DNA of 64,000 nt from positions 3,167,815 through 3,231,814 of the forward strand of contig NC_016633.1 in NCBI RefSeq assembly GCF_000236685.1, given 5' to 3'. Every line of letters begins with the position of its first letter. Within the stretch, counting starts at the first letter, position 1. Origin of the DNA: Sphaerochaeta pleomorpha str. Grapes. GTDB taxonomy: Bacteria; Spirochaetota; Spirochaetia; Sphaerochaetales; Sphaerochaetaceae. Under the pieces are notes generated by a model, which worked only from the letters and a program-made list of their open reading frames with translations, was not told the DNA's origin and ran no database searches. The position numbers and the translations under genes are program-made. Below, piece by piece: positions 1-64,000 of the stretch.

Positions 1-539
1 CAAGTGATGGCTTTTTTAAAGAGAGGGGCGAGTACTCCCGATCCATAGGACAAGATGAAAAACCAGATAAAAGACATGGAGATTGCCCCTGCTCCGAAAA
101 GATACCTGCCCTGGCCGACAAAGGTAGCACTGATTCCTCCCAGCAGGACCACAGTATCAAGATAGACGTTTGGATTACACAAGGTAATTGCCAGGATTGT
201 CAGGATGACTTGTCTGCGGCTTGTAGGATTGCTTTCGGTTTCTCCCAATTCTTGTTCGGCTTGCAACGCTGAAAACAAACATTTCAGACCATAGATGAAA
301 AGAAAGAGGGCGCCCCCTCCTCCTGCTAGTCGTAACAGTGTGGGAGATTGTTCGATCAGACTGCCCAAACCGGCAACCCCGGCACTAATCAAGAAGGCGT
401 CGCAGAGAGAGCAGATCAGGGCTACGACAAAGCGATGTTGTTTGCGGATCCCTTGTGTAAGTACAAAGGTATTTTGTGCTCCGATTGCTACTATCAAGCT
501 AGCGCCTGTTGTCATTCCGGTAATAAAAGGTATTTCCAT
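1..539 (-). CDS. argO: LysE-family amino-acid exporter, ArgO-like (3' part lies outside the window)
   Basis: The reverse strand from the ATG at 539 down to the window edge is open and encodes about 179 residues of a multi-spanning membrane protein. Near the N-terminus it carries GAQNTFVLTQG and near residue 130 NPNVYLDTVVLLGG, both characteristic of the LysE/ArgO family of basic amino-acid exporters. The stop lies beyond base 1, so the protein is truncated by the window only. The start is uncertain: no clear ribosome site precedes the ATG, and TTG codons lie in frame upstream. It is divergent from an ArgP-like regulator gene 78 bp away, the same arrangement of function as E. coli argO and its activator ArgP. 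Export of arginine or lysine is inferred from family and neighbour. Confidence 0.85.
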   Translation of the reverse strand, partial: MEIPFITGMTTGASLIVAIGAQNTFVLTQGIRKQHRFVVALICSLCDAFLISAGVAGLGSLIEQSPTLLRLAGGGGALFLFIYGLKCLFSALQAEQELGETESNPTSRRQVILTILAITLCNPNVYLDTVVLLGGISATFVGQGRYLFGAGAISMSFIWFFILSYGSGVLAPLFKKAIT

Positions 540-617
540 GCCAGACAGAATAGCCAAAACACAGATATTATTCAAATTAATTATTTAAATATAATATTAA
601 TAATGCTAATATTTTAT
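540..617. promoter_or_regulatory. AT-rich divergent control region between argO and argP
   Basis: This 78-bp gap between two divergently transcribed genes is strongly AT-rich (ATTATTCAAATTAATTATTT and similar). LysR-type regulators normally bind AT-rich sites with a T-N11-A core next to their own and their target promoters, so this is where ArgP would act. I could not fix a single operator or a -35/-10 pair. Confidence 0.4.
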
Positions 618-1535
618 ATGCTTGAATATAGAAACCTCGAAGCCCTTGCAGCTGTAATCGAAGAGCAAGGGTTTGAAAAAGCCGGAGAAGCCTTGCATAT
701 CACGCAATCTGCGGTAACACAGCGCATCAGACAGCTAGAAGAGCTTTCCGGACAAGTATTGGTGTTGCGTACCCATCCCCCGACATTGAGCGATGCCGGA
801 CGAATCATTCTCGAACATTTCAAGAAAGTACGCATATTGGAACAGGAATTCTTGCAACGTTCCAATCTGGCAAGTGCGGGGCAAAAACCTGTATTGGCAC
901 TGGCGGTGAATGCCGATAGCCTTGCTACTTGGTTTTCATCTGTGGCCAGCTTGTATTTTTCCCGGTCCAGTGGCTATCTGGACATTAGATGTACCGATCA
1001 GGATGTCACCCATATTCTCATGACGAGCGGTCAAGTCATGGGGTGTGTCAGTTCCCTGAAAGACCCTTTTCGTGGGTGCAAGACCGATTTTCTGGGGAAG
1101 ATGGAATATCGATTTGTCTCGACTAGGCAATTTGCACAAACCAATTTTCCCCAGGGCATTGACGGGACAACCTTCTCGAATGCACCCAAGTTGAACTACA
1201 ACAAAGATGACCAACTTTTGTTACGTTGGGCATCCCAGTTTTTCGAGAACGCCCATCCGTTCCAAAACAGCCATTTTGTCCCATCTTCCGAGCAATTTCC
1301 AGTGTTGATACAACAGGGGTCCGTTTGCGCTATGTTGCCAGACCATCAATACAACCAGTATAAAGATTTGTATGATTTGGTAGATCTCTCGATGGGGAAG
1401 CCAGTGTCACTGCCTCTTTACTGGCATCGTTGGAATATACCCTCTGAAGAGCTGGATGTCCTTACCGGAATAATCAAAGAGGTTGCTTCTGATAAGTTTT
1501 TCAGTCTGCAAATACATACCTCTTCTGTGCATTGA
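618..1535 (+). CDS. argP: LysR-family transcriptional regulator, ArgP (IciA)-like
   Basis: About 305 residues from the ATG at 618 (MLEYRNLEAL). An upstream in-frame extension to 348 overlaps argO on the other strand and does not look like protein. Residues 1-60 form a LysR winged helix-turn-helix: AAVIEEQGFEKAGEALHITQ followed by SAVTQRIRQLEEL closely resembles E. coli ArgP. The rest is the usual two-lobe effector domain. In E. coli ArgP senses arginine and lysine and activates argO; the divergent LysE-type exporter next door supports the same role here. ATG 603 (MLIFYMLEY) is an alternative start; neither has an obvious Shine-Dalgarno. Confidence 0.85.
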   Translation: MLEYRNLEALAAVIEEQGFEKAGEALHITQSAVTQRIRQLEELSGQVLVLRTHPPTLSDAGRIILEHFKKVRILEQEFLQRSNLASAGQKPVLALAVNADSLATWFSSVASLYFSRSSGYLDIRCTDQDVTHILMTSGQVMGCVSSLKDPFRGCKTDFLGKMEYRFVSTRQFAQTNFPQGIDGTTFSNAPKLNYNKDDQLLLRWASQFFENAHPFQNSHFVPSSEQFPVLIQQGSVCAMLPDHQYNQYKDLYDLVDLSMGKPVSLPLYWHRWNIPSEELDVLTGIIKEVASDKFFSLQIHTSSVH

Positions 1536-1560
1536 ATCCTACTTGAAAAAGAGGGAGTCC

Positions 1561-1911
1561 CTAAGGGCGAAGGATTTTGTCCATGGCTTTCCCCTTGGCC
1601 AATTCATCAATGAGTTTGTCCAGGTACCGGATTTCTTTCATGAGTGGATCTTCGATTTCCTCCACCCGAATACCGCAGATTACCCCTTTGATATTTGCCC
1701 TGGAAGGATTTGGGTGGGGGCTTTCCTTGATGAAAGTCTCAAAGTCTGTTCCCTTTGCCACCTGAGATGCCAATTCTTGTTGGCTGTAACCAAAGAGCCA
1801 GCAAATGATTGCATCCACTTCGGCTTTCGTTCGTCCCTTCTTTTCTGCCTTCGCAATATACAGCGGGTAGACACTTGCAAAGCTCATTGAGAATATTCGA
1901 TGTGATTCCAT
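1561..1911 (-). CDS. DUF2200 family protein
   Basis: A 116-residue soluble protein of the DUF2200 family, recognised from [20 protein letters not shown] near the N-terminus and [20 protein letters not shown] near the C-terminus, both nearly invariant in the family. The start at 1911 has CAGGAG 8-9 bases upstream; the earlier in-frame GTG at 1920 lies inside that ribosome site and is unlikely to be used. Function is not known. It is a single gene, tail to tail with argP. Confidence 0.85.
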
Positions 1912-2044
1912 GGGATACACTCCTGAAAAAGGCTGAAATCTGTGGCAATTTTACGAATAACCTACACTTGTTGTCCAGACTGATGGTTTGATACCACAGG
2001 TTGGTATTTACTGGTTTCTTGCATCCTGCTATTTAGGAATAAGG

Positions 2045-2150
2045 GGGACCTCCCAGAGACAGCGCCCTTGGCATATACAGGCTGATTTGGTTGCAAACCA
2101 AATATCCGCTCCCCGAGGAAAGTCCGTTGCCGGTGCTCTGTAACACTAGC
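2045..2150 (+). ncRNA. RNase P RNA-like fragment (5' domain only, probably a remnant)
   Basis: The 294-bp gap 1912-2205 has no convincing ORF but holds an ordered set of RNase P RNA-like elements. GAGGAAAGTCC at 2115-2125 is the most conserved block of bacterial RNase P RNA (5' strand of P4). It is preceded by a perfect 8-bp hairpin ATTTGGTTGCAAACCAAAT (2085-2103) where P3 would lie, and by AGAGACAGCGCC (2055-2066) resembling the P2 strand. It is followed by GGTGCTCTGTAAC (2132-2144), similar to the conserved GGUGCCAGGUAAC. The remaining ~250 nt of a functional molecule are missing, because a DUF302 gene ends at 2206. A decayed or truncated copy is the best reading; chance similarity remains possible. 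Confidence 0.3.
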
Positions 2151-2205
2151 ATTCAATGAGAAATATCTCTATATTTTCAGCCAATCCCATAGTATGTTAT
2201 ATTTT

Positions 2206-2610
2206 CTAAGCTTTCTTTTTTTGTGCAAGGGCTGTAATCACACGTTGCAACTTTTCTTGGATTTCTTTAGCGATGAAGTGTAGTGCCTCGTTCTCTACCT
2301 CATGCATGGAGCTGACAGGATTAACTACAGCCACCTCTACCATTTCAGGGTTTAGTTCCTGAACGATTACACTGCACGGTAACAACGTACCGATTTTATC
2401 TTCCGCTTCAAGTGCCTTGAGGGCAAAAGGTGGATTGCATGCCCCGAGAATGCGGTAGTTCCGAAAGTCAACGTTAAGCTTTTTTTTCATGGTAGCTTTG
2501 ACATCGATATCGGTGAGCACTCCGAAACCTTCTTTCTTGAGTTCTTCAATCACTGTTCCAATACTCTGTTCAAAGGGTTGCGCAAGGGTTGCCGAGATGT
2601 AATAGCTCAT
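2206..2610 (-). CDS. DUF302 domain protein
   Basis: A 134-residue protein starting MSYYISATL, with AGGAGA 8 bases before the ATG at 2610. An upstream in-frame extension to 2694 lacks a ribosome site. The central part (TVIEELKKEGFGVLTDIDVK, then RILGACNPPFALKALEAEDK and GTLLPCSVIVQE) is the DUF302 fold, which is found alone or fused to cytochromes and periplasmic proteins. There is no signal peptide, so it is probably cytoplasmic. Biochemical role unknown. It stands alone on the minus strand. Confidence 0.85.
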   Translation of the reverse strand: MSYYISATLAQPFEQSIGTVIEELKKEGFGVLTDIDVKATMKKKLNVDFRNYRILGACNPPFALKALEAEDKIGTLLPCSVIVQELNPEMVEVAVVNPVSSMHEVENEALHFIAKEIQEKLQRVITALAQKKKA

Positions 2611-2742
2611 ACCTAATCTCCTATGAAAGATTCTTCTCGATCGATTACCACACTTCATGCATACACCGCATCTTCGTTTTTTTATCCAAGACACAGTCGT
2701 GTGGAAAATTAGATTGCATTACATAGGTAAAAATACTGATGT

Positions 2743-2999
2743 CAGGATGATTTATGTTTCAATTCCGTATTCATTCTCTACGCTCTTTTCCCTCCCGTCA
2801 ATATCGGTATCGTTACTTGGTATTGGTTGGAACAGGATAGGTACCTTTCCTGTCTACAGAATGCTAGTGAAGAATTGCTTATACCATTTTCACTAAAGCA
2901 GAAGATGGAATGAGAAAAGAACTCCAACGGATTACTTTTGCCTACGTACTGGTACAATTGGATCTGAAAGAGCTAAAGGAAAGCTTTCCTGGTTTCTAA
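2743..2999 (+). pseudogene. Decayed reading frame with one frameshift, family unrecognised
   Basis: The 641-bp gap between the DUF302 gene and trxA contains no intact gene. One frame (2743-2913) reads plausible protein, including FILYALFPPVNIGIV and WYWLEQDRYLSC, then stops at 2911-2913. Overlapping that stop, the next frame (2910-2999) continues with RKELQRITFAYVLVQLDLK and ends ELKESFPGF. Together they look like the tail of one protein split by a frameshift, with no start codon in good context. I cannot name a family. The remaining stretch 3000-3251 shows nothing I can identify apart from the trxA ribosome site. Confidence 0.25.
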
Positions 3000-3251
3000 A
3001 ATCTGAGAGTTTACACTTGTGTTTGGTTTTTGGCAGATCAGTTGCAAAATCCATGTGGATTCATACAGTCATAGGTTCTCTCTCAAATTGAGTCGAAGTC
3101 AGAGCCTAGCGAAAAAGAAATTTCTTCTTACTAAAGAAAATGTGGAAATGCAAGATGATCGTGGGCCATAGCTTTGCATTCCCAAGGGGTGGGGTGTCTT
3201 TCTTTTTCCCTGTAATATCGGTACTATGCACTCAGACAAGGAGCAATTTGA

Positions 3252-3572
3252 ATGAGTGAGATTTCGATAACTGAAGAGAATTTTGAAGATGAAGTCCTAA
3301 AATCCGATTTGCCGGTTCTCGTAGATTTTTGGGCAGAATGGTGTGGGCCCTGCAAAATGATTGCACCTGCTGTGGCACAGCTTGCCGAGAAATATAAGGG
3401 AAAGCTAAAAGTAGCCAAAGTGAATGTCGATGAGGCAGGATCGGTTGCCAGCATGTTCAATGTTTCAAGCATTCCTACCCTTATGATTTTCAAGAAGGGT
3501 GAAGTAGTGGCACAGAGAATGGGTGCAGCTTCGCTTTCTGTGTTGGACGGGTTCGTAAGCCAGAACCTCTAA
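3252..3572 (+). CDS. trxA: Thioredoxin
   Basis: A 106-residue thioredoxin of typical length with the active site WCGPCK (C31 and C34) and the conserved cis-proline loop SIPTLMIFKKGE. It reduces disulfides in cytoplasmic proteins such as ribonucleotide reductase and methionine sulfoxide reductase. AAGGAG lies 9 bases before the ATG. It is a single-gene unit closed by a strong intrinsic terminator. Confidence 0.97.
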   Translation: MSEISITEENFEDEVLKSDLPVLVDFWAEWCGPCKMIAPAVAQLAEKYKGKLKVAKVNVDEAGSVASMFNVSSIPTLMIFKKGEVVAQRMGAASLSVLDGFVSQNL

Positions 3573-3602
3573 GAACAAAAAGACAAGATACTCTCTGTAA
3601 AT

Positions 3603-3642
3603 AGGAAAAGGAGGAAATAGCCTCCTTTTCCTGTAGGTTTTT
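3603..3642 (+). terminator. Intrinsic terminator after trxA
   Basis: Perfect 12-bp stem AGGAAAAGGAGG (3603-3614) / CCTCCTTTTCCT (3621-3632) with a 6-nt loop, followed shortly by GTTTTT. It ends the trxA transcript and separates it from the convergent lipoprotein gene. Confidence 0.8.
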
Positions 3643-3682
3643 ACCTAGGGCTACATGCATCATGAATCTGTGCATTGCCGGC

Positions 3683-4645
3683 TCACTCAGCTTTTTCATA
3701 GTGTGCATCCGAATTCCTGGCTCCAAACGTTGCCATTCTTGTTTCTGTGACATACCAATCTTCTAAGGTATTGGTATCCCTTTCCTTTTCCCTGCATACG
3801 CTTCTTGTCGAAGTGCTATAGGTAGAGTCGATAGAGCCACTTGCTAACACAGTATCCCATTGTCCGCATTGGCAGAGGCTTTGAGCACTTTTTTCAAGGT
3901 CTGAGGAACCAAACCCGTTGAAGGTCGTTGTCGTCAGGTTGCCATATAAAACCGCGTCTAGCAGGGGACTGTCGAATTGTGGGGTTTCTGAAACGACAAT
4001 GCAGCCATTGTTCCCGCTGAGTCCTGCCAGGTTCTCTGAACAGAAAGCCTCTTTTACAATTCCTTTCTGAAAAGAAATGACAATAAAGGTTCCCTGTGAA
4101 ACTGTTTTGTCTGGGAGGATGCATCGGTCGGTATAGTTCAACCCGATACCGTTTGCAAGTGTTATCCCTGCAAGGTTGCCTCCCTTGGTAACCAATAATT
4201 CGACTCGGTCTGGGTTGTTTTCAGTCCCCTTGGTAGAAAATTCATTGATCAGCACATGTGCCCTATGAGTGTTTTTCGCCCAGACTTCCGTGGTGAAACG
4301 GCAACTGTTGCCCCTTCTGTCTTCAACTCGTCCTTCTATGGTACAAAAAGTTGCCAAAGCCATTGGATTGCTGAGGGAAACGGTGACATCCTTCCCGTTG
4401 CAAAGATATTGTGTTACTGCTCTCCCGTTGGCATTGAGCATGCAGGTTTTTGCTTCGATCGGTTCATCAAACTGGAAAAAGAGCGTTGACGGGTTTATTG
4501 CAGTTGCACTGAGCAAGACCGGAGGCGTACTATCTTGCATCGAAAATAGATCAGTAATCGTTGGGCTGGCATGGTTGCAACCGCAACCGGTGGCAATGAA
4601 GAGAAAGAGAGCGAGCAAAATGCTGTACATTTTTGAGTGGTGCAT
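3683..4645 (-). CDS. Putative lipoprotein with a lamin-tail-like domain
   Basis: A 320-residue exported protein. The N-terminus MHHSKMYSILLALFLFIATGC is a lipoprotein signal with the lipobox cysteine at residue 21. Residues ~40-125 resemble a bacterial Ig-like domain (PPVLLSATAINPSTLFFQFD), and residues ~130-240 resemble a lamin-tail domain (LINEFSTKGTENNPDRVELL, then GTFIVISFQKG). Such proteins sit on envelope membranes, and LTD domains are often attached to secreted nucleases or surface proteins, but no catalytic domain is visible here. It is divergent from argH with only 93 bp between. Function unknown. Confidence 0.7.
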   Translation of the reverse strand: MHHSKMYSILLALFLFIATGCGCNHASPTITDLFSMQDSTPPVLLSATAINPSTLFFQFDEPIEAKTCMLNANGRAVTQYLCNGKDVTVSLSNPMALATFCTIEGRVEDRRGNSCRFTTEVWAKNTHRAHVLINEFSTKGTENNPDRVELLVTKGGNLAGITLANGIGLNYTDRCILPDKTVSQGTFIVISFQKGIVKEAFCSENLAGLSGNNGCIVVSETPQFDSPLLDAVLYGNLTTTTFNGFGSSDLEKSAQSLCQCGQWDTVLASGSIDSTYSTSTRSVCREKERDTNTLEDWYVTETRMATFGARNSDAHYEKAE

Positions 4646-4738
4646 ACCTTTTCTTGATGCAGAATATGGGTAATTGCTTCAATTGACAGGATGCAAAGAA
4701 AAAAACTAGACTTCACCCAACGTTGGAGGGGTATTTGT

Positions 4739-6112
4739 ATGGCCAAACTATGGCAGAAAGACTATTCACTCGATTCCTTGATGGAAGAATTTACCGTAAG
4801 TAACGACTATATTCTCGACCAGGAACTGGTAATTTCCGATTGCCTTGCTTCCATTGCCCATGCAAGGGGCCTTGCTGATATCGGCATCCTCAGTGAAGAA
4901 GAGCTCGATTCGCTGGAGCAAGGACTGAGTGAAATCATCACACTTAGGCAGAAAGGGGAGTTTTCCATTACCCCCCAGGACGAGGATTGCCATACGGCTA
5001 TCGAAGGGTATTTGACCAACAAGATCGGTGAAGCCGGGAAGAAAATCCATACCGGGCGTAGTCGAAACGACCAGGTCCAGACAGCATTGCGAATCTGGAT
5101 GAGGGAGTTTTCGATCAGGCTCTGTCGTGAAACCGGTCTGTTTGCCCAGGCCTTGCTCGACTTTGCCAAGAAATATGAATTCGTACCAATGCCCGGACGG
5201 ACCCATATGCAGATTGCCATGCCTTCTTCGGTCGGTCTTTGGGCTGCTGCGTTTGCCGAGGAATTCTATGACGAAGGGCAACGGCTCATGCAGCTTTCCT
5301 GGACCCTTGACCAGAGTCCTTTGGGTTCTGCAGCCTCTTATGGTGTCCCGCTTCCCTTGGACAGAACCTATACCGCAAACCAAATGGGTTTTACCAGGGT
5401 CCAGAACAATGTCCTCTATGCAAATAACAGCAGGGGTAAGTTCGAGGCTATGGTGCTCGACTGTTGCGATTATATTGCCTTGACTGCAAGCAAGCTTGCC
5501 CAGGATCTTATTCTGTTTACCCTGCCTGAGTTTGGGTATTTTTCCCTTCCCCCGCAATTATGTACTGGGTCGTCGATCATGCCCCAGAAAAAGAATCCCG
5601 ATGGCCTGGAGTTGGCCAGAAGCCGGTCTTCGGTTGTCTCTTCCTGTGCATCACGGGTGAAATCGATTATCAGGAGTCTTCCTTCAGGATATAACCGGGA
5701 TTTCCAGGATACCAAGGAACCCCTGATGCAAGGTACCAAGGCTACCTGGCAATTGGTCCAGATTATGAAACGGATGCTTGAAGGCCTTGAGGTGCATGAA
5801 GATAGGCTTACCTCTGCCTGTGTTCCCGAATTGTATGCCACAGACGTCGTGTTGCAGAAGGTTTTGAAGGGGGGGAACTTCAGGGATACCTATAAGGATA
5901 TCGGTCTTCATCTCAAGGATGTACAGGCAATGGACCCCGTACAGACGATCCAGAATAGAACCAGCCTTGGTACGACCGGCAACCTGGGGTTGGAAGAAGA
6001 TGACTTGTTTGTAAGGCTTATGATTGAAGGATGTGATGAGGTTTTAGAATCATACACCGCTGCCTATGAAAACCTCTGTGACCTTGAGGGAGTCCAAGCC
6101 GTTCTGTATTAG
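4739..6112 (+). CDS. argH: Argininosuccinate lyase
   Basis: A 457-residue enzyme that splits argininosuccinate into arginine and fumarate, the last step of arginine synthesis. The fumarase/aspartase signature GSSIMPQKKNPD is at residues 277-288, and TGRSRNDQVQTA near residue 105 is a substrate-binding segment. The start at 4739 has GGAGGGG 8-9 bases upstream; an in-frame ATG at 4691 lacks one and adds a non-conserved tail. No argG or other arg biosynthetic gene lies nearby, so this is a stand-alone gene. It ends at a bidirectional terminator. Confidence 0.96.
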   Translation: MAKLWQKDYSLDSLMEEFTVSNDYILDQELVISDCLASIAHARGLADIGILSEEELDSLEQGLSEIITLRQKGEFSITPQDEDCHTAIEGYLTNKIGEAGKKIHTGRSRNDQVQTALRIWMREFSIRLCRETGLFAQALLDFAKKYEFVPMPGRTHMQIAMPSSVGLWAAAFAEEFYDEGQRLMQLSWTLDQSPLGSAASYGVPLPLDRTYTANQMGFTRVQNNVLYANNSRGKFEAMVLDCCDYIALTASKLAQDLILFTLPEFGYFSLPPQLCTGSSIMPQKKNPDGLELARSRSSVVSSCASRVKSIIRSLPSGYNRDFQDTKEPLMQGTKATWQLVQIMKRMLEGLEVHEDRLTSACVPELYATDVVLQKVLKGGNFRDTYKDIGLHLKDVQAMDPVQTIQNRTSLGTTGNLGLEEDDLFVRLMIEGCDEVLESYTAAYENLCDLEGVQAVLY

Positions 6113-6130
6113 GGGTACCGGTGCCTTGCT

Positions 6131-6214
6131 ATGAAACCTTTGCGGTTTCATGCCAAAAGTTCAGAATACAAGCACAGAAAAAAACCTTGCAGTCCTTAGA
6201 TTGCAAGGTTTTTT
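6131..6214. terminator. Hairpin plus bidirectional intrinsic terminator between argH and the Na/Pi transporter
   Basis: Two elements. ATGAAACC (6131-6138) / GGTTTCAT (6144-6151) is a perfect 8-bp hairpin. Downstream, AACCTTGCA (6183-6191) / TGCAAGGTT (6202-6210) is a 9-bp stem flanked by an A-run on the left and a T-run on the right, so it can stop transcription from both directions between the convergent genes. Confidence 0.8.
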
Positions 6215-6239
6215 AATGATTTGCCTACGGCTTTATGGC

Positions 6240-7196
6240 CTAGACAAGGTGACTTGTGGTATTTCCTGAACGTTTCTGCAAGACAGGAGTGTGTTTCACT
6301 GCTTGGTGATACGTCTCTGCGATATTGGTACAGTAGTCACCGATATGCTCAAGGTGCCTGATCTTCTCAAGGATCAGCAACTCAATGCGTACATCGGCAT
6401 TCCCGCTGGTAAGGCGTTCCTGAACCATGTCGCTGAGGTGGTTCCTCCAGGTATTGATCTGTTCCTCGAACTCGTTGGCCTTCTGCATTTCGGCCTTTGT
6501 AAGGGTCCTGTCCATGCGGTCGCGGATATAATCGAGGAATTCCTGGACGAGCAGTTCATATTGGTTCAGGTCACTGGCGATGGAAAGTTCGAATGTCCAA
6601 CCTTGCTGGTATCGTCGTTGGCTGAGCATAGCCAGGTTGTAACAGCTGTCGGTTACCGATTCCAGTTCATCCATAACACGGATCAAACAGTTGAGCGTCG
6701 AGGCATTCGTAGGAGTCTGGGAATCTTGCAAAAGGTGGACGCAGAAATTGGAAAGCTGTTCCTGCATCTGGTCTGCATATTCCTCATCTTTTTTCATTGC
6801 CAGTACCTCGGCTTCCATGTTCACTTCCTTGTTGTTGAACATATTGCGGTAACGGCTGAGCATATTGCAGGCAAGGTTTGCCATCTTGCGAATCTCATCC
6901 CTGATAGTTAGCAGATACAACTCAGGGCTATCGATGAACGTACCACCGATGTAGGTAAAGTGGTAGGTCCCTTCATCGTATTCGGCTTTTGCCGGAACGA
7001 GTTTTTCAATAAGTTTTGCAAACTGTCGGACAAAGGGGAAAAACACAATTGTGTTGATAACATTGAAAAAGGTATGGAACATGGCCAGAAAGAGCGGTAA
7101 TTCTTTGGAGAGTGCAGTCCCTGTCATGGAGAAAATATCTCCTGGGGTTATAAGGTTGACAATATGAAGCAGTGGTTTGAAAAAGACTACTGCCAA
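6240..7196 (-). pseudogene. Na/Pi cotransporter, C-terminal part (last membrane segments and PhoU-like domain), out of frame
   Basis: A frame of 318 codons holding the second half of an NptA/PNaS-family sodium-phosphate cotransporter. It has membrane segments around LFLAMFHTFFNVINTIVFFP, then a long helical PhoU-like cytoplasmic domain (DEIRKMANLACNMLSRYRNM ... EKIRHLEHIGDYCTNIAE). It is displaced from the first half (7187-7996) by a 14-bp tandem duplication. Removing one unit joins the halves seamlessly (SLLAVVFFKPLLHIV) into about 580 residues, the family's normal length. No proper start precedes this half apart from a TTG inside the repeat. Either the gene is inactive or frame is restored by slippage. 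Confidence 0.85.
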
Positions 7197-7218
7197 AAGA
7201 CTACTGCCAAAAGACTAC
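7181..7218. repeat. 14-bp tandem repeat (2.7 copies) that breaks the Na/Pi cotransporter frame
   Basis: AAAAGACTACTGCC occurs at 7181-7194 and 7195-7208, and a partial third copy AAAAGACTAC at 7209-7218. Because 14 is not a multiple of three, gain of one unit shifts the frame. With 1.7 copies (or 4.7) the cotransporter would be continuous. The repeat therefore has the form of a slipped-strand mutation or a contingency switch. Confidence 0.9.
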
Positions 7219-7996
7219 CGGTGACATTGAACATGATATGGGCCCAGGCTGCCCGCTTAGCCGTCGTACTTGTTCCGATCGAGGCAAGATATGCGGTAAT
7301 GGTGGTACCAATGTTCGATCCTAAGATCAAGGCCGCGGAGGCAGATACCCCAAGCCATCCATTGAAGGCCATGGTAAGGGTCATGGCCATAGCGGCTGAA
7401 GAAGACTGAACGACAACCGTAACGACTGTCCCTATCAAGAGACACGTCAAGACCATGAGAATGGAGTCGCCATTGAATTTTTCAAGGAAGGAAAGAACCC
7501 CGACATTGCCGGTAATGTCGGGCATTGCGTGTTGCATTGAATTCAATCCAAGGAAAAGAAGTCCGAACCCCAATAAAATATCTGCGATTTCCCTGGTTTT
7601 GTTTTTCTTGGAGAACATCATCGGTGCAGCAAAGGCAATTGCCACCAAGGCAAGCGCTGAAATATCGAGTTTAAAACCGAGAATTGCGACGAGCCAGCCT
7701 GTGAAGGTGGTTCCTATATTGGCCCCGAGGATAACCCCGATTGCCTGGATGAGATCCATCAGCCCTGCATTCACAAAGCTGACTACCATGACTGTGGTAG
7801 CCGAGGAGCTTTGTATGAGCATTGTGATGAGGATACCGGTCATTACGGAAATCAACCGGTTTTTTGTCATAAGCCTTAGGATGGCTTTCATCTTGTCCCC
7901 AGCGGATTTCTGGAGTCCTTCACTTAGTAGTTTTATGCCATAGAGGAATAAGCCTAAGCTACCTATAATCTGGAAAATACTCATTATTGCTTTCAT
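7187..7996 (-). pseudogene. Na/Pi cotransporter, N-terminal transport domain, truncated by frameshift
   Basis: 269 codons encoding the transport core of an NptA/PNaS-family sodium-dependent phosphate transporter. Two inverted QSSSA repeats are visible (IQSSSATTVMVVSFVNAG near residue 60 and VQSSSAAMAMTLTMAF near residue 200), each followed by GANIGTT / GSNIGTT, which form the substrate pathway. The frame ends ...LAVVFWQ at the 14-bp repeat instead of continuing into the PhoU-like half. If translated as it stands it would be a membrane protein lacking the last helices and the regulatory domain. The start MKAIMSIFQ at 7996 is ordinary; a second ATG follows at codon 5. Confidence 0.85.
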
Positions 7997-8131
7997 ATCA
8001 GGAAAAAGGTAACAAGTTTACGGCATGTTGGTAAAGGGCTTGCGAAATCAAAAAACTGTTGAAAAATAGTGTTTTTACGGGCATCCGGTTTTGCTGAAAG
8101 CGGCATTTGCTTCCCGAGAAATTGCTAAAAA

Positions 8132-8140
8132 TGTTATAAT
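8132..8140 (+). promoter_or_regulatory. Possible extended -10 promoter for the ABC/two-component operon, within a 398-bp gap
   Basis: The gap 7997-8394 has no gene. TGTTATAAT at 8132-8140 is a full extended -10 element (TG-N-TATAAT) pointing at the downstream operon, without a recognisable -35. Long A-runs follow (8205-8225). No riboswitch or operator is recognised in the rest of the gap. Confidence 0.35.
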
Positions 8141-8394
8141 TGTATCAAATATATGCAAATATTTCGTGTGATGGCTTTTACTCTGAGCGACACCTTCGTG
8201 AGTATGAAAAAAAATAAAAAAAATTATTTCAAGGAAGAAAGTGTCTTATTGGTTCAGATTGTCTGCTTTTCTACCTATTCTAACAAATTGTTATTTCTGT
8301 TAATGGCCCTTATATTCATATGATTGAAAAACTTCTGTATATTGAAGTGGAGAAAGGACCGAGTCTGCAGCTGGTTTTTTTGAAGGAGCATAAA

Positions 8395-9117
8395 ATGGAT
8401 AAAAATCTAGAAGCCATAGTATCTTTGGAAGATGTTTATAAAGTATATCCGTTGGGAAAAACTGAAGTACATGCCGTAAAAGGGGTTTCCTTCGAAATAC
8501 TGAAGGGTGATTTTATCTCAATAGCCGGTCCGTCGGGATCAGGGAAATCTACGATTCTCAACATGATCGGTTGTATCGACACCCCGACTGAAGGAACGGT
8601 AAGGATTAACGGAAAGGCTACCAGTGGACTGAAGGACAAAGAGATTACCCTTCTTCGTCACCAGACCCTTGGATTCATCTTCCAGAGTTTCAATCTGATA
8701 CCGGTTTTGAATATCTATGAAAATATTGAGTTTCCTCTCCTGCTGGATAATTCTTCAAAAGTAACTAAGGCAGAACGAAAGGAATGGATTGACTATCTCA
8801 TCGAAACGGTAGGACTTGAGAACTGGAGAAAGCATAGACCCAATGAACTCTCCGGTGGGCAGCGACAGCGGGTCGCAATTGCACGTGCCTTGGTTACCAA
8901 GCCGCTGATTGTCCTGGCAGATGAGCCAACGGCAAATCTGGATTCTACAACAGGGGAGTCGATCATCGCTTTGATGAAGAAGATGAACAAGGATGTAGGG
9001 ACTACGTTCATCTTTTCGACCCACGATCAGACCATTGTCGATATTGCAGACCACGTGATTGTATTGAAGGATGGCACAATCGTCCGCAACGAGCGGAAAA
9101 AGAATGGGAGCAACTGA
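8395..9117 (+). CDS. ABC transporter ATP-binding protein, MacB/LolD type
   Basis: A 240-residue nucleotide-binding subunit. Walker A GPSGSGKST, signature LSGGQRQRVAIARAL and Walker B VLADEPTANLD are all present, and the sequence is closest in style to LolD, MacB and FtsE ATPases. The start at 8395 has AAGGAG 8 bases upstream; the frame is open from 8320 without a ribosome site. Its stop overlaps the ATG of the first FtsX-type permease by one base, so it should energise the two permeases that follow. Such complexes push lipoproteins or other substrates out of the inner membrane rather than importing solutes. Confidence 0.93.
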   Translation: MDKNLEAIVSLEDVYKVYPLGKTEVHAVKGVSFEILKGDFISIAGPSGSGKSTILNMIGCIDTPTEGTVRINGKATSGLKDKEITLLRHQTLGFIFQSFNLIPVLNIYENIEFPLLLDNSSKVTKAERKEWIDYLIETVGLENWRKHRPNELSGGQRQRVAIARALVTKPLIVLADEPTANLDSTTGESIIALMKKMNKDVGTTFIFSTHDQTIVDIADHVIVLKDGTIVRNERKKNGSN

Positions 9118-10619
9118 TGCTTGGAGTATTGATAAAAATTGCCTTCAGGAACCTGAAGGAACATAAGGCAAAGACCTTGATCATCGGTGTTCTCATTACG
9201 TTGGGAATAGCGATTTTGGTTGTGGGAAACAGCTTTACCGATACTATCAAGAAGGGTATCGAGAAAAACTATATCCAGAACTATACAGGCAATCTGTTCA
9301 TCGCCTCTTCGGCGATTAAAGATCCCTCCCTGATCATTTCAAACGAATTGTTTGAATCGACTCCGAAAATCCTTCCTGACTTTCCGGCAATCCAGAAACA
9401 TGTCGAGAGCCTAAGCGAGGTTACCGGGACTACAGGCCAGATTAATGGTGTTGCATTGGGTAAATGGAATGATGTCGGTGAATCTTTCATGATTCTTTTC
9501 GGCCTTGACAGTACCTCCTACCAGAACTTGTTTCCAACCGGAGTAAAACTTACGGATGGGGAATTCCTCAAAGAAGGGGAAAGCGGAATCGTATTGTCAA
9601 AAATGGTAGCCGATATGTTTAAGCAAAGTTCTGGCAATGATATCCAGGTGGGCGATTCGATAGTCCTTACTTCAATGAATACTGTTTCTGGTGCAAAAAT
9701 CAGGGAAGTGACAGTCAAGGGAATACATGACTATGGCGATGCTTCCTTTGACCTGTCCTATGTCTGTTTCATTGACCAGGATACATTGCGCATTCTCAAC
9801 GGCATGGTGCTTAATACTGCCAATTCTCTCAACCTCACCGGGGAAGAAGCCTCTTCTCTCGGTGCCTTGGACGAGGAAAGCCTGTTTGGTTCCTCCCCGC
9901 TTGGAGGGGACGATGCATTTTTCGTGTCCGATAGTGCCGAGACAGAAAGTAGTTTCCTCGAATCCTCTGTCGATGATTGGACAAACATACTGGGTGATAC
10001 CTCGCAGCGTGCCTTCCTCAATGAAACCGACCCCAATGCCTGGAATTATCTTTTGGTCAAAGTTACCGACCAGAACAAGGCAGAAAAGGTCGTGAAAGAG
10101 TTGAACACCTATTTTACGGACAATAACATCGAAGCAAAGGCGTGGAATTGGCTTGATGGTGCTGGTATGAGTGCCCAACTTGCAGACACCTTGAGCATTG
10201 TGTTCAATGTCCTGCTTTTTGTCATTGCCATCGTTGCCGTGATTGTTATCATGAATACCTTGGTCATCTCGGTTTCTGAACGGTATGGGGAAATCGGAAC
10301 CATGCGTGCCATAGGGGCAAAGAAAAGCTTTGTGCGGCAGATGATATCTTTGGAAACTCTGATGATTACCCTTGTGTTCGGTGTTATCGGAGTCATCCTC
10401 GGAATTATCATCCTGTTGGTGTTGCGAGGGGTTGGCATCCAGGCACCGAATCAATTCATGCAAATCCTTCTCGGAGGCGATGTGTTCCGCCCTGTCGTTT
10501 CCTTCCAGGCAATAGTGCTTTCACTTATTACCGTTTCGGTTGTCGGATTGATAGCAAGTCTCTACCCAGTATCAGTGGCCTTGAAGGTCAGTCCGCTCGA
10601 AGCTATGAATAAAGGTTGA
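9117..10619 (+). CDS. FtsX/MacB-type ABC permease (first of two)
   Basis: A 500-residue permease with the MacB/LolC plan: one N-terminal membrane helix (TLIIGVLITLGIAILVVG), a large periplasmic domain (~residues 45-355), then three C-terminal helices starting near residue 360 (VLLFVIAIVAVIVIMNTLVI) with the FtsX-typical ISVSERYGEIGTMRAIGAKK. The periplasmic part has a serine/aspartate-rich insertion around residues 245-300 (LFGSSPLGGDDAF) that is longer than usual. It overlaps the ATPase gene by one base and is followed at once by a second permease, implying a heterodimer like LolC-LolE. Confidence 0.9.
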   Translation: MLGVLIKIAFRNLKEHKAKTLIIGVLITLGIAILVVGNSFTDTIKKGIEKNYIQNYTGNLFIASSAIKDPSLIISNELFESTPKILPDFPAIQKHVESLSEVTGTTGQINGVALGKWNDVGESFMILFGLDSTSYQNLFPTGVKLTDGEFLKEGESGIVLSKMVADMFKQSSGNDIQVGDSIVLTSMNTVSGAKIREVTVKGIHDYGDASFDLSYVCFIDQDTLRILNGMVLNTANSLNLTGEEASSLGALDEESLFGSSPLGGDDAFFVSDSAETESSFLESSVDDWTNILGDTSQRAFLNETDPNAWNYLLVKVTDQNKAEKVVKELNTYFTDNNIEAKAWNWLDGAGMSAQLADTLSIVFNVLLFVIAIVAVIVIMNTLVISVSERYGEIGTMRAIGAKKSFVRQMISLETLMITLVFGVIGVILGIIILLVLRGVGIQAPNQFMQILLGGDVFRPVVSFQAIVLSLITVSVVGLIASLYPVSVALKVSPLEAMNKG

Positions 10620-10624
10620 TACAT

Positions 10625-11947
10625 ATGAATCTATGGAAAATAGCGTATAGAAACGTTTCGAGGCAGAAGAGAAGGAGCAATCTCCTCGCTCTTGCCATTG
10701 CCTTCGGCGTGATGATGATTATTTTGGTCAACAGTCTTACCCAAGGGCTTATCAAGACGACTGAAAAGAATTTTGAGTCGGCTCTCGGAGGGCATATCTA
10801 CCTTACCGGCGAAGTATTGCTCGATAGCGGTAAAGTTGCAAACCAGATTGCGAACCCTGAGGTACTTGATGCAGTAATTCCACAGTTCAGCGATTCTATC
10901 GCTGAGTCGCAGAAGCGCTCTACCATCACCGGCAACTTTATATTCCGTTCCAAATCGACTACAGGGATTCTCTATGGCGTGCATTGGGACCAGGAACAAT
11001 CGTTGGTCGATTCTCTGGAAATACTCGAGGGGTCACTTGACCGCATAAGGGAAAAGGGAACGATTGTGCTGCCCCAGGAAACAGCGAAGGATCTAGGGGT
11101 TGAACTTAACGAAGAGATTCTTATCAGCCTGACAACTGTCACCGGCCAAGCAAATGTTGGCGAGTTTACCATCGTTGCAATAACCAAAGACACCCTTGGG
11201 CTTGGGTTTTCCACTGCCTATGCCGATATCGGATATATAAACGAGCTGGTTGGTCTGGCCCCCGATGAATACCAATCGTATAACCTTGTGCTCAAGGATA
11301 TCAACCAGATCAATTCCATCTCGAAAGAAATCGAGGATGCGATAGTCCTCCAGGGCTCCACGCTGAAGCCAAAACCTGATGAGAGCGAATCGCTCATGTC
11401 GCAGGGGGGTATGGCCGGGGCAATGTTCGGTTCCGATGAAAACGAAGAGGTTTGGAGCGGAACACGGTTCAATGTAGGAAATTTGAATGACTTCATGGAT
11501 ATGGTCGCTCAGATTGTGGCGATACTCAATGGAATAGCTTTGGGGGTGTTTTTCATAATGCTTTTGATCACGATGGTCGGGCTGATGAATACCTTCAGGA
11601 TGATTATGATTGAAAGGACGAGGGAAATTGGGACGATGCGTGCCATTGGCATGCAGAAAAAGGATATCTCCAAGTTGTTCCTTCTGGAAGGCCTGATTCT
11701 TGCCCTGAGGGGAGTGGTTTTCGGTATCGCAGCTGAACTGGTGGTAGCGACAATCATAAAGATGATCAGGTTTGCTGATGGTTCGCCTTTTGCCCTAATC
11801 CTGGACCAAGGCCATGTCGCGGTTCCTGTGGTGTTTTCGAATATGGTGATGATTACCTTCATTATTGTGGTGATCACGTTGCTTGCCGTATGGTCACCGG
11901 CTAGAAAGGCTGCCCGATTACAACCTGCCGATGCCCTTCGCGCATAG
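10625..11947 (+). CDS. FtsX/MacB-type ABC permease (second of two)
   Basis: A 440-residue permease with an N-terminal helix (LLALAIAFGVMMIILVNSLT), a periplasmic domain and three C-terminal helices. The FtsX signature reads MIERTREIGTMRAIGMQKKD near residue 335. AAAGG precedes the ATG at 10625 by 8 bases. An in-frame TTG at 10616 lies inside the end of the previous gene and is less likely. It is probably the partner of the preceding permease in one LolCDE/MacB-like exporter; the two share architecture but little identity. Confidence 0.9.
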   Translation: MNLWKIAYRNVSRQKRRSNLLALAIAFGVMMIILVNSLTQGLIKTTEKNFESALGGHIYLTGEVLLDSGKVANQIANPEVLDAVIPQFSDSIAESQKRSTITGNFIFRSKSTTGILYGVHWDQEQSLVDSLEILEGSLDRIREKGTIVLPQETAKDLGVELNEEILISLTTVTGQANVGEFTIVAITKDTLGLGFSTAYADIGYINELVGLAPDEYQSYNLVLKDINQINSISKEIEDAIVLQGSTLKPKPDESESLMSQGGMAGAMFGSDENEEVWSGTRFNVGNLNDFMDMVAQIVAILNGIALGVFFIMLLITMVGLMNTFRMIMIERTREIGTMRAIGMQKKDISKLFLLEGLILALRGVVFGIAAELVVATIIKMIRFADGSPFALILDQGHVAVPVVFSNMVMITFIIVVITLLAVWSPARKAARLQPADALRA

Positions 11948-11975
11948 CATGGTAAGAGATATATAAGGAAAAAGA

Positions 11976-12746
11976 ATGCATATGAAAATCAAGAAACGAT
12001 ATTTGACACTGTTGGTGATAGGTGTTTTGCTGGTTTCCTCTACCCTTGGGGCCGCAACCTTGGCAGAGGGACAGGCTATGCTTGCAGATATAGACAACCT
12101 TTCGAATCTGGGAGGGAAGGATTTTTCTGCTCTCATGACGATGATCAGTGAGGATCCTGAAACAGGTATCGAGAAAACCAAGGTATTGCAATTCCGCAGC
12201 GACGACGATGACAAATTCCTGCTTCTCATAAAGGAGCCGGTTGTCAAGAAAGGGCAGGGGTATCTGATGATTGATGACAACCTCTGGTTTTACGACCCTG
12301 AGAGCCGCAAGTTCTCCCATACTTCCATGAAAGACCAGTTCAACCAGTCCGATGCCAATAATTCGGACTTCAATAGCTCTTCCCTTGCCAATGATTACAA
12401 GGTTGTATCCATCGAAGACGGGAAGCTTGGCAACTTTTCCGTATATATCCTGGTAATCGAAGCCCTCAACAACGAAGTGACCTACCCCAAGCGCAAGCTA
12501 TGGGTAACGCGGGAAAATACCCTGGTTTTGAAAAGCGAGGACTATAGTGCCAGCGGTAGGCTTATGAGGACGAGTTACTATCCTTTCTACACCAAGTCAG
12601 AAGGTAACTACATTCCTACGAAGATGATATTTGTCGATGAACTGATTGCAGGGAAAAAGACTACGATCTCGATCAGTGATATCTCCTTTAAAGATATCGC
12701 TGATTCAGTGTTCACCAAGTCGTATGTCGAACGTGTAAACAACTAG
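11976..12746 (+). CDS. LolA-like outer-membrane lipoprotein-sorting protein
   Basis: A 256-residue exported protein with a cleavable signal peptide (LTLLVIGVLLVSSTLGAATL). The mature part resembles the LolA-like fold: an early DFSALMTMISED strand, FLLLIKEPVVKKGQGYLMID, DNLWFYDPESRKF, and YPKRKLWVTRENTLVLKSED. LolA-type proteins are curved half-barrels that carry a lipid or acyl chain through the periplasm. In position it follows an FtsX-type exporter and precedes a porin-like barrel, so it would shuttle a hydrophobic substrate between them. AAGGA lies 7 bases before the ATG. Confidence 0.85.
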   Translation: MHMKIKKRYLTLLVIGVLLVSSTLGAATLAEGQAMLADIDNLSNLGGKDFSALMTMISEDPETGIEKTKVLQFRSDDDDKFLLLIKEPVVKKGQGYLMIDDNLWFYDPESRKFSHTSMKDQFNQSDANNSDFNSSSLANDYKVVSIEDGKLGNFSVYILVIEALNNEVTYPKRKLWVTRENTLVLKSEDYSASGRLMRTSYYPFYTKSEGNYIPTKMIFVDELIAGKKTTISISDISFKDIADSVFTKSYVERVNN

Positions 12747-12756
12747 GAGAAATAAA

Positions 12757-13989
12757 ATGCATAGTAAACCTTCGCAGTACTTTCTCGTATGCCTGATGCT
12801 TTCCTTGCTGGTTTCCTTCCCTGCTTTTGCCTCGAGTGAGGATGATTTGTTCTTTGGTGGGGATGCTGTCCTTTCAAGCGAAGACGCCCTGTTTGGCGGC
12901 GATTCTTCTTCGGACCTCTTTGGTGGGGATAGGGTGGTAGAAGAAGCAACAGAGACAGATCTTTCCCTCAGTGATTTGCTTCTTACCAATGCAGATGGAT
13001 TGAAGATTGGAGGTTCTTATTCCTTTTCGGTTACTCCTGCCTGGTTCAAGAACCTGGAGACTGATGCTACGGTCAAAACACTCTCATCGAAGATGAACTC
13101 CACCTTTTATTTTGATGCACGCCCAGATACTGATATCAGGGTGTACGGGAAGGCCGATGTTTCGTATTCCCAAGCTAATGGCAGTGATTCCTTGACCGTA
13201 AATCTTAGGGAACTGTTCAGCGACTTCAATATCGATGACCAGATATTTTTCCGTGTTGGCAAGCAGACCATTGCCTGGGGCGTAGGATATTTCTTCAGCC
13301 CCGCTGATTTGCTCAATGTCACTGAGATTGACCCCTCCGACCCTAGTGCAGAGCTTGAAGGGCCTGTGGCCGTCAAGGCGAATATGCCTTTGGGAGTTGA
13401 CAATCTCTATGGCTATGTAATCCTTCCCCCTGATGGGTTTGCTGTAACAGATCTTGCCTTGGCAGGTAACTATGAGAAAGTCTTTGGCCAGAGTGAAGTC
13501 GGTTTCGGTGCTTTCTACCAAGACGGGCAAGACCCTGCTGTTATGGTTACCGTTTCCTCGGGAATCAAAGATATTTCGATTTTTGGCGAGGCCGTTACCA
13601 AATATGGTGACTCCAGATTATATTTTCAAGGTACCTTGGGAGCCCAGTTCTCCTGGTCCTCCAGTGAAAGCGACTTTGGCTTCTCGTTTGCCGCCCAGTA
13701 CTACTACAATGGGGAACCGACAGCTGTCAGTAGCAATGAGTCCCATTATGCAGCAAGTTCTGTCTCGGTTTCCCTTACCGATTCCCTTTCGGCTGGGTTG
13801 TTCTGGATCGGGAATATGGGAGACCTCTCGGGGTGGTTGAAACCTAGCCTGACTTGGAAGCCCGTCGATTATATTTCAATGGCCTTTGGGCTGAATTACC
13901 TGTATGGTGGTTTGGGGGACCAGTTCTCACCAATAGGCCGGTCGATTTCGGCATCACTGGGCTTTACCCTGGGAGGCACAGACTTCTGA
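12757..13989 (+). CDS. Outer-membrane beta-barrel protein, DUF1302-like
   Basis: A 410-residue protein with a signal peptide (CLMLSLLVSFPAFA). Residues 28-55 hold an acidic linker with four GGD motifs (FFGGDAVL, LFGGDSS, LFGGDRV). The remainder is alternating-hydrophobicity strand, and FRVGKQTIAWGVGYFFSPAD with LLNVTEIDP near residues 165-190 strongly resembles DUF1302 porins. The end TLGGTDF is a typical barrel C-terminus with a final phenylalanine. DUF1302 porins in proteobacteria often pair with LolA-like DUF1329 proteins and an exporter, which matches this locus. AGGAG precedes the ATG. Confidence 0.75.
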   Translation: MHSKPSQYFLVCLMLSLLVSFPAFASSEDDLFFGGDAVLSSEDALFGGDSSSDLFGGDRVVEEATETDLSLSDLLLTNADGLKIGGSYSFSVTPAWFKNLETDATVKTLSSKMNSTFYFDARPDTDIRVYGKADVSYSQANGSDSLTVNLRELFSDFNIDDQIFFRVGKQTIAWGVGYFFSPADLLNVTEIDPSDPSAELEGPVAVKANMPLGVDNLYGYVILPPDGFAVTDLALAGNYEKVFGQSEVGFGAFYQDGQDPAVMVTVSSGIKDISIFGEAVTKYGDSRLYFQGTLGAQFSWSSSESDFGFSFAAQYYYNGEPTAVSSNESHYAASSVSVSLTDSLSAGLFWIGNMGDLSGWLKPSLTWKPVDYISMAFGLNYLYGGLGDQFSPIGRSISASLGFTLGGTDF

Positions 13990-13990
13990 T

Positions 13991-14683
13991 ATGAGAGCAA
14001 ACGTATTGATTATCGAGGATGAAATAGAAATCGCTGAGTTGGTGCAACTCTATCTGAAAAAGGAAGGCATTGATTCCTTCTTGGTCAATTCGGCTGAGAA
14101 GGGGCTAATTTTCCTTGAGGAAAATGCTGTGGATTTGATCATTCTCGATATCAATCTGCCAGGCAAGGATGGGTTTGAGTTCCTCCAGCAGTTCAGGAAG
14201 GGTTCTACCATTCCCGTGGTCGTGGTTTCTGCCAGGGAATCTGATGAAGATGTCATCATGGCCCTAGGGGTAGGAGCCGATGATTTTGTCACAAAACCGT
14301 TCAGTCCTAAGGTTCTCTCTGCAAAGGTCCGTGCCTTCTTGCGCAGGAGCATGGTCTTTTCAGAAGATGAACGAAAAATGTACCGTTTTGGGCCGTTCAG
14401 CTTGGATTACCATGGGTACAATCTCAAAAAAGGGGAGGACCTCATTCCTCTCTCGGCCAGGGAATTCGAAATCCTTCGGTTGCTGGTCGAGCATAACGGG
14501 GTAGCTTTCTCCCTGAAGGAGATCTATGACCAGATCTGGGATCAGGAGTTTGGGGACACCACGGCAGTTTCCGTATATGTTCAGCGCATACGGAAAAAGA
14601 TTGAGAATGATTTCAAAAACCCCCGATATATAAAGACGATCCACGGCAAGGGGTACTTGTTTTCTCGGGAGTTGGTACAGTGA
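13991..14683 (+). CDS. OmpR/PhoB-family response regulator
   Basis: A 230-residue regulator. The receiver domain (1-120) has the acidic pair E9/D10, the phosphoacceptor D53 in LIILDINLPGKDG, and the conserved lysine in DDFVTKPFSP. The C-terminal winged helix (~130-228) contains LSAREFEILRLLVEH and VYVQRIRKKIE, as in DNA-binding OmpR-type regulators. It starts one base after the porin gene and overlaps the kinase gene by 4 bases, so it is part of the exporter operon and most simply controls that operon. Confidence 0.95.
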   Translation: MRANVLIIEDEIEIAELVQLYLKKEGIDSFLVNSAEKGLIFLEENAVDLIILDINLPGKDGFEFLQQFRKGSTIPVVVVSARESDEDVIMALGVGADDFVTKPFSPKVLSAKVRAFLRRSMVFSEDERKMYRFGPFSLDYHGYNLKKGEDLIPLSAREFEILRLLVEHNGVAFSLKEIYDQIWDQEFGDTTAVSVYVQRIRKKIENDFKNPRYIKTIHGKGYLFSRELVQ

Positions 14684-15978
14684 AACTGAAGAATAGGTTT
14701 GTCATCATCATCTTAGGGGCCTTCGTCGTACCAGTCTTGGTTTCTTCGCTGGTCGTGTTGTTCTACTCCCCGAGTTTTTTGCAATATAGGTTTGGAATAA
14801 CAGGGAACAAGGCACTGGTCCAAGAGATTGAATCGGTGCAATCGCTCGATGAAATCGTTGCAATCGCCCAACAATTCCCTGAAGAGATATTTTGTTATGT
14901 TTTCAATGCAGATGGCGACATCGTGTATCACAAAGGCTCAGTATTGAATAATGTTTCGTTGGGGAAAACCATACGTAAGCACCTTGTTTTCTCCAAGAAT
15001 ATTGAGTTGCCTGATGGATATCTGTATTCCCTGATGGCCGGTACCGACAACAATATATTTTTCATGCCCTTTACAGGATTTGTCATCATGGGTTCCTTTA
15101 TCCTCTTTCTCACAATTCTGTCTTCCTTGACAATCCGGACGATCAATAACTCGATCAATCAACTGGAAAAAGGGACCAGGCGTATTGCCCAGGGCGATCT
15201 GGAAACCCCTATTGTAATCAAAGGGGATGATACGTTTGTTTCCCTTGCCAATTCTTTTGATCTCATGCGCTTGAAAGTCAAGGAAGAACAGGATAGGCAG
15301 ATGAGGTTTTTCATGGGGGTTTCCCATGATTTGAAAACCCCTTTGGCCTCTATTACAGGATATAGCGAGGCCTTGCTCGATGGCTTGGCAACCGACACGA
15401 AAACCCAGGAAAAATATGTACATATCATCCATGCCAAGGGAAAGTTGCTTGAACAGAGGATTTCCCATCTCATAGGGTATATCAAATTGTCGAATATGGC
15501 ATTCCGGGATGAACTGGTTGAGAGGCCGCTTGTCCCGTATCTGAGAGATTTTGTCATTTTGCAGCAAGATGAAGCCAATCTGCAAAACTATGCTTTTACT
15601 GCTGACCTTGCCATTGATGAAGCTATCCGTGTCGCCTATGACCCTGATTTGCTTTCCCGTGCCATGGAAAACCTATTGCAGAACAGTATCCGTTACGGAT
15701 TGCCCTCAAAACCTGTTACTATGTTCTGCAGGTATTGTGATGTAGGTATTTGCCTTGGATTTTCCAACTACTATCTGCAACCCTTGAGCCCCAGCCTCAG
15801 TGAACATATGTTCGAACCCTTTTATCGCGGTGATCAGGCCAGGAAAGGGGAAGGCACTGGGCTGGGCCTTGCCTCGGTAAAATCCATCGTGGATAGCCAT
15901 GGATGGAAGGTCAAAGGATATTCTCTACTCAATGAGGGGAAAACCATCTTCGAGATATTGATTCCGCTGGAAAAATAA
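14680..15978 (+). CDS. Membrane sensor histidine kinase
   Basis: 432 residues starting at a GTG preceded by GGGAG. Two membrane helices (about 7-29 and 128-150) bracket a ~95-residue periplasmic sensor domain. A HAMP linker follows, then the phosphoacceptor H216 in FFMGVSHDLKTPLASITGYS, the N box ENLLQNSIRYG and the G boxes GEGTGLGLASVKSIVDSHG. It phosphorylates the response regulator encoded just upstream (4-bp overlap). The sensed signal is unknown; the short periplasmic domain and operon position suggest it reads the substrate or state of the envelope exporter. Confidence 0.94.
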   Translation: MKLKNRFVIIILGAFVVPVLVSSLVVLFYSPSFLQYRFGITGNKALVQEIESVQSLDEIVAIAQQFPEEIFCYVFNADGDIVYHKGSVLNNVSLGKTIRKHLVFSKNIELPDGYLYSLMAGTDNNIFFMPFTGFVIMGSFILFLTILSSLTIRTINNSINQLEKGTRRIAQGDLETPIVIKGDDTFVSLANSFDLMRLKVKEEQDRQMRFFMGVSHDLKTPLASITGYSEALLDGLATDTKTQEKYVHIIHAKGKLLEQRISHLIGYIKLSNMAFRDELVERPLVPYLRDFVILQQDEANLQNYAFTADLAIDEAIRVAYDPDLLSRAMENLLQNSIRYGLPSKPVTMFCRYCDVGICLGFSNYYLQPLSPSLSEHMFEPFYRGDQARKGEGTGLGLASVKSIVDSHGWKVKGYSLLNEGKTIFEILIPLEK

Positions 15979-16214
15979 AGGTTGGCCATTTCTTTTTGTT
16001 TAATCTTTTTATACATGATTGTTCGGTTCATGCCATTTTGCCAGCTTTCTATAGATATTGCTCCAGATCATTAAAACGTGTATTTCTTAGGAACCCGAAA
16101 GTTTTTTTTAAAAAGTTTTAGTTATGCATAATTTATCAAAAACCTGTCATCTGAGTAGGGTTTTGGATAGGAAAATGGATTGAACTTTCATTGGCGTTGT
16201 TGTATGGTTTGCGC

Positions 16215-17507
16215 ATGAGCATCATCAAACCACATAAGCTCGGGGTTATCGCAGGTCCCGGATCAGAGTATTTTACCAGCAAAGTTGTAAAACATTTGCG
16301 CCGTCTTTACCTCGAACGATATGAAAAGCTCTCTGCCTCAATGGCTAAAAGGCATGGAATGTCTGAGGAAGAGATTCTGAAGGCAGTGACATTTCTGGAT
16401 GATTTGAACAACAAGAAAATTCCCAGAAGCAAATGTCCCGCTTCCTTCCAGTGCCCCGATTTTTCCATCAGGGTCAAATATACAAGGTTTGCCAATGGTG
16501 AGGAAAAGGCTGAGATCCTTGATGCTGTCAGAGGCCTACGCGTATTTATCGTGTATGATCTCTCCAATATGGAGCCGGTCAAGGTCGCAGGTTCCGACGA
16601 ACCGATTCATCTTTCGGTCAATGACCACTTGATGTTCCTTTTGACTACGATCAATGCCATCCAGCTTGCAGGTGCTGAAAGCGTAACCTTGGTGCTTCCG
16701 ACCTATCCGTATGCACGCCAGCACAAGAAATCCGGTCGTGAAGCCCTCACTGCTGCTATGTTTGGCCGTATTTGTGAGATGCTCGGGGTCGAACGTATCA
16801 TTACCCTCGATATCCATAGCCGGGAGATTGAAAACAGTTTCTCGAACCTACATCTTGAGAACCTTCATGGTTCCTACCAGACACTCATTGCCCTGCACAA
16901 GCTGATTGATTTCAGTGACCCTGACTTGGTCGTGGTTGCCCCCGATACCGGGGCTATCAGCAGGAATAAATTCTATGCCCAGTCATTGCATAGGCCTCTG
17001 GCAATGTTATACAAAGAACGTGACTATTCGATTGTCAGCAAGGATGCAAAGCATTCCAATATAAAGAGCATCAACCTTCTTGGTGATGTGCATGGAAAAA
17101 CTGTTCTGATTGCAGATGACATGATTGCTACCGGTGGTACCATGATCCTCGCCATGCGTGAGCTGATGAACCTCGGTGCCAAAAAGATTATCTGTATGGT
17201 AAGCCTCCCTATGTTCAATGGCAACGCAGTCGAGGCTTTCGATGCTGCCTATAAGGAAGGGGTTTTCTTCCGTATTATCGGTACCAATGCAGTGTACCAT
17301 GGGCATGACCTACTGGATAAAGAATGGTATGTCCAGGCTGATATAACTGAATTGTTTGCAAGGGTAATTAGCAGACTTCACCATGGCCGTTCGATTAGCC
17401 CGTTGCTGGATAACCGTAAGTTCATCCAGATCCTTATCGACAACAGCCAGGCAAATCCACAAGCTAGGGTCCCGGGTGCCAGCGCTATGGACCCGGACCG
17501 CGACTAA
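16215..17507 (+). CDS. prs: Ribose-phosphate pyrophosphokinase (PRPP synthetase), long form
   Basis: Makes PRPP from ribose 5-phosphate and ATP for nucleotide, histidine and tryptophan synthesis. The PRPP-binding motif is VLIADDMIATGGTM, and the ATP/ribose segment includes LPTYPYARQHKKSGREALTA and the DIHSREIENSF region. At about 430 residues it is over 100 longer than the usual 310-320; the additions lie in the first ~90 residues (for example HGMSEEEILKAVTFLDDLNN) and at the C-terminus. Start choice: ATG 16215 gives MSIIKPHKLGV; a TTG at 16191 is possible, and neither has a clear ribosome site. It is monocistronic or co-transcribed with the aminotransferase 100 bp downstream. Confidence 0.9.
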   Translation: MSIIKPHKLGVIAGPGSEYFTSKVVKHLRRLYLERYEKLSASMAKRHGMSEEEILKAVTFLDDLNNKKIPRSKCPASFQCPDFSIRVKYTRFANGEEKAEILDAVRGLRVFIVYDLSNMEPVKVAGSDEPIHLSVNDHLMFLLTTINAIQLAGAESVTLVLPTYPYARQHKKSGREALTAAMFGRICEMLGVERIITLDIHSREIENSFSNLHLENLHGSYQTLIALHKLIDFSDPDLVVVAPDTGAISRNKFYAQSLHRPLAMLYKERDYSIVSKDAKHSNIKSINLLGDVHGKTVLIADDMIATGGTMILAMRELMNLGAKKIICMVSLPMFNGNAVEAFDAAYKEGVFFRIIGTNAVYHGHDLLDKEWYVQADITELFARVISRLHHGRSISPLLDNRKFIQILIDNSQANPQARVPGASAMDPDRD

Positions 17508-17609
17508 CCTTATCAGGTTGTTTCGGTACCGGGTTACACCGCTTCTCTTGGATCTTGCCGTAGGCAAGGTCTGAAAGATTGTCCCCATACCACCGCTGGA
17601 GTTACCATT

Positions 17610-18818
17610 ATGAGAATGTCCAACCGTATTTCAGGATTTCAATGTTCCCCTATCAGACGTCTTTCCCCCTTTGCCCGCGAAGCGGTACAGAGGGGAATCA
17701 GAGTATACCCATTGAATATCGGTCAGCCCGATATCAAGACACCTTCCCAGGTTATCGATGCTGTCCACAACTATGATGAACCAATCATTGCCTATGGAAA
17801 CAGCGAAGGTCGCCAGGAACTTCGTGATGCGTTGCCTGCCTATTACAAAAAATATGGCCTGGATGTGAAAAGCGAGGATATCCTTATCACTACCGGAGGC
17901 AGCGAAGCCTTGCAGTTTGCTTTCATGACGTTATGCGATCCGTATGATGAGATAATCATCCCCGAGCCTTATTACACGAACGTTTCTTCCTTTGCAAATA
18001 TTGCCATGGTAAGTCTGGTACCGGTTACCAGTAAGTTAGAGGATGGTTTTGCCCTTCCCGATATCTCGGAATTCGAGAAGAAAATTACCAGGAAGACCGG
18101 GGCTATACTTCTCTGCAGCCCGAACAACCCTACTGGGTATATCTATTCTGCTGAGGAGTTGACCCAGCTTTTGAAACTGGTCAAGAAGCATGACATCTTT
18201 TTGATCGTTGACGAAGTCTATCGGGAGTTCTGTTACGATGGGAAAAGTTTCTCCAGTGTCTTGGCATTTCCTGAGTACGCAGATAGGGTAATCTGTGTTG
18301 ACAGCTTCTCCAAGCGGTATAGTATGTGCGGAGCCCGTGTTGGCGCCTTGATCAGCAAAAATAAAAATGTGCTGGAAAGCGCGCTTAAACTTGCCCAGGC
18401 AAGGCTTTGTCCTCCCGATATCGAGCAGGTAGCTGCTCGGGCAGCCCTTGATACCGATGATTCCTACTTGGTGGAAGTCAAGGCCGAATATGAAAAACGC
18501 AGGGACTTCATCGTTGAGGGCCTACAGCAAATCGACGGGGTGAAATGTAGTTGCCCCAAGGGTGCTTTTTATCTGGTAGCCGAGCTCCCGGTAGATGACG
18601 CAGAGCGTTTTGCCGTGTTCATGCTCAAGGATTTCAACCTAGATGGAGAAACGGTGATGGTTGCTCCCTGCGAGGATTTCTATGTAACCAAAGGCATCGG
18701 TCGAAGACAGGTCCGCATTGCCTATGTTCTGAATACCCACGATCTTGCTAGGGCTGTCAGGTGCATTGATGCAGGCCTGCAAGCTTATCGCAGGGATGTC
18801 TTGAAAGAAACTATCTGA
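17610..18818 (+). CDS. Class I/II pyridoxal-phosphate aminotransferase (aspartate aminotransferase-like)
   Basis: A 402-residue fold-type I aminotransferase. Visible landmarks are NIGQPDIKTPSQV, ITTGGSEALQFAF (cofactor phosphate loop), the substrate-binding SPNNPTGYIYS, VDEVYREF, and the Schiff-base lysine in SFSKRYSMCGARVG. The closing arginine lies in GRRQVRIAY. It probably moves amino groups between aspartate or another acidic/aromatic amino acid and 2-oxoglutarate; exact substrate cannot be read from sequence. TGGAG lies 7 bases before the ATG at 17610. Confidence 0.9.
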   Translation: MRMSNRISGFQCSPIRRLSPFAREAVQRGIRVYPLNIGQPDIKTPSQVIDAVHNYDEPIIAYGNSEGRQELRDALPAYYKKYGLDVKSEDILITTGGSEALQFAFMTLCDPYDEIIIPEPYYTNVSSFANIAMVSLVPVTSKLEDGFALPDISEFEKKITRKTGAILLCSPNNPTGYIYSAEELTQLLKLVKKHDIFLIVDEVYREFCYDGKSFSSVLAFPEYADRVICVDSFSKRYSMCGARVGALISKNKNVLESALKLAQARLCPPDIEQVAARAALDTDDSYLVEVKAEYEKRRDFIVEGLQQIDGVKCSCPKGAFYLVAELPVDDAERFAVFMLKDFNLDGETVMVAPCEDFYVTKGIGRRQVRIAYVLNTHDLARAVRCIDAGLQAYRRDVLKETI

Positions 18819-18839
18819 AAATTGTGATTTCTTACCCAT

Positions 18840-18896
18840 CTATGACTTTGTTACCTGTGTGTTTATCATACATGCGAGCAAAGTCATAGCTGTTTT
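18840..18896 (+). terminator. Long-loop inverted repeat, possible terminator
   Basis: CTATGACTTTG (18840-18850) and CAAAGTCATAG (18879-18889) are perfect 11-bp inverted arms separated by 28 nt and followed by CTGTTTT. It is probably the end of the aminotransferase transcript; the long loop makes it less certain than the other terminators. Confidence 0.4.
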
Positions 18897-19038
18897 ATAA
18901 TCCTATGCCTTCTACAGGTTTCCACTGGGCAGGCAACTTTCTGTAACAAAACAGCCTGTATCCCTTCCTTGTCCCACAGCATTGCTCTATAGTACCTGTG
19001 CATTCAGCTACAGCTGGGCTAATAGTTGTGAATTAAAT

Positions 19039-19067
19039 TTGACAAGTCATTAAAATGCAGTTAAATT
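19039..19067 (+). promoter_or_regulatory. Sigma-70-type promoter for the small lipoprotein gene
   Basis: TTGACA (19039-19044), 17-bp spacer, TAAATT (19062-19067), about 38 bp upstream of the ATG at 19105. The -35 is a perfect consensus and the -10 is one of the better matches in the window. Confidence 0.55.
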
Positions 19068-19104
19068 ATTACAATGAAATAAAAAAAGGGATGGGTAGAA
19101 AAGT

Positions 19105-19770
19105 ATGGGTACCAAAAAAATCAAGAATCTGTTCATTGTTGCTACAATTCTCGTAATTCTAGTCAGTTTTATCGGATGTGATCTATCCGATGCTACGTTG
19201 CAGGGCGCTGCAGCGACGAGTCGTAAACTGGGAGCTGTATCAAGTCAGGAAGAGTTGGCTTCTGTAGACACTACGAGGACGGCGTTTACCGCGACGGTCA
19301 ATCTGTATCAGGATTATGCGAATGTCGTTACTCAGGACATGGGAAATAGCAATCACCATAAGACAATCGAGGAAACGCTCTATAGCTACCAGTATGGCCC
19401 GTACGGAGGGACTATCGTATCGGATTGGGATTTGCTCAATGGCAAGAATGTGGTCATGACAAACATCACCAACTACAATCTCGATCCTGTTACCGGTGAG
19501 ATAGGTGGGTCAAACCATAGTGTAATCAATATCGTCGATGATTATGGGAATGTCATTCTGAGCCTTGATGCCAATGGAAATCTTAAAGGAAGTCTGTTTG
19601 GCGCTGAGATCAATATGAACTGGAATGCAAAAAACTCGAAAGTGTCAGGTGTAAAGGCTAATGGAAAAGTATCAGGCGTTTTCGTCTGGATGGGATTCAA
19701 TCCCGAAACCAATGAGGTTGTCCAGATTCTTCCCAATGGAACCTTCACCCTTACTGGTTCGTACAAATAA
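19105..19770 (+). CDS. Putative lipoprotein of unknown function
   Basis: 221 residues. The first 25 form a lipoprotein signal (LFIVATILVILVSFIGC) with cysteine 25 as lipidation site and aspartate at +2. The mature protein is rich in Asn, Gly and Val with short repeats such as MNWNAKNSKVSGVKANGKVSG, suggesting beta-structure. I recognise no family. It has its own promoter and is closed by a strong terminator, so it is expressed alone. Confidence 0.65.
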   Translation: MGTKKIKNLFIVATILVILVSFIGCDLSDATLQGAAATSRKLGAVSSQEELASVDTTRTAFTATVNLYQDYANVVTQDMGNSNHHKTIEETLYSYQYGPYGGTIVSDWDLLNGKNVVMTNITNYNLDPVTGEIGGSNHSVINIVDDYGNVILSLDANGNLKGSLFGAEINMNWNAKNSKVSGVKANGKVSGVFVWMGFNPETNEVVQILPNGTFTLTGSYK

Positions 19771-19799
19771 GCTGACAACAGCAAACTGAAATTAAAATG

Positions 19800-19831
19800 A
19801 CAGGCTCCCTCATTGCAGGGAGCCTGTTTTA
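19800..19831 (+). terminator. Intrinsic terminator after the lipoprotein gene
   Basis: Perfect 11-bp GC-rich stem ACAGGCTCCCT (19800-19810) / AGGGAGCCTGT (19817-19827), 6-nt loop, ending in TTTT. Confidence 0.85.
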
Positions 19832-20166
19832 TAGCTTTTTTGGATATTATGGTATCGTTCTTCACTAGTTAAAAACATTCTATTGAAAGCAATTGCCAAT
19901 GCAAGTGACCAGATTTGAAAAAAGTGGAAAGCACTAGCATGGCGCGCATTACATTTTTTTGAAAGGTTGGTTGCAAGTCAAAACAACCAGTCACCTTGCA
20001 GACTGATTGGCTTTTCCCTGCAGAATCTTCATCTTTTTTCCCTCTTGCCTTGCATATCTTTTAAGCGGGAAGAACGGCGAAGGAAGCAGTTGGTTTTCCC
20101 TATATGCCTGCAAGGTGTCCGCTCTTCATTTTTTTTAGTATACTTGCAAGACAACAAGGAGTGAGC
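19832..20166. other. 335-bp non-coding gap upstream of speA
   Basis: No gene found. CCAGTCA (19988-19994) / TGATTGG (20005-20011) is a 7-bp stem with one G-T pair, followed by CTTTT. TATACT at 20139-20144 is a good -10 element placed so that transcription would begin just before the speA ribosome site, but no clear -35 accompanies it. Confidence 0.35.
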
Positions 20167-22098
20167 ATGGAACATACACGTACCGAAACTTGGAGTATCG
20201 AGGATGCCGCGGCACTCTACCGTATCGAGGAGTGGGGAAATGGTTATTTCCATATAAATGCTGACGGAGAAGTCGAGGTGCGGTTAAAGGACAGGTCCCC
20301 TTTGTCTTCCATCAGCCTTTTGAAAATAGCCAAAGGCTTGCAGGAACGGGGGATGAAACTCCCTGTTTTACTCAGGTTCAGCAATATTCTCGATGACAGG
20401 ATCCAACATATCAATGAAAGCTTTGCACAGGCCATCAAGGATGTTGGTTATCAGGGATGCTACCGGGGAGTCTATCCCATTAAAGTCAACCAACAGCAAC
20501 AAGTTGTAGAAGAAATAACAAAATACGGAAAGCAGTACCATCATGGGCTGGAGACGGGGAGCAAGGCTGAACTCATTGCCGCTCAGGCCTATATTGATGA
20601 TCCTGAGGCATGTATCATCTGCAACGGCTACAAGGACGAGGAGTATATCGATTTGGCCCTTCGCGGGATTTCCTTGGGGATCAATACCGTCTTGGTCATT
20701 GAAATGCCAGGTGAAACCGAGATAATCCTTGAACGTGCCCGCGTACTGAAGATCAAACCAAATATCGGTATCCGCATGAAGCCCTCAACGGTAGCCAGCG
20801 GACACTGGACAGACTCCGGTGGAGACCGCAGCGTGTTTGGACTGAATACCACCCAGGTCATTACTGTCGTAGATACCTTGAAACGGGAAGGGATGCTTGA
20901 TTGTCTCAAGATGTTGCATTATCACCTTGGCTCCCAGATTCCCAATATCCATGATATCCGTATAGGTGCTACCGAGGCTACCCGATTCTACGCCGGGTTG
21001 ATCCACGAGGGTGCACCCATGGGACTTTTGGATATAGGCGGGGGGCTTGCCATCGACTACGACGGGAGCAGGAGCAATTCAAGCAACAGTCGAAACTATA
21101 CGACCAAAGAGTATTGCGATGACATAGTGGAAGAAATAATGTCCATCTGCAAAGAAACCAAAATTCCTCACCCTACTATTATTAGTGAATCGGGTCGAGC
21201 TTTGGTCTCCTATTACTCTGTCTTGCTTTTCAACATTCTCGACACCAATATTTTCTGGGATGAAAACCAAAAGGAAGAGGAAATTCCCGAGGAACTGCTT
21301 CCAGCTTTGGACAACCTGCTCTATGTCAGGGAAATGCTCAATGAAAAGAATACGCAAGAATGTCTCAACGACTTGAACTACTATCGTGAGGAAATTCGTA
21401 ACAAATTCCTGTATGGTACGGTCAATATGCGGGAAAGGGCAGTTGCTGAACATCTCTATTGGTCGATTATTGCAGCTATCTACAAAATGGAAGCAAAAGG
21501 AGCATATCTTTCGCCTCAGATTAAAGAACTGGAGCATCAGCTGTCTGATATTTTCTATGGTAATTTCAGCCTGTTCCAGTCTTTGCCGGATGTATGGGCC
21601 ATTGACCAGCTTTTCCCGATCATGCCGATTCACCTATTGGATAAAAAACCTGATAGAAAGGCAATCCTTTCTGATATTACCTGTGATAGCGAAGGAAAAA
21701 TAGACCAGTTCATCGGAAGAAGCGACCACAACACAACCTTGCCTCTCCATACGCCTCCAGAAGATGATGATTATATTTTGGGGGTATTCCTGGTGGGTGC
21801 CTATCAGGAAACGTTGGGAGACCTTCACAACCTCCTTGGTGATACCAATGTGGTGAGCATAACCTATGATGAAGAGGGGAAGTTCTTGCTTCATAATGAA
21901 CTTGAGGGTGATACTGTGGCAGATGTACTGAGTTATGTTGAATATGACCCCAAACAGCTTGAAGCAAAGATTCGTACGAAAGCGGAACGTGCCGTACAGG
22001 ATGGCCTGATCACAACCCAGCAGCGAAGGAAGATTATTTCCGCATATACTGCAGGCTTGAGAGGCTATACCTATTATGAAACCGACCAGGAGGACTGA
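20167..22098 (+). CDS. speA: Biosynthetic arginine decarboxylase
   Basis: A 643-residue PLP enzyme of the SpeA (alanine-racemase fold) family that converts arginine to agmatine and CO2. The cofactor lysine is K106 in GVYPIKVNQQQQVVEEI. GIRMKPSTVASGHWTDSGGD and HYHLGSQIPNIHDIR are diagnostic, and the length matches E. coli SpeA. AAGGAG sits 7-8 bases before the ATG at 20167. It is the first gene of a four-gene operon: the following dehydrogenase starts 7 bases after its stop, and agmatinase closes the operon, giving arginine to agmatine to putrescine. Confidence 0.97.
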   Translation: MEHTRTETWSIEDAAALYRIEEWGNGYFHINADGEVEVRLKDRSPLSSISLLKIAKGLQERGMKLPVLLRFSNILDDRIQHINESFAQAIKDVGYQGCYRGVYPIKVNQQQQVVEEITKYGKQYHHGLETGSKAELIAAQAYIDDPEACIICNGYKDEEYIDLALRGISLGINTVLVIEMPGETEIILERARVLKIKPNIGIRMKPSTVASGHWTDSGGDRSVFGLNTTQVITVVDTLKREGMLDCLKMLHYHLGSQIPNIHDIRIGATEATRFYAGLIHEGAPMGLLDIGGGLAIDYDGSRSNSSNSRNYTTKEYCDDIVEEIMSICKETKIPHPTIISESGRALVSYYSVLLFNILDTNIFWDENQKEEEIPEELLPALDNLLYVREMLNEKNTQECLNDLNYYREEIRNKFLYGTVNMRERAVAEHLYWSIIAAIYKMEAKGAYLSPQIKELEHQLSDIFYGNFSLFQSLPDVWAIDQLFPIMPIHLLDKKPDRKAILSDITCDSEGKIDQFIGRSDHNTTLPLHTPPEDDDYILGVFLVGAYQETLGDLHNLLGDTNVVSITYDEEGKFLLHNELEGDTVADVLSYVEYDPKQLEAKIRTKAERAVQDGLITTQQRRKIISAYTAGLRGYTYYETDQED

Positions 22099-22104
22099 GC
22101 TGCA

Positions 22105-23325
22105 ATGAAAAAACGATTGATGATAATAGGTGCTGGTGGTGTCGGAAATGTAGTTGCGAGAAAATCTGCGCGGATGGATGATCTCTATGAAACAATCTTG
22201 CTTGCAAGCAGGACAAAGGAAAAATGCGATGCCATTGCAAAGGAGTGCTCCCCAGTCGCTGTCGAGACAGCGAGCGTCGATGCTGACGATGTGAAAGCCT
22301 TATGCAAACTGATGACAAGTTTCAAACCCGATCTGGTCATCAATGTAGCGTTGCCCTATCAGGATCTTTCCATTATGCAGGCCTGTCTAGAGACCGGAGT
22401 ACATTATGTCGATACCGCCAACTATGAGCCAAAGGACAAGGCGGAGTTTGAATACTCCTGGCAATGGGCGTACCAGGAAAAATTCAAAAAAGCCGGCCTA
22501 ACTGCAATCCTTGGAAGTGGATTTGACCCAGGGGTCACCAATGTCTTCACTTCCTATGTTGCAAAGCATTATCTGGATGAGATTCACTATCTTGACATAG
22601 TCGATTGCAATGCAGGGGACCATGGGAAGAGTTTTGCCACGAACTTCAATCCGGAGATCAACATCCGTGAGATTACCCAGCATGGAAAGTATTGGGAGAA
22701 CGGTGTCTGGAAAATTACGGAGCCTTTGGAGATACACCAGAGTGTAGAGTATCCAAGGGTTGGACCCAAGGAATCTTACCTGCTGTTCCATGAAGAACTG
22801 GAATCGTTGGTCAAGCACTACCCAACTATCAAGAGAGCAAGGTTTTGGATGACTTTTTCCCAACAGTACATCACGTATCTGCAGGTTTTGGAAAACGTAG
22901 GGATGACCAGTATAAAACCTATCAAATTCAACGGAATCGAAATCCAACCTTTGCAATTTCTCAAGGCTGTATTGCCTGAGCCTTCCTCTTTGGGTGAACA
23001 TTATGAAGGCCAGACCTCCATCGGGTGCCAGATCCGTGGTCTGAAGCAGGGAGAGGAGCATACAGTCTTCATTTACAACAATTGCAGTCATCAGATGGCA
23101 TATCGGGATGCCAAGGCGCAAGGGGTGTCCTTTACTACGGGAGTACCGGCTTCAATCGGTGGTCGATTGCTTGCCCAGGGTGTTTGGAAGAAACCTGGGG
23201 TTTGGAATATGGAACAATTTGACCCCGATCCTTTCATGGAGTTGCTTCCCCAGCTGGGCCTTCCCTGGGAGTTGGTACTTGATGGAAAGTTGGCGTTTCC
23301 CAAACCTGGAGTTTCCAATGCTTGA
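22105..23325 (+). CDS. Carboxynorspermidine (carboxyspermidine) synthase, saccharopine-dehydrogenase family
   Basis: A 406-residue NAD(P)H-dependent reductase with an N-terminal Rossmann motif MIIGAGGVGNVVA and the family segments VDTANYEPKD and LGSGFDPGVTNVFTSY. It condenses a diamine with aspartate semialdehyde and reduces the imine, forming carboxyspermidine from putrescine (or carboxynorspermidine from diaminopropane). Adjacent speA and speB supply putrescine, so carboxyspermidine is the likely product. AGGAGG precedes the ATG. The end overlaps the decarboxylase gene by 8 bases. Confidence 0.93.
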   Translation: MKKRLMIIGAGGVGNVVARKSARMDDLYETILLASRTKEKCDAIAKECSPVAVETASVDADDVKALCKLMTSFKPDLVINVALPYQDLSIMQACLETGVHYVDTANYEPKDKAEFEYSWQWAYQEKFKKAGLTAILGSGFDPGVTNVFTSYVAKHYLDEIHYLDIVDCNAGDHGKSFATNFNPEINIREITQHGKYWENGVWKITEPLEIHQSVEYPRVGPKESYLLFHEELESLVKHYPTIKRARFWMTFSQQYITYLQVLENVGMTSIKPIKFNGIEIQPLQFLKAVLPEPSSLGEHYEGQTSIGCQIRGLKQGEEHTVFIYNNCSHQMAYRDAKAQGVSFTTGVPASIGGRLLAQGVWKKPGVWNMEQFDPDPFMELLPQLGLPWELVLDGKLAFPKPGVSNA

Positions 23326-24454
23326 TGTAGGTAAGGTAGTGCACACTCCCTCCTTTGTGCTGGAGTATGACGATTTTTTACGTAATCTTAGGGTAATTGC
23401 AAACCTGCAGGAGGAGTTGCCATGCACCTTCCTGCTTGCCCTAAAGGGTTTTGGGATGCACGCAGTCTTTCCTGAGCTTGCCCTTTGTGCCAAAGGGGCC
23501 ACCGCGAGTTCCCTCAATGAAGCCTTGCTCGCCTCTGAATATTTTAAGGAAGTGCACGCCTATGCCCCGGTTTACCACCCAAGCGAGTTTTCCTCCTTGG
23601 TGAAACTAGCCTCCCACGTAACGTTCAACTCTATGGATGAGTATCATCGCTATGAAAAACAGTTGGGGGGCGCGTTAGCTGGTTTGCGCATAAATCCCGA
23701 GTACTCACCGGTAAAAACCGAACTCTACAACCCCTGCAGCCCTGGTTCCCGCTTGGGAATTCCCTCTTCGCTTCTGCAAACGCTTCCTGCCGGGATTTCT
23801 GGGCTCCATGCCCATAACCTGTGTGAAAGTGGTGCAGATGCAATGGCTGAGACCTTGCAGCAGATAGAAAAACTCTATGGGCACTTGTTTCCAAGCCTCT
23901 CTTGGTTGAATCTGGGGGGTGGACATCTGGTTACGAAAAAAGGGTATGACCTTCCGCTTTTTCGGAAAACGGTTTTGGATTTTCACCACAGATATCCCCA
24001 TATCAAACTGTTTTTTGAACCAGGGGCAGCCTATGTCTGGGAAGCTGGGGTGTTGGTTTCTGAGGTTCTGGATATGGTAACCAATAATGGTGTAACCACG
24101 GCAATGCTTGATACTTCCTTTGCAGCCCATATGCCTGATTGTCTGGAGATGCCGTATACCCCTCGTCTCAGGGGGGCTTCGATCTATGAGGGTGGGGAAA
24201 TTCCCGAGGGAAAACAGCGCGTGCGTTTGGGTGGGTCAAGTTGCCTGGCAGGGGATTGGGTAGGAGAGTATTTGCTTAGCGATACTGTTAAGGTTGGGGA
24301 CCGGCTTGTGTTTGAAGACATGATGCACTATACGATGGTAAAGACTACCATGTTCAACGGATTAAGCCTCCCTGATATTGCCATATATCGAAATGGAATG
24401 TATGAAGTGGTCAAACACTTCTCGTATGCTGACTATCGTAACCGTTTATCGTAA
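23318..24454 (+). CDS. nspC: Carboxynorspermidine (carboxyspermidine) decarboxylase
   Basis: A 378-residue PLP decarboxylase of the NspC branch of the ornithine-decarboxylase fold. The cofactor lysine is K43 in FLLALKGFGMHAVFP. LNLGGGHLVTKKGYD and the catalytic-cysteine segment GGSSCLAGDWVGEY are family-typical. It removes the carboxyl group of carboxyspermidine to give spermidine. The frame is open far upstream (from 23108), but MLDVGKVVHTPSF at 23318 is the conserved start, has TGGAG upstream and overlaps the preceding gene's end, indicating coupled translation. Confidence 0.93.
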   Translation: MLDVGKVVHTPSFVLEYDDFLRNLRVIANLQEELPCTFLLALKGFGMHAVFPELALCAKGATASSLNEALLASEYFKEVHAYAPVYHPSEFSSLVKLASHVTFNSMDEYHRYEKQLGGALAGLRINPEYSPVKTELYNPCSPGSRLGIPSSLLQTLPAGISGLHAHNLCESGADAMAETLQQIEKLYGHLFPSLSWLNLGGGHLVTKKGYDLPLFRKTVLDFHHRYPHIKLFFEPGAAYVWEAGVLVSEVLDMVTNNGVTTAMLDTSFAAHMPDCLEMPYTPRLRGASIYEGGEIPEGKQRVRLGGSSCLAGDWVGEYLLSDTVKVGDRLVFEDMMHYTMVKTTMFNGLSLPDIAIYRNGMYEVVKHFSYADYRNRLS

Positions 24455-24465
24455 AGAAGGTGTCT

Positions 24466-25356
24466 ATGCAACCCTATTTTTTAGATTCTGAGTATCCCAA
24501 TACCCGAGTTGAAGATGCACTGTTTCATGTAATCCAGGTTCCCCTTGAAGCAACTGTCTCCTATATGGGAGGGACTGCAAATGGACCAAAGGCAATTGTA
24601 GAGGCTTCCGGTCAACTGGAGACACTGGTTGAGGGAATGGGCGAACCAGGTACGTTTGGGATTCACACCTATGATGCAGTTTCCTGTTCGTATGAAAAGA
24701 GCCCTGAAGAGGTGTTTGCCCGAGCTTCTGTCCTGATGGAAAAAGCCTTTGGCCAGAACTCTTTTCCCTTGCTACTAGGAGGTGAGCACAGTGTTACCAA
24801 CGCAGCTGTAATGGCCTTGACTGCAACGTATGAGAAGGGGAGTGTCGGGATCTTGCAGTTCGATGCTCATATGGATCTTCGCTCTTCCTATGAAGGTTCC
24901 GTCTTCAGTCATGCATCTGTCATGTACCGTGCAGTGGAAGCAGGGATTCCTTTGTTCCAGGTCGGGATAAGAAATTACAGCAGTGAAGACCTTGCGGCTA
25001 GAAACGAGTATAAGGTGGGTTTTTATGATGCCTCGGAACTCTACAGGCTAGCACATTCTCCAGCGGGTCTCGCCTCGCTTACGCTTCCTGATTCCTTCCC
25101 TGAGAAACTCTATATAACGTTTGATGTCGATGGTTTTGATGCTTCTTTGATGAGTGCTACAGGAACGCCTGATCCGGGTGGCCTTTTTTGGTGGGATGCC
25201 ATTACCTTGTTGGATGTCCTTACTAAGGGAAGGACCATCGTAGGATCTGATGTGGTGGAGCTTGCCCCCAATAAGATGCTCTATCATTGTGACTACACTG
25301 CAGCAAAACTAGCCTATTATCTTATGGGTCTCATGGAGACAAGAAGAAAGCAATAA
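24466..25356 (+). CDS. speB: Agmatinase
   Basis: A 296-residue arginase/agmatinase-family hydrolase: agmatine to putrescine and urea. The binuclear Mn ligands are visible in LLGGEHSVTNA, QFDAHMDLRSS and FDVDGFDASL. The ATG at 24466 is preceded by AAGAAGG; the GTG six bases earlier is too close to it. With speA and the two carboxyspermidine enzymes it completes a route from arginine to spermidine inside one operon. Confidence 0.95.
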   Translation: MQPYFLDSEYPNTRVEDALFHVIQVPLEATVSYMGGTANGPKAIVEASGQLETLVEGMGEPGTFGIHTYDAVSCSYEKSPEEVFARASVLMEKAFGQNSFPLLLGGEHSVTNAAVMALTATYEKGSVGILQFDAHMDLRSSYEGSVFSHASVMYRAVEAGIPLFQVGIRNYSSEDLAARNEYKVGFYDASELYRLAHSPAGLASLTLPDSFPEKLYITFDVDGFDASLMSATGTPDPGGLFWWDAITLLDVLTKGRTIVGSDVVELAPNKMLYHCDYTAAKLAYYLMGLMETRRKQ

Positions 25357-25437
25357 AATTCGTTTTGTTGATATTCCTCCCTATTTGAGAAATGAATAGG
25401 AAACCAGAGGGAGAAATTGGCCACATGGCCGGTAAAG

Positions 25438-25495
25438 AAAAAAACTCCAGGAGACAATGTAATCAATATAATTGATAAGTTGTCGCTGGAGTTTT
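25438..25495. terminator. Bidirectional terminator between speB and the minus-strand gene
   Basis: AACTCCAG (25443-25450) pairs with CTGGAGTT (25486-25493) and GACAA (25453-25457) with TTGTC (25480-25484). A-run on the left and TTTT on the right allow use from both sides; it is stronger for the minus strand. Confidence 0.75.
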
Positions 25496-25515
25496 CATGA
25501 TCAAATACCAGGAAA

Positions 25516-26022
25516 TTAGCCTTCGAGTTCTTCCCATGTAGTACGAACTTTTGATTCTGCCTTAGCCCAAGCCTGAGTAATGGTTTTTTCTAAGCTGGCT
25601 TCCAGTTCCTCACGTTCTTTATCTGATTTTGCACGTAATTCAGCTACCAGGGTCTCTGTCCAATCTTTCTTGACCTGAGGCAAAGCTGCTTCCCATCTAG
25701 CCGTAGCTGCAGCTTCAGCAGTGTCTACGCTTGTGAGCAGCGTTTTACCCTCAACCGCTTCAGGAGAACCTGGTTGAAAAATAAAGAGCTTCTCCAGAGT
25801 TTCCTTTGATGCAGCATACTCTTTACTTTCCAATTGTGCTTTCGCATCAGCAAGAAGCCTTCCTGCGTCATAGCGAGATGCGTCTAGTGCAATAGCCATT
25901 TTCGCATTTTCTTTTTTACCTGTCTGTACAACAGTCACTGTCATGATTAAAAATACGAGCAACCCCCCGATGAGTAGTGCGATAATTCGATTTACCAGCA
26001 AATTGTCCTTGAAAATAGCCAT
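25516..26022 (-). CDS. Single-pass membrane protein of unknown function
   Basis: 168 residues starting MAIFKDNLLVNRIIALLIGG, with GGAGG 7 bases before the ATG at 26022; an open extension to 26139 has no ribosome site. One membrane helix (~residues 10-33) is followed by a ~135-residue, highly charged alpha-helical domain rich in Ala, Glu and Lys (AGRLLADAKAQLESKEYAAS, LEASLEKTITQAWAKAESKV), probably outside the cytoplasm. The YAASKETLEKLFIFQPGSPE segment has the look of a TPR-like helical pair. No family recognised. Confidence 0.65.
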   Translation of the reverse strand: MAIFKDNLLVNRIIALLIGGLLVFLIMTVTVVQTGKKENAKMAIALDASRYDAGRLLADAKAQLESKEYAASKETLEKLFIFQPGSPEAVEGKTLLTSVDTAEAAATARWEAALPQVKKDWTETLVAELRAKSDKEREELEASLEKTITQAWAKAESKVRTTWEELEG

Positions 26023-26111
26023 TAAGTCCTCCAAATTGTAACATCCCAATGCATAATGTATTGGGTGAGCGCTTTGATGTAGTTCCATACTGTCATTTGA
26101 TTTTCTGGTTC

Positions 26112-26139
26112 TTATTACTATCAAAATAATTGGAGTCAA
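26112..26139 (-). promoter_or_regulatory. Promoter for the minus-strand membrane-protein gene
   Basis: On the minus strand TTGACT (complement of 26134-26139), 16-bp spacer and TAATAA (complement of 26112-26117), 90 bp upstream of the ATG at 26022. Confidence 0.4.
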
Positions 26140-26263
26140 GACGAGAAGCGAGATAAGCTACTCAAAAGCAGTATACCTTTTTTATCATTATTATGATATA
26201 GCCCATATTTTTAGCTGACCGATAAAATATCAGGAATATGTCCCCCATGCTATAAAGGCAATT

Positions 26264-26401
26264 ATGCTAGGATTGTTTAATAGAGAAAATCGAATACCAA
26301 TTGCGAGATACCTCTACTATTTATCACTTGCTATCAAGCAAACTGGTTTGATTGATGCTATCAGGTACCTCAATGTAAGGTTTGAACGGCTAGAGAGGTG
26401 A
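26264..26401 (+). CDS. Possible small protein (45 residues)
   Basis: An ATG with AAAGG five bases upstream opens 45 codons in otherwise empty sequence (26140-26429). It reads MLGLFNRENRIPIARYLYYL and ends RYLNVRFERLER, basic and helical, with ordinary codon use. The previous and next genes are both on the other strand. It may be a real small protein or a remnant; no family recognised. Confidence 0.3.
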   Translation: MLGLFNRENRIPIARYLYYLSLAIKQTGLIDAIRYLNVRFERLER

Positions 26402-26429
26402 TGTTCTCATTGGAATGTCTGGAAACGGT

Positions 26430-26849
26430 TTATTCCCCTATGATTTTGATCAGTGCGTGTTTGTCTCGCATCCCGTCAAAGTCATAGTAGAAGATTTGCT
26501 CCCAGCTGCCGAAGTCCAAGGTGCCTTGGGTTATGGCTATTACAGCCTCTCTTCCCATGATGGTTCGTTTGAGATGCCCGTCAGCATTCTGCTCCAAGCC
26601 TTTGTTGTGCTTATATTGCTCATGGGGGTTTTCAGGGGCAAGTTTTTCCAGCCAGATTTCAAAGTCCTCGTGCAGGCCGCTCTCAATGGCATTGATGAAG
26701 ACACTCGAGGTAATGTTCATTGCATTGACCAAAACGAGTCCTTCCCTGATTCCGCTTTCCGTTACTGCTTCCTGCACGGCATCGGTGATATTGACTAGTC
26801 CGCGCCTGGTGTTGATATGAAACCACAGTTCTTTTCGGTAACTATACAT
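26430..26849 (-). CDS. YjbQ / UPF0047 family protein
   Basis: 139 residues of the compact YjbQ family. [20 protein letters not shown] (early helix), [20 protein letters not shown] and the C-terminal [16 protein letters not shown] match the family layout, and the conserved His/Asn positions form a metal-like site. Members show weak thiamine-phosphate synthase activity, but the real role is unsettled. The start at 26849 ([11 protein letters not shown]) has GGAGG 6-7 bases upstream; the open extension to 26888 does not. Confidence 0.87.
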
Positions 26850-26926
26850 ATATGCCTCCGCTGGTGACTTCAGTATATCATGGCTCATTGCAACATGTAA
26901 GGATTGAAGCTACACTGCCGCTCATC

Positions 26927-27847
26927 ATGCAAAAATTTATTGAACCAAAGGGACAGGTCAAGGTAATCGGACACCTTGCTGTTTTGTTTTCCGTGGTAGT
27001 CTGGGCTACTACCTACATCTCGACAAAGAAATTGCTCTTTGGGTTTTCCCCTCTGCAGATCCTCATGGTCCGTACTTTTCTTGCTTTTATAATCCTTTCT
27101 TTCCTGAACCCCAAAAAAATGATCTACAAGGAAAAAAAAGACCGCTTTTTGATTGCCGGTGCCGGTATTTGTGGACTGTATGTCTATTTTTTTATGGAGA
27201 ACACAGCCCTAACCTATAGTTCAGTGTCGAATGTCGGTGTAATCGTATCGATTGCTCCTTTTTTGACTTTGTTGGCTTCCCGTTTCGCCCTCAAGGAAGA
27301 AAAACTGCATCTGCAGTATTATATTGGGTTTGCCCTTGCCATCTTTGGGATTTGTTTGATGAGCTATAGCGGTAAGACAGATTTGAAACTCAATCCCTTC
27401 GGGGATTTTCTGGCCTTTGTCGCTATCGGGGTCTGGGCAGTCTACTCAGTGTTAACCAGAATGATTGCGAACAAAGGGTACGCTACGCTTCTTGTCACCA
27501 GAACTATGTTTTTCTATGCTTTTTTGGCCATGGTTTGCCAGCAAATCCTTTTTCCCTGCAAGTGGGAACTGGGGAGACTCCTTGGCAAAGAATATCTGTT
27601 TCATTTTCTTTTCCTTGGTGTGGTTGCCTCAGCCTTGTGCTTTGTTACCTGGAATTTTGGCTTGAAGACGATCGGGACCATACAAAGCTCGGCCTACCTG
27701 TATCTTAGCCCGGTCATAACTATCGTCTTTGCAATGCTATTCTTGGAGGAAAAAATCACCTTGGTTTCGGCAATAGGGGCAGGTTTGACCTTCTTTGGAT
27801 TGTTGGTTTCTCAACGCAGAATACCAAATCCTAAGAAAATTCGGTAA
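26927..27847 (+). CDS. EamA/DMT-family membrane transporter
   Basis: A 306-residue protein with about ten membrane helices in two EamA repeats. Markers are HLAVLFSVVVWATTYISTK at the start, ENTALTYSSVSNVGVIVSIA in the first repeat, and YLYLSPVITIVFAMLFLEEK in the second. DMT proteins export or exchange metabolites; substrate cannot be predicted. I chose ATG 26927 (MQKFIEPKG) because the upstream extension overlaps the yjbQ start; no good ribosome site is seen. Confidence 0.88.
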   Translation: MQKFIEPKGQVKVIGHLAVLFSVVVWATTYISTKKLLFGFSPLQILMVRTFLAFIILSFLNPKKMIYKEKKDRFLIAGAGICGLYVYFFMENTALTYSSVSNVGVIVSIAPFLTLLASRFALKEEKLHLQYYIGFALAIFGICLMSYSGKTDLKLNPFGDFLAFVAIGVWAVYSVLTRMIANKGYATLLVTRTMFFYAFLAMVCQQILFPCKWELGRLLGKEYLFHFLFLGVVASALCFVTWNFGLKTIGTIQSSAYLYLSPVITIVFAMLFLEEKITLVSAIGAGLTFFGLLVSQRRIPNPKKIR

Positions 27848-27918
27848 AAGGAAAGGAAGCACTTTTTCTTGAAAAACTACTATACGTATGTTACTCTAAC
27901 ATCTGTATAGGAGGCTGT

Positions 27919-29106
27919 ATGAATACCCAAGAGAAACTCGATATCCTCAGTGCCGATGCCCAGTATGACCTTTCCTGTGCCTGTGGTACGAAAAACCCCC
28001 TTGAACACCGAAAACGAAACGATACCGGTGATGGCTGGCTTTATCCAACAACAACGGCAAGCGGTGGAGCAGGCATTATTCTCAAGACCCTCATGGGCAA
28101 CCGATGTGCCAATGACTGCAAATATTGTCCGCTAAGGGCCCAGAATGATTTTCGCCCTGTTGCCCTTTCCCCCTTCGAAATGGCCTCCTTTTTCTACGAA
28201 TTCCAGCTCAAGCGACCTTTGTTGGGAATTTTCCTCTCAAGTGCTGTGATGGGTGATGCAGAAAAGACCATGGGCCTGCTTGTTTCAACGGCAGAAATAC
28301 TGCGCAAGCATTTCCGGTATAAGGGATATATCCATGTAAAAATAATCCCAGGGGCCAGTAGGGCAAGTATCGATGCAGCACTTTCCTATGCTTCAGCGGT
28401 TTCCCTGAATATCGAAACTCCCGGAGCCAGACATTTTTCCAAATTGACCGATCGTAAGGATTACCAGAAAGATATCATCGACCCCCTAGCCTATATCGGC
28501 AAACAAACCGGCCCTGGTGCACGATATAAAAAGGTGCATACTTCCAGTCAGTTTATCGTAGGCGCCAGTGATGAGAATGACAAGGAAATCCTATTATACG
28601 GGAGTCGTATGTATTCTGAACTTAGCATGGGAAGGCTCTATTTCAGTGCTTATCAAAGTGGTTTGGGTGATCCTTCGATTCCTGGGGAACAAAGGATCGA
28701 TCCACCTCTTTCCCAGTCTATGCTCCAACCGCTTTTATTTGACGAGGAAACCCTCGGAAAGCCAGTACGTTCGGATGGCTTGCTTGTCAGGGAACACAGG
28801 CTCTATCAGGCAGACTGGCTGCTTCGTAGGTATTCTTTTTCTTATGAAGAGCTACTATTTGAAAAAGACGGGAACCTTTCTTTGGAAAAGGACCCGAAGT
28901 TAGTATGGGCAGAGCATCATCCTGATTTTTTTCCTGTCTCGGTCAAGAGAGGGACGAAGGAACAATTGCTCAGGGTTCCTGGCATTGGCCCCACGTATGC
29001 GAGCAGAATTGTGAAAGGTCGCAGGGATTCTGCAATTTCTTCTTTGGATGATTTACGGTTTCCTCCTGCTTCCTTGCAAAAAGCGCGCAAATTCCTGCAA
29101 CTCTGA
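27919..29106 (+). CDS. Radical-SAM putative DNA modification/repair protein with helix-hairpin-helix
   Basis: 395 residues. The radical-SAM cluster motif is CANDCKYC (C63, C67, C70), with extra cysteines C20 and C22 upstream. A C-terminal helix-hairpin-helix (LLRVPGIGPTYASRIV, residues 350-365) implies DNA binding. The layout matches the family annotated as a putative DNA modification/repair radical SAM protein that normally sits beside a uracil-DNA-glycosylase-type gene. No such partner is adjacent here: the neighbours are a DMT and an MFS transporter. Ribosome site AGGAGG lies just upstream of the ATG. Reaction unknown. Confidence 0.88.
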   Translation: MNTQEKLDILSADAQYDLSCACGTKNPLEHRKRNDTGDGWLYPTTTASGGAGIILKTLMGNRCANDCKYCPLRAQNDFRPVALSPFEMASFFYEFQLKRPLLGIFLSSAVMGDAEKTMGLLVSTAEILRKHFRYKGYIHVKIIPGASRASIDAALSYASAVSLNIETPGARHFSKLTDRKDYQKDIIDPLAYIGKQTGPGARYKKVHTSSQFIVGASDENDKEILLYGSRMYSELSMGRLYFSAYQSGLGDPSIPGEQRIDPPLSQSMLQPLLFDEETLGKPVRSDGLLVREHRLYQADWLLRRYSFSYEELLFEKDGNLSLEKDPKLVWAEHHPDFFPVSVKRGTKEQLLRVPGIGPTYASRIVKGRRDSAISSLDDLRFPPASLQKARKFLQL

Positions 29107-29180
29107 AGCTATTCAATTGGTGAAATTACTGGTTGAAACTCCTTGAGCCTAAACGAAGGAATGAATACAATCAGCGTATT

Positions 29181-30350
29181 ATGCGAGAGCTTTACCTATC
29201 ATTCTTTTTTGCGTATACAATTTTTGCTATCGTAAACCCTTATCTGCAGATAATTCTCAGAAACTGTGGATATTCCTACCAGACGATAGGTATTTTGTTG
29301 GCTCTTTTTGAGGGGGCAGGAATTCTTGGGCCCCTTGTCATGGGCTCCCTTGCCGATAAAACACAAAGATTCAAGGATACTATCCTTGTCAGTACGGCAA
29401 TGACTGCCCTTGGGTTTATATTGGTCACGCAAGGGACCTCCCAATGGATAGTCGTCAGTGGTTTGCTTGTCTCTGCCTTTTTTCTCCGTTCAATAATACC
29501 TATTCAGGATACCGTTGCAACCAGTCTTTTTGAGGGAGATGCAAAGAAATACACGAAAGTCCGTGCATTTGGGACACTCGGATTTGTACTCTTCTCATTA
29601 TTTTATGCGGCTATCAAAAAACCTGTGCTTTCTGACAATGCAAGCATCCTGCGCTACATTCTCTTTGGCTGTGTACTGTTCTTCCTTCCTGTTTTGGCAT
29701 GGAAGGAAAAGAAACGGCCAAAAAGGAAAGCAAAGAAAGTGGTTGTTGAACCCAAGAGAAAAAAAGGTGCCTTTTATGACAGTGCCTTTGTCGTTGGTTT
29801 GATCATCATTGCGCTGAACCGGTTGAGCATGTCAACAGTCAGCAGTTTCCTTTCCCTGTATATGGTGGAGGAATTGCATATTGAGGCTTTGACCTTGGTA
29901 AATGCCCTTGCGGCATCCAGTGAAATAGTGGCAATGCTCATCGCTGGCCGTCTGCTGCAGAGCAATAAAGTCAAACCGGTTACCCTGTTGATGATAAGTG
30001 CCTTGGGAATGGTGGCGCGATTGGTTATCTATGCCATGGTTCCCTCGATTTTCGGTATTATCAGTGGACAGTTGCTACATTCCCTCGGGTATGGGGTATT
30101 CCATCCTGCTGCTGTCCAGTTTGTCTTCAGAAGGGTAAAGAAAAGCCATAGGGCAACGGGAATGGCTATGTATATCTCCTTGGGAACAGGGCTTCCCGCG
30201 ATGCTTGGTTCTACGTTTGGTGGGTATGTTACCCAGTTTTACGGATATAAGGTACTGTTTCTTTCGTTCAGTTTTTTTGCAGCACTTTCCGCATTGCTGT
30301 GTATCATATTCAGGCAATTGTTTTCAAAACCACCGATAGGGGAGGCTTAA
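29181..30350 (+). CDS. MFS transporter (PPP / LacY-like)
   Basis: About 389 residues with twelve predicted membrane helices. The N-terminal RELYLSFFFAYTIFAIVNPY and GCGYSYQTIGILLALFEGAG, then the loop GSLADKTQ, mark the MFS_1-like group that includes phenylpropionate and sugar/proton symporters. A basic cytoplasmic loop (KEKKRPKRKAKKVVVEPKRK) separates the two six-helix halves. The start is uncertain: 29181 fits the family, 29133 (TTG) is possible. It is followed after one base by the flavin-nucleotide-binding gene, so the two are co-transcribed. Confidence 0.87.
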   Translation: MRELYLSFFFAYTIFAIVNPYLQIILRNCGYSYQTIGILLALFEGAGILGPLVMGSLADKTQRFKDTILVSTAMTALGFILVTQGTSQWIVVSGLLVSAFFLRSIIPIQDTVATSLFEGDAKKYTKVRAFGTLGFVLFSLFYAAIKKPVLSDNASILRYILFGCVLFFLPVLAWKEKKRPKRKAKKVVVEPKRKKGAFYDSAFVVGLIIIALNRLSMSTVSSFLSLYMVEELHIEALTLVNALAASSEIVAMLIAGRLLQSNKVKPVTLLMISALGMVARLVIYAMVPSIFGIISGQLLHSLGYGVFHPAAVQFVFRRVKKSHRATGMAMYISLGTGLPAMLGSTFGGYVTQFYGYKVLFLSFSFFAALSALLCIIFRQLFSKPPIGEA

Positions 30351-30351
30351 G

Positions 30352-30858
30352 ATGGTTCCGATGCGTAGGTCCGATAGGGTAATGGAACAAGAGAATACCT
30401 TGGAAGTTATAATAAACTGTCAATGGGCGGTCCTTTCAATGGTAAATAGCAAGGAAGAGTATCCTTTGGGCCTTGGGTCTCCCTATGCAATTCCCGTTTC
30501 TCCGGTATTCCTCAATGGTTTTATCTATTTCCATTGTGCTTTGCGGGGCCACAAGATTGACAACCTAAAAAAGGATAATCGCGTTTGCCTCTCCTGTGTG
30601 GGCCAAGCGGAAAATGATGAAAAGGCGTTTTCAGTTGCCTTTACCAGTAGTCTGGTGTATGCCAGGGCCTTTGAAGTGGAGGACCAAATGGAGAAAGAGA
30701 AGGCTTTATTGGCAATTTGCGAGAAATTTGCTCCGAGCCAAAAAGAGAGGATGCAAAGTTGTATTGTAGACCAAATGGACCATACTGCAATTTGGCGTCT
30801 GGAACTATTGGATATGAGTGGAAAACAGAGGAAGTTTGAATCCCTGCCAAAGGTGTGA
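30352..30858 (+). CDS. Pyridoxamine 5'-phosphate oxidase-like (NimA-type) flavoprotein
   Basis: 168 residues with the split-barrel flavin fold of the NimA/PNPOx-like group: YAIPVSPVFLNGFIYFHCAL in the core, then RGHKIDNLKKDNRVCLSCVG and VYARAFEVED. Such proteins bind FMN, F420 or heme; some reduce nitroimidazoles. GGAGG precedes the ATG, which sits one base after the MFS stop. Confidence 0.85.
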   Translation: MVPMRRSDRVMEQENTLEVIINCQWAVLSMVNSKEEYPLGLGSPYAIPVSPVFLNGFIYFHCALRGHKIDNLKKDNRVCLSCVGQAENDEKAFSVAFTSSLVYARAFEVEDQMEKEKALLAICEKFAPSQKERMQSCIVDQMDHTAIWRLELLDMSGKQRKFESLPKV

Positions 30859-30885
30859 TATGCTCAAAACAAGGAGAACCTATCC

Positions 30886-33800
30886 GTGAAAAACAGCCAG
30901 AATTGGGATTTGCCAGCCATGCTTGGCGTAGCACCGGAAAAAATCCAACGAAATCTCAGGGACCTTTCAAATTTCCTCGATAATGATATAACGAATTTCC
31001 ATAGGATTTTTTCTTTGTACCATCCTCTGGAGCTATTGAAGATGGCCTATTGGGAACAACATCGTATCGCCAATACCCGCCTCGATGACGAGTTCCAGAA
31101 TCTTGTTACCAGCCGTATGGTTTCGTATCTCCAACAGTTAGTCTGTGCAAACCAAAAAGGGTTTTCCAAGAATCGTGACGTCAAGAAGAAAGATTGGAAA
31201 CGTCTTTGCCAGCTGTTTGATGATATTTGCCGAAAGAGCGTTCGCTATGTCGACAATTTTTCACTTTCCCTTGCTGGCGAACAGGTTTTTCCCACAGAAT
31301 CGGATATGGTTTCTTTCCAGCAGCTGACAACAGATTTTTGCCTTCCGCCTGCTACCGATCCTTCCTTGACCAAGCAGAAGTTTGTTACCCTTTCTTATCG
31401 GTTGCAACCGTTCAATGAACTGGTTTCTGCTGTCTTTTCCTGTGGACTTGATGGATTACTCAAGGCTTTTACTGCCTTGGTCGAGAATGCTTTTGATGGA
31501 ATTGAAAAACTGAAAGATGACAGTACTGTTTTCAAACAGGCAGGCATGCTTCAGATTGAATTGCTCAAAAGCAAGGGTGAAGGGAGCGACGACTTACAGG
31601 CCATGATGGATAAGGTTATCCGTCAGGAAGGTTGGGAAAGCTGGGTTGCTGACATTGTTGGCCGAAGAGATGGGTTTGATTTGTTCGATGTGAAGAAAAT
31701 TACATCCCTGAGCGATGAGGATTGCCTATTGCTCGCATGTGCAGCAGGCAAGCACCAAGAACTCTTTTCTGGGGACAAGAAAGGATGGTTGACCAGGGAT
31801 TCAGTCCTGTTGGATAAGCCTTTTTTGCAGTTTGGGTCGTTTTTCTATTGTTTCGATGCCGAGCATCTTCTGGATAAGGCCTATAGGGTAATAAAGAAGG
31901 CAGTATGTGCCCATAGCGAAGATTTTGCCTATAGATGGGTTTCCCTTGAAAATGAAAAAAACTCTCTTCTGCCGGTCTCCTTTTTCTCTACGTTGCTGGG
32001 AACCATGAATTTTACAAGAAATGTGGAACTTGGTTCTGGCTATGTAGATGCAGTATTTGAAGATGAGCGGCAAAAGCTATACCTTTTGATTCCTTCATGC
32101 CATGCGCCGGCAGCTGAAGGAAATCCTTTTATTTTCCCAAAGGCTTCGGTTTTGCATTTGGAAAATGAAAGAAATGCTTTTGAAAGTCTCAAAGAAATTT
32201 CTGATCTATGCATTGTCCTTGATATGGACAGGGATGCTTTGTATCCATTGGAGATCAAGGATAACGTATTGACGATTTCTTTTTTGCAGCTGGCTAATCT
32301 TGCTTCTGATTGGGATGGCGTGAAACAGTTGAAAGGAATTCTAGGAGTAGGTGCTCCTGTTGTACCTGATCTGAAAGCCGGTTCAGAACTTGAAAGAGAG
32401 GATGCCATTCCCTTTGAACAGGAAGTTGAAGAAGACGATGAAGAGGAAGCTGCCAACGAGCTTGCACTCGATGAGTCCCAGCCCACTTTGTTCCCTATCG
32501 ATGAATCCATTCCTTTTGAACAGGGCACTATGCTTGGAGCTTCTGACAGAGACCTTGATTTTCCTGATGAATATGACCAAGAGGCTGAAAATCTCTTGAA
32601 TGAAAGCGAAGAAGAAACAGAGAACGAATATGAACAAGAGGAATCAGGGATATCGGAAGCAGATGAGGATCTTGAATCAGACAACGAGGATAGCTTTCAT
32701 TCAATTCTAAATACCAATGACGATGAAGACGAAGCTATCGAGGAAATGCATTATAAGAAAGAAAATAGCTCATCATCAGCGTTCTCTCTTTTTTCGCTTC
32801 TTTCTTCTATCGCAAAGGGTGATGAAAATCCAATGGGAATCACGGAGAAGAAAGTCTCTGAGCCTGAACCGATAGCTGAGCCTGAACCGATAGCTGAGCC
32901 TGAACCGATAGCTGAGCCTGAACCGATAGCTGAGCCTGAACCGATAGCTGAGCCTGAACCGATAGCTGAGCCTGAACCGATAGCTGAGCCTGAACCGATA
33001 GCTGAGCCTGAACCGATAGCTGAGCCTGAACCGATAGCTGAGCCTGAACCGATAGCTGAGCCTGAACCGATAGCTGAGCCTGAACCGATAGCTGAGCCTG
33101 AGCCGATAGCTGAGCCTGAACCTATAGCTGAGCCTGAACCGATAGCTGAGCCTGAACCGATAGCTGAGCCTGAACCGATAGTTGAGCCTGAACCGATAGC
33201 TGAGCCAGAGCCGATAGCTGAGCCTGAACCGATAGCTGAGCCTGAGCCGATAGCTGAGCCTGAACCGATAGCTGAGCCTGAACCGATAGCTGAGCCTGAA
33301 CCTATAGCTGAGCCTGAACCTATAGCTGAGCCTGAACCTATAGCTGAGCCAGAACCTATAGCTGAGCCAGAGCCGATAGCAGAGCCAGAGCCGATAGCAG
33401 AGCCAGAGCCGATAGCTGAGCGTATTGAACAAACAAAGCATTTTGCTATGCCTGAAGTTGTTGAGGCCTTACAAAAAAAAGAGGAAGCAGCTGCAACGGC
33501 AGTTGCTTCTGAAAAGCAACCTGAAGCAACTTCTCGTTCGATGCCTTCACCTCGGTTTATCCTTGCAGAGAAAATTGCGGAAAAGGAAGAAGAAGCTCCG
33601 AAACCACAAGTTGCGCAACCCTCTGTACTGTTTGAGGAAGTAGAATCTTCCTTTGACGAAGTCATTCCTGCCCGTCTGGAAGAGATACTGCGAATTATGA
33701 GTGAGGAAACAGGAACAGCCTTCTTTGATTTCTGTAAGTCTTCCGAAGGCCTGCTTCTGCAAAAGATTGATAAATTGATCGAACAGGCTCGGGAAGCCCA

Positions 33801-34095
33801 GCTTGTCGATGGGAAAGACAAGATGTTTACCATTCCCGGGAGTAACCTCACCATAGTGCTGGTTACCGGGCGTAATGATATGCTCCGTACCTGGGATCGA
33901 AGAAACAATGTTGCCGCAGTCATGTATGCACAGGGAAAAGAAACCTGGACAGCGCTCTACCTTTGCTTCAGCCGAATGGGAAATCTTCTCCATGCAGAGG
34001 AAAAGGTCATCAAAAAAGAGGACTTTACTCAGAATGACTGGAAATTTGTCATGAGTTTGGGTGAACGCATCATAGAAAAAAGGAAAAATACATAA
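30886..34095 (+). CDS. Large cytoplasmic protein with 31 EPEPIA hexapeptide repeats, function unknown
   Basis: 1069 residues from a GTG with AAGGAG 9 bases upstream. No signal peptide or membrane helix. Four parts are visible: an N-terminal globular region (~1-500, starting [18 protein letters not shown]); a strongly acidic linker (~510-635, runs of Glu/Asp, with IPFEQ occurring twice); a rod of 31 tandem EPEPIA units (659-844); and a C-terminal domain (~900-1069, [20 protein letters not shown], then [19 protein letters not shown]). The Pro-Glu repeat should form a stiff extended, highly acidic spacer between two folded ends. I recognise no family for the ends. The stop overlaps the IMPase start by one base. 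Confidence 0.8.
32860..33417 (+). repeat. In-frame 18-bp tandem repeat, 31 units (VNTR)
   Basis: Unit GAGCCTGAACCGATAGCT, coding Glu-Pro-Glu-Pro-Ile-Ala, repeated 31 times without any length change (558 bp). Units 1-13 are identical. Variants begin at unit 14 (GAG for GAA), then CCT for CCG, one Ala-to-Val (unit 18), and CCA, GAG and GCA towards the 3' end. This gradient suggests recent growth from the 5' side. Copy number should vary between strains while the frame is kept. Confidence 0.97.
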
Positions 34096-34889
34096 TGATA
34101 GAAGATCTTATCGACAGCCACCTTTCGGTGGCTTTGCTTGCTGCCAGACAAGCAGGTGCTTTTGTACTGGCAGCTAGGGAAGCCGGAAATATTGAGGTTC
34201 ACACCAAACATACCAATGATTTCGTTACAGATATTGATAAAGCCTCTGAGAATCTGATTATTTCCATTATAAGGGAAACATTCAGAGATGATGCAATATT
34301 TGGTGAAGAGTCAGGGAAATCAGGAGCGGAGACAGGGGGACGATGGATAATCGACCCCATAGATGGTACCACCAATTTCTTTCGATCTCTTCCCAACTAT
34401 ACAATTAGCATTGCCTGGGAAATTGAACCTTTCAAACCCTTGGTCGGAGTGGTTTTCAACCCAAAACAAGATGAAATGTTTTGGGCCAGCAAAGGAAACG
34501 GGGCTTTTCTCAACGGAAAACCGATACACGTGTCCTCTGTCTCTGATCCATCAATGGCTTTATTGGTTTGTGTACCTCCCCACCGACATCATGAGAAAGC
34601 AATTGCCTATTTTGAGATTGAACAAGCTCTGTTTCATCAAGTAAGTGATATACGTTCCTTTGGGTCCTGTGCCTTGGAATTGGCCTACATAGCAGCTGGC
34701 AGAATGGATGGATACTACGAGCTATTCCTTGGTTATTATGACATGGCAGCGGGGATGGTTTTGGTCGAAGAAGCCGGAGGCAGGGTAGAAAGTGCCGACC
34801 CAGATACAAGTTTTTCTGATACTCATTGTGATCTGATATCTTCCAATGGGTTGATTCAAGATTGGATTTTCCATATGGTTCACGCATGA
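34095..34889 (+). CDS. Inositol monophosphatase family protein
   Basis: 264 residues with the metal and phosphate site of the IMPase family: FVTDIDKASE, GEESGKSG, IIDPIDGTTNFFRSLP (D-P-x-D-G-T), and YYDMAAGMVLVEEAGG. It probably hydrolyses inositol phosphate or another sugar phosphate such as fructose-1,6-bisphosphate or 3'-phosphoadenylate. It starts within the last base of the repeat-protein gene and ends overlapping the HAD gene by four bases (ATGA), so all three are one transcription unit. Confidence 0.92.
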   Translation: MIEDLIDSHLSVALLAARQAGAFVLAAREAGNIEVHTKHTNDFVTDIDKASENLIISIIRETFRDDAIFGEESGKSGAETGGRWIIDPIDGTTNFFRSLPNYTISIAWEIEPFKPLVGVVFNPKQDEMFWASKGNGAFLNGKPIHVSSVSDPSMALLVCVPPHRHHEKAIAYFEIEQALFHQVSDIRSFGSCALELAYIAAGRMDGYYELFLGYYDMAAGMVLVEEAGGRVESADPDTSFSDTHCDLISSNGLIQDWIFHMVHA

Positions 34890-35533
34890 AGTTTAAATTA
34901 GTAATTTTTGATCTAGACGGAACCCTGATGAATACCTCTCCCGGTATTTTCGACTCTGCAAACAAGGCAATGGTTCAACTGGGCCGGCAACCTGAAAGCG
35001 ATGTAAAACAGCTGAGTAAATTCATCGGTCCCCCGATTATCCAGTGTTTCAAGAACACCTATAACCTTGAAGACGAGTTTATTGAGCAAGCCGTTGCGAA
35101 TTATCGTGTGGAATATTCACTGCATGGCCAATATAACGCTGTCGCCTATCCCCAGATTATTGAAACGCTGGCCCAATTGAAGGAAAGGGGATATTTGCTT
35201 GCGGTAGGAACCCTCAAACATGAAGAACTTGCAACGAACATGATGCAATACTTTGAGCTGGCACCATTCTTTTCCTCAATCAGGGGAGCCGATATGGGGT
35301 CCAAGCTCACCAAGGCCGATATAGTTAAAAACGTATTGTCCGATCTGAAAATCGATCCGAGTGACGCTGTGCTTATCGGTGATACAACGCATGACCTTAT
35401 AGGGGCCAAGGACTCAGGTGTCAAGTTTGTCGCAGTGGATTATGGGTTTGGTTTCCCCCGCGGACAGCAGCCGATCGAAGGAATGCTAAAAGTTATATCG
35501 TCTCCTGGCGAACTGCTCACATTTCTTGGATAA
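34886..35533 (+). CDS. HAD-superfamily phosphatase, phosphoglycolate phosphatase-like
   Basis: 215 residues: the nucleophile motif VIFDLDGTLMNT at the start, a helical cap, a central lysine (RGADMGSKLTKADIV) and the Mg-binding VLIGDTTHDLIGAK. A phosphomonoesterase whose substrate cannot be told apart from sequence (phosphoglycolate, pyrophosphate or a sugar phosphate). The start at 34886 overlaps the IMPase stop. The 3' end overlaps the convergent flavodoxin gene by 17 bases. Confidence 0.9.
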   Translation: MKFKLVIFDLDGTLMNTSPGIFDSANKAMVQLGRQPESDVKQLSKFIGPPIIQCFKNTYNLEDEFIEQAVANYRVEYSLHGQYNAVAYPQIIETLAQLKERGYLLAVGTLKHEELATNMMQYFELAPFFSSIRGADMGSKLTKADIVKNVLSDLKIDPSDAVLIGDTTHDLIGAKDSGVKFVAVDYGFGFPRGQQPIEGMLKVISSPGELLTFLG

Positions 35534-36047
35534 GCTTTCGAGCCTGGGATAATGCTTTTGCATTATCCTTGGCAGGGTTGTCATCATCGGCACAAACTGG
35601 CAGATAGCCGGCAAACTGCATCTCTGTATATTCGCAGATGGCATTGAATTGTTCCTTGAGAAGCTGGTATTGGATTCCTTCCAAAGAATCCTCGCCTGTG
35701 ACGATAAGAAAAAATTTCTTACCTTTGAAATCTTCAATTTCCAAGGAATACAACCTGTCGAGGAAAGTCTTCAACATTGAGGATATTCCCCACCAATAGA
35801 CAGGGGATGCAAAACATACTGCATCGGCCTCTTTGAATTGGTTGATCAATAATTTCATGTCATCATTGAACACACAGATTCCAAGATCCCTGCACTGTTT
35901 GCACCCGGTGCAGTGATTGATTTTCTTTTCATGAAGGTAGATGGTTTCCACAGAATACTGCTGGGCGGCTTCAATTTCGAATTCGTTTGCGAGTGTAGAA
36001 GAATTCCCGTCTTTTCTGGCGCTGCCATGGACTATTAGCATTTTCAT
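35517..36047 (-). CDS. Flavodoxin-family NAD(P)H-dependent oxidoreductase
   Basis: 176 residues starting MKMLIVHGSARKDGNSSTLA, the FMN phosphate-binding loop of the NADPH-dependent FMN reductase/iron-sulfur flavoprotein group. A four-cysteine stretch CTGCKQCRDLGIC near residue 47 is typical of iron-sulfur flavoproteins, and FASPVYWWGISSMLKTFLDR is the flavin-contacting segment. It transfers electrons from NAD(P)H or ferredoxin to small molecules; partner unknown. It is divergent from ridA. Confidence 0.9.
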   Translation of the reverse strand: MKMLIVHGSARKDGNSSTLANEFEIEAAQQYSVETIYLHEKKINHCTGCKQCRDLGICVFNDDMKLLINQFKEADAVCFASPVYWWGISSMLKTFLDRLYSLEIEDFKGKKFFLIVTGEDSLEGIQYQLLKEQFNAICEYTEMQFAGYLPVCADDDNPAKDNAKALSQARKLIQEM

Positions 36048-36124
36048 AGTTTAAAAATACAACCATCTGCAACAGCTTGCAAGATAATTTCTCAAGGAGT
36101 ATTCTAAGCGGACAGGAGAAAAAA

Positions 36125-36529
36125 ATGATTGATAAAACAAGCACACTTGAGAAAAAACAGATACGTACGGAGAAGGCTCCTGCTGCAATCGGTCCCTATA
36201 GCCAGGCCATTCTCGTAGCACCTTTTCTCTTTACTTCGGGACAGATTCCCGTTGATCCTTCTAACGGCCAGCTGGTTGAAGGTGGCATAGAGGCCCAGAC
36301 CAGACAGGTATTCGAAAATCTCAAGGCCGTTCTCGCCGAAGCAGGCAGTGATTTCTCGAAAGTAGTAAAATCAACTGTATTTTTGAAGGATATGAATGAT
36401 TTTGGAAAAATGAATGAGGTGTATACTTCCTATTTCAAGGAAGGGATACTTCCTGCCCGTTCTGCAGTCCAGGTTGCCAGACTTCCAAAAGATGTCGCAG
36501 TGGAAATTGAGATGATTGCTTTGGTCTAA
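36125..36529 (+). CDS. ridA: RidA family enamine/imine deaminase
   Basis: 134 residues of the YjgF/YER057c/UK114 family, showing [34 protein letters not shown] and the catalytic arginine in [15 protein letters not shown]. RidA hydrolyses reactive enamines released by PLP enzymes to the keto acid and ammonia. The ATG at 36125 has AGGAGA upstream; the extension to 36077 lacks one. The next gene, gcvT, starts 30 bases later and is probably co-transcribed. Confidence 0.95.
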
Positions 36530-36559
36530 TAGTAGTTTCTAAAAAGGGGAGAAGAAGGG

Positions 36560-37684
36560 ATGAAACGAACGCCGCTTTATGATGTGTATCATACGTATGA
36601 AGGAGTCAAGTTAATTGACTTTGGGGGCTGGGAACTTCCGGTAAATTTTGCCGGTGGTATTCTCTCGGAACATGAGGCCGTCCGCACTAGGGTCGGGCTG
36701 TTCGATGTTTCCCATATGGGCGAGTGTATGGTGGAGGGGAAGAATGCAAGCCAGTACTTGGATTATCTCTGTACCAATACCATTTCATCCCTTTCTCCCA
36801 ATCAAATACAGTACACCATGATGTGCTATCCAAATGGGACTGTCGTAGATGACTTACTTGTCTACTGCTATGATAGCGAGCACTATCTCGTTGTTCTCAA
36901 TGCATCCAATACCGAGAAGGACTTATCTTGGATACAGGAAGGAAACCCCAAAGCTTCCTTGAAGCCTTTGGTGACCGATTGTTCTTCGCAAACCGTACAG
37001 ATTGCCCTTCAGGGCCCTCTGGCAGTGAAAACACTGCAGAAATTGCTTCCTGACTGTGAAACTATCACAAGTTTTACCTTTAGGAATCATTGCAACCTCC
37101 AAGGGGTCGATACGTTGGTCAGTAGGACGGGGTATACCGGAGAGGATGGCTATGAGCTGTATTGCGATGCAGCGGATGGGAAAAAGCTATGGAATATGCT
37201 TTTGCAATCTGGTGAAGAATTTGGGATTGTCCCTTGCGGACTCGGTGCCCGCGATACTTTACGCATGGAAGCGAAACTTCCTTTGTACGGACATGAGATC
37301 AGCGACAGTATTACTCCCCTGGAAGCCAATCTGGGAGTATTTGTGCATCTCGAGAAAGAAGACTTCTGTGGAAAGGCAGCGCTTGTCAAACAGCAGGAAA
37401 CTGGTATACCGCGTACACTCAGAGGCGTTGAGATGATTGAAAAGTCTGTTCCCCGTGCCCATTGCAAGGTGTTTCTCAAAGACAGGGAAATTGGATTTGT
37501 AACAAGCGGTACAAAAAGTCCAACCTTGCAAAAATTCGTTGCCTATGTGATGATTGAACGTAGTACAGGGCTCAAATTCGGCGATGAAATCGAAATTGAG
37601 ATTCACGGACAACGGAAAAAAGCCCAATTGGTCAAAACTCCGTTTTACAAACATGGCAAGACGAATGCCAGTACTACTTGTTAA
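36560..37684 (+). CDS. gcvT: Aminomethyltransferase (glycine cleavage T protein)
   Basis: 374 residues of the GcvT family: FGGWELPVNFAGGI, VGLFDVSHMGE near the start, RTGYTGEDGYELYCDA in the folate site, and GLGARDTLRMEAKLPLYGHE. T protein moves the aminomethyl unit of glycine from the H-protein lipoyl arm to tetrahydrofolate. gcvH and gcvP are not in this window, so either they lie elsewhere or this T protein acts alone. GGGGAGAAG lies before the ATG. The following acyltransferase gene starts immediately after the stop (TAAATG). Confidence 0.95.
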   Translation: MKRTPLYDVYHTYEGVKLIDFGGWELPVNFAGGILSEHEAVRTRVGLFDVSHMGECMVEGKNASQYLDYLCTNTISSLSPNQIQYTMMCYPNGTVVDDLLVYCYDSEHYLVVLNASNTEKDLSWIQEGNPKASLKPLVTDCSSQTVQIALQGPLAVKTLQKLLPDCETITSFTFRNHCNLQGVDTLVSRTGYTGEDGYELYCDAADGKKLWNMLLQSGEEFGIVPCGLGARDTLRMEAKLPLYGHEISDSITPLEANLGVFVHLEKEDFCGKAALVKQQETGIPRTLRGVEMIEKSVPRAHCKVFLKDREIGFVTSGTKSPTLQKFVAYVMIERSTGLKFGDEIEIEIHGQRKKAQLVKTPFYKHGKTNASTTC

Positions 37685-38995
37685 ATGCTAAAAATTGAAA
37701 GTTACTCCCCGGAAGGGTTTATTGCACTTGATAATTCAGCATTGATCTATCCGCCTACAGAAGCTAGATTCAATGCAAATACCTTCAGGGTATCTGTGGA
37801 TCTTACTGTGGAGGTAGACCCTTCAATTCTTGAACTCGCCTTGCATGAAGTTTTGCAACGCTGTTCCTATGCGAAGGTAAGCCTCCATAAAGGATTCTTC
37901 TGGTATTTTTTGTCGCCGAACAACAAAGCCCCTATTTTACATCCGGAAGGTGCCTATCCCTGTGCAAGGTTTTTTTTCAAGAAAAACAATGGATACCTGT
38001 TTAAGGTGTTTTACAGCCGCAATAGGATTGCCTTGGAATGTTTTCATGCCCTAACCGATGGTTCAGGGGCTTTGATTTACTTGAAGATGCTCATTCAAAA
38101 GTATTACTCCCTTGCTTCCCTCGGGGACTTTGTATTCAAGGGTGCTTTGGATTTTGAAAGGAAATCGACAAAGCAGGAATTCAGCGACCCGTTTCAACAT
38201 TTGTATAACAAGAATCTCCCTGGTTCCCCTTCTACAGGTTCTTCCTATCATCGCATTGGTGAAGGTTCCTATGATGATAGGGTGAGGGTTGTCAGTGCAA
38301 TGGTCGATGCGGCAACGCTCCACTCTACAGCCAAGAAACAAGGTGCTTCGATAACCGAATACCTTTCTTCAATTCTGCTTTGGTCCCTGCAGGAACTGCA
38401 AAGGGAGGAGGTCCCTCTGCAGAAAAAAAGAAAACCGATCAGGCTATCGGTTCCCATGAACCTCAGAAAGATTTTCCATTACGATACCATGCGGAATTTT
38501 ACGCTCTTTGCCGTTCCTGGAATTGAACCAGCCTTGGGTGAATATACTTTTGAGGAAGTTCTCAAAAATGTGAAACATGATATGGCAATTTCCCAAGACC
38601 CGAAACGGATACTCAGCCAGATAAAGAGAAATGTCGGGGGGGAACGTAATTTCTTAATGCGAATTGCACCCAATGTTATCAAGAATCCCCTGTTCAAGCT
38701 TCTGTCAGATTCCCTCGGTGATGACCTGTATTCTGCCGTTCTTTCCAACCTTGGCTATGTAGAGGTCCCTGATGAACTGCAACCTACGTTATCACGGATG
38801 GATTTCTACCTGTGCCCCGGGGAAATGAATAAAGTTGCCTTGGCTGTCATTGGATGGAAGGACAAGGTAGTTTTGAATTTTACCAGTTTCTATAATGTCG
38901 ATACAAAACTCGAGCGGATGTTTTGTTCTTTTCTCGTTGAGGCAGGGATTCCTGTCTCAATCTCAACAAACCGCCCGGAGAGAGAGGATCAATAA
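37685..38995 (+). CDS. Condensation-domain-like acyltransferase (alcohol acetyltransferase type)
   Basis: 436 residues. ECFHALTDGSGALIYLKMLI (from residue 119) is a variant of the HHxxxDG catalytic motif of the chloramphenicol-acetyltransferase/condensation superfamily, with His121 and Asp125 conserved. SVPMNLRKIFHYDTMRNFT near residue 260 matches the second conserved core. The length and layout fit proteins annotated as alcohol acetyltransferases. It is translationally coupled to gcvT upstream (TAAATG) and to the membrane protein downstream. Substrate unknown; an acyl-CoA donor is likely by family. Confidence 0.75.
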   Translation: MLKIESYSPEGFIALDNSALIYPPTEARFNANTFRVSVDLTVEVDPSILELALHEVLQRCSYAKVSLHKGFFWYFLSPNNKAPILHPEGAYPCARFFFKKNNGYLFKVFYSRNRIALECFHALTDGSGALIYLKMLIQKYYSLASLGDFVFKGALDFERKSTKQEFSDPFQHLYNKNLPGSPSTGSSYHRIGEGSYDDRVRVVSAMVDAATLHSTAKKQGASITEYLSSILLWSLQELQREEVPLQKKRKPIRLSVPMNLRKIFHYDTMRNFTLFAVPGIEPALGEYTFEEVLKNVKHDMAISQDPKRILSQIKRNVGGERNFLMRIAPNVIKNPLFKLLSDSLGDDLYSAVLSNLGYVEVPDELQPTLSRMDFYLCPGEMNKVALAVIGWKDKVVLNFTSFYNVDTKLERMFCSFLVEAGIPVSISTNRPEREDQ

Positions 38996-39883
38996 ATGGC
39001 CTATTGCATACAATGTGGAGTAAAATTGGAAGATGGTGCAAAACAATGTCCCCTCTGTCATACAGAAGTTGTCCTGCCCCCTTCCATGAGTGAGCAAAAA
39101 AAGGAACCCTTGTTTCCGCAACCTATGCCCCCACAAGGTACCGGAGGGTTCAACAAAACGATAAAAGGGATTGTTGAACTCATTGTCGCCTTGCTTCTGG
39201 TAAGCGAGTTTACCATCTTTTTTTCCATGCTGTTCTCGGGAAACCTGGCCTATAGTTTCGTCCCCTTGTTCTGCCCGTTTATGGCAGCTGTCATAATTGC
39301 CATCGCCTTGGCTGCGAAACATACCTATCCGATGCAGGTTTCGCTGCATTCACTGGCGGTAATTGTCCTGTTGCTAGGACTCGATGCTTCAGACTGGACT
39401 TTGTCCTGGTCGTTGGTCTGTGTAGGTGCAATTCTTGTGTTTTGGATTGTAGCGGTATTGCCTACGATCAGAAATGCGGCAAAAAAACCTTGGTTGCTTG
39501 CTATTTTTTCAATTGCTTCTGCACTTGGCTATGTAGCTTTCCTCAATTGGATGGCCAAAGGTACACTGACTTGGTTTTTACCTGTCGCAATTCCCACTGC
39601 CCTTGTGTTTCTTGTCGGGTTCAATCTTATGTGGCTGCGTTTTTTCAAGAAAACGAGATTGCGGACGCCCCTTGCCGATGTCATTTTCTTTTCGATTATT
39701 GTTTTGTTTCTGACAATCAGCGCGACGGATTTGTTTTCTACCCATTATCTACTGGGGGTATGGAAGCTTCGTTGGTCGGTAAGCCTGCTCTCCGCTGCAA
39801 TCATCCTGTCGGTTTTCTTGGCAGCCGTATCGCTCAGTAGACGCGTCAGGCGCTATTTTACCAGCCAGAACAAACATTCCTAG
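38996..39883 (+). CDS. DUF6320-type zinc-ribbon membrane protein
   Basis: 295 residues with an N-terminal zinc ribbon (YCIQCGVKLEDGAKQCPLCH, two CxxC pairs), a proline-rich linker, and seven or eight hydrophobic helices (for example ELIVALLLVSEFTIFFSML and LRWSVSLLSAAIILSVFLAA). In other bacteria this type of protein is found beside an acyltransferase like the one just upstream, and the pair probably works together on membrane or surface acylation; that is inference. The stop codon shares two bases with the convergent ybaK stop. Confidence 0.75.
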   Translation: MAYCIQCGVKLEDGAKQCPLCHTEVVLPPSMSEQKKEPLFPQPMPPQGTGGFNKTIKGIVELIVALLLVSEFTIFFSMLFSGNLAYSFVPLFCPFMAAVIIAIALAAKHTYPMQVSLHSLAVIVLLLGLDASDWTLSWSLVCVGAILVFWIVAVLPTIRNAAKKPWLLAIFSIASALGYVAFLNWMAKGTLTWFLPVAIPTALVFLVGFNLMWLRFFKKTRLRTPLADVIFFSIIVLFLTISATDLFSTHYLLGVWKLRWSVSLLSAAIILSVFLAAVSLSRRVRRYFTSQNKHS

Positions 39884-40359
39884 GTAAAGTCAGCAAAGAC
39901 AGCCTCAGAGGCTTTGAGAAGGTCTTCCGGTTTGAGTTTCAACTGGAGACCTCTCTGTCCTGCGCTGACATAGATGTATTCTTCCAGCTGGGCCAATTCC
40001 TCAATGAAAGTAGGGAAGTGCTTTTTCATTCCCAGTGGTGAGCAACCGCCGCGTATATACCCTGTGGTGCTTTGCAGTTTATCCATTTTTATCAGATCAA
40101 TGTCCTTGCTCTTTGTCAGGGCCCTTGCCTTTTTGAGGCTTATCGAGAAATCAGCGGGGAGGCAGAAGACAAAGACTGCGTTGTCTGAATCCTGCAGGAC
40201 AATTGTCTTGAATACTTGTTGCGTTTCGATTCCTGCCGATTGGCTGGCATGGACTGCGTCCAGGTGTTCTTCATCCCATTCGTAGGTTACGGTTTCGTAC
40301 TCTATTTTCAAAGAATCGAGAATCCTCATGGCATTGGTTTTCTTTACTGCTGTGCTCAT
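39880..40359 (-). CDS. ybaK: YbaK/EbsC-family Cys-tRNA(Pro) deacylase
   Basis: 159 residues of the YbaK/ProX editing-domain family, with the substrate-pocket segments ETQQVFKTIVLQ, VFCLPADFSISLKKA and STTGYIRGGCSPLGMKKHFP. It frees tRNA-Pro from mis-attached cysteine. It is a single gene on the minus strand, with 39 bp between its start and the terminator of the nucleoside transporter operon. Confidence 0.93.
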   Translation of the reverse strand: MSTAVKKTNAMRILDSLKIEYETVTYEWDEEHLDAVHASQSAGIETQQVFKTIVLQDSDNAVFVFCLPADFSISLKKARALTKSKDIDLIKMDKLQSTTGYIRGGCSPLGMKKHFPTFIEELAQLEEYIYVSAGQRGLQLKLKPEDLLKASEAVFADFT

Positions 40360-40398
40360 CTGAATATGGTACGCATTTTAAAAATTATGTGCAAGTGC

Positions 40399-40427
40399 AA
40401 AAAAAAAGGGACCGGTGAAGGTCCCTT
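40399..40427 (-). terminator. Intrinsic terminator of the nucleoside transporter operon
   Basis: On the minus strand an 8-bp stem AAGGGACC / GGTCCCTT (40406-40413 and 40420-40427) is followed by nine T residues (complement of the A-run 40399-40407). A textbook terminator just downstream of the last permease gene. Confidence 0.9.
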
Positions 40428-40448
40428 GGAAAACAGAATAGGAGCAAG

Positions 40449-41420
40449 TTACTTGTCATCGATGGCAAAGGGGGTACCTAGTGCCGAGGGTGAGGCAAAC
40501 GACCCTTTCTTTTTCTGGTTGATAATAGTCATGCCAGCTAAGACTATCAGGGTTATGAGATACGGGGAGAAGGCTAAAAACTGGGTGGGAATGACCATCT
40601 TGAAACCAGCGGCCTGCAGACTGAACTGGAGGCTGGTGATTCCACCGAAGATCAAGGTACCGATTACTACCTTTCCAGGATTCCATGTAGCAAAGATGAC
40701 CAAGGCGATTACAATCCATCCTTTTCCTCCAGTCATCCCTTCATTCCAGCTCGGCGTGAAGCTGAGCGATAGGCATGCACCCCCGAGGCCTGCGAGCATA
40801 CCACCGATGGTGGTGTAGATATATCTGGTTTTGGAAACAGAAATACCCATAGCAGCAGCTGTTCTGGGGTTTTCCCCTACCGCCCTGACCACCATACCGT
40901 ATTTTGTCTTGTACATGAGTACCCAGGCAAGGGGGAGCAGGATATACAGGGTGTAGGTGAGTACGCTTACGTCGAAGAGAGCCCCGAGTACAGGGATTTT
41001 GCTCAGACCAGGAATGGCTATGTTGTTAAACTTGGCAGGGAGGTTCATCCCGGCAAGGTTGAACCCATTGGAAGCAGGACCGAGGCGCTGTCCCAGAAAG
41101 TTCGCAAGGCCGGTTCCGAGCATCGTGATGGACAAGCCAGAGACTACCTGGTTTGCCCTCATGGTGATGCAGAGAAATGCATGGATGAGGGAGAAAAACC
41201 CTCCAACCAGCATTGCCATCACAATGGCCAAGTACAGATTTCCCGTTGTGTACGTAGTGGCGAACCCCGAAAGGGCTCCCATGAGCATGATACCTTCCAT
41301 GCCAAGGTTCAGAACCCCTGTTTTCTCAGTATAGACTTCTCCAAGGGTTGCATAGGTGAGGGAAGTCCCCATAGCGAGGGTTACCGCCAACAGTTTCGTA
41401 AGAAAATCGAGTAAATTCAT
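40449..41420 (-). CDS. Nucleoside ABC transporter permease (NupQ-like)
   Basis: 323 residues, eight or nine membrane helices, in the BPD_transp_2 family. The start MNLLDFLTKLLAVTLAMGTS and EKTGVLNLGMEGIMLMGALS are typical of the second permease of BMP-dependent nucleoside importers. Its start overlaps the preceding permease gene by four bases, so the two form the membrane channel together. The C-terminal tail is charged and cytoplasmic. Confidence 0.93.
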   Translation of the reverse strand: MNLLDFLTKLLAVTLAMGTSLTYATLGEVYTEKTGVLNLGMEGIMLMGALSGFATTYTTGNLYLAIVMAMLVGGFFSLIHAFLCITMRANQVVSGLSITMLGTGLANFLGQRLGPASNGFNLAGMNLPAKFNNIAIPGLSKIPVLGALFDVSVLTYTLYILLPLAWVLMYKTKYGMVVRAVGENPRTAAAMGISVSKTRYIYTTIGGMLAGLGGACLSLSFTPSWNEGMTGGKGWIVIALVIFATWNPGKVVIGTLIFGGITSLQFSLQAAGFKMVIPTQFLAFSPYLITLIVLAGMTIINQKKKGSFASPSALGTPFAIDDK

Positions 41421-42484
41421 TTGGCTACCTCCTTCTGTTTGCCTACGGCAATAAGCTTGTATTCGGTGAAAATACTTCCAGCCAAGAGCGGTATAAGGAT
41501 CAATCCCTGTAGGACTTCACCCATAGCTGAGGGAAGTTTCAGACTTATCTGCAAGGCATCGGCACCGGTATCGAGGGCTGCCATGATGATCGCTATAAGA
41601 ATCGAAGCAAAGGGATTCAGTCCGCTCATCCAGGCGATGATGATGCCGGTAAACCCATAGCCTGAGTTCACGCCCTTTGTAAGGCAGTGCGTTACAGCAG
41701 CAGAGTCGATTACCCCGGCGAGTCCGGCAATTCCGCCCGAGAGCAGCATTGCCAGGATGATGTTTTTCTTGATGGACACTCCCTGGCACTGGGCGGCACG
41801 GGGGTTTTTGCCAATCATGTTCAGTTCAAAGCCCCACCGGGTCTTATACAGCACAAACCAGAGGATAAGGACCAATACCAGCGCGAAGAATATTCCGCTA
41901 TGTACTTTTCCCCAGATTCTGGGAAGCCAGGCAAATTCAGGGTATTTTACGGTTCCCATATTACCCCTGGGTGCCTTCCATGCATTGATGTACAGGTACT
42001 CGGCGTATCCTATGGCTATATAGTTCATCATGAGGGTAGTCAAGGTCTCATCAACCCCCCACTCGGCCTTCAAGACCCCAGGAATACCTCCCCACATTGC
42101 TCCGAAGAGAACCCCGACGATCATACCGACAGGAAGGAGCATCCAGTTCGGGAGAAAAGTCCAGAACTGCATGACCCAGGTAATGCCGATAACGCCACAG
42201 ACATACTGTCCTTCAGCACCGATATTCCAGAACTTAAGCCTGAAGGCGATACCGACGGCAAGACCCGTCAACAGCAGTGGTATAGCCTTTGTTATGGTAT
42301 ACTGGAATTTGGTAGGGCTGCCAAAGGCTCCCCGAAACATTGCATAATAGGTTTTTGCCGGGTTTGCATTGGAAATGGCCAAAACAATTGCTCCCAGCGC
42401 AAAGGAAATCAATAAGGAAAAAATAGGGACCAGAATGGTCATTTTACGGGACTTGCTATCCCGTTTCTCCAAGGCAAGTCTCAT
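41417..42484 (-). CDS. Nucleoside ABC transporter permease (NupP-like)
   Basis: 355 residues with ten or so membrane helices. NANPAKTYYAMFRGAFGSPT, FNIGAEGQY-type segment (KFWNIGAEGQYVCG) and MSGLNPFASILIAIIMAAL are family landmarks of the first permease of BMP-family importers. It overlaps the ATPase gene by four bases upstream and the second permease by four downstream, indicating tight coupled translation. Confidence 0.93.
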   Translation of the reverse strand: MRLALEKRDSKSRKMTILVPIFSLLISFALGAIVLAISNANPAKTYYAMFRGAFGSPTKFQYTITKAIPLLLTGLAVGIAFRLKFWNIGAEGQYVCGVIGITWVMQFWTFLPNWMLLPVGMIVGVLFGAMWGGIPGVLKAEWGVDETLTTLMMNYIAIGYAEYLYINAWKAPRGNMGTVKYPEFAWLPRIWGKVHSGIFFALVLVLILWFVLYKTRWGFELNMIGKNPRAAQCQGVSIKKNIILAMLLSGGIAGLAGVIDSAAVTHCLTKGVNSGYGFTGIIIAWMSGLNPFASILIAIIMAALDTGADALQISLKLPSAMGEVLQGLILIPLLAGSIFTEYKLIAVGKQKEVAK

Positions 42485-44022
42485 ACATCCCTCCTCTGAA
42501 CACCGGCCATGAGCAAGCCGATTTCTTCGGTCTTTGCCTCTTTGACATCTAATATTGCCATGAACTTACCCTCAAACATGACTGCTATTCTGTCAGCCAC
42601 CATTAAAAGTTCCTCAAGCTCTTCTGAAACCAGCAACACTGCATTGCCCATGTCCCTTTGCTTGATGAGGTTCTGCCTGACTGCCTCGGTGGCCCCGACA
42701 TCGAGACCTCTTGAGGGGTATACTGCGATGAGGATTCCGCCACAGGAGTCGATTTCGCGTGCCAAAATAGTCTTCTGTATATTTCCCCCGCTCAGGAATT
42801 TAACCGAAGTATCCTGCGACGGTGTTTTTATAGTGAAGGCAGAAATCAGCTTCTCTGCAAAAATCCTGACAAGCCCCCTCTTTATGATACTGTGGTTTGA
42901 CAGCTCCTCCGTCCTGTATTTTTTCATGGAGAGGTTGTCGCCGACACTCATATCCCCAACAACTCCCATCCTTCCCCTGTCAGCAGGAATGTGGCTCACC
43001 CCTGATTTGATAATCTGTAAGGGAGTTTTGTTGGTCAGATCCTTTCCATTGATAATGATATTTCCGCTTGAAACATGTAAAAGCCCAGTCAAAGCCTCAG
43101 TCAGCTGTTGCTGCCCATTGCCTGCAACACCTGCGATGCCAAGGATTTCTCCCCCACGGAGCTGGAAGGAAATATCGTCAAGTACGTTTCGCTCTCCCCC
43201 GATGGTTTTTATCACCAGGTTTTTCGCTTCCAGCTTGACTTCCCCCGGCTTGTATTGCCCGCGTTCCAAGGAAAAGAGAATGTCGCGGCCAACCATCATG
43301 TTTGCAAGATCTTGGACCCGTTCAATAGTATTGGTTGCACACACGCTCACGCTCTTGCCACGTCTGAGTACCTGAACGGTATGGGAAAATTCCATAACCT
43401 CATCCATTTTATGGGTAATGAAGATTGCGCTCTTGCCTTCTGAGAGCATCTTCTTGATTATCTCGTTCAAATCCCTTGCTTCCCCCGGGGTCAAGACCGC
43501 CGTCGGTTCGTCAAGGATAAGTATCTGGGCCCCACGATAGAGGAGCTTCAGGATTTCTACGCGTTGCTGCTCCCCGACAGATAATTCCTGGATTATTTTA
43601 TTGGGGTATACCTGCAGTCCGTACCGTTTGCTCAGTTCAGTGATCTTTGCCTTGATTTCAGCCATAGGAGGGATTACCGCAAGACCTTTCATGCCCAATA
43701 TGATGTTTTCTGCAACGGTCATATTGCCAACAAGCATGAATTCCTGGTGGATCATACCCACACCCAGAGCCATTGAATCCTGTGGAGAATGAATCTCAGC
43801 CAATTTGCCATTGATGTATATCTGTCCTCCATCGGGTCTGTATAGCCCGACGAGCATATTCATCAGAGTACTCTTTCCTGCTCCATTCTCCCCGAGCAAA
43901 GCGAGTACTTCGCCACGGTGCAAGGTCAAGTTGACTTTGTCATTTGCCAGAACACCTGGGAAGTGTTTGGATATTTCAACCATCCGCACGACGATTTCTT
44001 CGTCGGTGTTTTTCTCGTCCAT
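42481..44022 (-). CDS. Nucleoside ABC transporter ATP-binding protein (two ATPase domains, NupO-like)
   Basis: 513 residues with tandem nucleotide-binding domains. The first has Walker A LLGENGAGKST, LSVGEQQRVEILK and ILDEPTAVLTP. The second is degenerate (GIAGVAGNGQQQLTEAL for Walker A, FLSGGNIQKTILAREID signature), as usual in sugar and nucleoside importers of this class. I take ATG 44022 (MDEKNTDEE) as start; a TTG at 44040 is possible. A hairpin lies between this gene and the binding-protein gene upstream, expected to lower its expression relative to the binding protein. Confidence 0.93.
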   Translation of the reverse strand: MDEKNTDEEIVVRMVEISKHFPGVLANDKVNLTLHRGEVLALLGENGAGKSTLMNMLVGLYRPDGGQIYINGKLAEIHSPQDSMALGVGMIHQEFMLVGNMTVAENIILGMKGLAVIPPMAEIKAKITELSKRYGLQVYPNKIIQELSVGEQQRVEILKLLYRGAQILILDEPTAVLTPGEARDLNEIIKKMLSEGKSAIFITHKMDEVMEFSHTVQVLRRGKSVSVCATNTIERVQDLANMMVGRDILFSLERGQYKPGEVKLEAKNLVIKTIGGERNVLDDISFQLRGGEILGIAGVAGNGQQQLTEALTGLLHVSSGNIIINGKDLTNKTPLQIIKSGVSHIPADRGRMGVVGDMSVGDNLSMKKYRTEELSNHSIIKRGLVRIFAEKLISAFTIKTPSQDTSVKFLSGGNIQKTILAREIDSCGGILIAVYPSRGLDVGATEAVRQNLIKQRDMGNAVLLVSEELEELLMVADRIAVMFEGKFMAILDVKEAKTEEIGLLMAGVQRRDV

Positions 44023-44076
44023 ATGTTTTCCACTTTTCAAAGCCCTCGGGAAGAAGGCTCGTCTAGGTAAAGAATT

Positions 44077-44100
44077 AGGGACGGACGAATGCCCGCCCCT
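44077..44100 (-). promoter_or_regulatory. Intercistronic hairpin between the binding-protein and ATPase genes
   Basis: On the minus strand AGGGGCGG and CCGTCCCT (complements of 44093-44100 and 44077-44084) form an 8-bp stem with one G-T pair and an 8-nt loop, followed by AATTCTTT. The T tract is weak, so partial termination or protection of the binding-protein mRNA end is more likely than full stop. Confidence 0.55.
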
Positions 44101-44122
44101 ATATTAAAGATTTAGAAAGAGA

Positions 44123-45226
44123 TTACTTTACTGATCCGATAACGCCTTCAACAAACCAATCCATGGTAAGCATAGCACCGTCATCCATCTTTTCACCGGC
44201 CTTCTGGCGAAGTGCACCGGTCTGGTTGTCTTTCAGCTCGCCCCAGAATACATCGAAGGTACCATTCTTGATTTCTGCTTCCTTGGCTACAATGAGCTTC
44301 TGGAAATCGGCAGGGACCAACGGGGAAATCTCTGAAAGGTGAATCATCTCATCATCAAGTCCACCCCAGTAGCTCTGGGATTTCCAGGTTCCGTTAAGGG
44401 CACTTTCCACTGCAGGGATCATATAGTTGCCCCAGTTCCACATCGGGGATACCAGGATACGATCATCACCGATCATGCTTCTGAAATCGGCATTGTAACC
44501 AACTGCATACTTACCGCGTTCAATTGCGGCCTTGGCAGGTTCGGTGGTGTCCTGGTGCTGGGCAATGACATCGCAACCCTGGTCGAGAAGGGCTACTGCA
44601 CCTTGACGTTCCAGTGAAGGGTCATACCAGGTATTTGTCCATACGACGGTAACAGTAGCGTTCGGGTTGACAGCTCTGGCTCCGAGGGTATAGGCATTGA
44701 TGCCACGAACAACCTCAGGGGTATTGAAAGCGCCGACATAACCGAGTTTTCCGGTTGGGGACATTTTCCCGGCGATCATACCTGCAAGATAACGCATCTG
44801 GTACATTCTGCCGAAATAATTTGACATGTTTGCATTGGAGAGGTAGCCAGAGCAGTGCTCGAAGTATACATCGGGGTGAGCCTTTGCAACATTGAGCATG
44901 TATTCCTGGTAGTTGTAGGAATTGGCGAAGATTACTTTGCAGCCTTCATCAATGAGGCTTTCCATAGCTCTTTCGCTGTTCTCGTTCTCTTCGACGCCTT
45001 CCATCCGAATAACCTGGATTTTGTCACCGAAATACTTTTCCATTGCTTTTGTGCCCTGGTCGTGCATGTAGGAATACCCCATGTCGCCAGGAGCGCTGAT
45101 GTAAATTACACCGACCTTCATCGGTGCATTAGCCTTAGCGGTAGTATCGGCTTCCTTGGCTCCCTGTGCAAAAGCAAGGGAAGAAACCAATAGGACCATC
45201 AGAGATAGAACAATACCTTTCTTCAT
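44123..45226 (-). CDS. BMP-family nucleoside-binding protein (PnrA/BmpA-like)
   Basis: 367 residues. Signal peptide LSLMVLLVSSLAFA with an AFA-QG cleavage site and no lipobox cysteine, so it is probably free in the periplasm, unlike lipidated Borrelia and Treponema relatives. The mature part is a BMP domain: GVIYISAPGDMGYSYMHDQG, VIFANSYNYQEYM, GYVGAFNTPEVVRGINAYTL and AQHQDTTEPAKAAIERG. By analogy with Treponema PnrA it would bind purine nucleosides for the permeases encoded downstream. AAGGAG precedes the ATG, and a perfect consensus promoter lies upstream. Confidence 0.93.
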   Translation of the reverse strand: MKKGIVLSLMVLLVSSLAFAQGAKEADTTAKANAPMKVGVIYISAPGDMGYSYMHDQGTKAMEKYFGDKIQVIRMEGVEENENSERAMESLIDEGCKVIFANSYNYQEYMLNVAKAHPDVYFEHCSGYLSNANMSNYFGRMYQMRYLAGMIAGKMSPTGKLGYVGAFNTPEVVRGINAYTLGARAVNPNATVTVVWTNTWYDPSLERQGAVALLDQGCDVIAQHQDTTEPAKAAIERGKYAVGYNADFRSMIGDDRILVSPMWNWGNYMIPAVESALNGTWKSQSYWGGLDDEMIHLSEISPLVPADFQKLIVAKEAEIKNGTFDVFWGELKDNQTGALRQKAGEKMDDGAMLTMDWFVEGVIGSVK

Positions 45227-45291
45227 GACGCTCTCCTTAAAATGATTGTGTGATAAGAGTGATATTACCCGAAGATGTTCAACTGTTTCAA

Positions 45292-45320
45292 ATTATACGA
45301 GACGAAACAGGGTATGTCAA
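45292..45320 (-). promoter_or_regulatory. Consensus sigma-70 promoter of the nucleoside transporter operon
   Basis: On the minus strand TTGACA (complement of 45315-45320), exactly 17 bp, then TATAAT (complement of 45292-45297). Both hexamers are perfect consensus, which predicts strong, largely constitutive transcription of the binding protein; the start would be near 45285, giving a 5' leader of about 60 nt. Confidence 0.85.
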
Positions 45321-45742
45321 AACTTTATTTTTAAACATTTTGAGCGGTAAAACGCATTGTTTTTAGTGTTTTCCTTGGGATATACAAAAAAATGATTATG
45401 AAAAATGCAGTATTCCATAATTACAACAGAAATTCACAATATTTTTTCAAGCAACCTTGTTGCGTGTTGTTGTTTTGAGTGAAAAACGTTGTCATTTGGT
45501 GTCTTATTTACTGATTAATGCAATTCTTGTTGCAATATTATGCGATTTTGGCACTTCTCTGGTAAAATTTCTTTGTTTTTAATCCTTTTTACCTTGAGCT
45601 AATTTTGGTGTCCTTTGGTTGCCGTATTAAGTTTTCTATGCTTGTACGACTTATCTTCAAGTGATAAGATAAGTCGCAGTCGAATAAATTCAGGCAAGTT
45701 TTTTACATACAAAATTTCCCCAAAGAATGAGGTTTCCATTTC
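45321..45742. promoter_or_regulatory. 422-bp AT-rich intergenic region with an 11-bp inverted repeat before the SLBB gene
   Basis: No gene. CGACTTATCTT (45647-45657) and AAGATAAGTCG (45666-45676) are perfect inverted arms around an 8-nt centre. A weak promoter TTGGTT-16-TATGCT (45615-45642) would place the transcription start inside this repeat, so it may be an operator or a 5' mRNA hairpin for the polysaccharide export genes. No T-run follows, so it is not a terminator. Nothing recognised in 45321-45600. Confidence 0.45.
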
Positions 45743-47329
45743 ATGAAAACAGCGAAAAGAATAGTATCATTTTTTTTGGTTATTGCCATGACTTCCGCTT
45801 TGTTTGCATCCATTGGACCCGGTTTGGTAGTTCGTTCTCCCTTGTTCGGATTAAGTGTGGATGACGAAACACCTGTTGCAATGCTGGCAGTCCAAGGATA
45901 TTCACAACAATTGGGACTTTCAAGTCTCACCGTTGAGGAAACCGCACAAGCAAGGGTTCTTACAGCTATAAGCAATGGCCAATACCCGGTAACCCCAGGT
46001 GACACCTACCGCTTGGTTTATCTTGATGGATTGAAGACCGTTACCTTGGACCTGCAGGTTGATGAGAAATTGTCTGTAGCGGTACCGGGGCTTGGGACTG
46101 TCGAAGGATCTGATCTTACGCTTGCACAGCTGAAGCAACAAATCCTGGCTATGGTAAAAACCTATCATAGTTACTCAAATCCCCAGTTGGTCCTAACCGG
46201 GACAGGTTCTTTCACCATAGCGGTAATTGGAGAAGTCGGGGGAACCCGCTTTATTCCTGTCTGGGGTCTTTCGCATCTTTCCTCGGTTGTCTCGAGTGCT
46301 ACGAATTTTGCCTCAACCCGAGAAGTGACCATTACACATAAAGACGGAACCTCGGCAAGCTATGATTTATATCTTGCCCTACGCAAAGGCATTCTCGACC
46401 AAGACCCTCTTTTGAGAAGTGGCGATGTTGTTTCGATTCCTAGGGCGGAGAAGATGGTTGTCCTTGCAGGAAATGTATATTCTCCAGGAACGTATCAGCT
46501 CAAGGAAGGGCAGGCTTTGCAAGATCTTATTTCCTATTATGGGGGAGGGGTTTTAAGCAGTGCCGACGTGCAGAAAATCAGAATCCAGCGCTATGACAAG
46601 AAAACAGGTGTCTGGCAAGCACTCTATGCCAATTTGCTCAATGGTGATTCCTTTGCTTTGCAGGATCAGGACCAGGTTGTCGTTGATACCATTGCCCCGT
46701 CCATGATGAGCGTCACGGTAGAAGGCGCAGTTTCGGTAAAGGAAGCGTATGACGACTTGTCTTCCACCGCTTTGCTTGGCAACCCCTCCGGAAGGATTTT
46801 CTATCAGTTCTACCCCGGGGAATCAATCAAGCAGCTATTTAATTCCATTGGCACTCGGCTTATGACGGTCAGTGACCTCAATGGTGTCTATCTGGAACGA
46901 GATGGCCAGCGTATAGCATTGGACCTTGAGCAGATCCTCTATGGGAGTGCGGAAAACGCTTCGATGAAGCTTAAGGCAGGCGATACCTTTACCATTCCTT
47001 TCAACCAGCGTTTCGTTACCGTAAGCGGAGCTGTCGTTCGTTCCGGGGTATATGCCTATGTTCCTGATAAAGGGATCTCTTATTACCTTTCCCTTGCTGG
47101 GGGATTGAGTGATGATGCTTCGGTACCCACCTCGATCAAGGTGTATGATGCCAATAACAACCAGATCGACAAGGACTCGAAAGTACCTTCTGAAGCTACC
47201 ATTAAGGTTGCGAAGAATACCTTTGTAAAAGATATTGCACCGACTGTGGCCATTGTAGGCTTGGTCAGTTCAATCCTTGGGATAGTGTATATTGTCTTGC
47301 AGAGCATCAGCGAAGCAAAAACTCTCTAA
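45743..47329 (+). CDS. SLBB-domain polysaccharide export protein
   Basis: 528 residues with a signal peptide (SFFLVIAMTSALFA). A polysaccharide-export (Wza-like) domain at ~75-165 (YPVTPGDTYRLVYLDG, LTLAQLKQQILAMVKTY) is followed by SLBB-type segments (VVLAGNVYSPGTYQLKEGQA; VTVSGAVVRSGVYAYVPDKG). A single hydrophobic helix near the C-terminus (IAPTVAIVGLVSSILGIVYI) would anchor it in a membrane, as in Wza-related channels. It should form the outer part of a capsule or exopolysaccharide conduit, with the Wzz/kinase protein as partner. GAGGT precedes the ATG. Confidence 0.87.
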   Translation: MKTAKRIVSFFLVIAMTSALFASIGPGLVVRSPLFGLSVDDETPVAMLAVQGYSQQLGLSSLTVEETAQARVLTAISNGQYPVTPGDTYRLVYLDGLKTVTLDLQVDEKLSVAVPGLGTVEGSDLTLAQLKQQILAMVKTYHSYSNPQLVLTGTGSFTIAVIGEVGGTRFIPVWGLSHLSSVVSSATNFASTREVTITHKDGTSASYDLYLALRKGILDQDPLLRSGDVVSIPRAEKMVVLAGNVYSPGTYQLKEGQALQDLISYYGGGVLSSADVQKIRIQRYDKKTGVWQALYANLLNGDSFALQDQDQVVVDTIAPSMMSVTVEGAVSVKEAYDDLSSTALLGNPSGRIFYQFYPGESIKQLFNSIGTRLMTVSDLNGVYLERDGQRIALDLEQILYGSAENASMKLKAGDTFTIPFNQRFVTVSGAVVRSGVYAYVPDKGISYYLSLAGGLSDDASVPTSIKVYDANNNQIDKDSKVPSEATIKVAKNTFVKDIAPTVAIVGLVSSILGIVYIVLQSISEAKTL

Positions 47330-47345
47330 CAGCCTGGAGGAAAAC

Positions 47346-49817
47346 ATGAACGAAAATACCGAAACCCAGACGGGTCAAAATATATATGACAATAACGATG
47401 AGGGGATTTCCCTATCGGAATTGCTCAAGATATTCAAACATCATTTCAAATGGTTTCTGTTTGGGTTCTTTCTTGTAGTCGGCATGGCTGTTGTCTATCT
47501 CCAGTTAGCTATACCCCAATATGAATCCGGAGTATCGGTTTTGGTAGACCCTATCCAGAAATCCTCCTCAATCGAGAACCTTTTGGAAAGTTCTGCAAGC
47601 TCTACCAAGATTGCCACGGAAGTAGAGTTGATAACCAGTAGGAAGAATATCGAGTTTGCGCTCAGTACCTTGGATCTCGATTCCTATAAGAATGCGGAAG
47701 GTGACAGTTACAGCAATAGAGAAGTCCTTGGCAATGTCAAGGACCGGATTGTCGTTTCCACCGTAAAGGATACCAATATTGTCAAAATCGTGGTAACCGA
47801 TGCAAGCCCAATGTTTGCCCGGGACCTCGCCAATGCCCTTGCTTCAAGCTACGATGGGCTTCTGACTGGTATTGCAAAGAACTCAAAAACCGCCCAGAGA
47901 GAGTTTATCGACGCACAGATTCCCATTAACCAGAAAATGTTGGTACTCGCTTCAGATGCCCTTGGAGACTTCAGGGAAAATAGCGATATCATCCAGCTGA
48001 CTGATAAAAGCACGCTTCTGGTAAATGAGATTTCCTATTATAAACTTCGGCTGGAACCGCTGAAGTTGCAGATGCAGGAAGCCTCGGTTTTTATCCAAAA
48101 CTACAATCAGGGCCTGGTAAATGCCGGGATCAAGGGAATACTTACCTTGGATGAGTTGGGCAATGATGTAAAAATCAAGGCGAAGCTGAAGGAGCTGAAC
48201 GGCTGGAAGACAGAACTTACCATGTATGAGTCTCTCAGTTCTCCTCAGATTGGGACTTCGGCAACTTCTTTGTCTTCGAATAATTCTTCCAGGGTCTATT
48301 TCCTCAATAGTGCCATTGAACAGATTACAAAGGATTTGTTGGATCGTGTTTCGGTCCTTACCAGTGCATATGCCAATGAATCAAACACGCAGTCCATTGT
48401 TCAACTCCTCACTACAGAGGTTGCCATACAGGTTTTAGAGGAACGTGGGGCACAGTTTACCAATGAGCTGTCACAGCTTCCGGTTTTGGAACGGCAACTT
48501 TCCGAGCTTCAGAGAGATGTCCAGATTTATGAGACCATTGACCTGAAACTCAGGGATATGCTTGAGGAAGTGAAATTGGTCGAGGCAGCTGTAACCGGAA
48601 ATGTTACTGTTGTTGACCAGGCAAATATTCCCTTGAACCCGGTAAGTCCCAACAAGCTATTGATCCTTGCCGTTGCCCTGCTTCTCGGTTGTGCGGTAGG
48701 TCTCTTGTTTGCTTTGGGAATCGAGGCTTCCGACCAAACGATCCGCAATGAAGCGCAGATCAAGAAACTGGTGAAAAATGCAATACCGCTTCTTGGGTGG
48801 CTCCCTCTTATGAAGGTTTCCCCGAAAGATAAGTACCCCATGTTTTCCGTTTTCAATGATCCGCTTTCTTTTGAGGCCGAGCGATTCAAACTCATTTCCA
48901 ACATGCTGTACAACAAGCATGATATGAAAGTCTTTTCCATCACCTCCTGCTCGATGGCAGAAGGTAAGAGTACGATTGTTGCCAACGTAGCTCTTTCCCT
49001 GGCCCAGATGGGTAAGAAAGTTTTGATTATAGATGGTGACTTGCGATTACCCAGCATGGAACGGTTTTTCCTTCTGAAACACTCAGAATCGGGTCTTGTC
49101 GACTACGTAATCAATTCTGTTCCATTGGAAAGAAGCATTGTTCAGCCTCTGGATTCGGTTCCCAACCTTCACTTGCTCTCATCGGGAAGTACCCCATTGG
49201 TCCCTGCAGCAATCTTTTCGAATCCAAATTACATTGAAACCCTGAAACACCTCAAGACTCTGTATGATTTCATCATCATCGACGCCCCTCCGTTGGATTC
49301 GGCAAGCGAGTTGTTAACCATATCGAAAAATATCGATGGTTTGATAATCACGGTAAGGGCAGGTGTTACTTCTAAGTTGTCCTTGATCGATTTGGTGGAT
49401 AACCTCAAAACAGGAAATGCGCCTATTTTGGGTATCGTTTTCAATGGATGCAGTGCCGGGACGACAAACAGTGGGTATCATTATGGGAATTATTACAATT
49501 CTTATGCCTATCGTTATAATTCATACCAGAATAACAATTCCAAGAAAGGACTTAAGTTAAGCAATTATAAGATTCAAAATTCTTCCGGGTACCGTAAAAA
49601 GTACAGGCAGAATATTCGCCAGCGGGATAACCAGAAGCTTGATCTCAGCGATACCGTCCTTGCCTTTGGCCCTCAGTCCTATTGTCATTCACTCCATGAA
49701 TGGGGAGATGTACAGCATTTCAACCCGGTTACAGGAATTGGACCCCAGCACAATGCTGACTTCAAAGATGGCTTGGAGGCTATTGAAAACGATTTGGAAT
49801 CCATTGGGAAACTATAA
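47346..49817 (+). CDS. Wzz chain-length regulator fused to BY-type tyrosine autokinase
   Basis: 823 residues; GGAGG lies 5 bases before the ATG at 47346. Layout: first membrane helix (~34-57, FKWFLFGFFLVVGMAVVYL) with Wzz domain, long periplasmic coiled-coil region (~60-435), second helix (LLILAVALLLGCAVGLLFAL), then a cytoplasmic CpsD/Wzc kinase with Walker A SMAEGKSTIVANV, Walker A' VLIIDGDLRLPS and Walker B FIIIDAPPL. A tyrosine cluster follows (8 Tyr in 18 residues, GYHYGNYYNSYAYRYNSY), the usual autophosphorylation tail. Unusually, about 90 more residues extend beyond the cluster. It governs polysaccharide length and export with the SLBB protein upstream. No glycosyltransferases are adjacent. 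Confidence 0.92.
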   Translation: MNENTETQTGQNIYDNNDEGISLSELLKIFKHHFKWFLFGFFLVVGMAVVYLQLAIPQYESGVSVLVDPIQKSSSIENLLESSASSTKIATEVELITSRKNIEFALSTLDLDSYKNAEGDSYSNREVLGNVKDRIVVSTVKDTNIVKIVVTDASPMFARDLANALASSYDGLLTGIAKNSKTAQREFIDAQIPINQKMLVLASDALGDFRENSDIIQLTDKSTLLVNEISYYKLRLEPLKLQMQEASVFIQNYNQGLVNAGIKGILTLDELGNDVKIKAKLKELNGWKTELTMYESLSSPQIGTSATSLSSNNSSRVYFLNSAIEQITKDLLDRVSVLTSAYANESNTQSIVQLLTTEVAIQVLEERGAQFTNELSQLPVLERQLSELQRDVQIYETIDLKLRDMLEEVKLVEAAVTGNVTVVDQANIPLNPVSPNKLLILAVALLLGCAVGLLFALGIEASDQTIRNEAQIKKLVKNAIPLLGWLPLMKVSPKDKYPMFSVFNDPLSFEAERFKLISNMLYNKHDMKVFSITSCSMAEGKSTIVANVALSLAQMGKKVLIIDGDLRLPSMERFFLLKHSESGLVDYVINSVPLERSIVQPLDSVPNLHLLSSGSTPLVPAAIFSNPNYIETLKHLKTLYDFIIIDAPPLDSASELLTISKNIDGLIITVRAGVTSKLSLIDLVDNLKTGNAPILGIVFNGCSAGTTNSGYHYGNYYNSYAYRYNSYQNNNSKKGLKLSNYKIQNSSGYRKKYRQNIRQRDNQKLDLSDTVLAFGPQSYCHSLHEWGDVQHFNPVTGIGPQHNADFKDGLEAIENDLESIGKL

Positions 49818-49885
49818 GCCTGGGACTGGACAGAACTCGTTTACTCTGGTAATGTTTTCCAAAAGTAATAGGGAGGGGGGACGAA

Positions 49886-49954
49886 GTGGCAAGGAAAAGA
49901 TACGGTTATTCGTACAAAGCCTTGGAAGCATTGTCTTCCCATAACATTAAGTAG
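49886..49954 (+). CDS. Possible pyr operon leader peptide (22 residues)
   Basis: A GTG with GGGAGGGGGG 7 bases upstream opens a 22-codon frame beginning MARKRYGYSYKALEAL and ending at TAG 49952-49954. It lies in the 186-bp gap between the kinase gene and pyrB. The stop is 8 bases before the terminator stem (49963), the spacing needed for a ribosome at the end of the frame to block the 5' arm of that hairpin. This is the geometry of leader-translation-coupled attenuation as in E. coli pyrBI and pyrE. Inference; existence rests on ribosome site, size and position. Confidence 0.45.
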   Translation: MARKRYGYSYKALEALSSHNIK

Positions 49955-49960
49955 AATTCA

Positions 49961-49992
49961 GAGTCGGTCAAAAATTGGCCGGCTTTTTTTTT
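49961..49992 (+). terminator. Attenuator-like intrinsic terminator just before pyrB
   Basis: GTCGGTC (49963-49969) pairs with GGCCGGC (49977-49983) (two G-U pairs, 7-nt loop), extended by flanking A/G with T, and is followed by nine T residues (49984-49992). The pyrB ribosome site GGAGGAG begins at 49993. A terminator lying immediately before a ribosome site can either end the upstream kinase transcript or attenuate the pyr operon; with a short translated leader upstream, attenuation is the better reading. Confidence 0.75.
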
Positions 49993-50003
49993 GGAGGAGT
50001 GAT

Positions 50004-51608
50004 ATGGAAAAGCAAAGCGTTTTTGCCGGAAGGTCCCTGTGTGTCATTGATGATTTCACCATTGAAGAAAGGAAGTATCTTTTTGAGGAAGTCAAGGTCC
50101 TGAAACAGGCCATGGAGAAAAACGATCTTTCGGTCATGGATAGATATCGGATCAATGACAAGGATTTTGGGATTTATGAAGTATTCCTTGAAGACAGTAC
50201 CAGGACGAAGGAATCCTTCCGCAATGCAGCCAATTTTCATCATGTCAAGGTATCGGAGCTGAATAGCGATAGTTCATCCTTCAACAAAGGCGAGAGCTTT
50301 GCAGATACATTCAATACGCTCAGCGGGTACTCGAATACCATCTTTATCGTAAGAAGCAAAATTGAAGGCGTATGCAGGTGGCTTGAGGATGAATGCCACG
50401 AGTATGCCTTGCGTAACAAACTCTGGAGAAAACCTTCATTCATCAATGCCGGGGATGGCAAGCATGAACATCCTACCCAGGAACTTCTTGATGAGTTCAC
50501 CTTCATGGAGGACAATACCTGGCAGACCGATTCGATCCACCTTGCACTTGTAGGTGACTTGTACCATGGACGTACCGTTCATTCGAAAGCAGCTGGCCTG
50601 CGGATTTTTGAAAAAGTCAGGGTTGACCTCATTGCCCCCCCCGAATTGGCCATGCCTGAGAACTATCTTTTGGAAATGAAGAAAAATGGCTTCGATATAA
50701 GACAATTCTCATCCATCGAGGAATACCTGAAGCAATCGGATATTGCCGACAAGTGGTATTTTACCAGACCACAGTTGGAAAGAATGGGTGACCGGATTCT
50801 CCAAAGGCAAGATGAACTGCGTAATTCCATAACCTTTCGCAAGGAATTCATGGGGAAACTCCCGGAAAATACAAAATTCTACCATCCTCTCCCGCGTCAT
50901 AAAGTTACCCCAACGATTCCTACCTTCCTTGACAACACCTCACTCAATGCCTGGGAGCGCCAGTCGATCAACGGGATGTATGTCCGCATTGCACTGCTTG
51001 CTTTGATCGGGGGGAAAATAGGTTCTGGCTTTGTGCCATCGGAAAGCAAGAGGGAGCGTGAAGACGAGGAATATATCTTTGAAGTTGCCCTTGACCAGGA
51101 AAAGCCCAAGGACAAAGTCATCAGTGAAGGAGTCCAGCCTATCCGTAACGGGATAGTAATCGATCATATCTGCCGCGGTGACAGCCCTTCAGAAATCAGG
51201 GACCATATGCGCTTGATCAGTAGTGTCCTGCACCTGGATGAAGAGAAAGGCGGGGAATGGGTCAGTTGCGGCCATAAGGATGAGACTACCTTCAAGGGAA
51301 TCATCTTCAGGCCGGGTGCCAATGATTTGACCCGAAAGGAACTCAAACGCCTGGCAGCAGTGTCGCCTGGATGCACACTCAATATTATCAAGGAAGGGAA
51401 GGTAGAGAAAAAATACCGGATGCAGATGCCACCCCGAATCTATAATTTTGACGATCTTTCCTGTACGAACGAGGCTTGTATTTCTCACCCTGTCCAGAGT
51501 GAAGGGGTTCCTGCCATGTTTTATCGTACGGCAGACAATAAGTTTGCCTGTGCCTACTGTGGAAAGACTCATTCATTCAAGGAAATCTGGAAGAGTCGCA
51601 AGAAATAA
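50004..51608 (+). CDS. pyrB: Aspartate carbamoyltransferase, catalytic-regulatory (PyrB-PyrI) fusion
   Basis: 534 residues in one chain. Residues 1-~325 are the catalytic subunit: carbamoyl-phosphate motif EDSTRTKESF, GDGKHEHPTQELLDEF, GDLYHGRTVHS, and FYHPLPRHK. Residues ~370-534 are the regulatory subunit, starting VQPIRNGIVIDHI and ending with a zinc site C487-x4-C492-x23-C516-x2-C519, exactly the spacing in E. coli PyrI. It joins carbamoyl phosphate and aspartate in pyrimidine synthesis, and feedback control by CTP/ATP is expected. Such fusions are known from Thermotoga and Treponema. First gene of the pyr operon; GGAGGAG precedes the ATG. Confidence 0.95.
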   Translation: MEKQSVFAGRSLCVIDDFTIEERKYLFEEVKVLKQAMEKNDLSVMDRYRINDKDFGIYEVFLEDSTRTKESFRNAANFHHVKVSELNSDSSSFNKGESFADTFNTLSGYSNTIFIVRSKIEGVCRWLEDECHEYALRNKLWRKPSFINAGDGKHEHPTQELLDEFTFMEDNTWQTDSIHLALVGDLYHGRTVHSKAAGLRIFEKVRVDLIAPPELAMPENYLLEMKKNGFDIRQFSSIEEYLKQSDIADKWYFTRPQLERMGDRILQRQDELRNSITFRKEFMGKLPENTKFYHPLPRHKVTPTIPTFLDNTSLNAWERQSINGMYVRIALLALIGGKIGSGFVPSESKREREDEEYIFEVALDQEKPKDKVISEGVQPIRNGIVIDHICRGDSPSEIRDHMRLISSVLHLDEEKGGEWVSCGHKDETTFKGIIFRPGANDLTRKELKRLAAVSPGCTLNIIKEGKVEKKYRMQMPPRIYNFDDLSCTNEACISHPVQSEGVPAMFYRTADNKFACAYCGKTHSFKEIWKSRKK

Positions 51609-51626
51609 CGTAAACTGGAGAAAACG

Positions 51627-52325
51627 ATGAAGACTATGGATGCCATTACCGATTATTATGGACCTTTACTGGCCGAAGAAGCCTTGCGCCTTGGGGCAAT
51701 CCGGCTCAAGCCTGAGGACCCCTTTACCTGGGCAAGCGGCTATCGTATGCCAATCTACAATGATAACCGCCAGCTTCTTGCTGTCCCCAAGGCACGAGCC
51801 CTAGTTTGTTCTGCCTTCAGTGAGATGCTCAAGGCGCTTGACTTTGACCCAGATAACATTGCAGGAACTGCTACTGCGGGGATTCCCCATGCGACCAGCC
51901 TTGCTGATTTGCTTGGCAAACCTTTAAGTTATGTCCGGAGTGCCGGAAAGGATCATGGCCTGCACCAACAGATTGAAGGTCTGGGACCCAGTGGAAGCTA
52001 TGAAGGGGCAAAGGTTGCCCTTATCGAGGATTTGATATCCACAGGGGGTTCCTCAATAAATGCCGTGAAAGCCATAGTTGCTGCCGGTGGGAAGTGCCCC
52101 TATTGCCTTGCAATCTTCACCTATGGTTTGCAGGCTTCTGTGGATGCCTTCCGTTCCTTGGATCCTGTATGTTCGCCTTATACCATTCTTACCTATGAGC
52201 GTATGGTTTCTACTGCACTGAAAAGCGGATATGTTGATAAAGATGGAGCTGCCTTGCTCTCAGCATGGCGCACAGACCCCTTCGGATGGGGAGAAAAGAA
52301 CGGGTTTAAACCCGTAACCAAATAG
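51627..52325 (+). CDS. pyrE: Orotate phosphoribosyltransferase
   Basis: 232 residues. The PRPP-binding motif is VALIEDLISTGGSSI, and FTWASGYRMPIYNDNRQLLA and GTATAGIPHATSLAD are family landmarks. It adds the ribose phosphate of PRPP to orotate to give OMP. TGGAG lies 9 bases before the ATG, 18 bases after the pyrB stop. Confidence 0.96.
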   Translation: MKTMDAITDYYGPLLAEEALRLGAIRLKPEDPFTWASGYRMPIYNDNRQLLAVPKARALVCSAFSEMLKALDFDPDNIAGTATAGIPHATSLADLLGKPLSYVRSAGKDHGLHQQIEGLGPSGSYEGAKVALIEDLISTGGSSINAVKAIVAAGGKCPYCLAIFTYGLQASVDAFRSLDPVCSPYTILTYERMVSTALKSGYVDKDGAALLSAWRTDPFGWGEKNGFKPVTK

Positions 52326-52334
52326 GAGGCCTCA

Positions 52335-53216
52335 ATGACATTTATTGAAAAACTTGAAGAAAGTTCCCGCCTTGTGGGCAATACCACCTGTATGGGTCTC
52401 GATCCACAACTTGCCCTGCTTCCTGAAAAAAGCGACGATATCCGTACCGATCTCAATGGTTTCTTTCAGATTTTGTTCCGGAGAATGAGTCTGTCAGGGC
52501 TTATTCCTTCAGCTTTCAAGCCAAATATCGGGTACTACCAATCTCTGGATAGGCCAAGGGACGAAGATTTTTCTGGAAGTCTCGCCTTAACCGACATCCT
52601 GGATATGGTCGAGAACTTTTTTCCCGGCATTCCCGTTATCCTTGACAGTAAGCGGGGCGATATTGCCCGAAGCAGCCTGAACTATGCCATGGAGGCCTTC
52701 GATTGCTGGCAATCTGATGCAGTAACCGTAGCCCCCTATATGGGTAGCGATTCCATCACCCCCTTTGCAAACCATGTGCCTGGCGAAAAGGGTGTGTATG
52801 TCCTCAATAGGACGAGCAACCCCGGGGGGAAGGATTTTCAAAACCTCCTTGTTTCCTCAAATGGTTCTTCCGTGCCTCTGTATATGGAGGTAGCCAAGAA
52901 AATCGCATCTTTGAAAACTGAATTTGAAGGCATAGGGGCAGTAGTCGGGGCAACCAATATGGCTGAGCTTACCAAAATTGCAACCTACTATGCAGACAAA
53001 CAGATTCCCCTTCTCATCCCAGGTGTCGGGAGCCAGGGCGGTTCCGCAATCGAAGTGATGACGACCTTGCGCGAGGTTGGTTACCCTATTTCCCTCGCCA
53101 GGATAAACAGTTCGAGTGCCTTGACTCACCCTTGGAAAAAAGGGGCTGCGCCAGAGGATTGGCTTGAGCTCTGTGAGGCAAACCTTAGGACAATGATCGA
53201 GGAAACTGCCCTATGA
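52335..53216 (+). CDS. pyrF: Orotidine 5'-phosphate decarboxylase
   Basis: 293 residues, the longer PyrF subfamily. The catalytic Asp-Lys-Asp array is in VILDSKRGDIARSS, GLDPQLALLPEK is the N-terminal substrate site, and LLIPGVGSQGGSA is the phosphate-binding loop. It decarboxylates OMP to UMP. AGGAGG precedes the ATG, and its stop overlaps the pyrD-pyrK fusion gene by four bases. Confidence 0.95.
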   Translation: MTFIEKLEESSRLVGNTTCMGLDPQLALLPEKSDDIRTDLNGFFQILFRRMSLSGLIPSAFKPNIGYYQSLDRPRDEDFSGSLALTDILDMVENFFPGIPVILDSKRGDIARSSLNYAMEAFDCWQSDAVTVAPYMGSDSITPFANHVPGEKGVYVLNRTSNPGGKDFQNLLVSSNGSSVPLYMEVAKKIASLKTEFEGIGAVVGATNMAELTKIATYYADKQIPLLIPGVGSQGGSAIEVMTTLREVGYPISLARINSSSALTHPWKKGAAPEDWLELCEANLRTMIEETAL

Positions 53217-54949
53217 GAGAAAGTAAAGCACTGCAGGTTTTAAAAGGACGGCACTTGAGGCTCGAAGAGCCTCTTTTACTCTCGACGGTAAGTGGCGTTG
53301 CCTCGACTAAACCTGCTCTGATTCGCTATTTCGACCAGAAGATATCGCCTATCGGAATTATAACGACCAAAAGCTTCCAGGTTACCCCCAATCCCGGTAA
53401 CCGGGAGCCTGTAATCTGTGAGACAACCAAGGGTAATTTCGGAAATTCCGTAGGATTGAGAAATCCGGGTATGGACCAGGCTCTTGCTGAGTTACGTGCC
53501 CTGCGCCAAGAGTGGAAATTCAGGTGCCTCCTTAACGTTTCCCTTTCTGCAAACAGTGTCGAGGATTTTATTATGCTCGTTGAAGTCTTTTCAGAAGTTG
53601 CAGATATCTTGGAGCTGAATTTCTCATGTCCCCATGCTGCCGAAGGGTATGGCGCTTCCATCGGGTGTAGCAGTGAGATTTCCTCCGATTATGTAAGGAA
53701 AATCAAGGAAGCGACAAAAAAAAGTGAAGTTCCCCTGTTTGTGAAACTCACCCCAAATGTCGAGGATATCGGCCAGGTTGCCAAGGCGGTTGTAGATGCA
53801 GGTGCCGATGGTTTGGTTGCTATCAATACCGTTGGCCCCATCGTCCATGAAGACCCGGTTTCCCATACTCCCATTCTCCAAAATACTATCGGGGGGAAGG
53901 GTGGTTGCAGTGGCCGTTGGGTGCATGGGAAAGCAGTTTCTTGCATCAAGGAAATTCGAATGGCAGTAGGGGATGATGTCCCGCTTATCGGGATGGGGGG
54001 TGTTTCGACCGGAGAGGAAGCCGCTGAAATGGTTCTCTGTGGTGCAGATGCCGTTGGCATCGGATCTGCTTTTGGAACAGTCAGCCAAAAGGACTGGGAA
54101 CCGTACTTGAACTCAGTTCTGGCCGAAGCAGAGGCAAGACTGAAACCTGGAAAGGAATACCTTGGGCCGAAAAGCGAAACCTATCTTGCAGAAGACCGCC
54201 AGATGGCCTATCGAAAACATACGGTAACTAAAATCGCTTATTATGGGAAAGACACTATCATCTTGACCCTTGACGGTTCTTTGCCTTGCAAGGCCGGTGA
54301 GTTTGCCTTTCTCTGGTTGCCAGGGATAGGGGAAAAACCCTTCTCTGTCGCCCATAACGACCCCTTGACCTTTGTGGTGAAGAAACGGGGGCCGTTTACC
54401 GAAGCACTCTGGCTCTTGTCCCTCGGTTCAGACTTGTATGTAAGAGGCATCTATGGTGCCCAACTCGAGAACGAACGTACCGACAAAGCACTTCTGGTTG
54501 CCGGAGGTACCGGGGTAGCCGTACTTCCAGCCCTTGCCCAGCAGCTGAAAGAACAGGGAACCGAGATGACGATTCTTGTTGGCACCAGTGAGTCCGTTGC
54601 AGGCAAGGCCTTGCTTGAAGACAGACTGAGTGGCTTTGGATCCTTTACCTGTGTTGCCGATGACGGGAAAAACGGAAGGGTCCTTGACCTTCTCAATGGT
54701 CTTTCCCTTGGGCCAGATCAGGCTTGCTACCTTGTAGGTCCGGAGATTTTTATGGCAATCGCTGCAAAGAAACTCATTCTTCAAGGTATGGAGGAAGAGA
54801 AAATCTATCTTTCCATGGAACGGATGACCCTCTGTGGTATCGGGATGTGCGGGGAATGTGTGTGTGGTGATCGTCTGACCTGCCAATGGGGTTCCTTTAT
54901 GCGGTATGACTACCTCAAGGAACATGCCCCCTCGATGGTCGGCTTATGA
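53213..54949 (+). CDS. Dihydroorotate dehydrogenase fused to its electron-transfer subunit (PyrD-PyrK)
   Basis: 578 residues joining two normally separate proteins. Residues 1-~325 are the FMN-binding dehydrogenase (GIITTKSFQVTPNPGNREPV, GNFGNSVGLRNPG, LNFSCPH, VKLTPNVEDIGQVA, GMGGVSTGEEA). Residues ~345-578 are the PyrK ferredoxin-reductase-like part, with FAD/NAD segments (KAGEFAFLWLPGIGEKPFSV, GGTGVAVLPALAQQL) and a [2Fe-2S] site CGIGMCGECVCGDRLTC. It oxidises dihydroorotate to orotate and passes electrons to NAD+, as in class 1B enzymes. Overlaps pyrF and pyrC by four bases each. Confidence 0.93.
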   Translation: MRESKALQVLKGRHLRLEEPLLLSTVSGVASTKPALIRYFDQKISPIGIITTKSFQVTPNPGNREPVICETTKGNFGNSVGLRNPGMDQALAELRALRQEWKFRCLLNVSLSANSVEDFIMLVEVFSEVADILELNFSCPHAAEGYGASIGCSSEISSDYVRKIKEATKKSEVPLFVKLTPNVEDIGQVAKAVVDAGADGLVAINTVGPIVHEDPVSHTPILQNTIGGKGGCSGRWVHGKAVSCIKEIRMAVGDDVPLIGMGGVSTGEEAAEMVLCGADAVGIGSAFGTVSQKDWEPYLNSVLAEAEARLKPGKEYLGPKSETYLAEDRQMAYRKHTVTKIAYYGKDTIILTLDGSLPCKAGEFAFLWLPGIGEKPFSVAHNDPLTFVVKKRGPFTEALWLLSLGSDLYVRGIYGAQLENERTDKALLVAGGTGVAVLPALAQQLKEQGTEMTILVGTSESVAGKALLEDRLSGFGSFTCVADDGKNGRVLDLLNGLSLGPDQACYLVGPEIFMAIAAKKLILQGMEEEKIYLSMERMTLCGIGMCGECVCGDRLTCQWGSFMRYDYLKEHAPSMVGL

Positions 54950-55995
54950 TAGACGCTCATGTACACCTCCGTGACTGGGGGCAGAGGGAGAAAGAAACAC
55001 TCGCCCATGGCTTTGCAGTTGCCAAACTATGTGGGGTCGAAGAATTCTTTGACATGCCCAATACTGTTCCCCCATTGACCTCGGAGCAGGAAATCCTGAG
55101 ACGGCTTGAAGATGCAAAGGCAGCCGGGCTTAAAAATTCGTACCATCTGTACGCAGGGTTGACCGGGGACAGTCAGCAGATTGCGTCCATGGTAGAATTG
55201 ACAAAGAAACTCAAGGGGCAGGTAATTGGGTTGAAACTTTTTGCCGGTCACTCGACCGGCAATATGGGCCTTGTTACCGAACAGCAGCAGCGAAAGGTCT
55301 ATGAAGAACTTGCCGCCTCGCAGTACGAGGGCGTTGTTGCCGTTCACTGCGAGAAGGAATCACTATTGTTGCCAGACTTGGAAGACCCCACTGATTTTTC
55401 CACCCATTCTCTCGCCCGTCCCTCCAAAGCAGAAGTGCAATCGGTTGCAGACCAGCTCGAATTTTGCAGGGATGCAGGCTTCAAGGGCACCTTGCATATC
55501 TGCCATTTGAGTTCACCTGAAGCCCTCGACCTCATCGAAGAGGCAAAAAGACGGGGCCAAAAGGTCACCTGTGCCGTTACGCCTCACCATGTTTTGCTTT
55601 CCAGCGAGGTTGCCAAAGATCAATCGCTTTATGCAAAGATGAATCCTCCCTTGCGCTCGGAAGCGGAGCGGAAACAACTTTTCTCAGCCTTGCTTTCAGG
55701 TAGGATTGACTGGATCGAAACTGATCATGCACCCCACACCCTGCAGGACAAGCGTAATGGTGCCTGCGGAATACCGGGTTTCAGCGGTCTGTTGCTCTTG
55801 GTAAAGGTGCTTCTTGACAACGATTGTTCTCCCACTCTGCTAAAGCTTCTTGTGGGGGGGAGGGTAAGCCAGGTCTTTGGTTTGGGAAAAAAAGATATCT
55901 TTATACCAGCCTATGAGAATCTTTTGGAATTGTCTTCACAAGCTGCCAAAATGTACGTTTTTGATCCTTTTTTGACTGTACGGCAAAAATGTTGA
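54946..55995 (+). CDS. pyrC: Dihydroorotase
   Basis: 349 residues of the amidohydrolase superfamily: metal ligands in IDAHVHLRDWG, DMPNTVPPLT, and ETDHAPHT, with AVTPHHVLLS and KMNPPLRSEAERK between. It closes carbamoyl aspartate to dihydroorotate. The chain ends soon after AYENLLELSSQ and is shorter than the ~420-residue class I enzymes, closer to the compact type. Overlaps the PyrD-PyrK gene by four bases; last gene of an operon with every step from carbamoyl aspartate formation to UMP except carbamoyl-phosphate synthase. Confidence 0.94.
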   Translation: MIDAHVHLRDWGQREKETLAHGFAVAKLCGVEEFFDMPNTVPPLTSEQEILRRLEDAKAAGLKNSYHLYAGLTGDSQQIASMVELTKKLKGQVIGLKLFAGHSTGNMGLVTEQQQRKVYEELAASQYEGVVAVHCEKESLLLPDLEDPTDFSTHSLARPSKAEVQSVADQLEFCRDAGFKGTLHICHLSSPEALDLIEEAKRRGQKVTCAVTPHHVLLSSEVAKDQSLYAKMNPPLRSEAERKQLFSALLSGRIDWIETDHAPHTLQDKRNGACGIPGFSGLLLLVKVLLDNDCSPTLLKLLVGGRVSQVFGLGKKDIFIPAYENLLELSSQAAKMYVFDPFLTVRQKC

Positions 55996-55997
55996 CG

Positions 55998-56047
55998 TAG
56001 ACATGTCTAAATAGTTCACTTGCGGTATCATCTGGGTATGATATACT
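55998..56047 (+). promoter_or_regulatory. Palindrome and promoter upstream of the 494-residue membrane protein gene
   Basis: TAGACATGTCTA (55998-56009) is a perfect 12-bp palindrome, operator-like. Eleven bases on, TTGCGG (56020-56025), 16-bp spacer and TATACT (56042-56047) form a reasonable promoter, with the GGAGGGTAGG ribosome site immediately after. The palindrome would lie just upstream of the -35. Confidence 0.5.
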
Positions 56048-56072
56048 ACTCCAACGTGGAGGGTAGGTATCT

Positions 56073-57557
56073 ATGATTGATTTACGGAAGCATTCAAGCA
56101 GACATCTTGAAACCAAAATCATCCTTCCCATTCCTGAGAGCAAGTCCTATGAACGGGAAATACATTACTATCTTTTTTCTCCCCCACAGCTGTATGTAAA
56201 CAAGACTACCTACTCAGAAACAAGCATGCTCCATAAGTTCCAGTGCCATGGAAGATATTCTTCTCCGGAAATTACCCTGGAGGAACTCATTGATGAAGAC
56301 AATGAGATGAGTCCTCTGGTAGTCTTGAAAAATTACACTGCTAGCCTTGAAAAAGACGTTACCTCGATACCTGAGAGAAATGTTGTCCATGAATTGCAGA
56401 CTGTCGTAAATTCCCTTCGCCATGAGAACAAAGCCTGCCTGCAGGATTGCAAGGACATGGTGAAACTTGGTATGGTCAAGGATTTGCGGAAAACCCTCGA
56501 AGACTGGTATGTAAACATTAATATGCTTAAAGATACCGTACGGGATTTGCTCATTCATATCCGAACCAAATTCTCCCCTGACAATAGGGTCCTGCTCGCT
56601 TTTCTATGGGCAGATGAGGCAATTAGCCTGCTTGATGAAAAAGAAGCCATTGACCTGTATATGGCGACGTCTCCCCTCAATGCGCAGTTCCCTGTGATTC
56701 TTCCCAAGCTTTTGTCTTTTTCGCGGGAAGAAGCAAACTATAGGGTTCGCGAACAATATCAGAGTGGAAGCAATAACCCCGAGACTGTGCAATACCGGAA
56801 AGCGGTTTTGAAAAAATGGACACAGTCGGCCCTTTACCTCGTTCCCGAGATTTCTCGTTGGCCGATGAGGGTTTCTCAGATTCTTGCCGGTACTGCTGCT
56901 GCAATCGCCATGGCGTTTGCCACGCTGGCGGCTATTTTTGCAGAGAAAACATTTATCAAGAATAGCCTGCAGTGGGCCCTGATCGTAATTATTGCCTATG
57001 TCTTCAAGGACCGCATCAAGGAATGGCTGAGGTCTTTTTTCAATGCTGTTTTGCCTAAGATGATGGCCGACGAGATATCATCGTTTCTTTCGCCCAAGAC
57101 CGGGGCGAGAATCTGCACAAGCCGAATCAAACTGAATTATCTGGAATTCGCAGAAATTCCCAAGGAAGTGAAGGATATCCGAAGGGACAATAACAATCCT
57201 TTTGCCGACATGCTTCCCAAGGAAGACGTTATCCACTATGTTCGAAACCTTATCATGCACCCGTATGAGAGAAAGGATAATGAGCAGAGCCAGCTCCCCC
57301 GGGAAAACAATTTTACCTTGGTGACCAGGATTCGGCTTGACGATTTCCTCAAGGAAATGGATGACCCGAACGACATTGTTTTCAGAATGGACCCGAACGC
57401 TGATGAACTTGACCAGCTGAACAGCGAACGGGTCTACCATTTGCACCTTGTCATACGCGAATGTTCAATAAAAGATGATATTGATCTGTACAGTCATTAT
57501 TGCATTGTGCTCAATAAGTCAGGTATCGTACGGATCGAACAAATGCCTGACAACTAG
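56073..57557 (+). CDS. Conserved-looking membrane protein of unknown function
   Basis: 494 residues. No signal peptide. Two membrane helices near the middle (~273-292 IAMAFATLAAIFAE region and ~297-312 LQWALIVIIAYVFK) divide a helical N-terminal half from a C-terminal half that includes RIKLNYLEFAEIPKEVKDIR and DELDQLNSERVYHLHLVIRE. The N-terminal half ends with LYLVPEISRWPMRVSQILAG. I recognise no family. Its own promoter and the convergent HD hydrolase gene (4-bp overlap of the 3' ends) make it a single-gene unit. Confidence 0.75.
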   Translation: MIDLRKHSSRHLETKIILPIPESKSYEREIHYYLFSPPQLYVNKTTYSETSMLHKFQCHGRYSSPEITLEELIDEDNEMSPLVVLKNYTASLEKDVTSIPERNVVHELQTVVNSLRHENKACLQDCKDMVKLGMVKDLRKTLEDWYVNINMLKDTVRDLLIHIRTKFSPDNRVLLAFLWADEAISLLDEKEAIDLYMATSPLNAQFPVILPKLLSFSREEANYRVREQYQSGSNNPETVQYRKAVLKKWTQSALYLVPEISRWPMRVSQILAGTAAAIAMAFATLAAIFAEKTFIKNSLQWALIVIIAYVFKDRIKEWLRSFFNAVLPKMMADEISSFLSPKTGARICTSRIKLNYLEFAEIPKEVKDIRRDNNNPFADMLPKEDVIHYVRNLIMHPYERKDNEQSQLPRENNFTLVTRIRLDDFLKEMDDPNDIVFRMDPNADELDQLNSERVYHLHLVIRECSIKDDIDLYSHYCIVLNKSGIVRIEQMPDN

Positions 57558-58105
57558 AGACCTATCTGGCTCTGGACCCCGGTCATGGCATCAATGGTAA
57601 TCTGAATGATTGCAGGGATTTCCATGTCGATCATATCCGCACCCTTGGTGATCAGGTCACGGTTGACCCCTGCCGCGAAACCTTTCGAAGCCCATTTTTT
57701 CTTTACGGATTTTACACTCATGCCTTGCATTCTCTCTGGGCGCATAAGTGCTGTGGCATATACGAGGCCTGTCAGTTCATCGATGGTATAGAGGACTTTT
57801 TCCATGAAAAGGGTGGGTTCGATATTGCTGCATAGTCCCCAGCCATGGCTGCAGACAGCATGGATAAAATTTTCATCCGCCCCGATTTCTTTCAGCAGTT
57901 CAGGAGCCTTTGTGCAATGTTCCTCAGGAAAACTACCGTAATCGACATCATGGAGCAATCCGACAAGAGCCCAATAGTCTGTATCTTCACCTTGCAGTCT
58001 GGCAAATTCCCTCATGGTGGCCTCTACACAAAAAGCATGGGTGACCAAGGCTTCCGACGCATTATATTTTCGTAGCAAAGAGAGAGCTTCTTCTCTGGTA
58101 AACAT
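57554..58105 (-). CDS. HD-domain hydrolase
   Basis: 183 residues with the HD metal site: early His in ALVTHAFCVEATMREFA, LVGLLHDVDYGSFPEEH, then HAVCSHGWGLCSNIEPT and YTIDELTGLVYATALMRPER. Proteins of this size and layout are HDIG-type phosphohydrolases acting on nucleotides or nucleotide-like substrates; the actual one is unknown. GGAGG lies before the ATG, and TATACT on the minus strand about 20 bases upstream is a likely -10. Confidence 0.87.
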   Translation of the reverse strand: MFTREEALSLLRKYNASEALVTHAFCVEATMREFARLQGEDTDYWALVGLLHDVDYGSFPEEHCTKAPELLKEIGADENFIHAVCSHGWGLCSNIEPTLFMEKVLYTIDELTGLVYATALMRPERMQGMSVKSVKKKWASKGFAAGVNRDLITKGADMIDMEIPAIIQITIDAMTGVQSQIGL

Positions 58106-58264
58106 ATATTCCTCCTGTTTTGAAGAGTATAGGGTTTTTTCCTTTTTTTTAAAACAAAGAATGGAGGTTTTTTAAGATTGCCTTGGCCCCTTGTTGAAAA
58201 AAAAACATTATTATGGAGGATTCCCCTTTATCCTGTTTGTTAGGTTATGGTAGTATGGGTATGC

Positions 58265-58292
58265 AATTCCTAAGCTTAGGGAATTATTTTTT
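58265..58292 (+). terminator. Palindromic hairpin with T-run in the corA leader region
   Basis: AATTCC (58265-58270) pairs with GGAATT (58280-58285), and the core CCTAAGCTTAGG (58269-58280) is a perfect 12-bp palindrome. Six T residues follow (58287-58292). It can be read as an intrinsic terminator 18 bases before the small leader ORF, or as an operator, because a weak promoter (TTGTTA 58237-58242, 17 bp, TATGCA) would start transcription inside it. The rest of the 349-bp gap 58106-58454 holds A-runs and the leader ORF. Confidence 0.5.
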
Positions 58293-58309
58293 CCGTGGAG
58301 GAGGATCCT

Positions 58310-58390
58310 ATGTCTGTTTCAGACGAAGGTGGCAGTATAACACCCCTGCCTAGTTATTTACCCTTGGCGTCCTCCTTTCCCATAATCTAG
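58310..58390 (+). CDS. Possible corA leader peptide (26 residues)
   Basis: A strong ribosome site (GTGGAGGAGG, 5 bases before the ATG) opens a 26-codon frame that begins MSVSDEGGSITPLPSYLPLA and ends SSFPII, stopping 64 bases before corA. It has an Asp-Glu pair early and four prolines, including TPLP. Salmonella mgtA and corA also carry short proline-rich leader ORFs (MgtL contains TPLP) that sense Mg or proline through ribosome behaviour. TCCTCC within the frame (58369-58374) is complementary to the GGAGGA of its own ribosome site, so the leader could fold on itself. Analogy only. Confidence 0.45.
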   Translation: MSVSDEGGSITPLPSYLPLASSFPII

Positions 58391-58454
58391 CCCTTTTGGG
58401 GTTATGTTCTGATGTGGAAATGAAGGTACGCCTTACCTATTCCATGGAGGAACT

Positions 58455-59513
58455 ATGATTACTATTAGAAACAACGTCGTTACGACCAATCCAGGTGATC
58501 CCGTACAGGCTGCATCCTATACTTGGGTAGATGCAAGGGATGTCAATCGCGATGACATCACCTTGCTTGAAGAACAATATGCTATTTCCAGCGAGTTGCT
58601 GGCAGATATCATGGACCAGGACGAGCAGTCACGCATTGAGAAAGAAGACGACTATGTCGCTCTCATCGTACGTCTGCCAGCCCTTGCCGATGATTGCAAA
58701 GGTATCAACCAATATGCAGTACCCTTAGGGATTGTCCTCTATAAGGACACTGTCATAACTATCTGCCAGAGCGACAGTATTGTATTGGAAGATTTTTCCA
58801 GAAACCGATATCGGCAATATCCCGTAGGGACAAAGGAAGGCTTTGTCATCAGCATTCTCGGCCGTGCTGTCATGGTATATATTCGCTTGTTAAAATATAT
58901 CAACAGACAGAAATCCCTCGTTGAAGAACAGTTGCATAAGAGCATCATGAACTATGAGCTGATCCAGTTGCTCCAGATCCAGAAATCACTGGTATATTTT
59001 TCTACAAGCCTCACTACCAACGAGGCATTGCTTGAGCGATTGCTCAAGACCCCCTATTTCAAGATTAGCACGGAAGAGGAGCAGGATTTTCTAGAGGATG
59101 TTATCACCGATAACAAACAGGCTATTGAAATGGCCAATATCTATGCTTCAATCCTTACTGGGACGATGGATGCTTTTGCTTCGGTAATCAGCAACAATAT
59201 GAATGTCATCATGAAACGGTTGACTATCATTTCCATAAGCCTGATGTTCCCTACCTTTATTGTAAGTTTCTATGGAATGAACCTGGAACTACCCCTGATG
59301 CATTTCCAATATGCCTGGATTGTTGCACTGCTGGCATGTGGCCTGAGCGCCTTTGTCGGGACTTGGTTTCTTTCTGACAGGAGGAACCAGAGGCTGATCC
59401 AACGCACTATGCAAGGTGGCGTACTCCCTGAGAAAGAAGCGATGAAAAGAAAAGAAAGAAGAAGAGAGAAAAGAAGAGAGAAAAGCAAAAAAAAGAGGTC
59501 GCTGGTAGATTGA
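58455..59513 (+). CDS. corA: CorA-family magnesium/divalent metal channel
   Basis: 352 residues: a large cytoplasmic domain (1-~255, with EQSRIEKEDDYVALIVRLPA near the start and a long helical stalk NYELIQLLQIQKSLVYFSTS), then two membrane helices joined by the selectivity motif YGMN at 273-276. The C-terminal tail after helix 2 is unusually basic (KRKERRREKRREKSKKKR), probably binding phospholipid head groups or the stalk. It takes up Mg2+ (perhaps Co2+ or Ni2+) down the membrane potential. GGAGG precedes the ATG; a leader ORF lies upstream. Confidence 0.95.
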   Translation: MITIRNNVVTTNPGDPVQAASYTWVDARDVNRDDITLLEEQYAISSELLADIMDQDEQSRIEKEDDYVALIVRLPALADDCKGINQYAVPLGIVLYKDTVITICQSDSIVLEDFSRNRYRQYPVGTKEGFVISILGRAVMVYIRLLKYINRQKSLVEEQLHKSIMNYELIQLLQIQKSLVYFSTSLTTNEALLERLLKTPYFKISTEEEQDFLEDVITDNKQAIEMANIYASILTGTMDAFASVISNNMNVIMKRLTIISISLMFPTFIVSFYGMNLELPLMHFQYAWIVALLACGLSAFVGTWFLSDRRNQRLIQRTMQGGVLPEKEAMKRKERRREKRREKSKKKRSLVD

Positions 59514-59566
59514 ATCATTTGTAATTCCAATGCTATCATCTCGCCAATCGGGAGATTCTGATACCT

Positions 59567-60205
59567 ATGAATAGCCTTTCGTTTCTTTGTGATACCTTTT
59601 TGGGTACCTATGCCGAAGAGTCCTTCAAAAGCCTTGTGGAACTCTATGCGACAATTGAGCATGATACGCAGCTTTTTTGTTTTGAGAATTCTATTGCCTG
59701 TGGTCCCGGTTGCGGCACCTGTTGTGAACACTTCATTCCTGATATTACCAATGCTGAAGCCCGTCTGGTCGCTGCCTACCTTCTCTTTGTGAAAAACGAC
59801 CAGACTCTACTCGATAAGCTTGAAAACTTCGACCAAAACTCCGAAGGTCCCTGTCCCCTCTATGATTTTGGCAATGCCCATCACTGCACAGTCTATGAGG
59901 TACGGCCTTTGATCTGTCGGCTTTTCGGAGCCTGCGCCAGCCAGGATAAAAACGGCAGCGCCGTTTTCAGACGCTGCCGGTATAATACTGAGGGTACGAT
60001 GCCCATGCTCCTGCATTTTACCAATGAAGTCCCTGTAATGCAGGATTTTGCGTATGCAATCCGTTCGCTCGATATGGATCAGGTTGGGGCACGGTTGCTT
60101 CCGGAAGCAGTGACCGAGATGGCCGAGCAGTTGAAATTCCTTCGCTCGATGCTTGGTTTCCAGAATGACAACCCGGACGATACCCCGAACCCGATCGCAA
60201 GCTAG
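59567..60205 (+). CDS. YkgJ-family cysteine cluster protein
   Basis: 212 residues. The zinc or iron-sulfur site is formed by CGPGCGTCCEHFIPDITNAE near residue 45, then PCPLYDFGNAHHCTVYEVRPLIC-type cysteines (PCPLYD, HHCTVYEVRPLICRLFGAC) and RRCRYN. Family members are small soluble metal-binding proteins, probably iron-sulfur, with unknown reaction. Inside the gene, AAAACGGC (59949-59956) and GCCGTTTT (59960-59967) form a perfect 8-bp hairpin with a 3-nt loop, resembling a terminator within the coding sequence. The 3' end overlaps the methyltransferase gene by four bases. Confidence 0.87.
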   Translation: MNSLSFLCDTFLGTYAEESFKSLVELYATIEHDTQLFCFENSIACGPGCGTCCEHFIPDITNAEARLVAAYLLFVKNDQTLLDKLENFDQNSEGPCPLYDFGNAHHCTVYEVRPLICRLFGACASQDKNGSAVFRRCRYNTEGTMPMLLHFTNEVPVMQDFAYAIRSLDMDQVGARLLPEAVTEMAEQLKFLRSMLGFQNDNPDDTPNPIAS

Positions 60206-61425
60206 CGGATTACCCTGAGAATGTAACCCTTGAGGTATTCGGACTCTGGGAAGGATATCCGTATCGGATGGTCTTCGCCTTGGCCGAGTACCCTTAAGAT
60301 TTGGATTTCTACCTGTGCATCTTTGGCACTCCAGGCAAGAATTGTCCTGAGCATTTCACTTGAGATTGCCCCTGAACACGAGAACGTAGCAATAATTCCC
60401 CCATTCTTGATTTTTTGCATCGCAAGTCTGTTCAGATCCTTGTAGGCTTTGGCTGCATTGTCAGCCTGTGCTTTCGTCTGGGCAAGCTTGGGTGGGTCAA
60501 GAATAATCAAATCATATTTGTTTTCCTCTATCAGACGCATCTGCTCAAAGATGTTGCAACAGGTTGTGGTAACCTTTTCCCTGCTGTCAGCAGGTATTGC
60601 TTTTGCATCCTGGTTAATGTGGATATGAACCAGGCTCTGGTGCAAGGCATCGTTGCTCGAATCGAGACAATCGACCTGTTTTGCCCCGCTTCTGAGCGCA
60701 TGGAGCGTGAAGGCACCGGTATAACTGCATCCATCAAGGACGACAGCATCCTTGCAATATGGCTCGATAGCCTTTCTGTTTTCTCTCTGGTCACAGTAGA
60801 ATCCGCTTTTTTGGCCTCTTCCTGGAATTATCTCATACAAGAGGTTGTCTTCTCGGAATCTGATAGGGTCGAGTTTCTTGCTCGGGGTAAAATAAGCACC
60901 GTTTTGCCAGAACAAAGCAGTCTCACTTAAATGTTCCGAAGCACAGAAAGCGCTATCGGTGGTGACGATTATCATTGCCGGGTTCAAAAGGTTCTGAAGG
61001 GTTTCCACTACGAGGTCCTTGTGGTCCCAGGCAACCCTTGCACTGATAATAATGCGGATTAGCGTTCCGTATACATCGGCAACGAGGCCCGGCAACATGT
61101 CGGCTTCACCGAAAATGATTCTGAACGTTGTATTTGGGCTTGCCTTGTCCTGAAAAAAAGAACTCCTGCGAAGCACGCTCTTTTTGATTGTCTCAGCCCA
61201 CCAGTAATCATCAATGTGATCCTTTTCGTTCCAGGAAAGCAAATGGAGGGGAATATGGCTTTCTTTGTCATACCAGCCCCAGGCAATGAATTTGCCTTCC
61301 TCGGTGAGCACTTTTGCGACACCGCTTTCATCCGATTCGGAAGTAGCGATGGCCCCGGAAAAAACCCATGGATGGTGGCGTAAAAGCTGTTTTTCTTTGC
61401 CACTTTTAATTGTAATCGATTGCAT
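60202..61425 (-). CDS. Class I SAM-dependent rRNA cytosine-5 methyltransferase, RlmI-like
   Basis: 407 residues. An N-terminal PUA-like RNA-binding part (LRHHPWVFSGAIATSES) is followed by the methyltransferase core: the cofactor loop VVLDGCSYTGAFTLHA, the catalytic site LIILDPPKLAQ, and the cysteine motif TFSCSGAISSEM. It resembles RlmI, which makes m5C1962 in 23S rRNA. The start at 61425 (MQSITIKSGKEKQ) fits the family; the open extension to 61740 overlaps the next gene's start and lacks conservation. No ribosome site is clear. Confidence 0.9.
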   Translation of the reverse strand: MQSITIKSGKEKQLLRHHPWVFSGAIATSESDESGVAKVLTEEGKFIAWGWYDKESHIPLHLLSWNEKDHIDDYWWAETIKKSVLRRSSFFQDKASPNTTFRIIFGEADMLPGLVADVYGTLIRIIISARVAWDHKDLVVETLQNLLNPAMIIVTTDSAFCASEHLSETALFWQNGAYFTPSKKLDPIRFREDNLLYEIIPGRGQKSGFYCDQRENRKAIEPYCKDAVVLDGCSYTGAFTLHALRSGAKQVDCLDSSNDALHQSLVHIHINQDAKAIPADSREKVTTTCCNIFEQMRLIEENKYDLIILDPPKLAQTKAQADNAAKAYKDLNRLAMQKIKNGGIIATFSCSGAISSEMLRTILAWSAKDAQVEIQILRVLGQGEDHPIRISFPESEYLKGYILRVIR

Positions 61426-61504
61426 AGGTAAACAGTATCTGAACAGCGGTATTTTGTCAAAACGTTTGTTGACTTGTATTGCAAGGATACTGGATAATGA
61501 CCAT

Positions 61505-62179
61505 ATGCAGGAATCAAGAATACAGGCGGTCCTCTTTGATCTGGATGGAACGTTAGTCGATACTATTGAAGATATTACTGCAGCATTGAATGCTGCTTTA
61601 GCGGATGAAGGACTTGCTCCCTTGACACTCGAACAGGGCAAGAAGGTAGTAGGAAGGGGACTGAGGAACGCAATTGCCGGTGCTTTGGAACTGCAAGGAC
61701 ACAAGGTGACCGAGACACGGATGGATTCACTGTTTTCCATTTTGACAGACTATTATATTGCTCACGCCACGGTCTATTGCAAACCTTATGAGGGGATTTC
61801 CACTCTTTTGGAAGCACTGAACAGAAAAAGAATTCCCCTTGGGGTTTTTTCGAACAAGGATGATGTCCTGACCAAGGTTATCGTCAAAGAAATGTTTCCA
61901 AAGATACGGTTTGAATGGATTCGGGGTATGCGCTCCGATTTCCCCCGGAAACCGGAACCGGCTGGTGTCTTGCACTTTTGCAAGAATCTAGGCCTGCCTG
62001 TGGGGTCACTGCTGTATGTTGGCGATTCGGAGGTGGATTGGCAAACAGCACAAAATGCAGGTTGCCTGCATGTCTTGGTTACTTGGGGGTTTCGCAAGAG
62101 AAGCGAGCTGCTTACAATTGAAGGAGCCCGGTTGGTTGATTCTGTAAAAGAATTGGAGGATGCATGCAATGGCTTATAA
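61505..62179 (+). CDS. HAD-family phosphoglycolate phosphatase-like protein
   Basis: 224 residues: nucleophile motif VLFDLDGTLVDTIEDI, cap domain to ~residue 90, GVFSNKDDV (Ser/Asn motif), RSDFPRKPEPAGV (lysine) and LYVGDSEVDWQTAQNAG (Mg site). This matches phosphoglycolate phosphatase more closely than the HAD protein at 34886, but a different phosphomonoester is possible. Divergent from the methyltransferase; the start at 61505 is the conserved one although the frame is open to 61265. The phosphosugar mutase gene overlaps its last 11 bases. Confidence 0.9.
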   Translation: MQESRIQAVLFDLDGTLVDTIEDITAALNAALADEGLAPLTLEQGKKVVGRGLRNAIAGALELQGHKVTETRMDSLFSILTDYYIAHATVYCKPYEGISTLLEALNRKRIPLGVFSNKDDVLTKVIVKEMFPKIRFEWIRGMRSDFPRKPEPAGVLHFCKNLGLPVGSLLYVGDSEVDWQTAQNAGCLHVLVTWGFRKRSELLTIEGARLVDSVKELEDACNGL

Positions 62180-63881
62180 TGAGAAAGAACTGAGAAATAA
62201 GGCTGAAGCTTATCGTAAGGCTGAGAATGATCCGTTATTCAAGAAAGAAATCGAAGATGCCCTGTCAGAGAAAAACTGGGAAAACCTTTTTGACCGATTC
62301 TATACCACCCTGGCGTTTGGGACAGCAGGAATGAGAGGCGTGCTCGGGGGTGGGACAAACAGGATCAATAACCTTATAGTTCGAAAAGTTACCCAAGGAC
62401 TCAGTGAATATCTGAATGAAACCTCAACGAACCCTTCTGTGGTCATCGCCTATGACAGCCGGCACTACAGCAAGGAATTTGCCATGGAAGCTTCCCTGGT
62501 CCTGGCGGGCAATGGGGTATCGGTATATCTGTACGATACGCTCCATCCGGTCCCGATGCTGAGCTTTGCCGTACGGTATCTCAAGACGACAGCGGGAATT
62601 GTAATAACTGCAAGCCATAATCCAGCAAAATACAACGGTTACAAAGTGTATTGGTCCGATGGGGGACAGGTTACCCCTCCCCATGATTTCAATATTGCAG
62701 GAAAGGCCAATGCGGTAAAATATGAGGACATCCACTGCCTGACTGAGAAGCAGGCAAGGGACAAAGGCCTTTTGGTCCCCGTACCGGAATCTGTCGATGA
62801 AGCTTATTACCATATGGTCCTTGCCAGTCTGCGCAGGCCAGCTTTAGTCCAGAACAGTCCCATTACCGTTGCCTACACTCCCTTGCATGGAACAGGGAAT
62901 GTCCCGTTGCGCCACCTGCTTGAGCGCGTCGGCATACGGTGTGTTGTGGTCAAGGAACAGGAACAGCCTGACGGTTCTTTCCCGACAGTTACCCTTCCAA
63001 ACCCGGAAAACCCCCAGGCAATGGAACGCGTCATTGAATTGGCAAAGAAAGTTAAGGCAGATATTGTGCTGGGAACTGACCCCGATGCTGACCGTCTGGG
63101 CATAGCTATTCCCGTCTCTGCAGATAAGAAAGAATATAAATTGCTGACTGGTAATCAGATAGCGGCTTTGCTCTGTGATTACCTGATTCGATCAAATGAA
63201 GAATTGCAAACCGAAAAGAGAACTCCCCTCTGTGTGAAAAGCCTGGTTACAACCGATTTGGTAAAAGACATAACCCTTAAACACGGCGGCAAATGCAAGG
63301 AAGTCCTTACCGGATTCAAATACATAGCTGAACAGATTGCCGCCCTCGAAGGCCCGCGGGGAGAGGACGAATATTTTCTCTTCGGATGTGAGGAAAGTTA
63401 TGGCTATCTTACCGTTCCTTCCGTGCGGGACAAAGATGCAGTGAGTTCTGCTTTGGTCGCAGTTGAGATGATGTGCTATTATGCAAAGCAAGGAATTTTG
63501 CTGCAGCAACGGCTGGAGGCAATCTATGATGAGTATGGATACCGCTCTGAAGTTGTCTTTTCCCGGGATTACGAAGGATCAGCAGGGAAAGAGCGAATGG
63601 TTTCCATCATGACTTCCTTACGGAGCCTTAAAGAGGGCGATGTGCTTGCCGGCCGTACAATCGATTCAATCGAAGACCTGCTTTCTAAAACCTATACAGG
63701 ATTCCCCCCCTCGGATGTGGTTATTATCCACTTCGTCGGTGGTGAGAAATTGGTAGTCAGGCCTAGCGGAACAGAACCAAAGATTAAATACTATCTGTTT
63801 TTGACTGCACCGAAAGGAAAAGCTGACTTGTTGCAACAACAGTTGCCTTCCATCGTAGAAACATTCAAGGCGGCGTTATAA
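62169..63881 (+). CDS. Phosphosugar mutase (phosphoglucomutase/phosphomannomutase family)
   Basis: 570 residues of the alpha-D-phosphohexomutase superfamily, long form as in PgcA-type phosphoglucomutases. The phosphoserine is S149 in GIVITASHNPAKYNGYKVY; the metal loop is TDPDADRLG and the sugar loop GCEESYG; the C-terminal phosphate site is VRPSGTEPKIKYY. It interconverts glucose-1- and glucose-6-phosphate (or the mannose pair). The ATG at 62169 has GGAGG 10 bases upstream, whereas the ATG at 62160 directly abuts that site. It is coupled to the phosphatase upstream and to the partial gene downstream. Confidence 0.93.
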   Translation: MAYNEKELRNKAEAYRKAENDPLFKKEIEDALSEKNWENLFDRFYTTLAFGTAGMRGVLGGGTNRINNLIVRKVTQGLSEYLNETSTNPSVVIAYDSRHYSKEFAMEASLVLAGNGVSVYLYDTLHPVPMLSFAVRYLKTTAGIVITASHNPAKYNGYKVYWSDGGQVTPPHDFNIAGKANAVKYEDIHCLTEKQARDKGLLVPVPESVDEAYYHMVLASLRRPALVQNSPITVAYTPLHGTGNVPLRHLLERVGIRCVVVKEQEQPDGSFPTVTLPNPENPQAMERVIELAKKVKADIVLGTDPDADRLGIAIPVSADKKEYKLLTGNQIAALLCDYLIRSNEELQTEKRTPLCVKSLVTTDLVKDITLKHGGKCKEVLTGFKYIAEQIAALEGPRGEDEYFLFGCEESYGYLTVPSVRDKDAVSSALVAVEMMCYYAKQGILLQQRLEAIYDEYGYRSEVVFSRDYEGSAGKERMVSIMTSLRSLKEGDVLAGRTIDSIEDLLSKTYTGFPPSDVVIIHFVGGEKLVVRPSGTEPKIKYYLFLTAPKGKADLLQQQLPSIVETFKAAL

Positions 63882-64000
63882 ATGATTAATTGTTATGTAC
63901 TTACCCGAACGAAAAGACCAGATATCTACTTAGATCCATATCTTCAACAGGAAAAATTGGACCAATGGGGAGCCGATGAGCCGGTATGTCTCAAAAGTGG
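63882..64000 (+). CDS. Start of an unidentified protein (runs off the window)
   Basis: An ATG directly follows the mutase stop (TAAATG) and has AAGG upstream. It opens at least 39 codons to the window edge, beginning MINCYVLTRTKRPDIYLDPY and continuing with LDQWGADEPVCLKSG. No stop within the window. Too little is present to name a family; the tight junction suggests co-transcription with the mutase. Confidence 0.55.
   Translation, partial: MINCYVLTRTKRPDIYLDPYLQQEKLDQWGADEPVCLKS

Follow-up and report, generated by a model that had tools for sequence, protein, structure and literature searches.

The window, by which we mean the whole stretch of DNA analysed, comprises 64,000 nucleotides of the Sphaerochaeta pleomorpha str. 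Grapes genome (NC_016633.1, positions 3,167,815 to 3,231,814). On its minus strand lies a Na/Pi cotransporter gene whose reading frame is broken at a short tandem array. The features at this locus are as follows.

4691-6112, plus strand: argH, the convergent neighbour
6240-7996, minus strand: the whole disrupted Na/Pi cotransporter gene (NptA-PhoU type), with an ancestral length of 580 codons
7187-7996, minus strand: upstream ORF of 269 aa, with both Na_Pi_cotrans repeats and their QSSS motifs
6240-7196, minus strand: downstream ORF of 318 aa, with the last transporter helices (conserved AMFHTFFN motif) and a PhoU-like domain
6309-6917, minus strand: PhoU-like helical domain (TIGR02135 match, residues 94-296 of the downstream ORF)
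7181-7218, minus strand: 14-bp tandem array, with units at 7181-7194 and 7195-7208 and a partial unit at 7209-7218

Analysis of the array with Tandem Repeats Finder gave a period of 14, 2.71 copies and 100% matches for the unit AAAAGACTACTGCC. The upstream ORF terminates in an out-of-frame WQ-stop, the TAG being at 7187-7189, and at the 5' end of the downstream ORF there is just a TTG. Removal of one 14-bp unit generates a frame of 1743 bp that encodes 580 aa and contains only the terminal stop. A sequence-only reading of this DNA had described two overlapping minus-strand frames, a repeat present 2.7 times at their junction, and their fusion into about 580 residues on deletion of one copy. 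The coordinates of both frames proved exact, and the copy number and the fusion were borne out by our results.

The domain composition of the gene was then examined. Pfam Na_Pi_cotrans (PF02690) matched two stretches in the first half with a score of 204 bits, above the curated cut-off, and the two QSSS motifs are present in this half. PhoU (PF01895) was found in the downstream ORF. The break is spanned by the NCBIfam model TIGR00704, with positions 4-255 matched in the upstream ORF and 270-308 in the downstream one, and the closest solved transporter by sequence was SLC34 member 2a. Judging from its primary structure, the gene is an NptA-type Na/Pi cotransporter with a C-terminal PhoU domain. 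The single continuous frame expected of such a gene is broken here at 7181-7218 and kept in 21 congeners.

Homologues were searched for in 60 related genomes, and the transporter gene was recovered in 47. In the 21 genomes of the same genus, the gene is full length with a single open frame, and protein identity is 69-80%. As each of the 21 has argH as its convergent neighbour, the transporter genes can be regarded as positional orthologs. The protein alignment of the 21 congeners is gap-free over the junction, with TGSLLAVVFF here corresponding to VGSVIALVFF and similar sequences elsewhere. The sequence-only reading had pointed to intact orthologues as a check, and taking into account that every congeneric gene is open and gap-free at the junction, the 1.7-copy length is ancestral and the additional 14 bp are derived. 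A distant homologue with 47% identity (L029, genome G059) contains one TAA within the match despite an open frame of 594 codons.

Apart from the junction, both halves of the gene were found to be intact and conserved, as had been claimed. Of 304 residues that are the same in all of the other 21 sequences, 300 are kept, and the four differences fall within the 0-5 seen for intact members when each was left out in turn. Comparison with the 21 congeners revealed no second lesion in the transporter gene. The ratio of nonsynonymous to synonymous proportions against eight congeners was 0.16-0.23 for the first part and 0.16-0.27 for the second, compared to 0.04-0.24 between intact congeners; this ratio is a blunt measure, as synonymous sites are saturated against the congeners, so that it provides no date. 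Both halves, by their sequence, still resemble a living gene under purifying selection. The absence of a second lesion, the identical repeat copies and the near-normal ratios suggest that the duplication is young. As far as one genome of the species can tell, the lesion most likely arose very recently, at the level of the strain or culture. The lesion had earlier been called "very recent or reversible"; recency is thus supported, and reversal by slippage would be feasible in principle.

As a simulated control for chance, 464 kb of sequence with matching 4th-order Markov composition was generated and exact arrays of period at least 10 were counted per run. Each run gave 0-1 such arrays with no more than 11 matched bases, whereas the array at 7181-7218 represents a 24-base match, indicating that it is not a chance match. 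We then considered how the array might have formed. The 1.7-copy form holds GTAGTCTTTT twice on the sense strand, a 10-bp direct repeat 14 bp apart, and the end points of the duplication coincide with this repeat. Slippage by one repeat of GTAGTCTTTT yields precisely the 14-bp duplication observed. At a 14-bp offset, the ancestral form of this gene has a longest match of 10 bp and the 21 congeners have one of 1-4 bp, suggesting that the slippage substrate is peculiar to S. pleomorpha and has arisen by codon choice.

To examine the consequence for the protein, we modelled the ortholog in L033 with AlphaFold2 (mean pLDDT 79.7, pTM 0.58, 30 sequences). The model shows helices at residues 244-266, 268-278 and 288-328, followed by a six-helix bundle at 353-564 that matches the PhoU structure 4q25 (TM 0.84 by target length). 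In the S. pleomorpha gene, translation is in frame up to residue 267, where a predicted transmembrane helix of this model ends, and stops after residue 269. The nearly invariant AMFHTFFN motif corresponds to residues 300-307. The truncation thus removes the last transporter helices, this motif and the PhoU domain. In the case of S. aureus NptA, import persists after removal of the PhoU domain alone (PMC13170248), but in the window gene membrane helices are lost as well. Based on the model, the combined loss of helices, motif and PhoU domain makes it likely that the 269-aa product has lost its function.

With regard to phosphate physiology, genes for PstS, two permeases, PstB and PhoU are present in this order and intact at G000:C1:81361-85941. 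Neither a second Na/Pi gene nor a Pit transporter was found in the source genome, and we therefore rejected backup by either of these. S. pneumoniae tolerates deletion of nptA so long as either Pst system stays (PMC4913102). The intact pstSCAB-phoU locus suggests that loss of the transporter would be tolerable in S. pleomorpha. As for the direction of transport, the PhoU-bearing NptA of S. aureus imports Pi (PMC13170248), whereas the NptA-like YjbB of E. coli and Salmonella is reported to promote Pi export (PMC11389368). The proposal that phosphate uptake is switched on and off at this locus is thus unproven and exceeds the evidence.

From these results, we consider it likely that the only Na/Pi cotransporter gene of this genome is present as a frameshift allele of very recent origin, generated by ordinary slippage and leading to loss of function, and not as an evolved switch. 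The ancestral gene of the species would have carried the 10-bp direct repeat by chance, and during replication the nascent strand would have slipped by one repeat, so that 14 bp were copied twice. The ribosome would now reach the TAG after residue 269, giving a product that retains both QSSS repeats but ends ahead of the last transporter helices and the entire PhoU domain, and is probably inactive. The cell would most likely depend on the intact PstSCAB-PhoU system. The same repeat would permit occasional reversion by slippage, as would any short tandem duplication, but as a by-product only.

In order to view the array against the rest of the genome, we surveyed 864 kb (24%) of the source genome, drawn as two sets of 20 stretches. 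Besides the array at 7181-7218, no frame-breaking array with a period of at least 10 and a unit that is not a multiple of 3 was found in this sample, and we could thus reject general repeat-driven switching in the genome. In the same 864 kb there were 33 direct repeats with a length of 10 bp or more and an offset of 10-40 bp that is not a multiple of 3, indicating that slippage substrates are not rare. Arrays of 5-6 bp that seemed to lengthen frames in a smaller survey were judged to be chance extensions after inspection of the frames.

Several other repeats were noted along the way. A 7-bp array, AAAAATT in two copies (L113:14206-14219), would on removal of one unit extend a frame from 181 to 252 codons, a gain of 71 that may be due to chance. 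A 15-bp unit, GTTGCAAATGCAACT, occurs in 3.07 copies in a sequence without a long frame (L132:7853-7898), and 57-bp in-frame tandem repeats are found within a long frame of about 900 codons (L151:11672-11925). In the window itself, an 18-bp tandem array of about 31 units at 32858-33421 lies in frame and encodes (AEPEPI)n within a 1069-aa ORF (30886-34095) without a Pfam match; changes in the number of units would alter length and not frame. Opposite this array, on the minus strand, is a 390-aa open frame (32751-33923) with (SGSAIG)n, which is most likely a by-product of an 18-bp repeat without stops on both strands.

Three other explanations for the broken frame were weighed. An assembly or finishing error, in which case the living strain would have 1.7 copies, we regard as unlikely. 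Such an error would account for a gene that is otherwise perfect and is known from a single assembly, but common sequencing reads are longer than the 38-bp array, 14 bp is atypical of homopolymer-type errors, and the genome sample contained no second case with a period of at least 10.

We also considered an evolved phase-variable switch serving bet hedging, on at 1.7 or 4.7 copies and off at 2.7 or 3.7, as the sequence-only reading had suggested. The unit lies within an ORF, its length of 14 bp is not divisible by 3, all copies are identical, and the gene is otherwise under purifying selection. Moreover, control of phase variation has been ascribed to spontaneous tandem duplications in the capsule genes of pneumococci (Waite 2001, 2003, as cited in PMC4022640), and in C. 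jejuni motA precise reversion of a 49-bp duplication has been described (PMC3928116). These precedents indicate that such an allele can revert, but an adaptive switch does not follow from them. The repeat is not maintained at the locus, being absent from 21 of 21 congeners, has fewer than three copies, and has no frame-breaking counterpart in the 24% of the genome surveyed, all of which argues against an evolved switch. In addition, the reversion expected for insertions of up to 9 bp is no more than about 1e-5 (PMC4022640), which is low for a dedicated switch. An evolved switch is thus quite improbable. Very improbable, too, is a strain-specific switch by which slippage would reversibly turn off a Na/Pi transporter together with its PhoU domain, so that on and off cells of a free-living spirochaete would coexist.

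Least likely of all is synthesis of both ORFs via -1 frameshifting or reinitiation (at TTG 7196 or an internal ATG) to give a recoded or two-chain transporter, which would agree with the 10-bp overlap of the ORFs and with CAGGAGAT about 10 nt ahead of the internal ATG, but not with the single frame in all congeners, the position of the break at a helix end, the lack of an X XXY YYZ slippery heptamer near the overlap (which led us to reject programmed -1 frameshifting) or the lack of conservation in congeners of the internal ATG and its Shine-Dalgarno-like stretch (which led us to reject a conserved internal start for a separate PhoU protein).

Returning to the recent frameshift allele, the annotation should not be read to mean that the genome has two phosphate genes, nor that the species is without this Na/Pi transporter in nature. 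The locus provides a clean natural case of a one-step, potentially reversible knockout. If the population proves to be mixed, it would be a convenient case in which to ask if growth in phosphate-rich culture favours the loss of a secondary phosphate transporter.

Our literature search identified precedents for such an allele, while no paper on the Sphaerochaeta Na/Pi cotransporter gene was found. S. aureus NptA has the same architecture, in which a PhoU-like domain comes after two Na_Pi_cotrans repeats that carry QSSS motifs (PMC13170248), but in the window gene the frame is interrupted after the second repeat, and phosphate import by its product is putative. YjbB of E. coli and Salmonella belongs to the same broad transporter family (PMC11389368). 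Concerning the lesion itself, the 49-bp duplication in motA of C. jejuni 81-176 likewise created a direct repeat and truncated the protein; there, the wild-type sequence was recovered and reversion was observed under selection, whereas here reversion is only predicted (PMC3928116). In the pneumococcal capsule genes, as cited in PMC4022640, switching has been reported in culture, whereas the present target is a transporter in one genome. Nevertheless, the capsule duplications (type 3 locus, cap8E and tts; Waite 2001, 2003) are likewise short tandem duplications that disrupt an ORF and are reversible in principle by loss of a unit.
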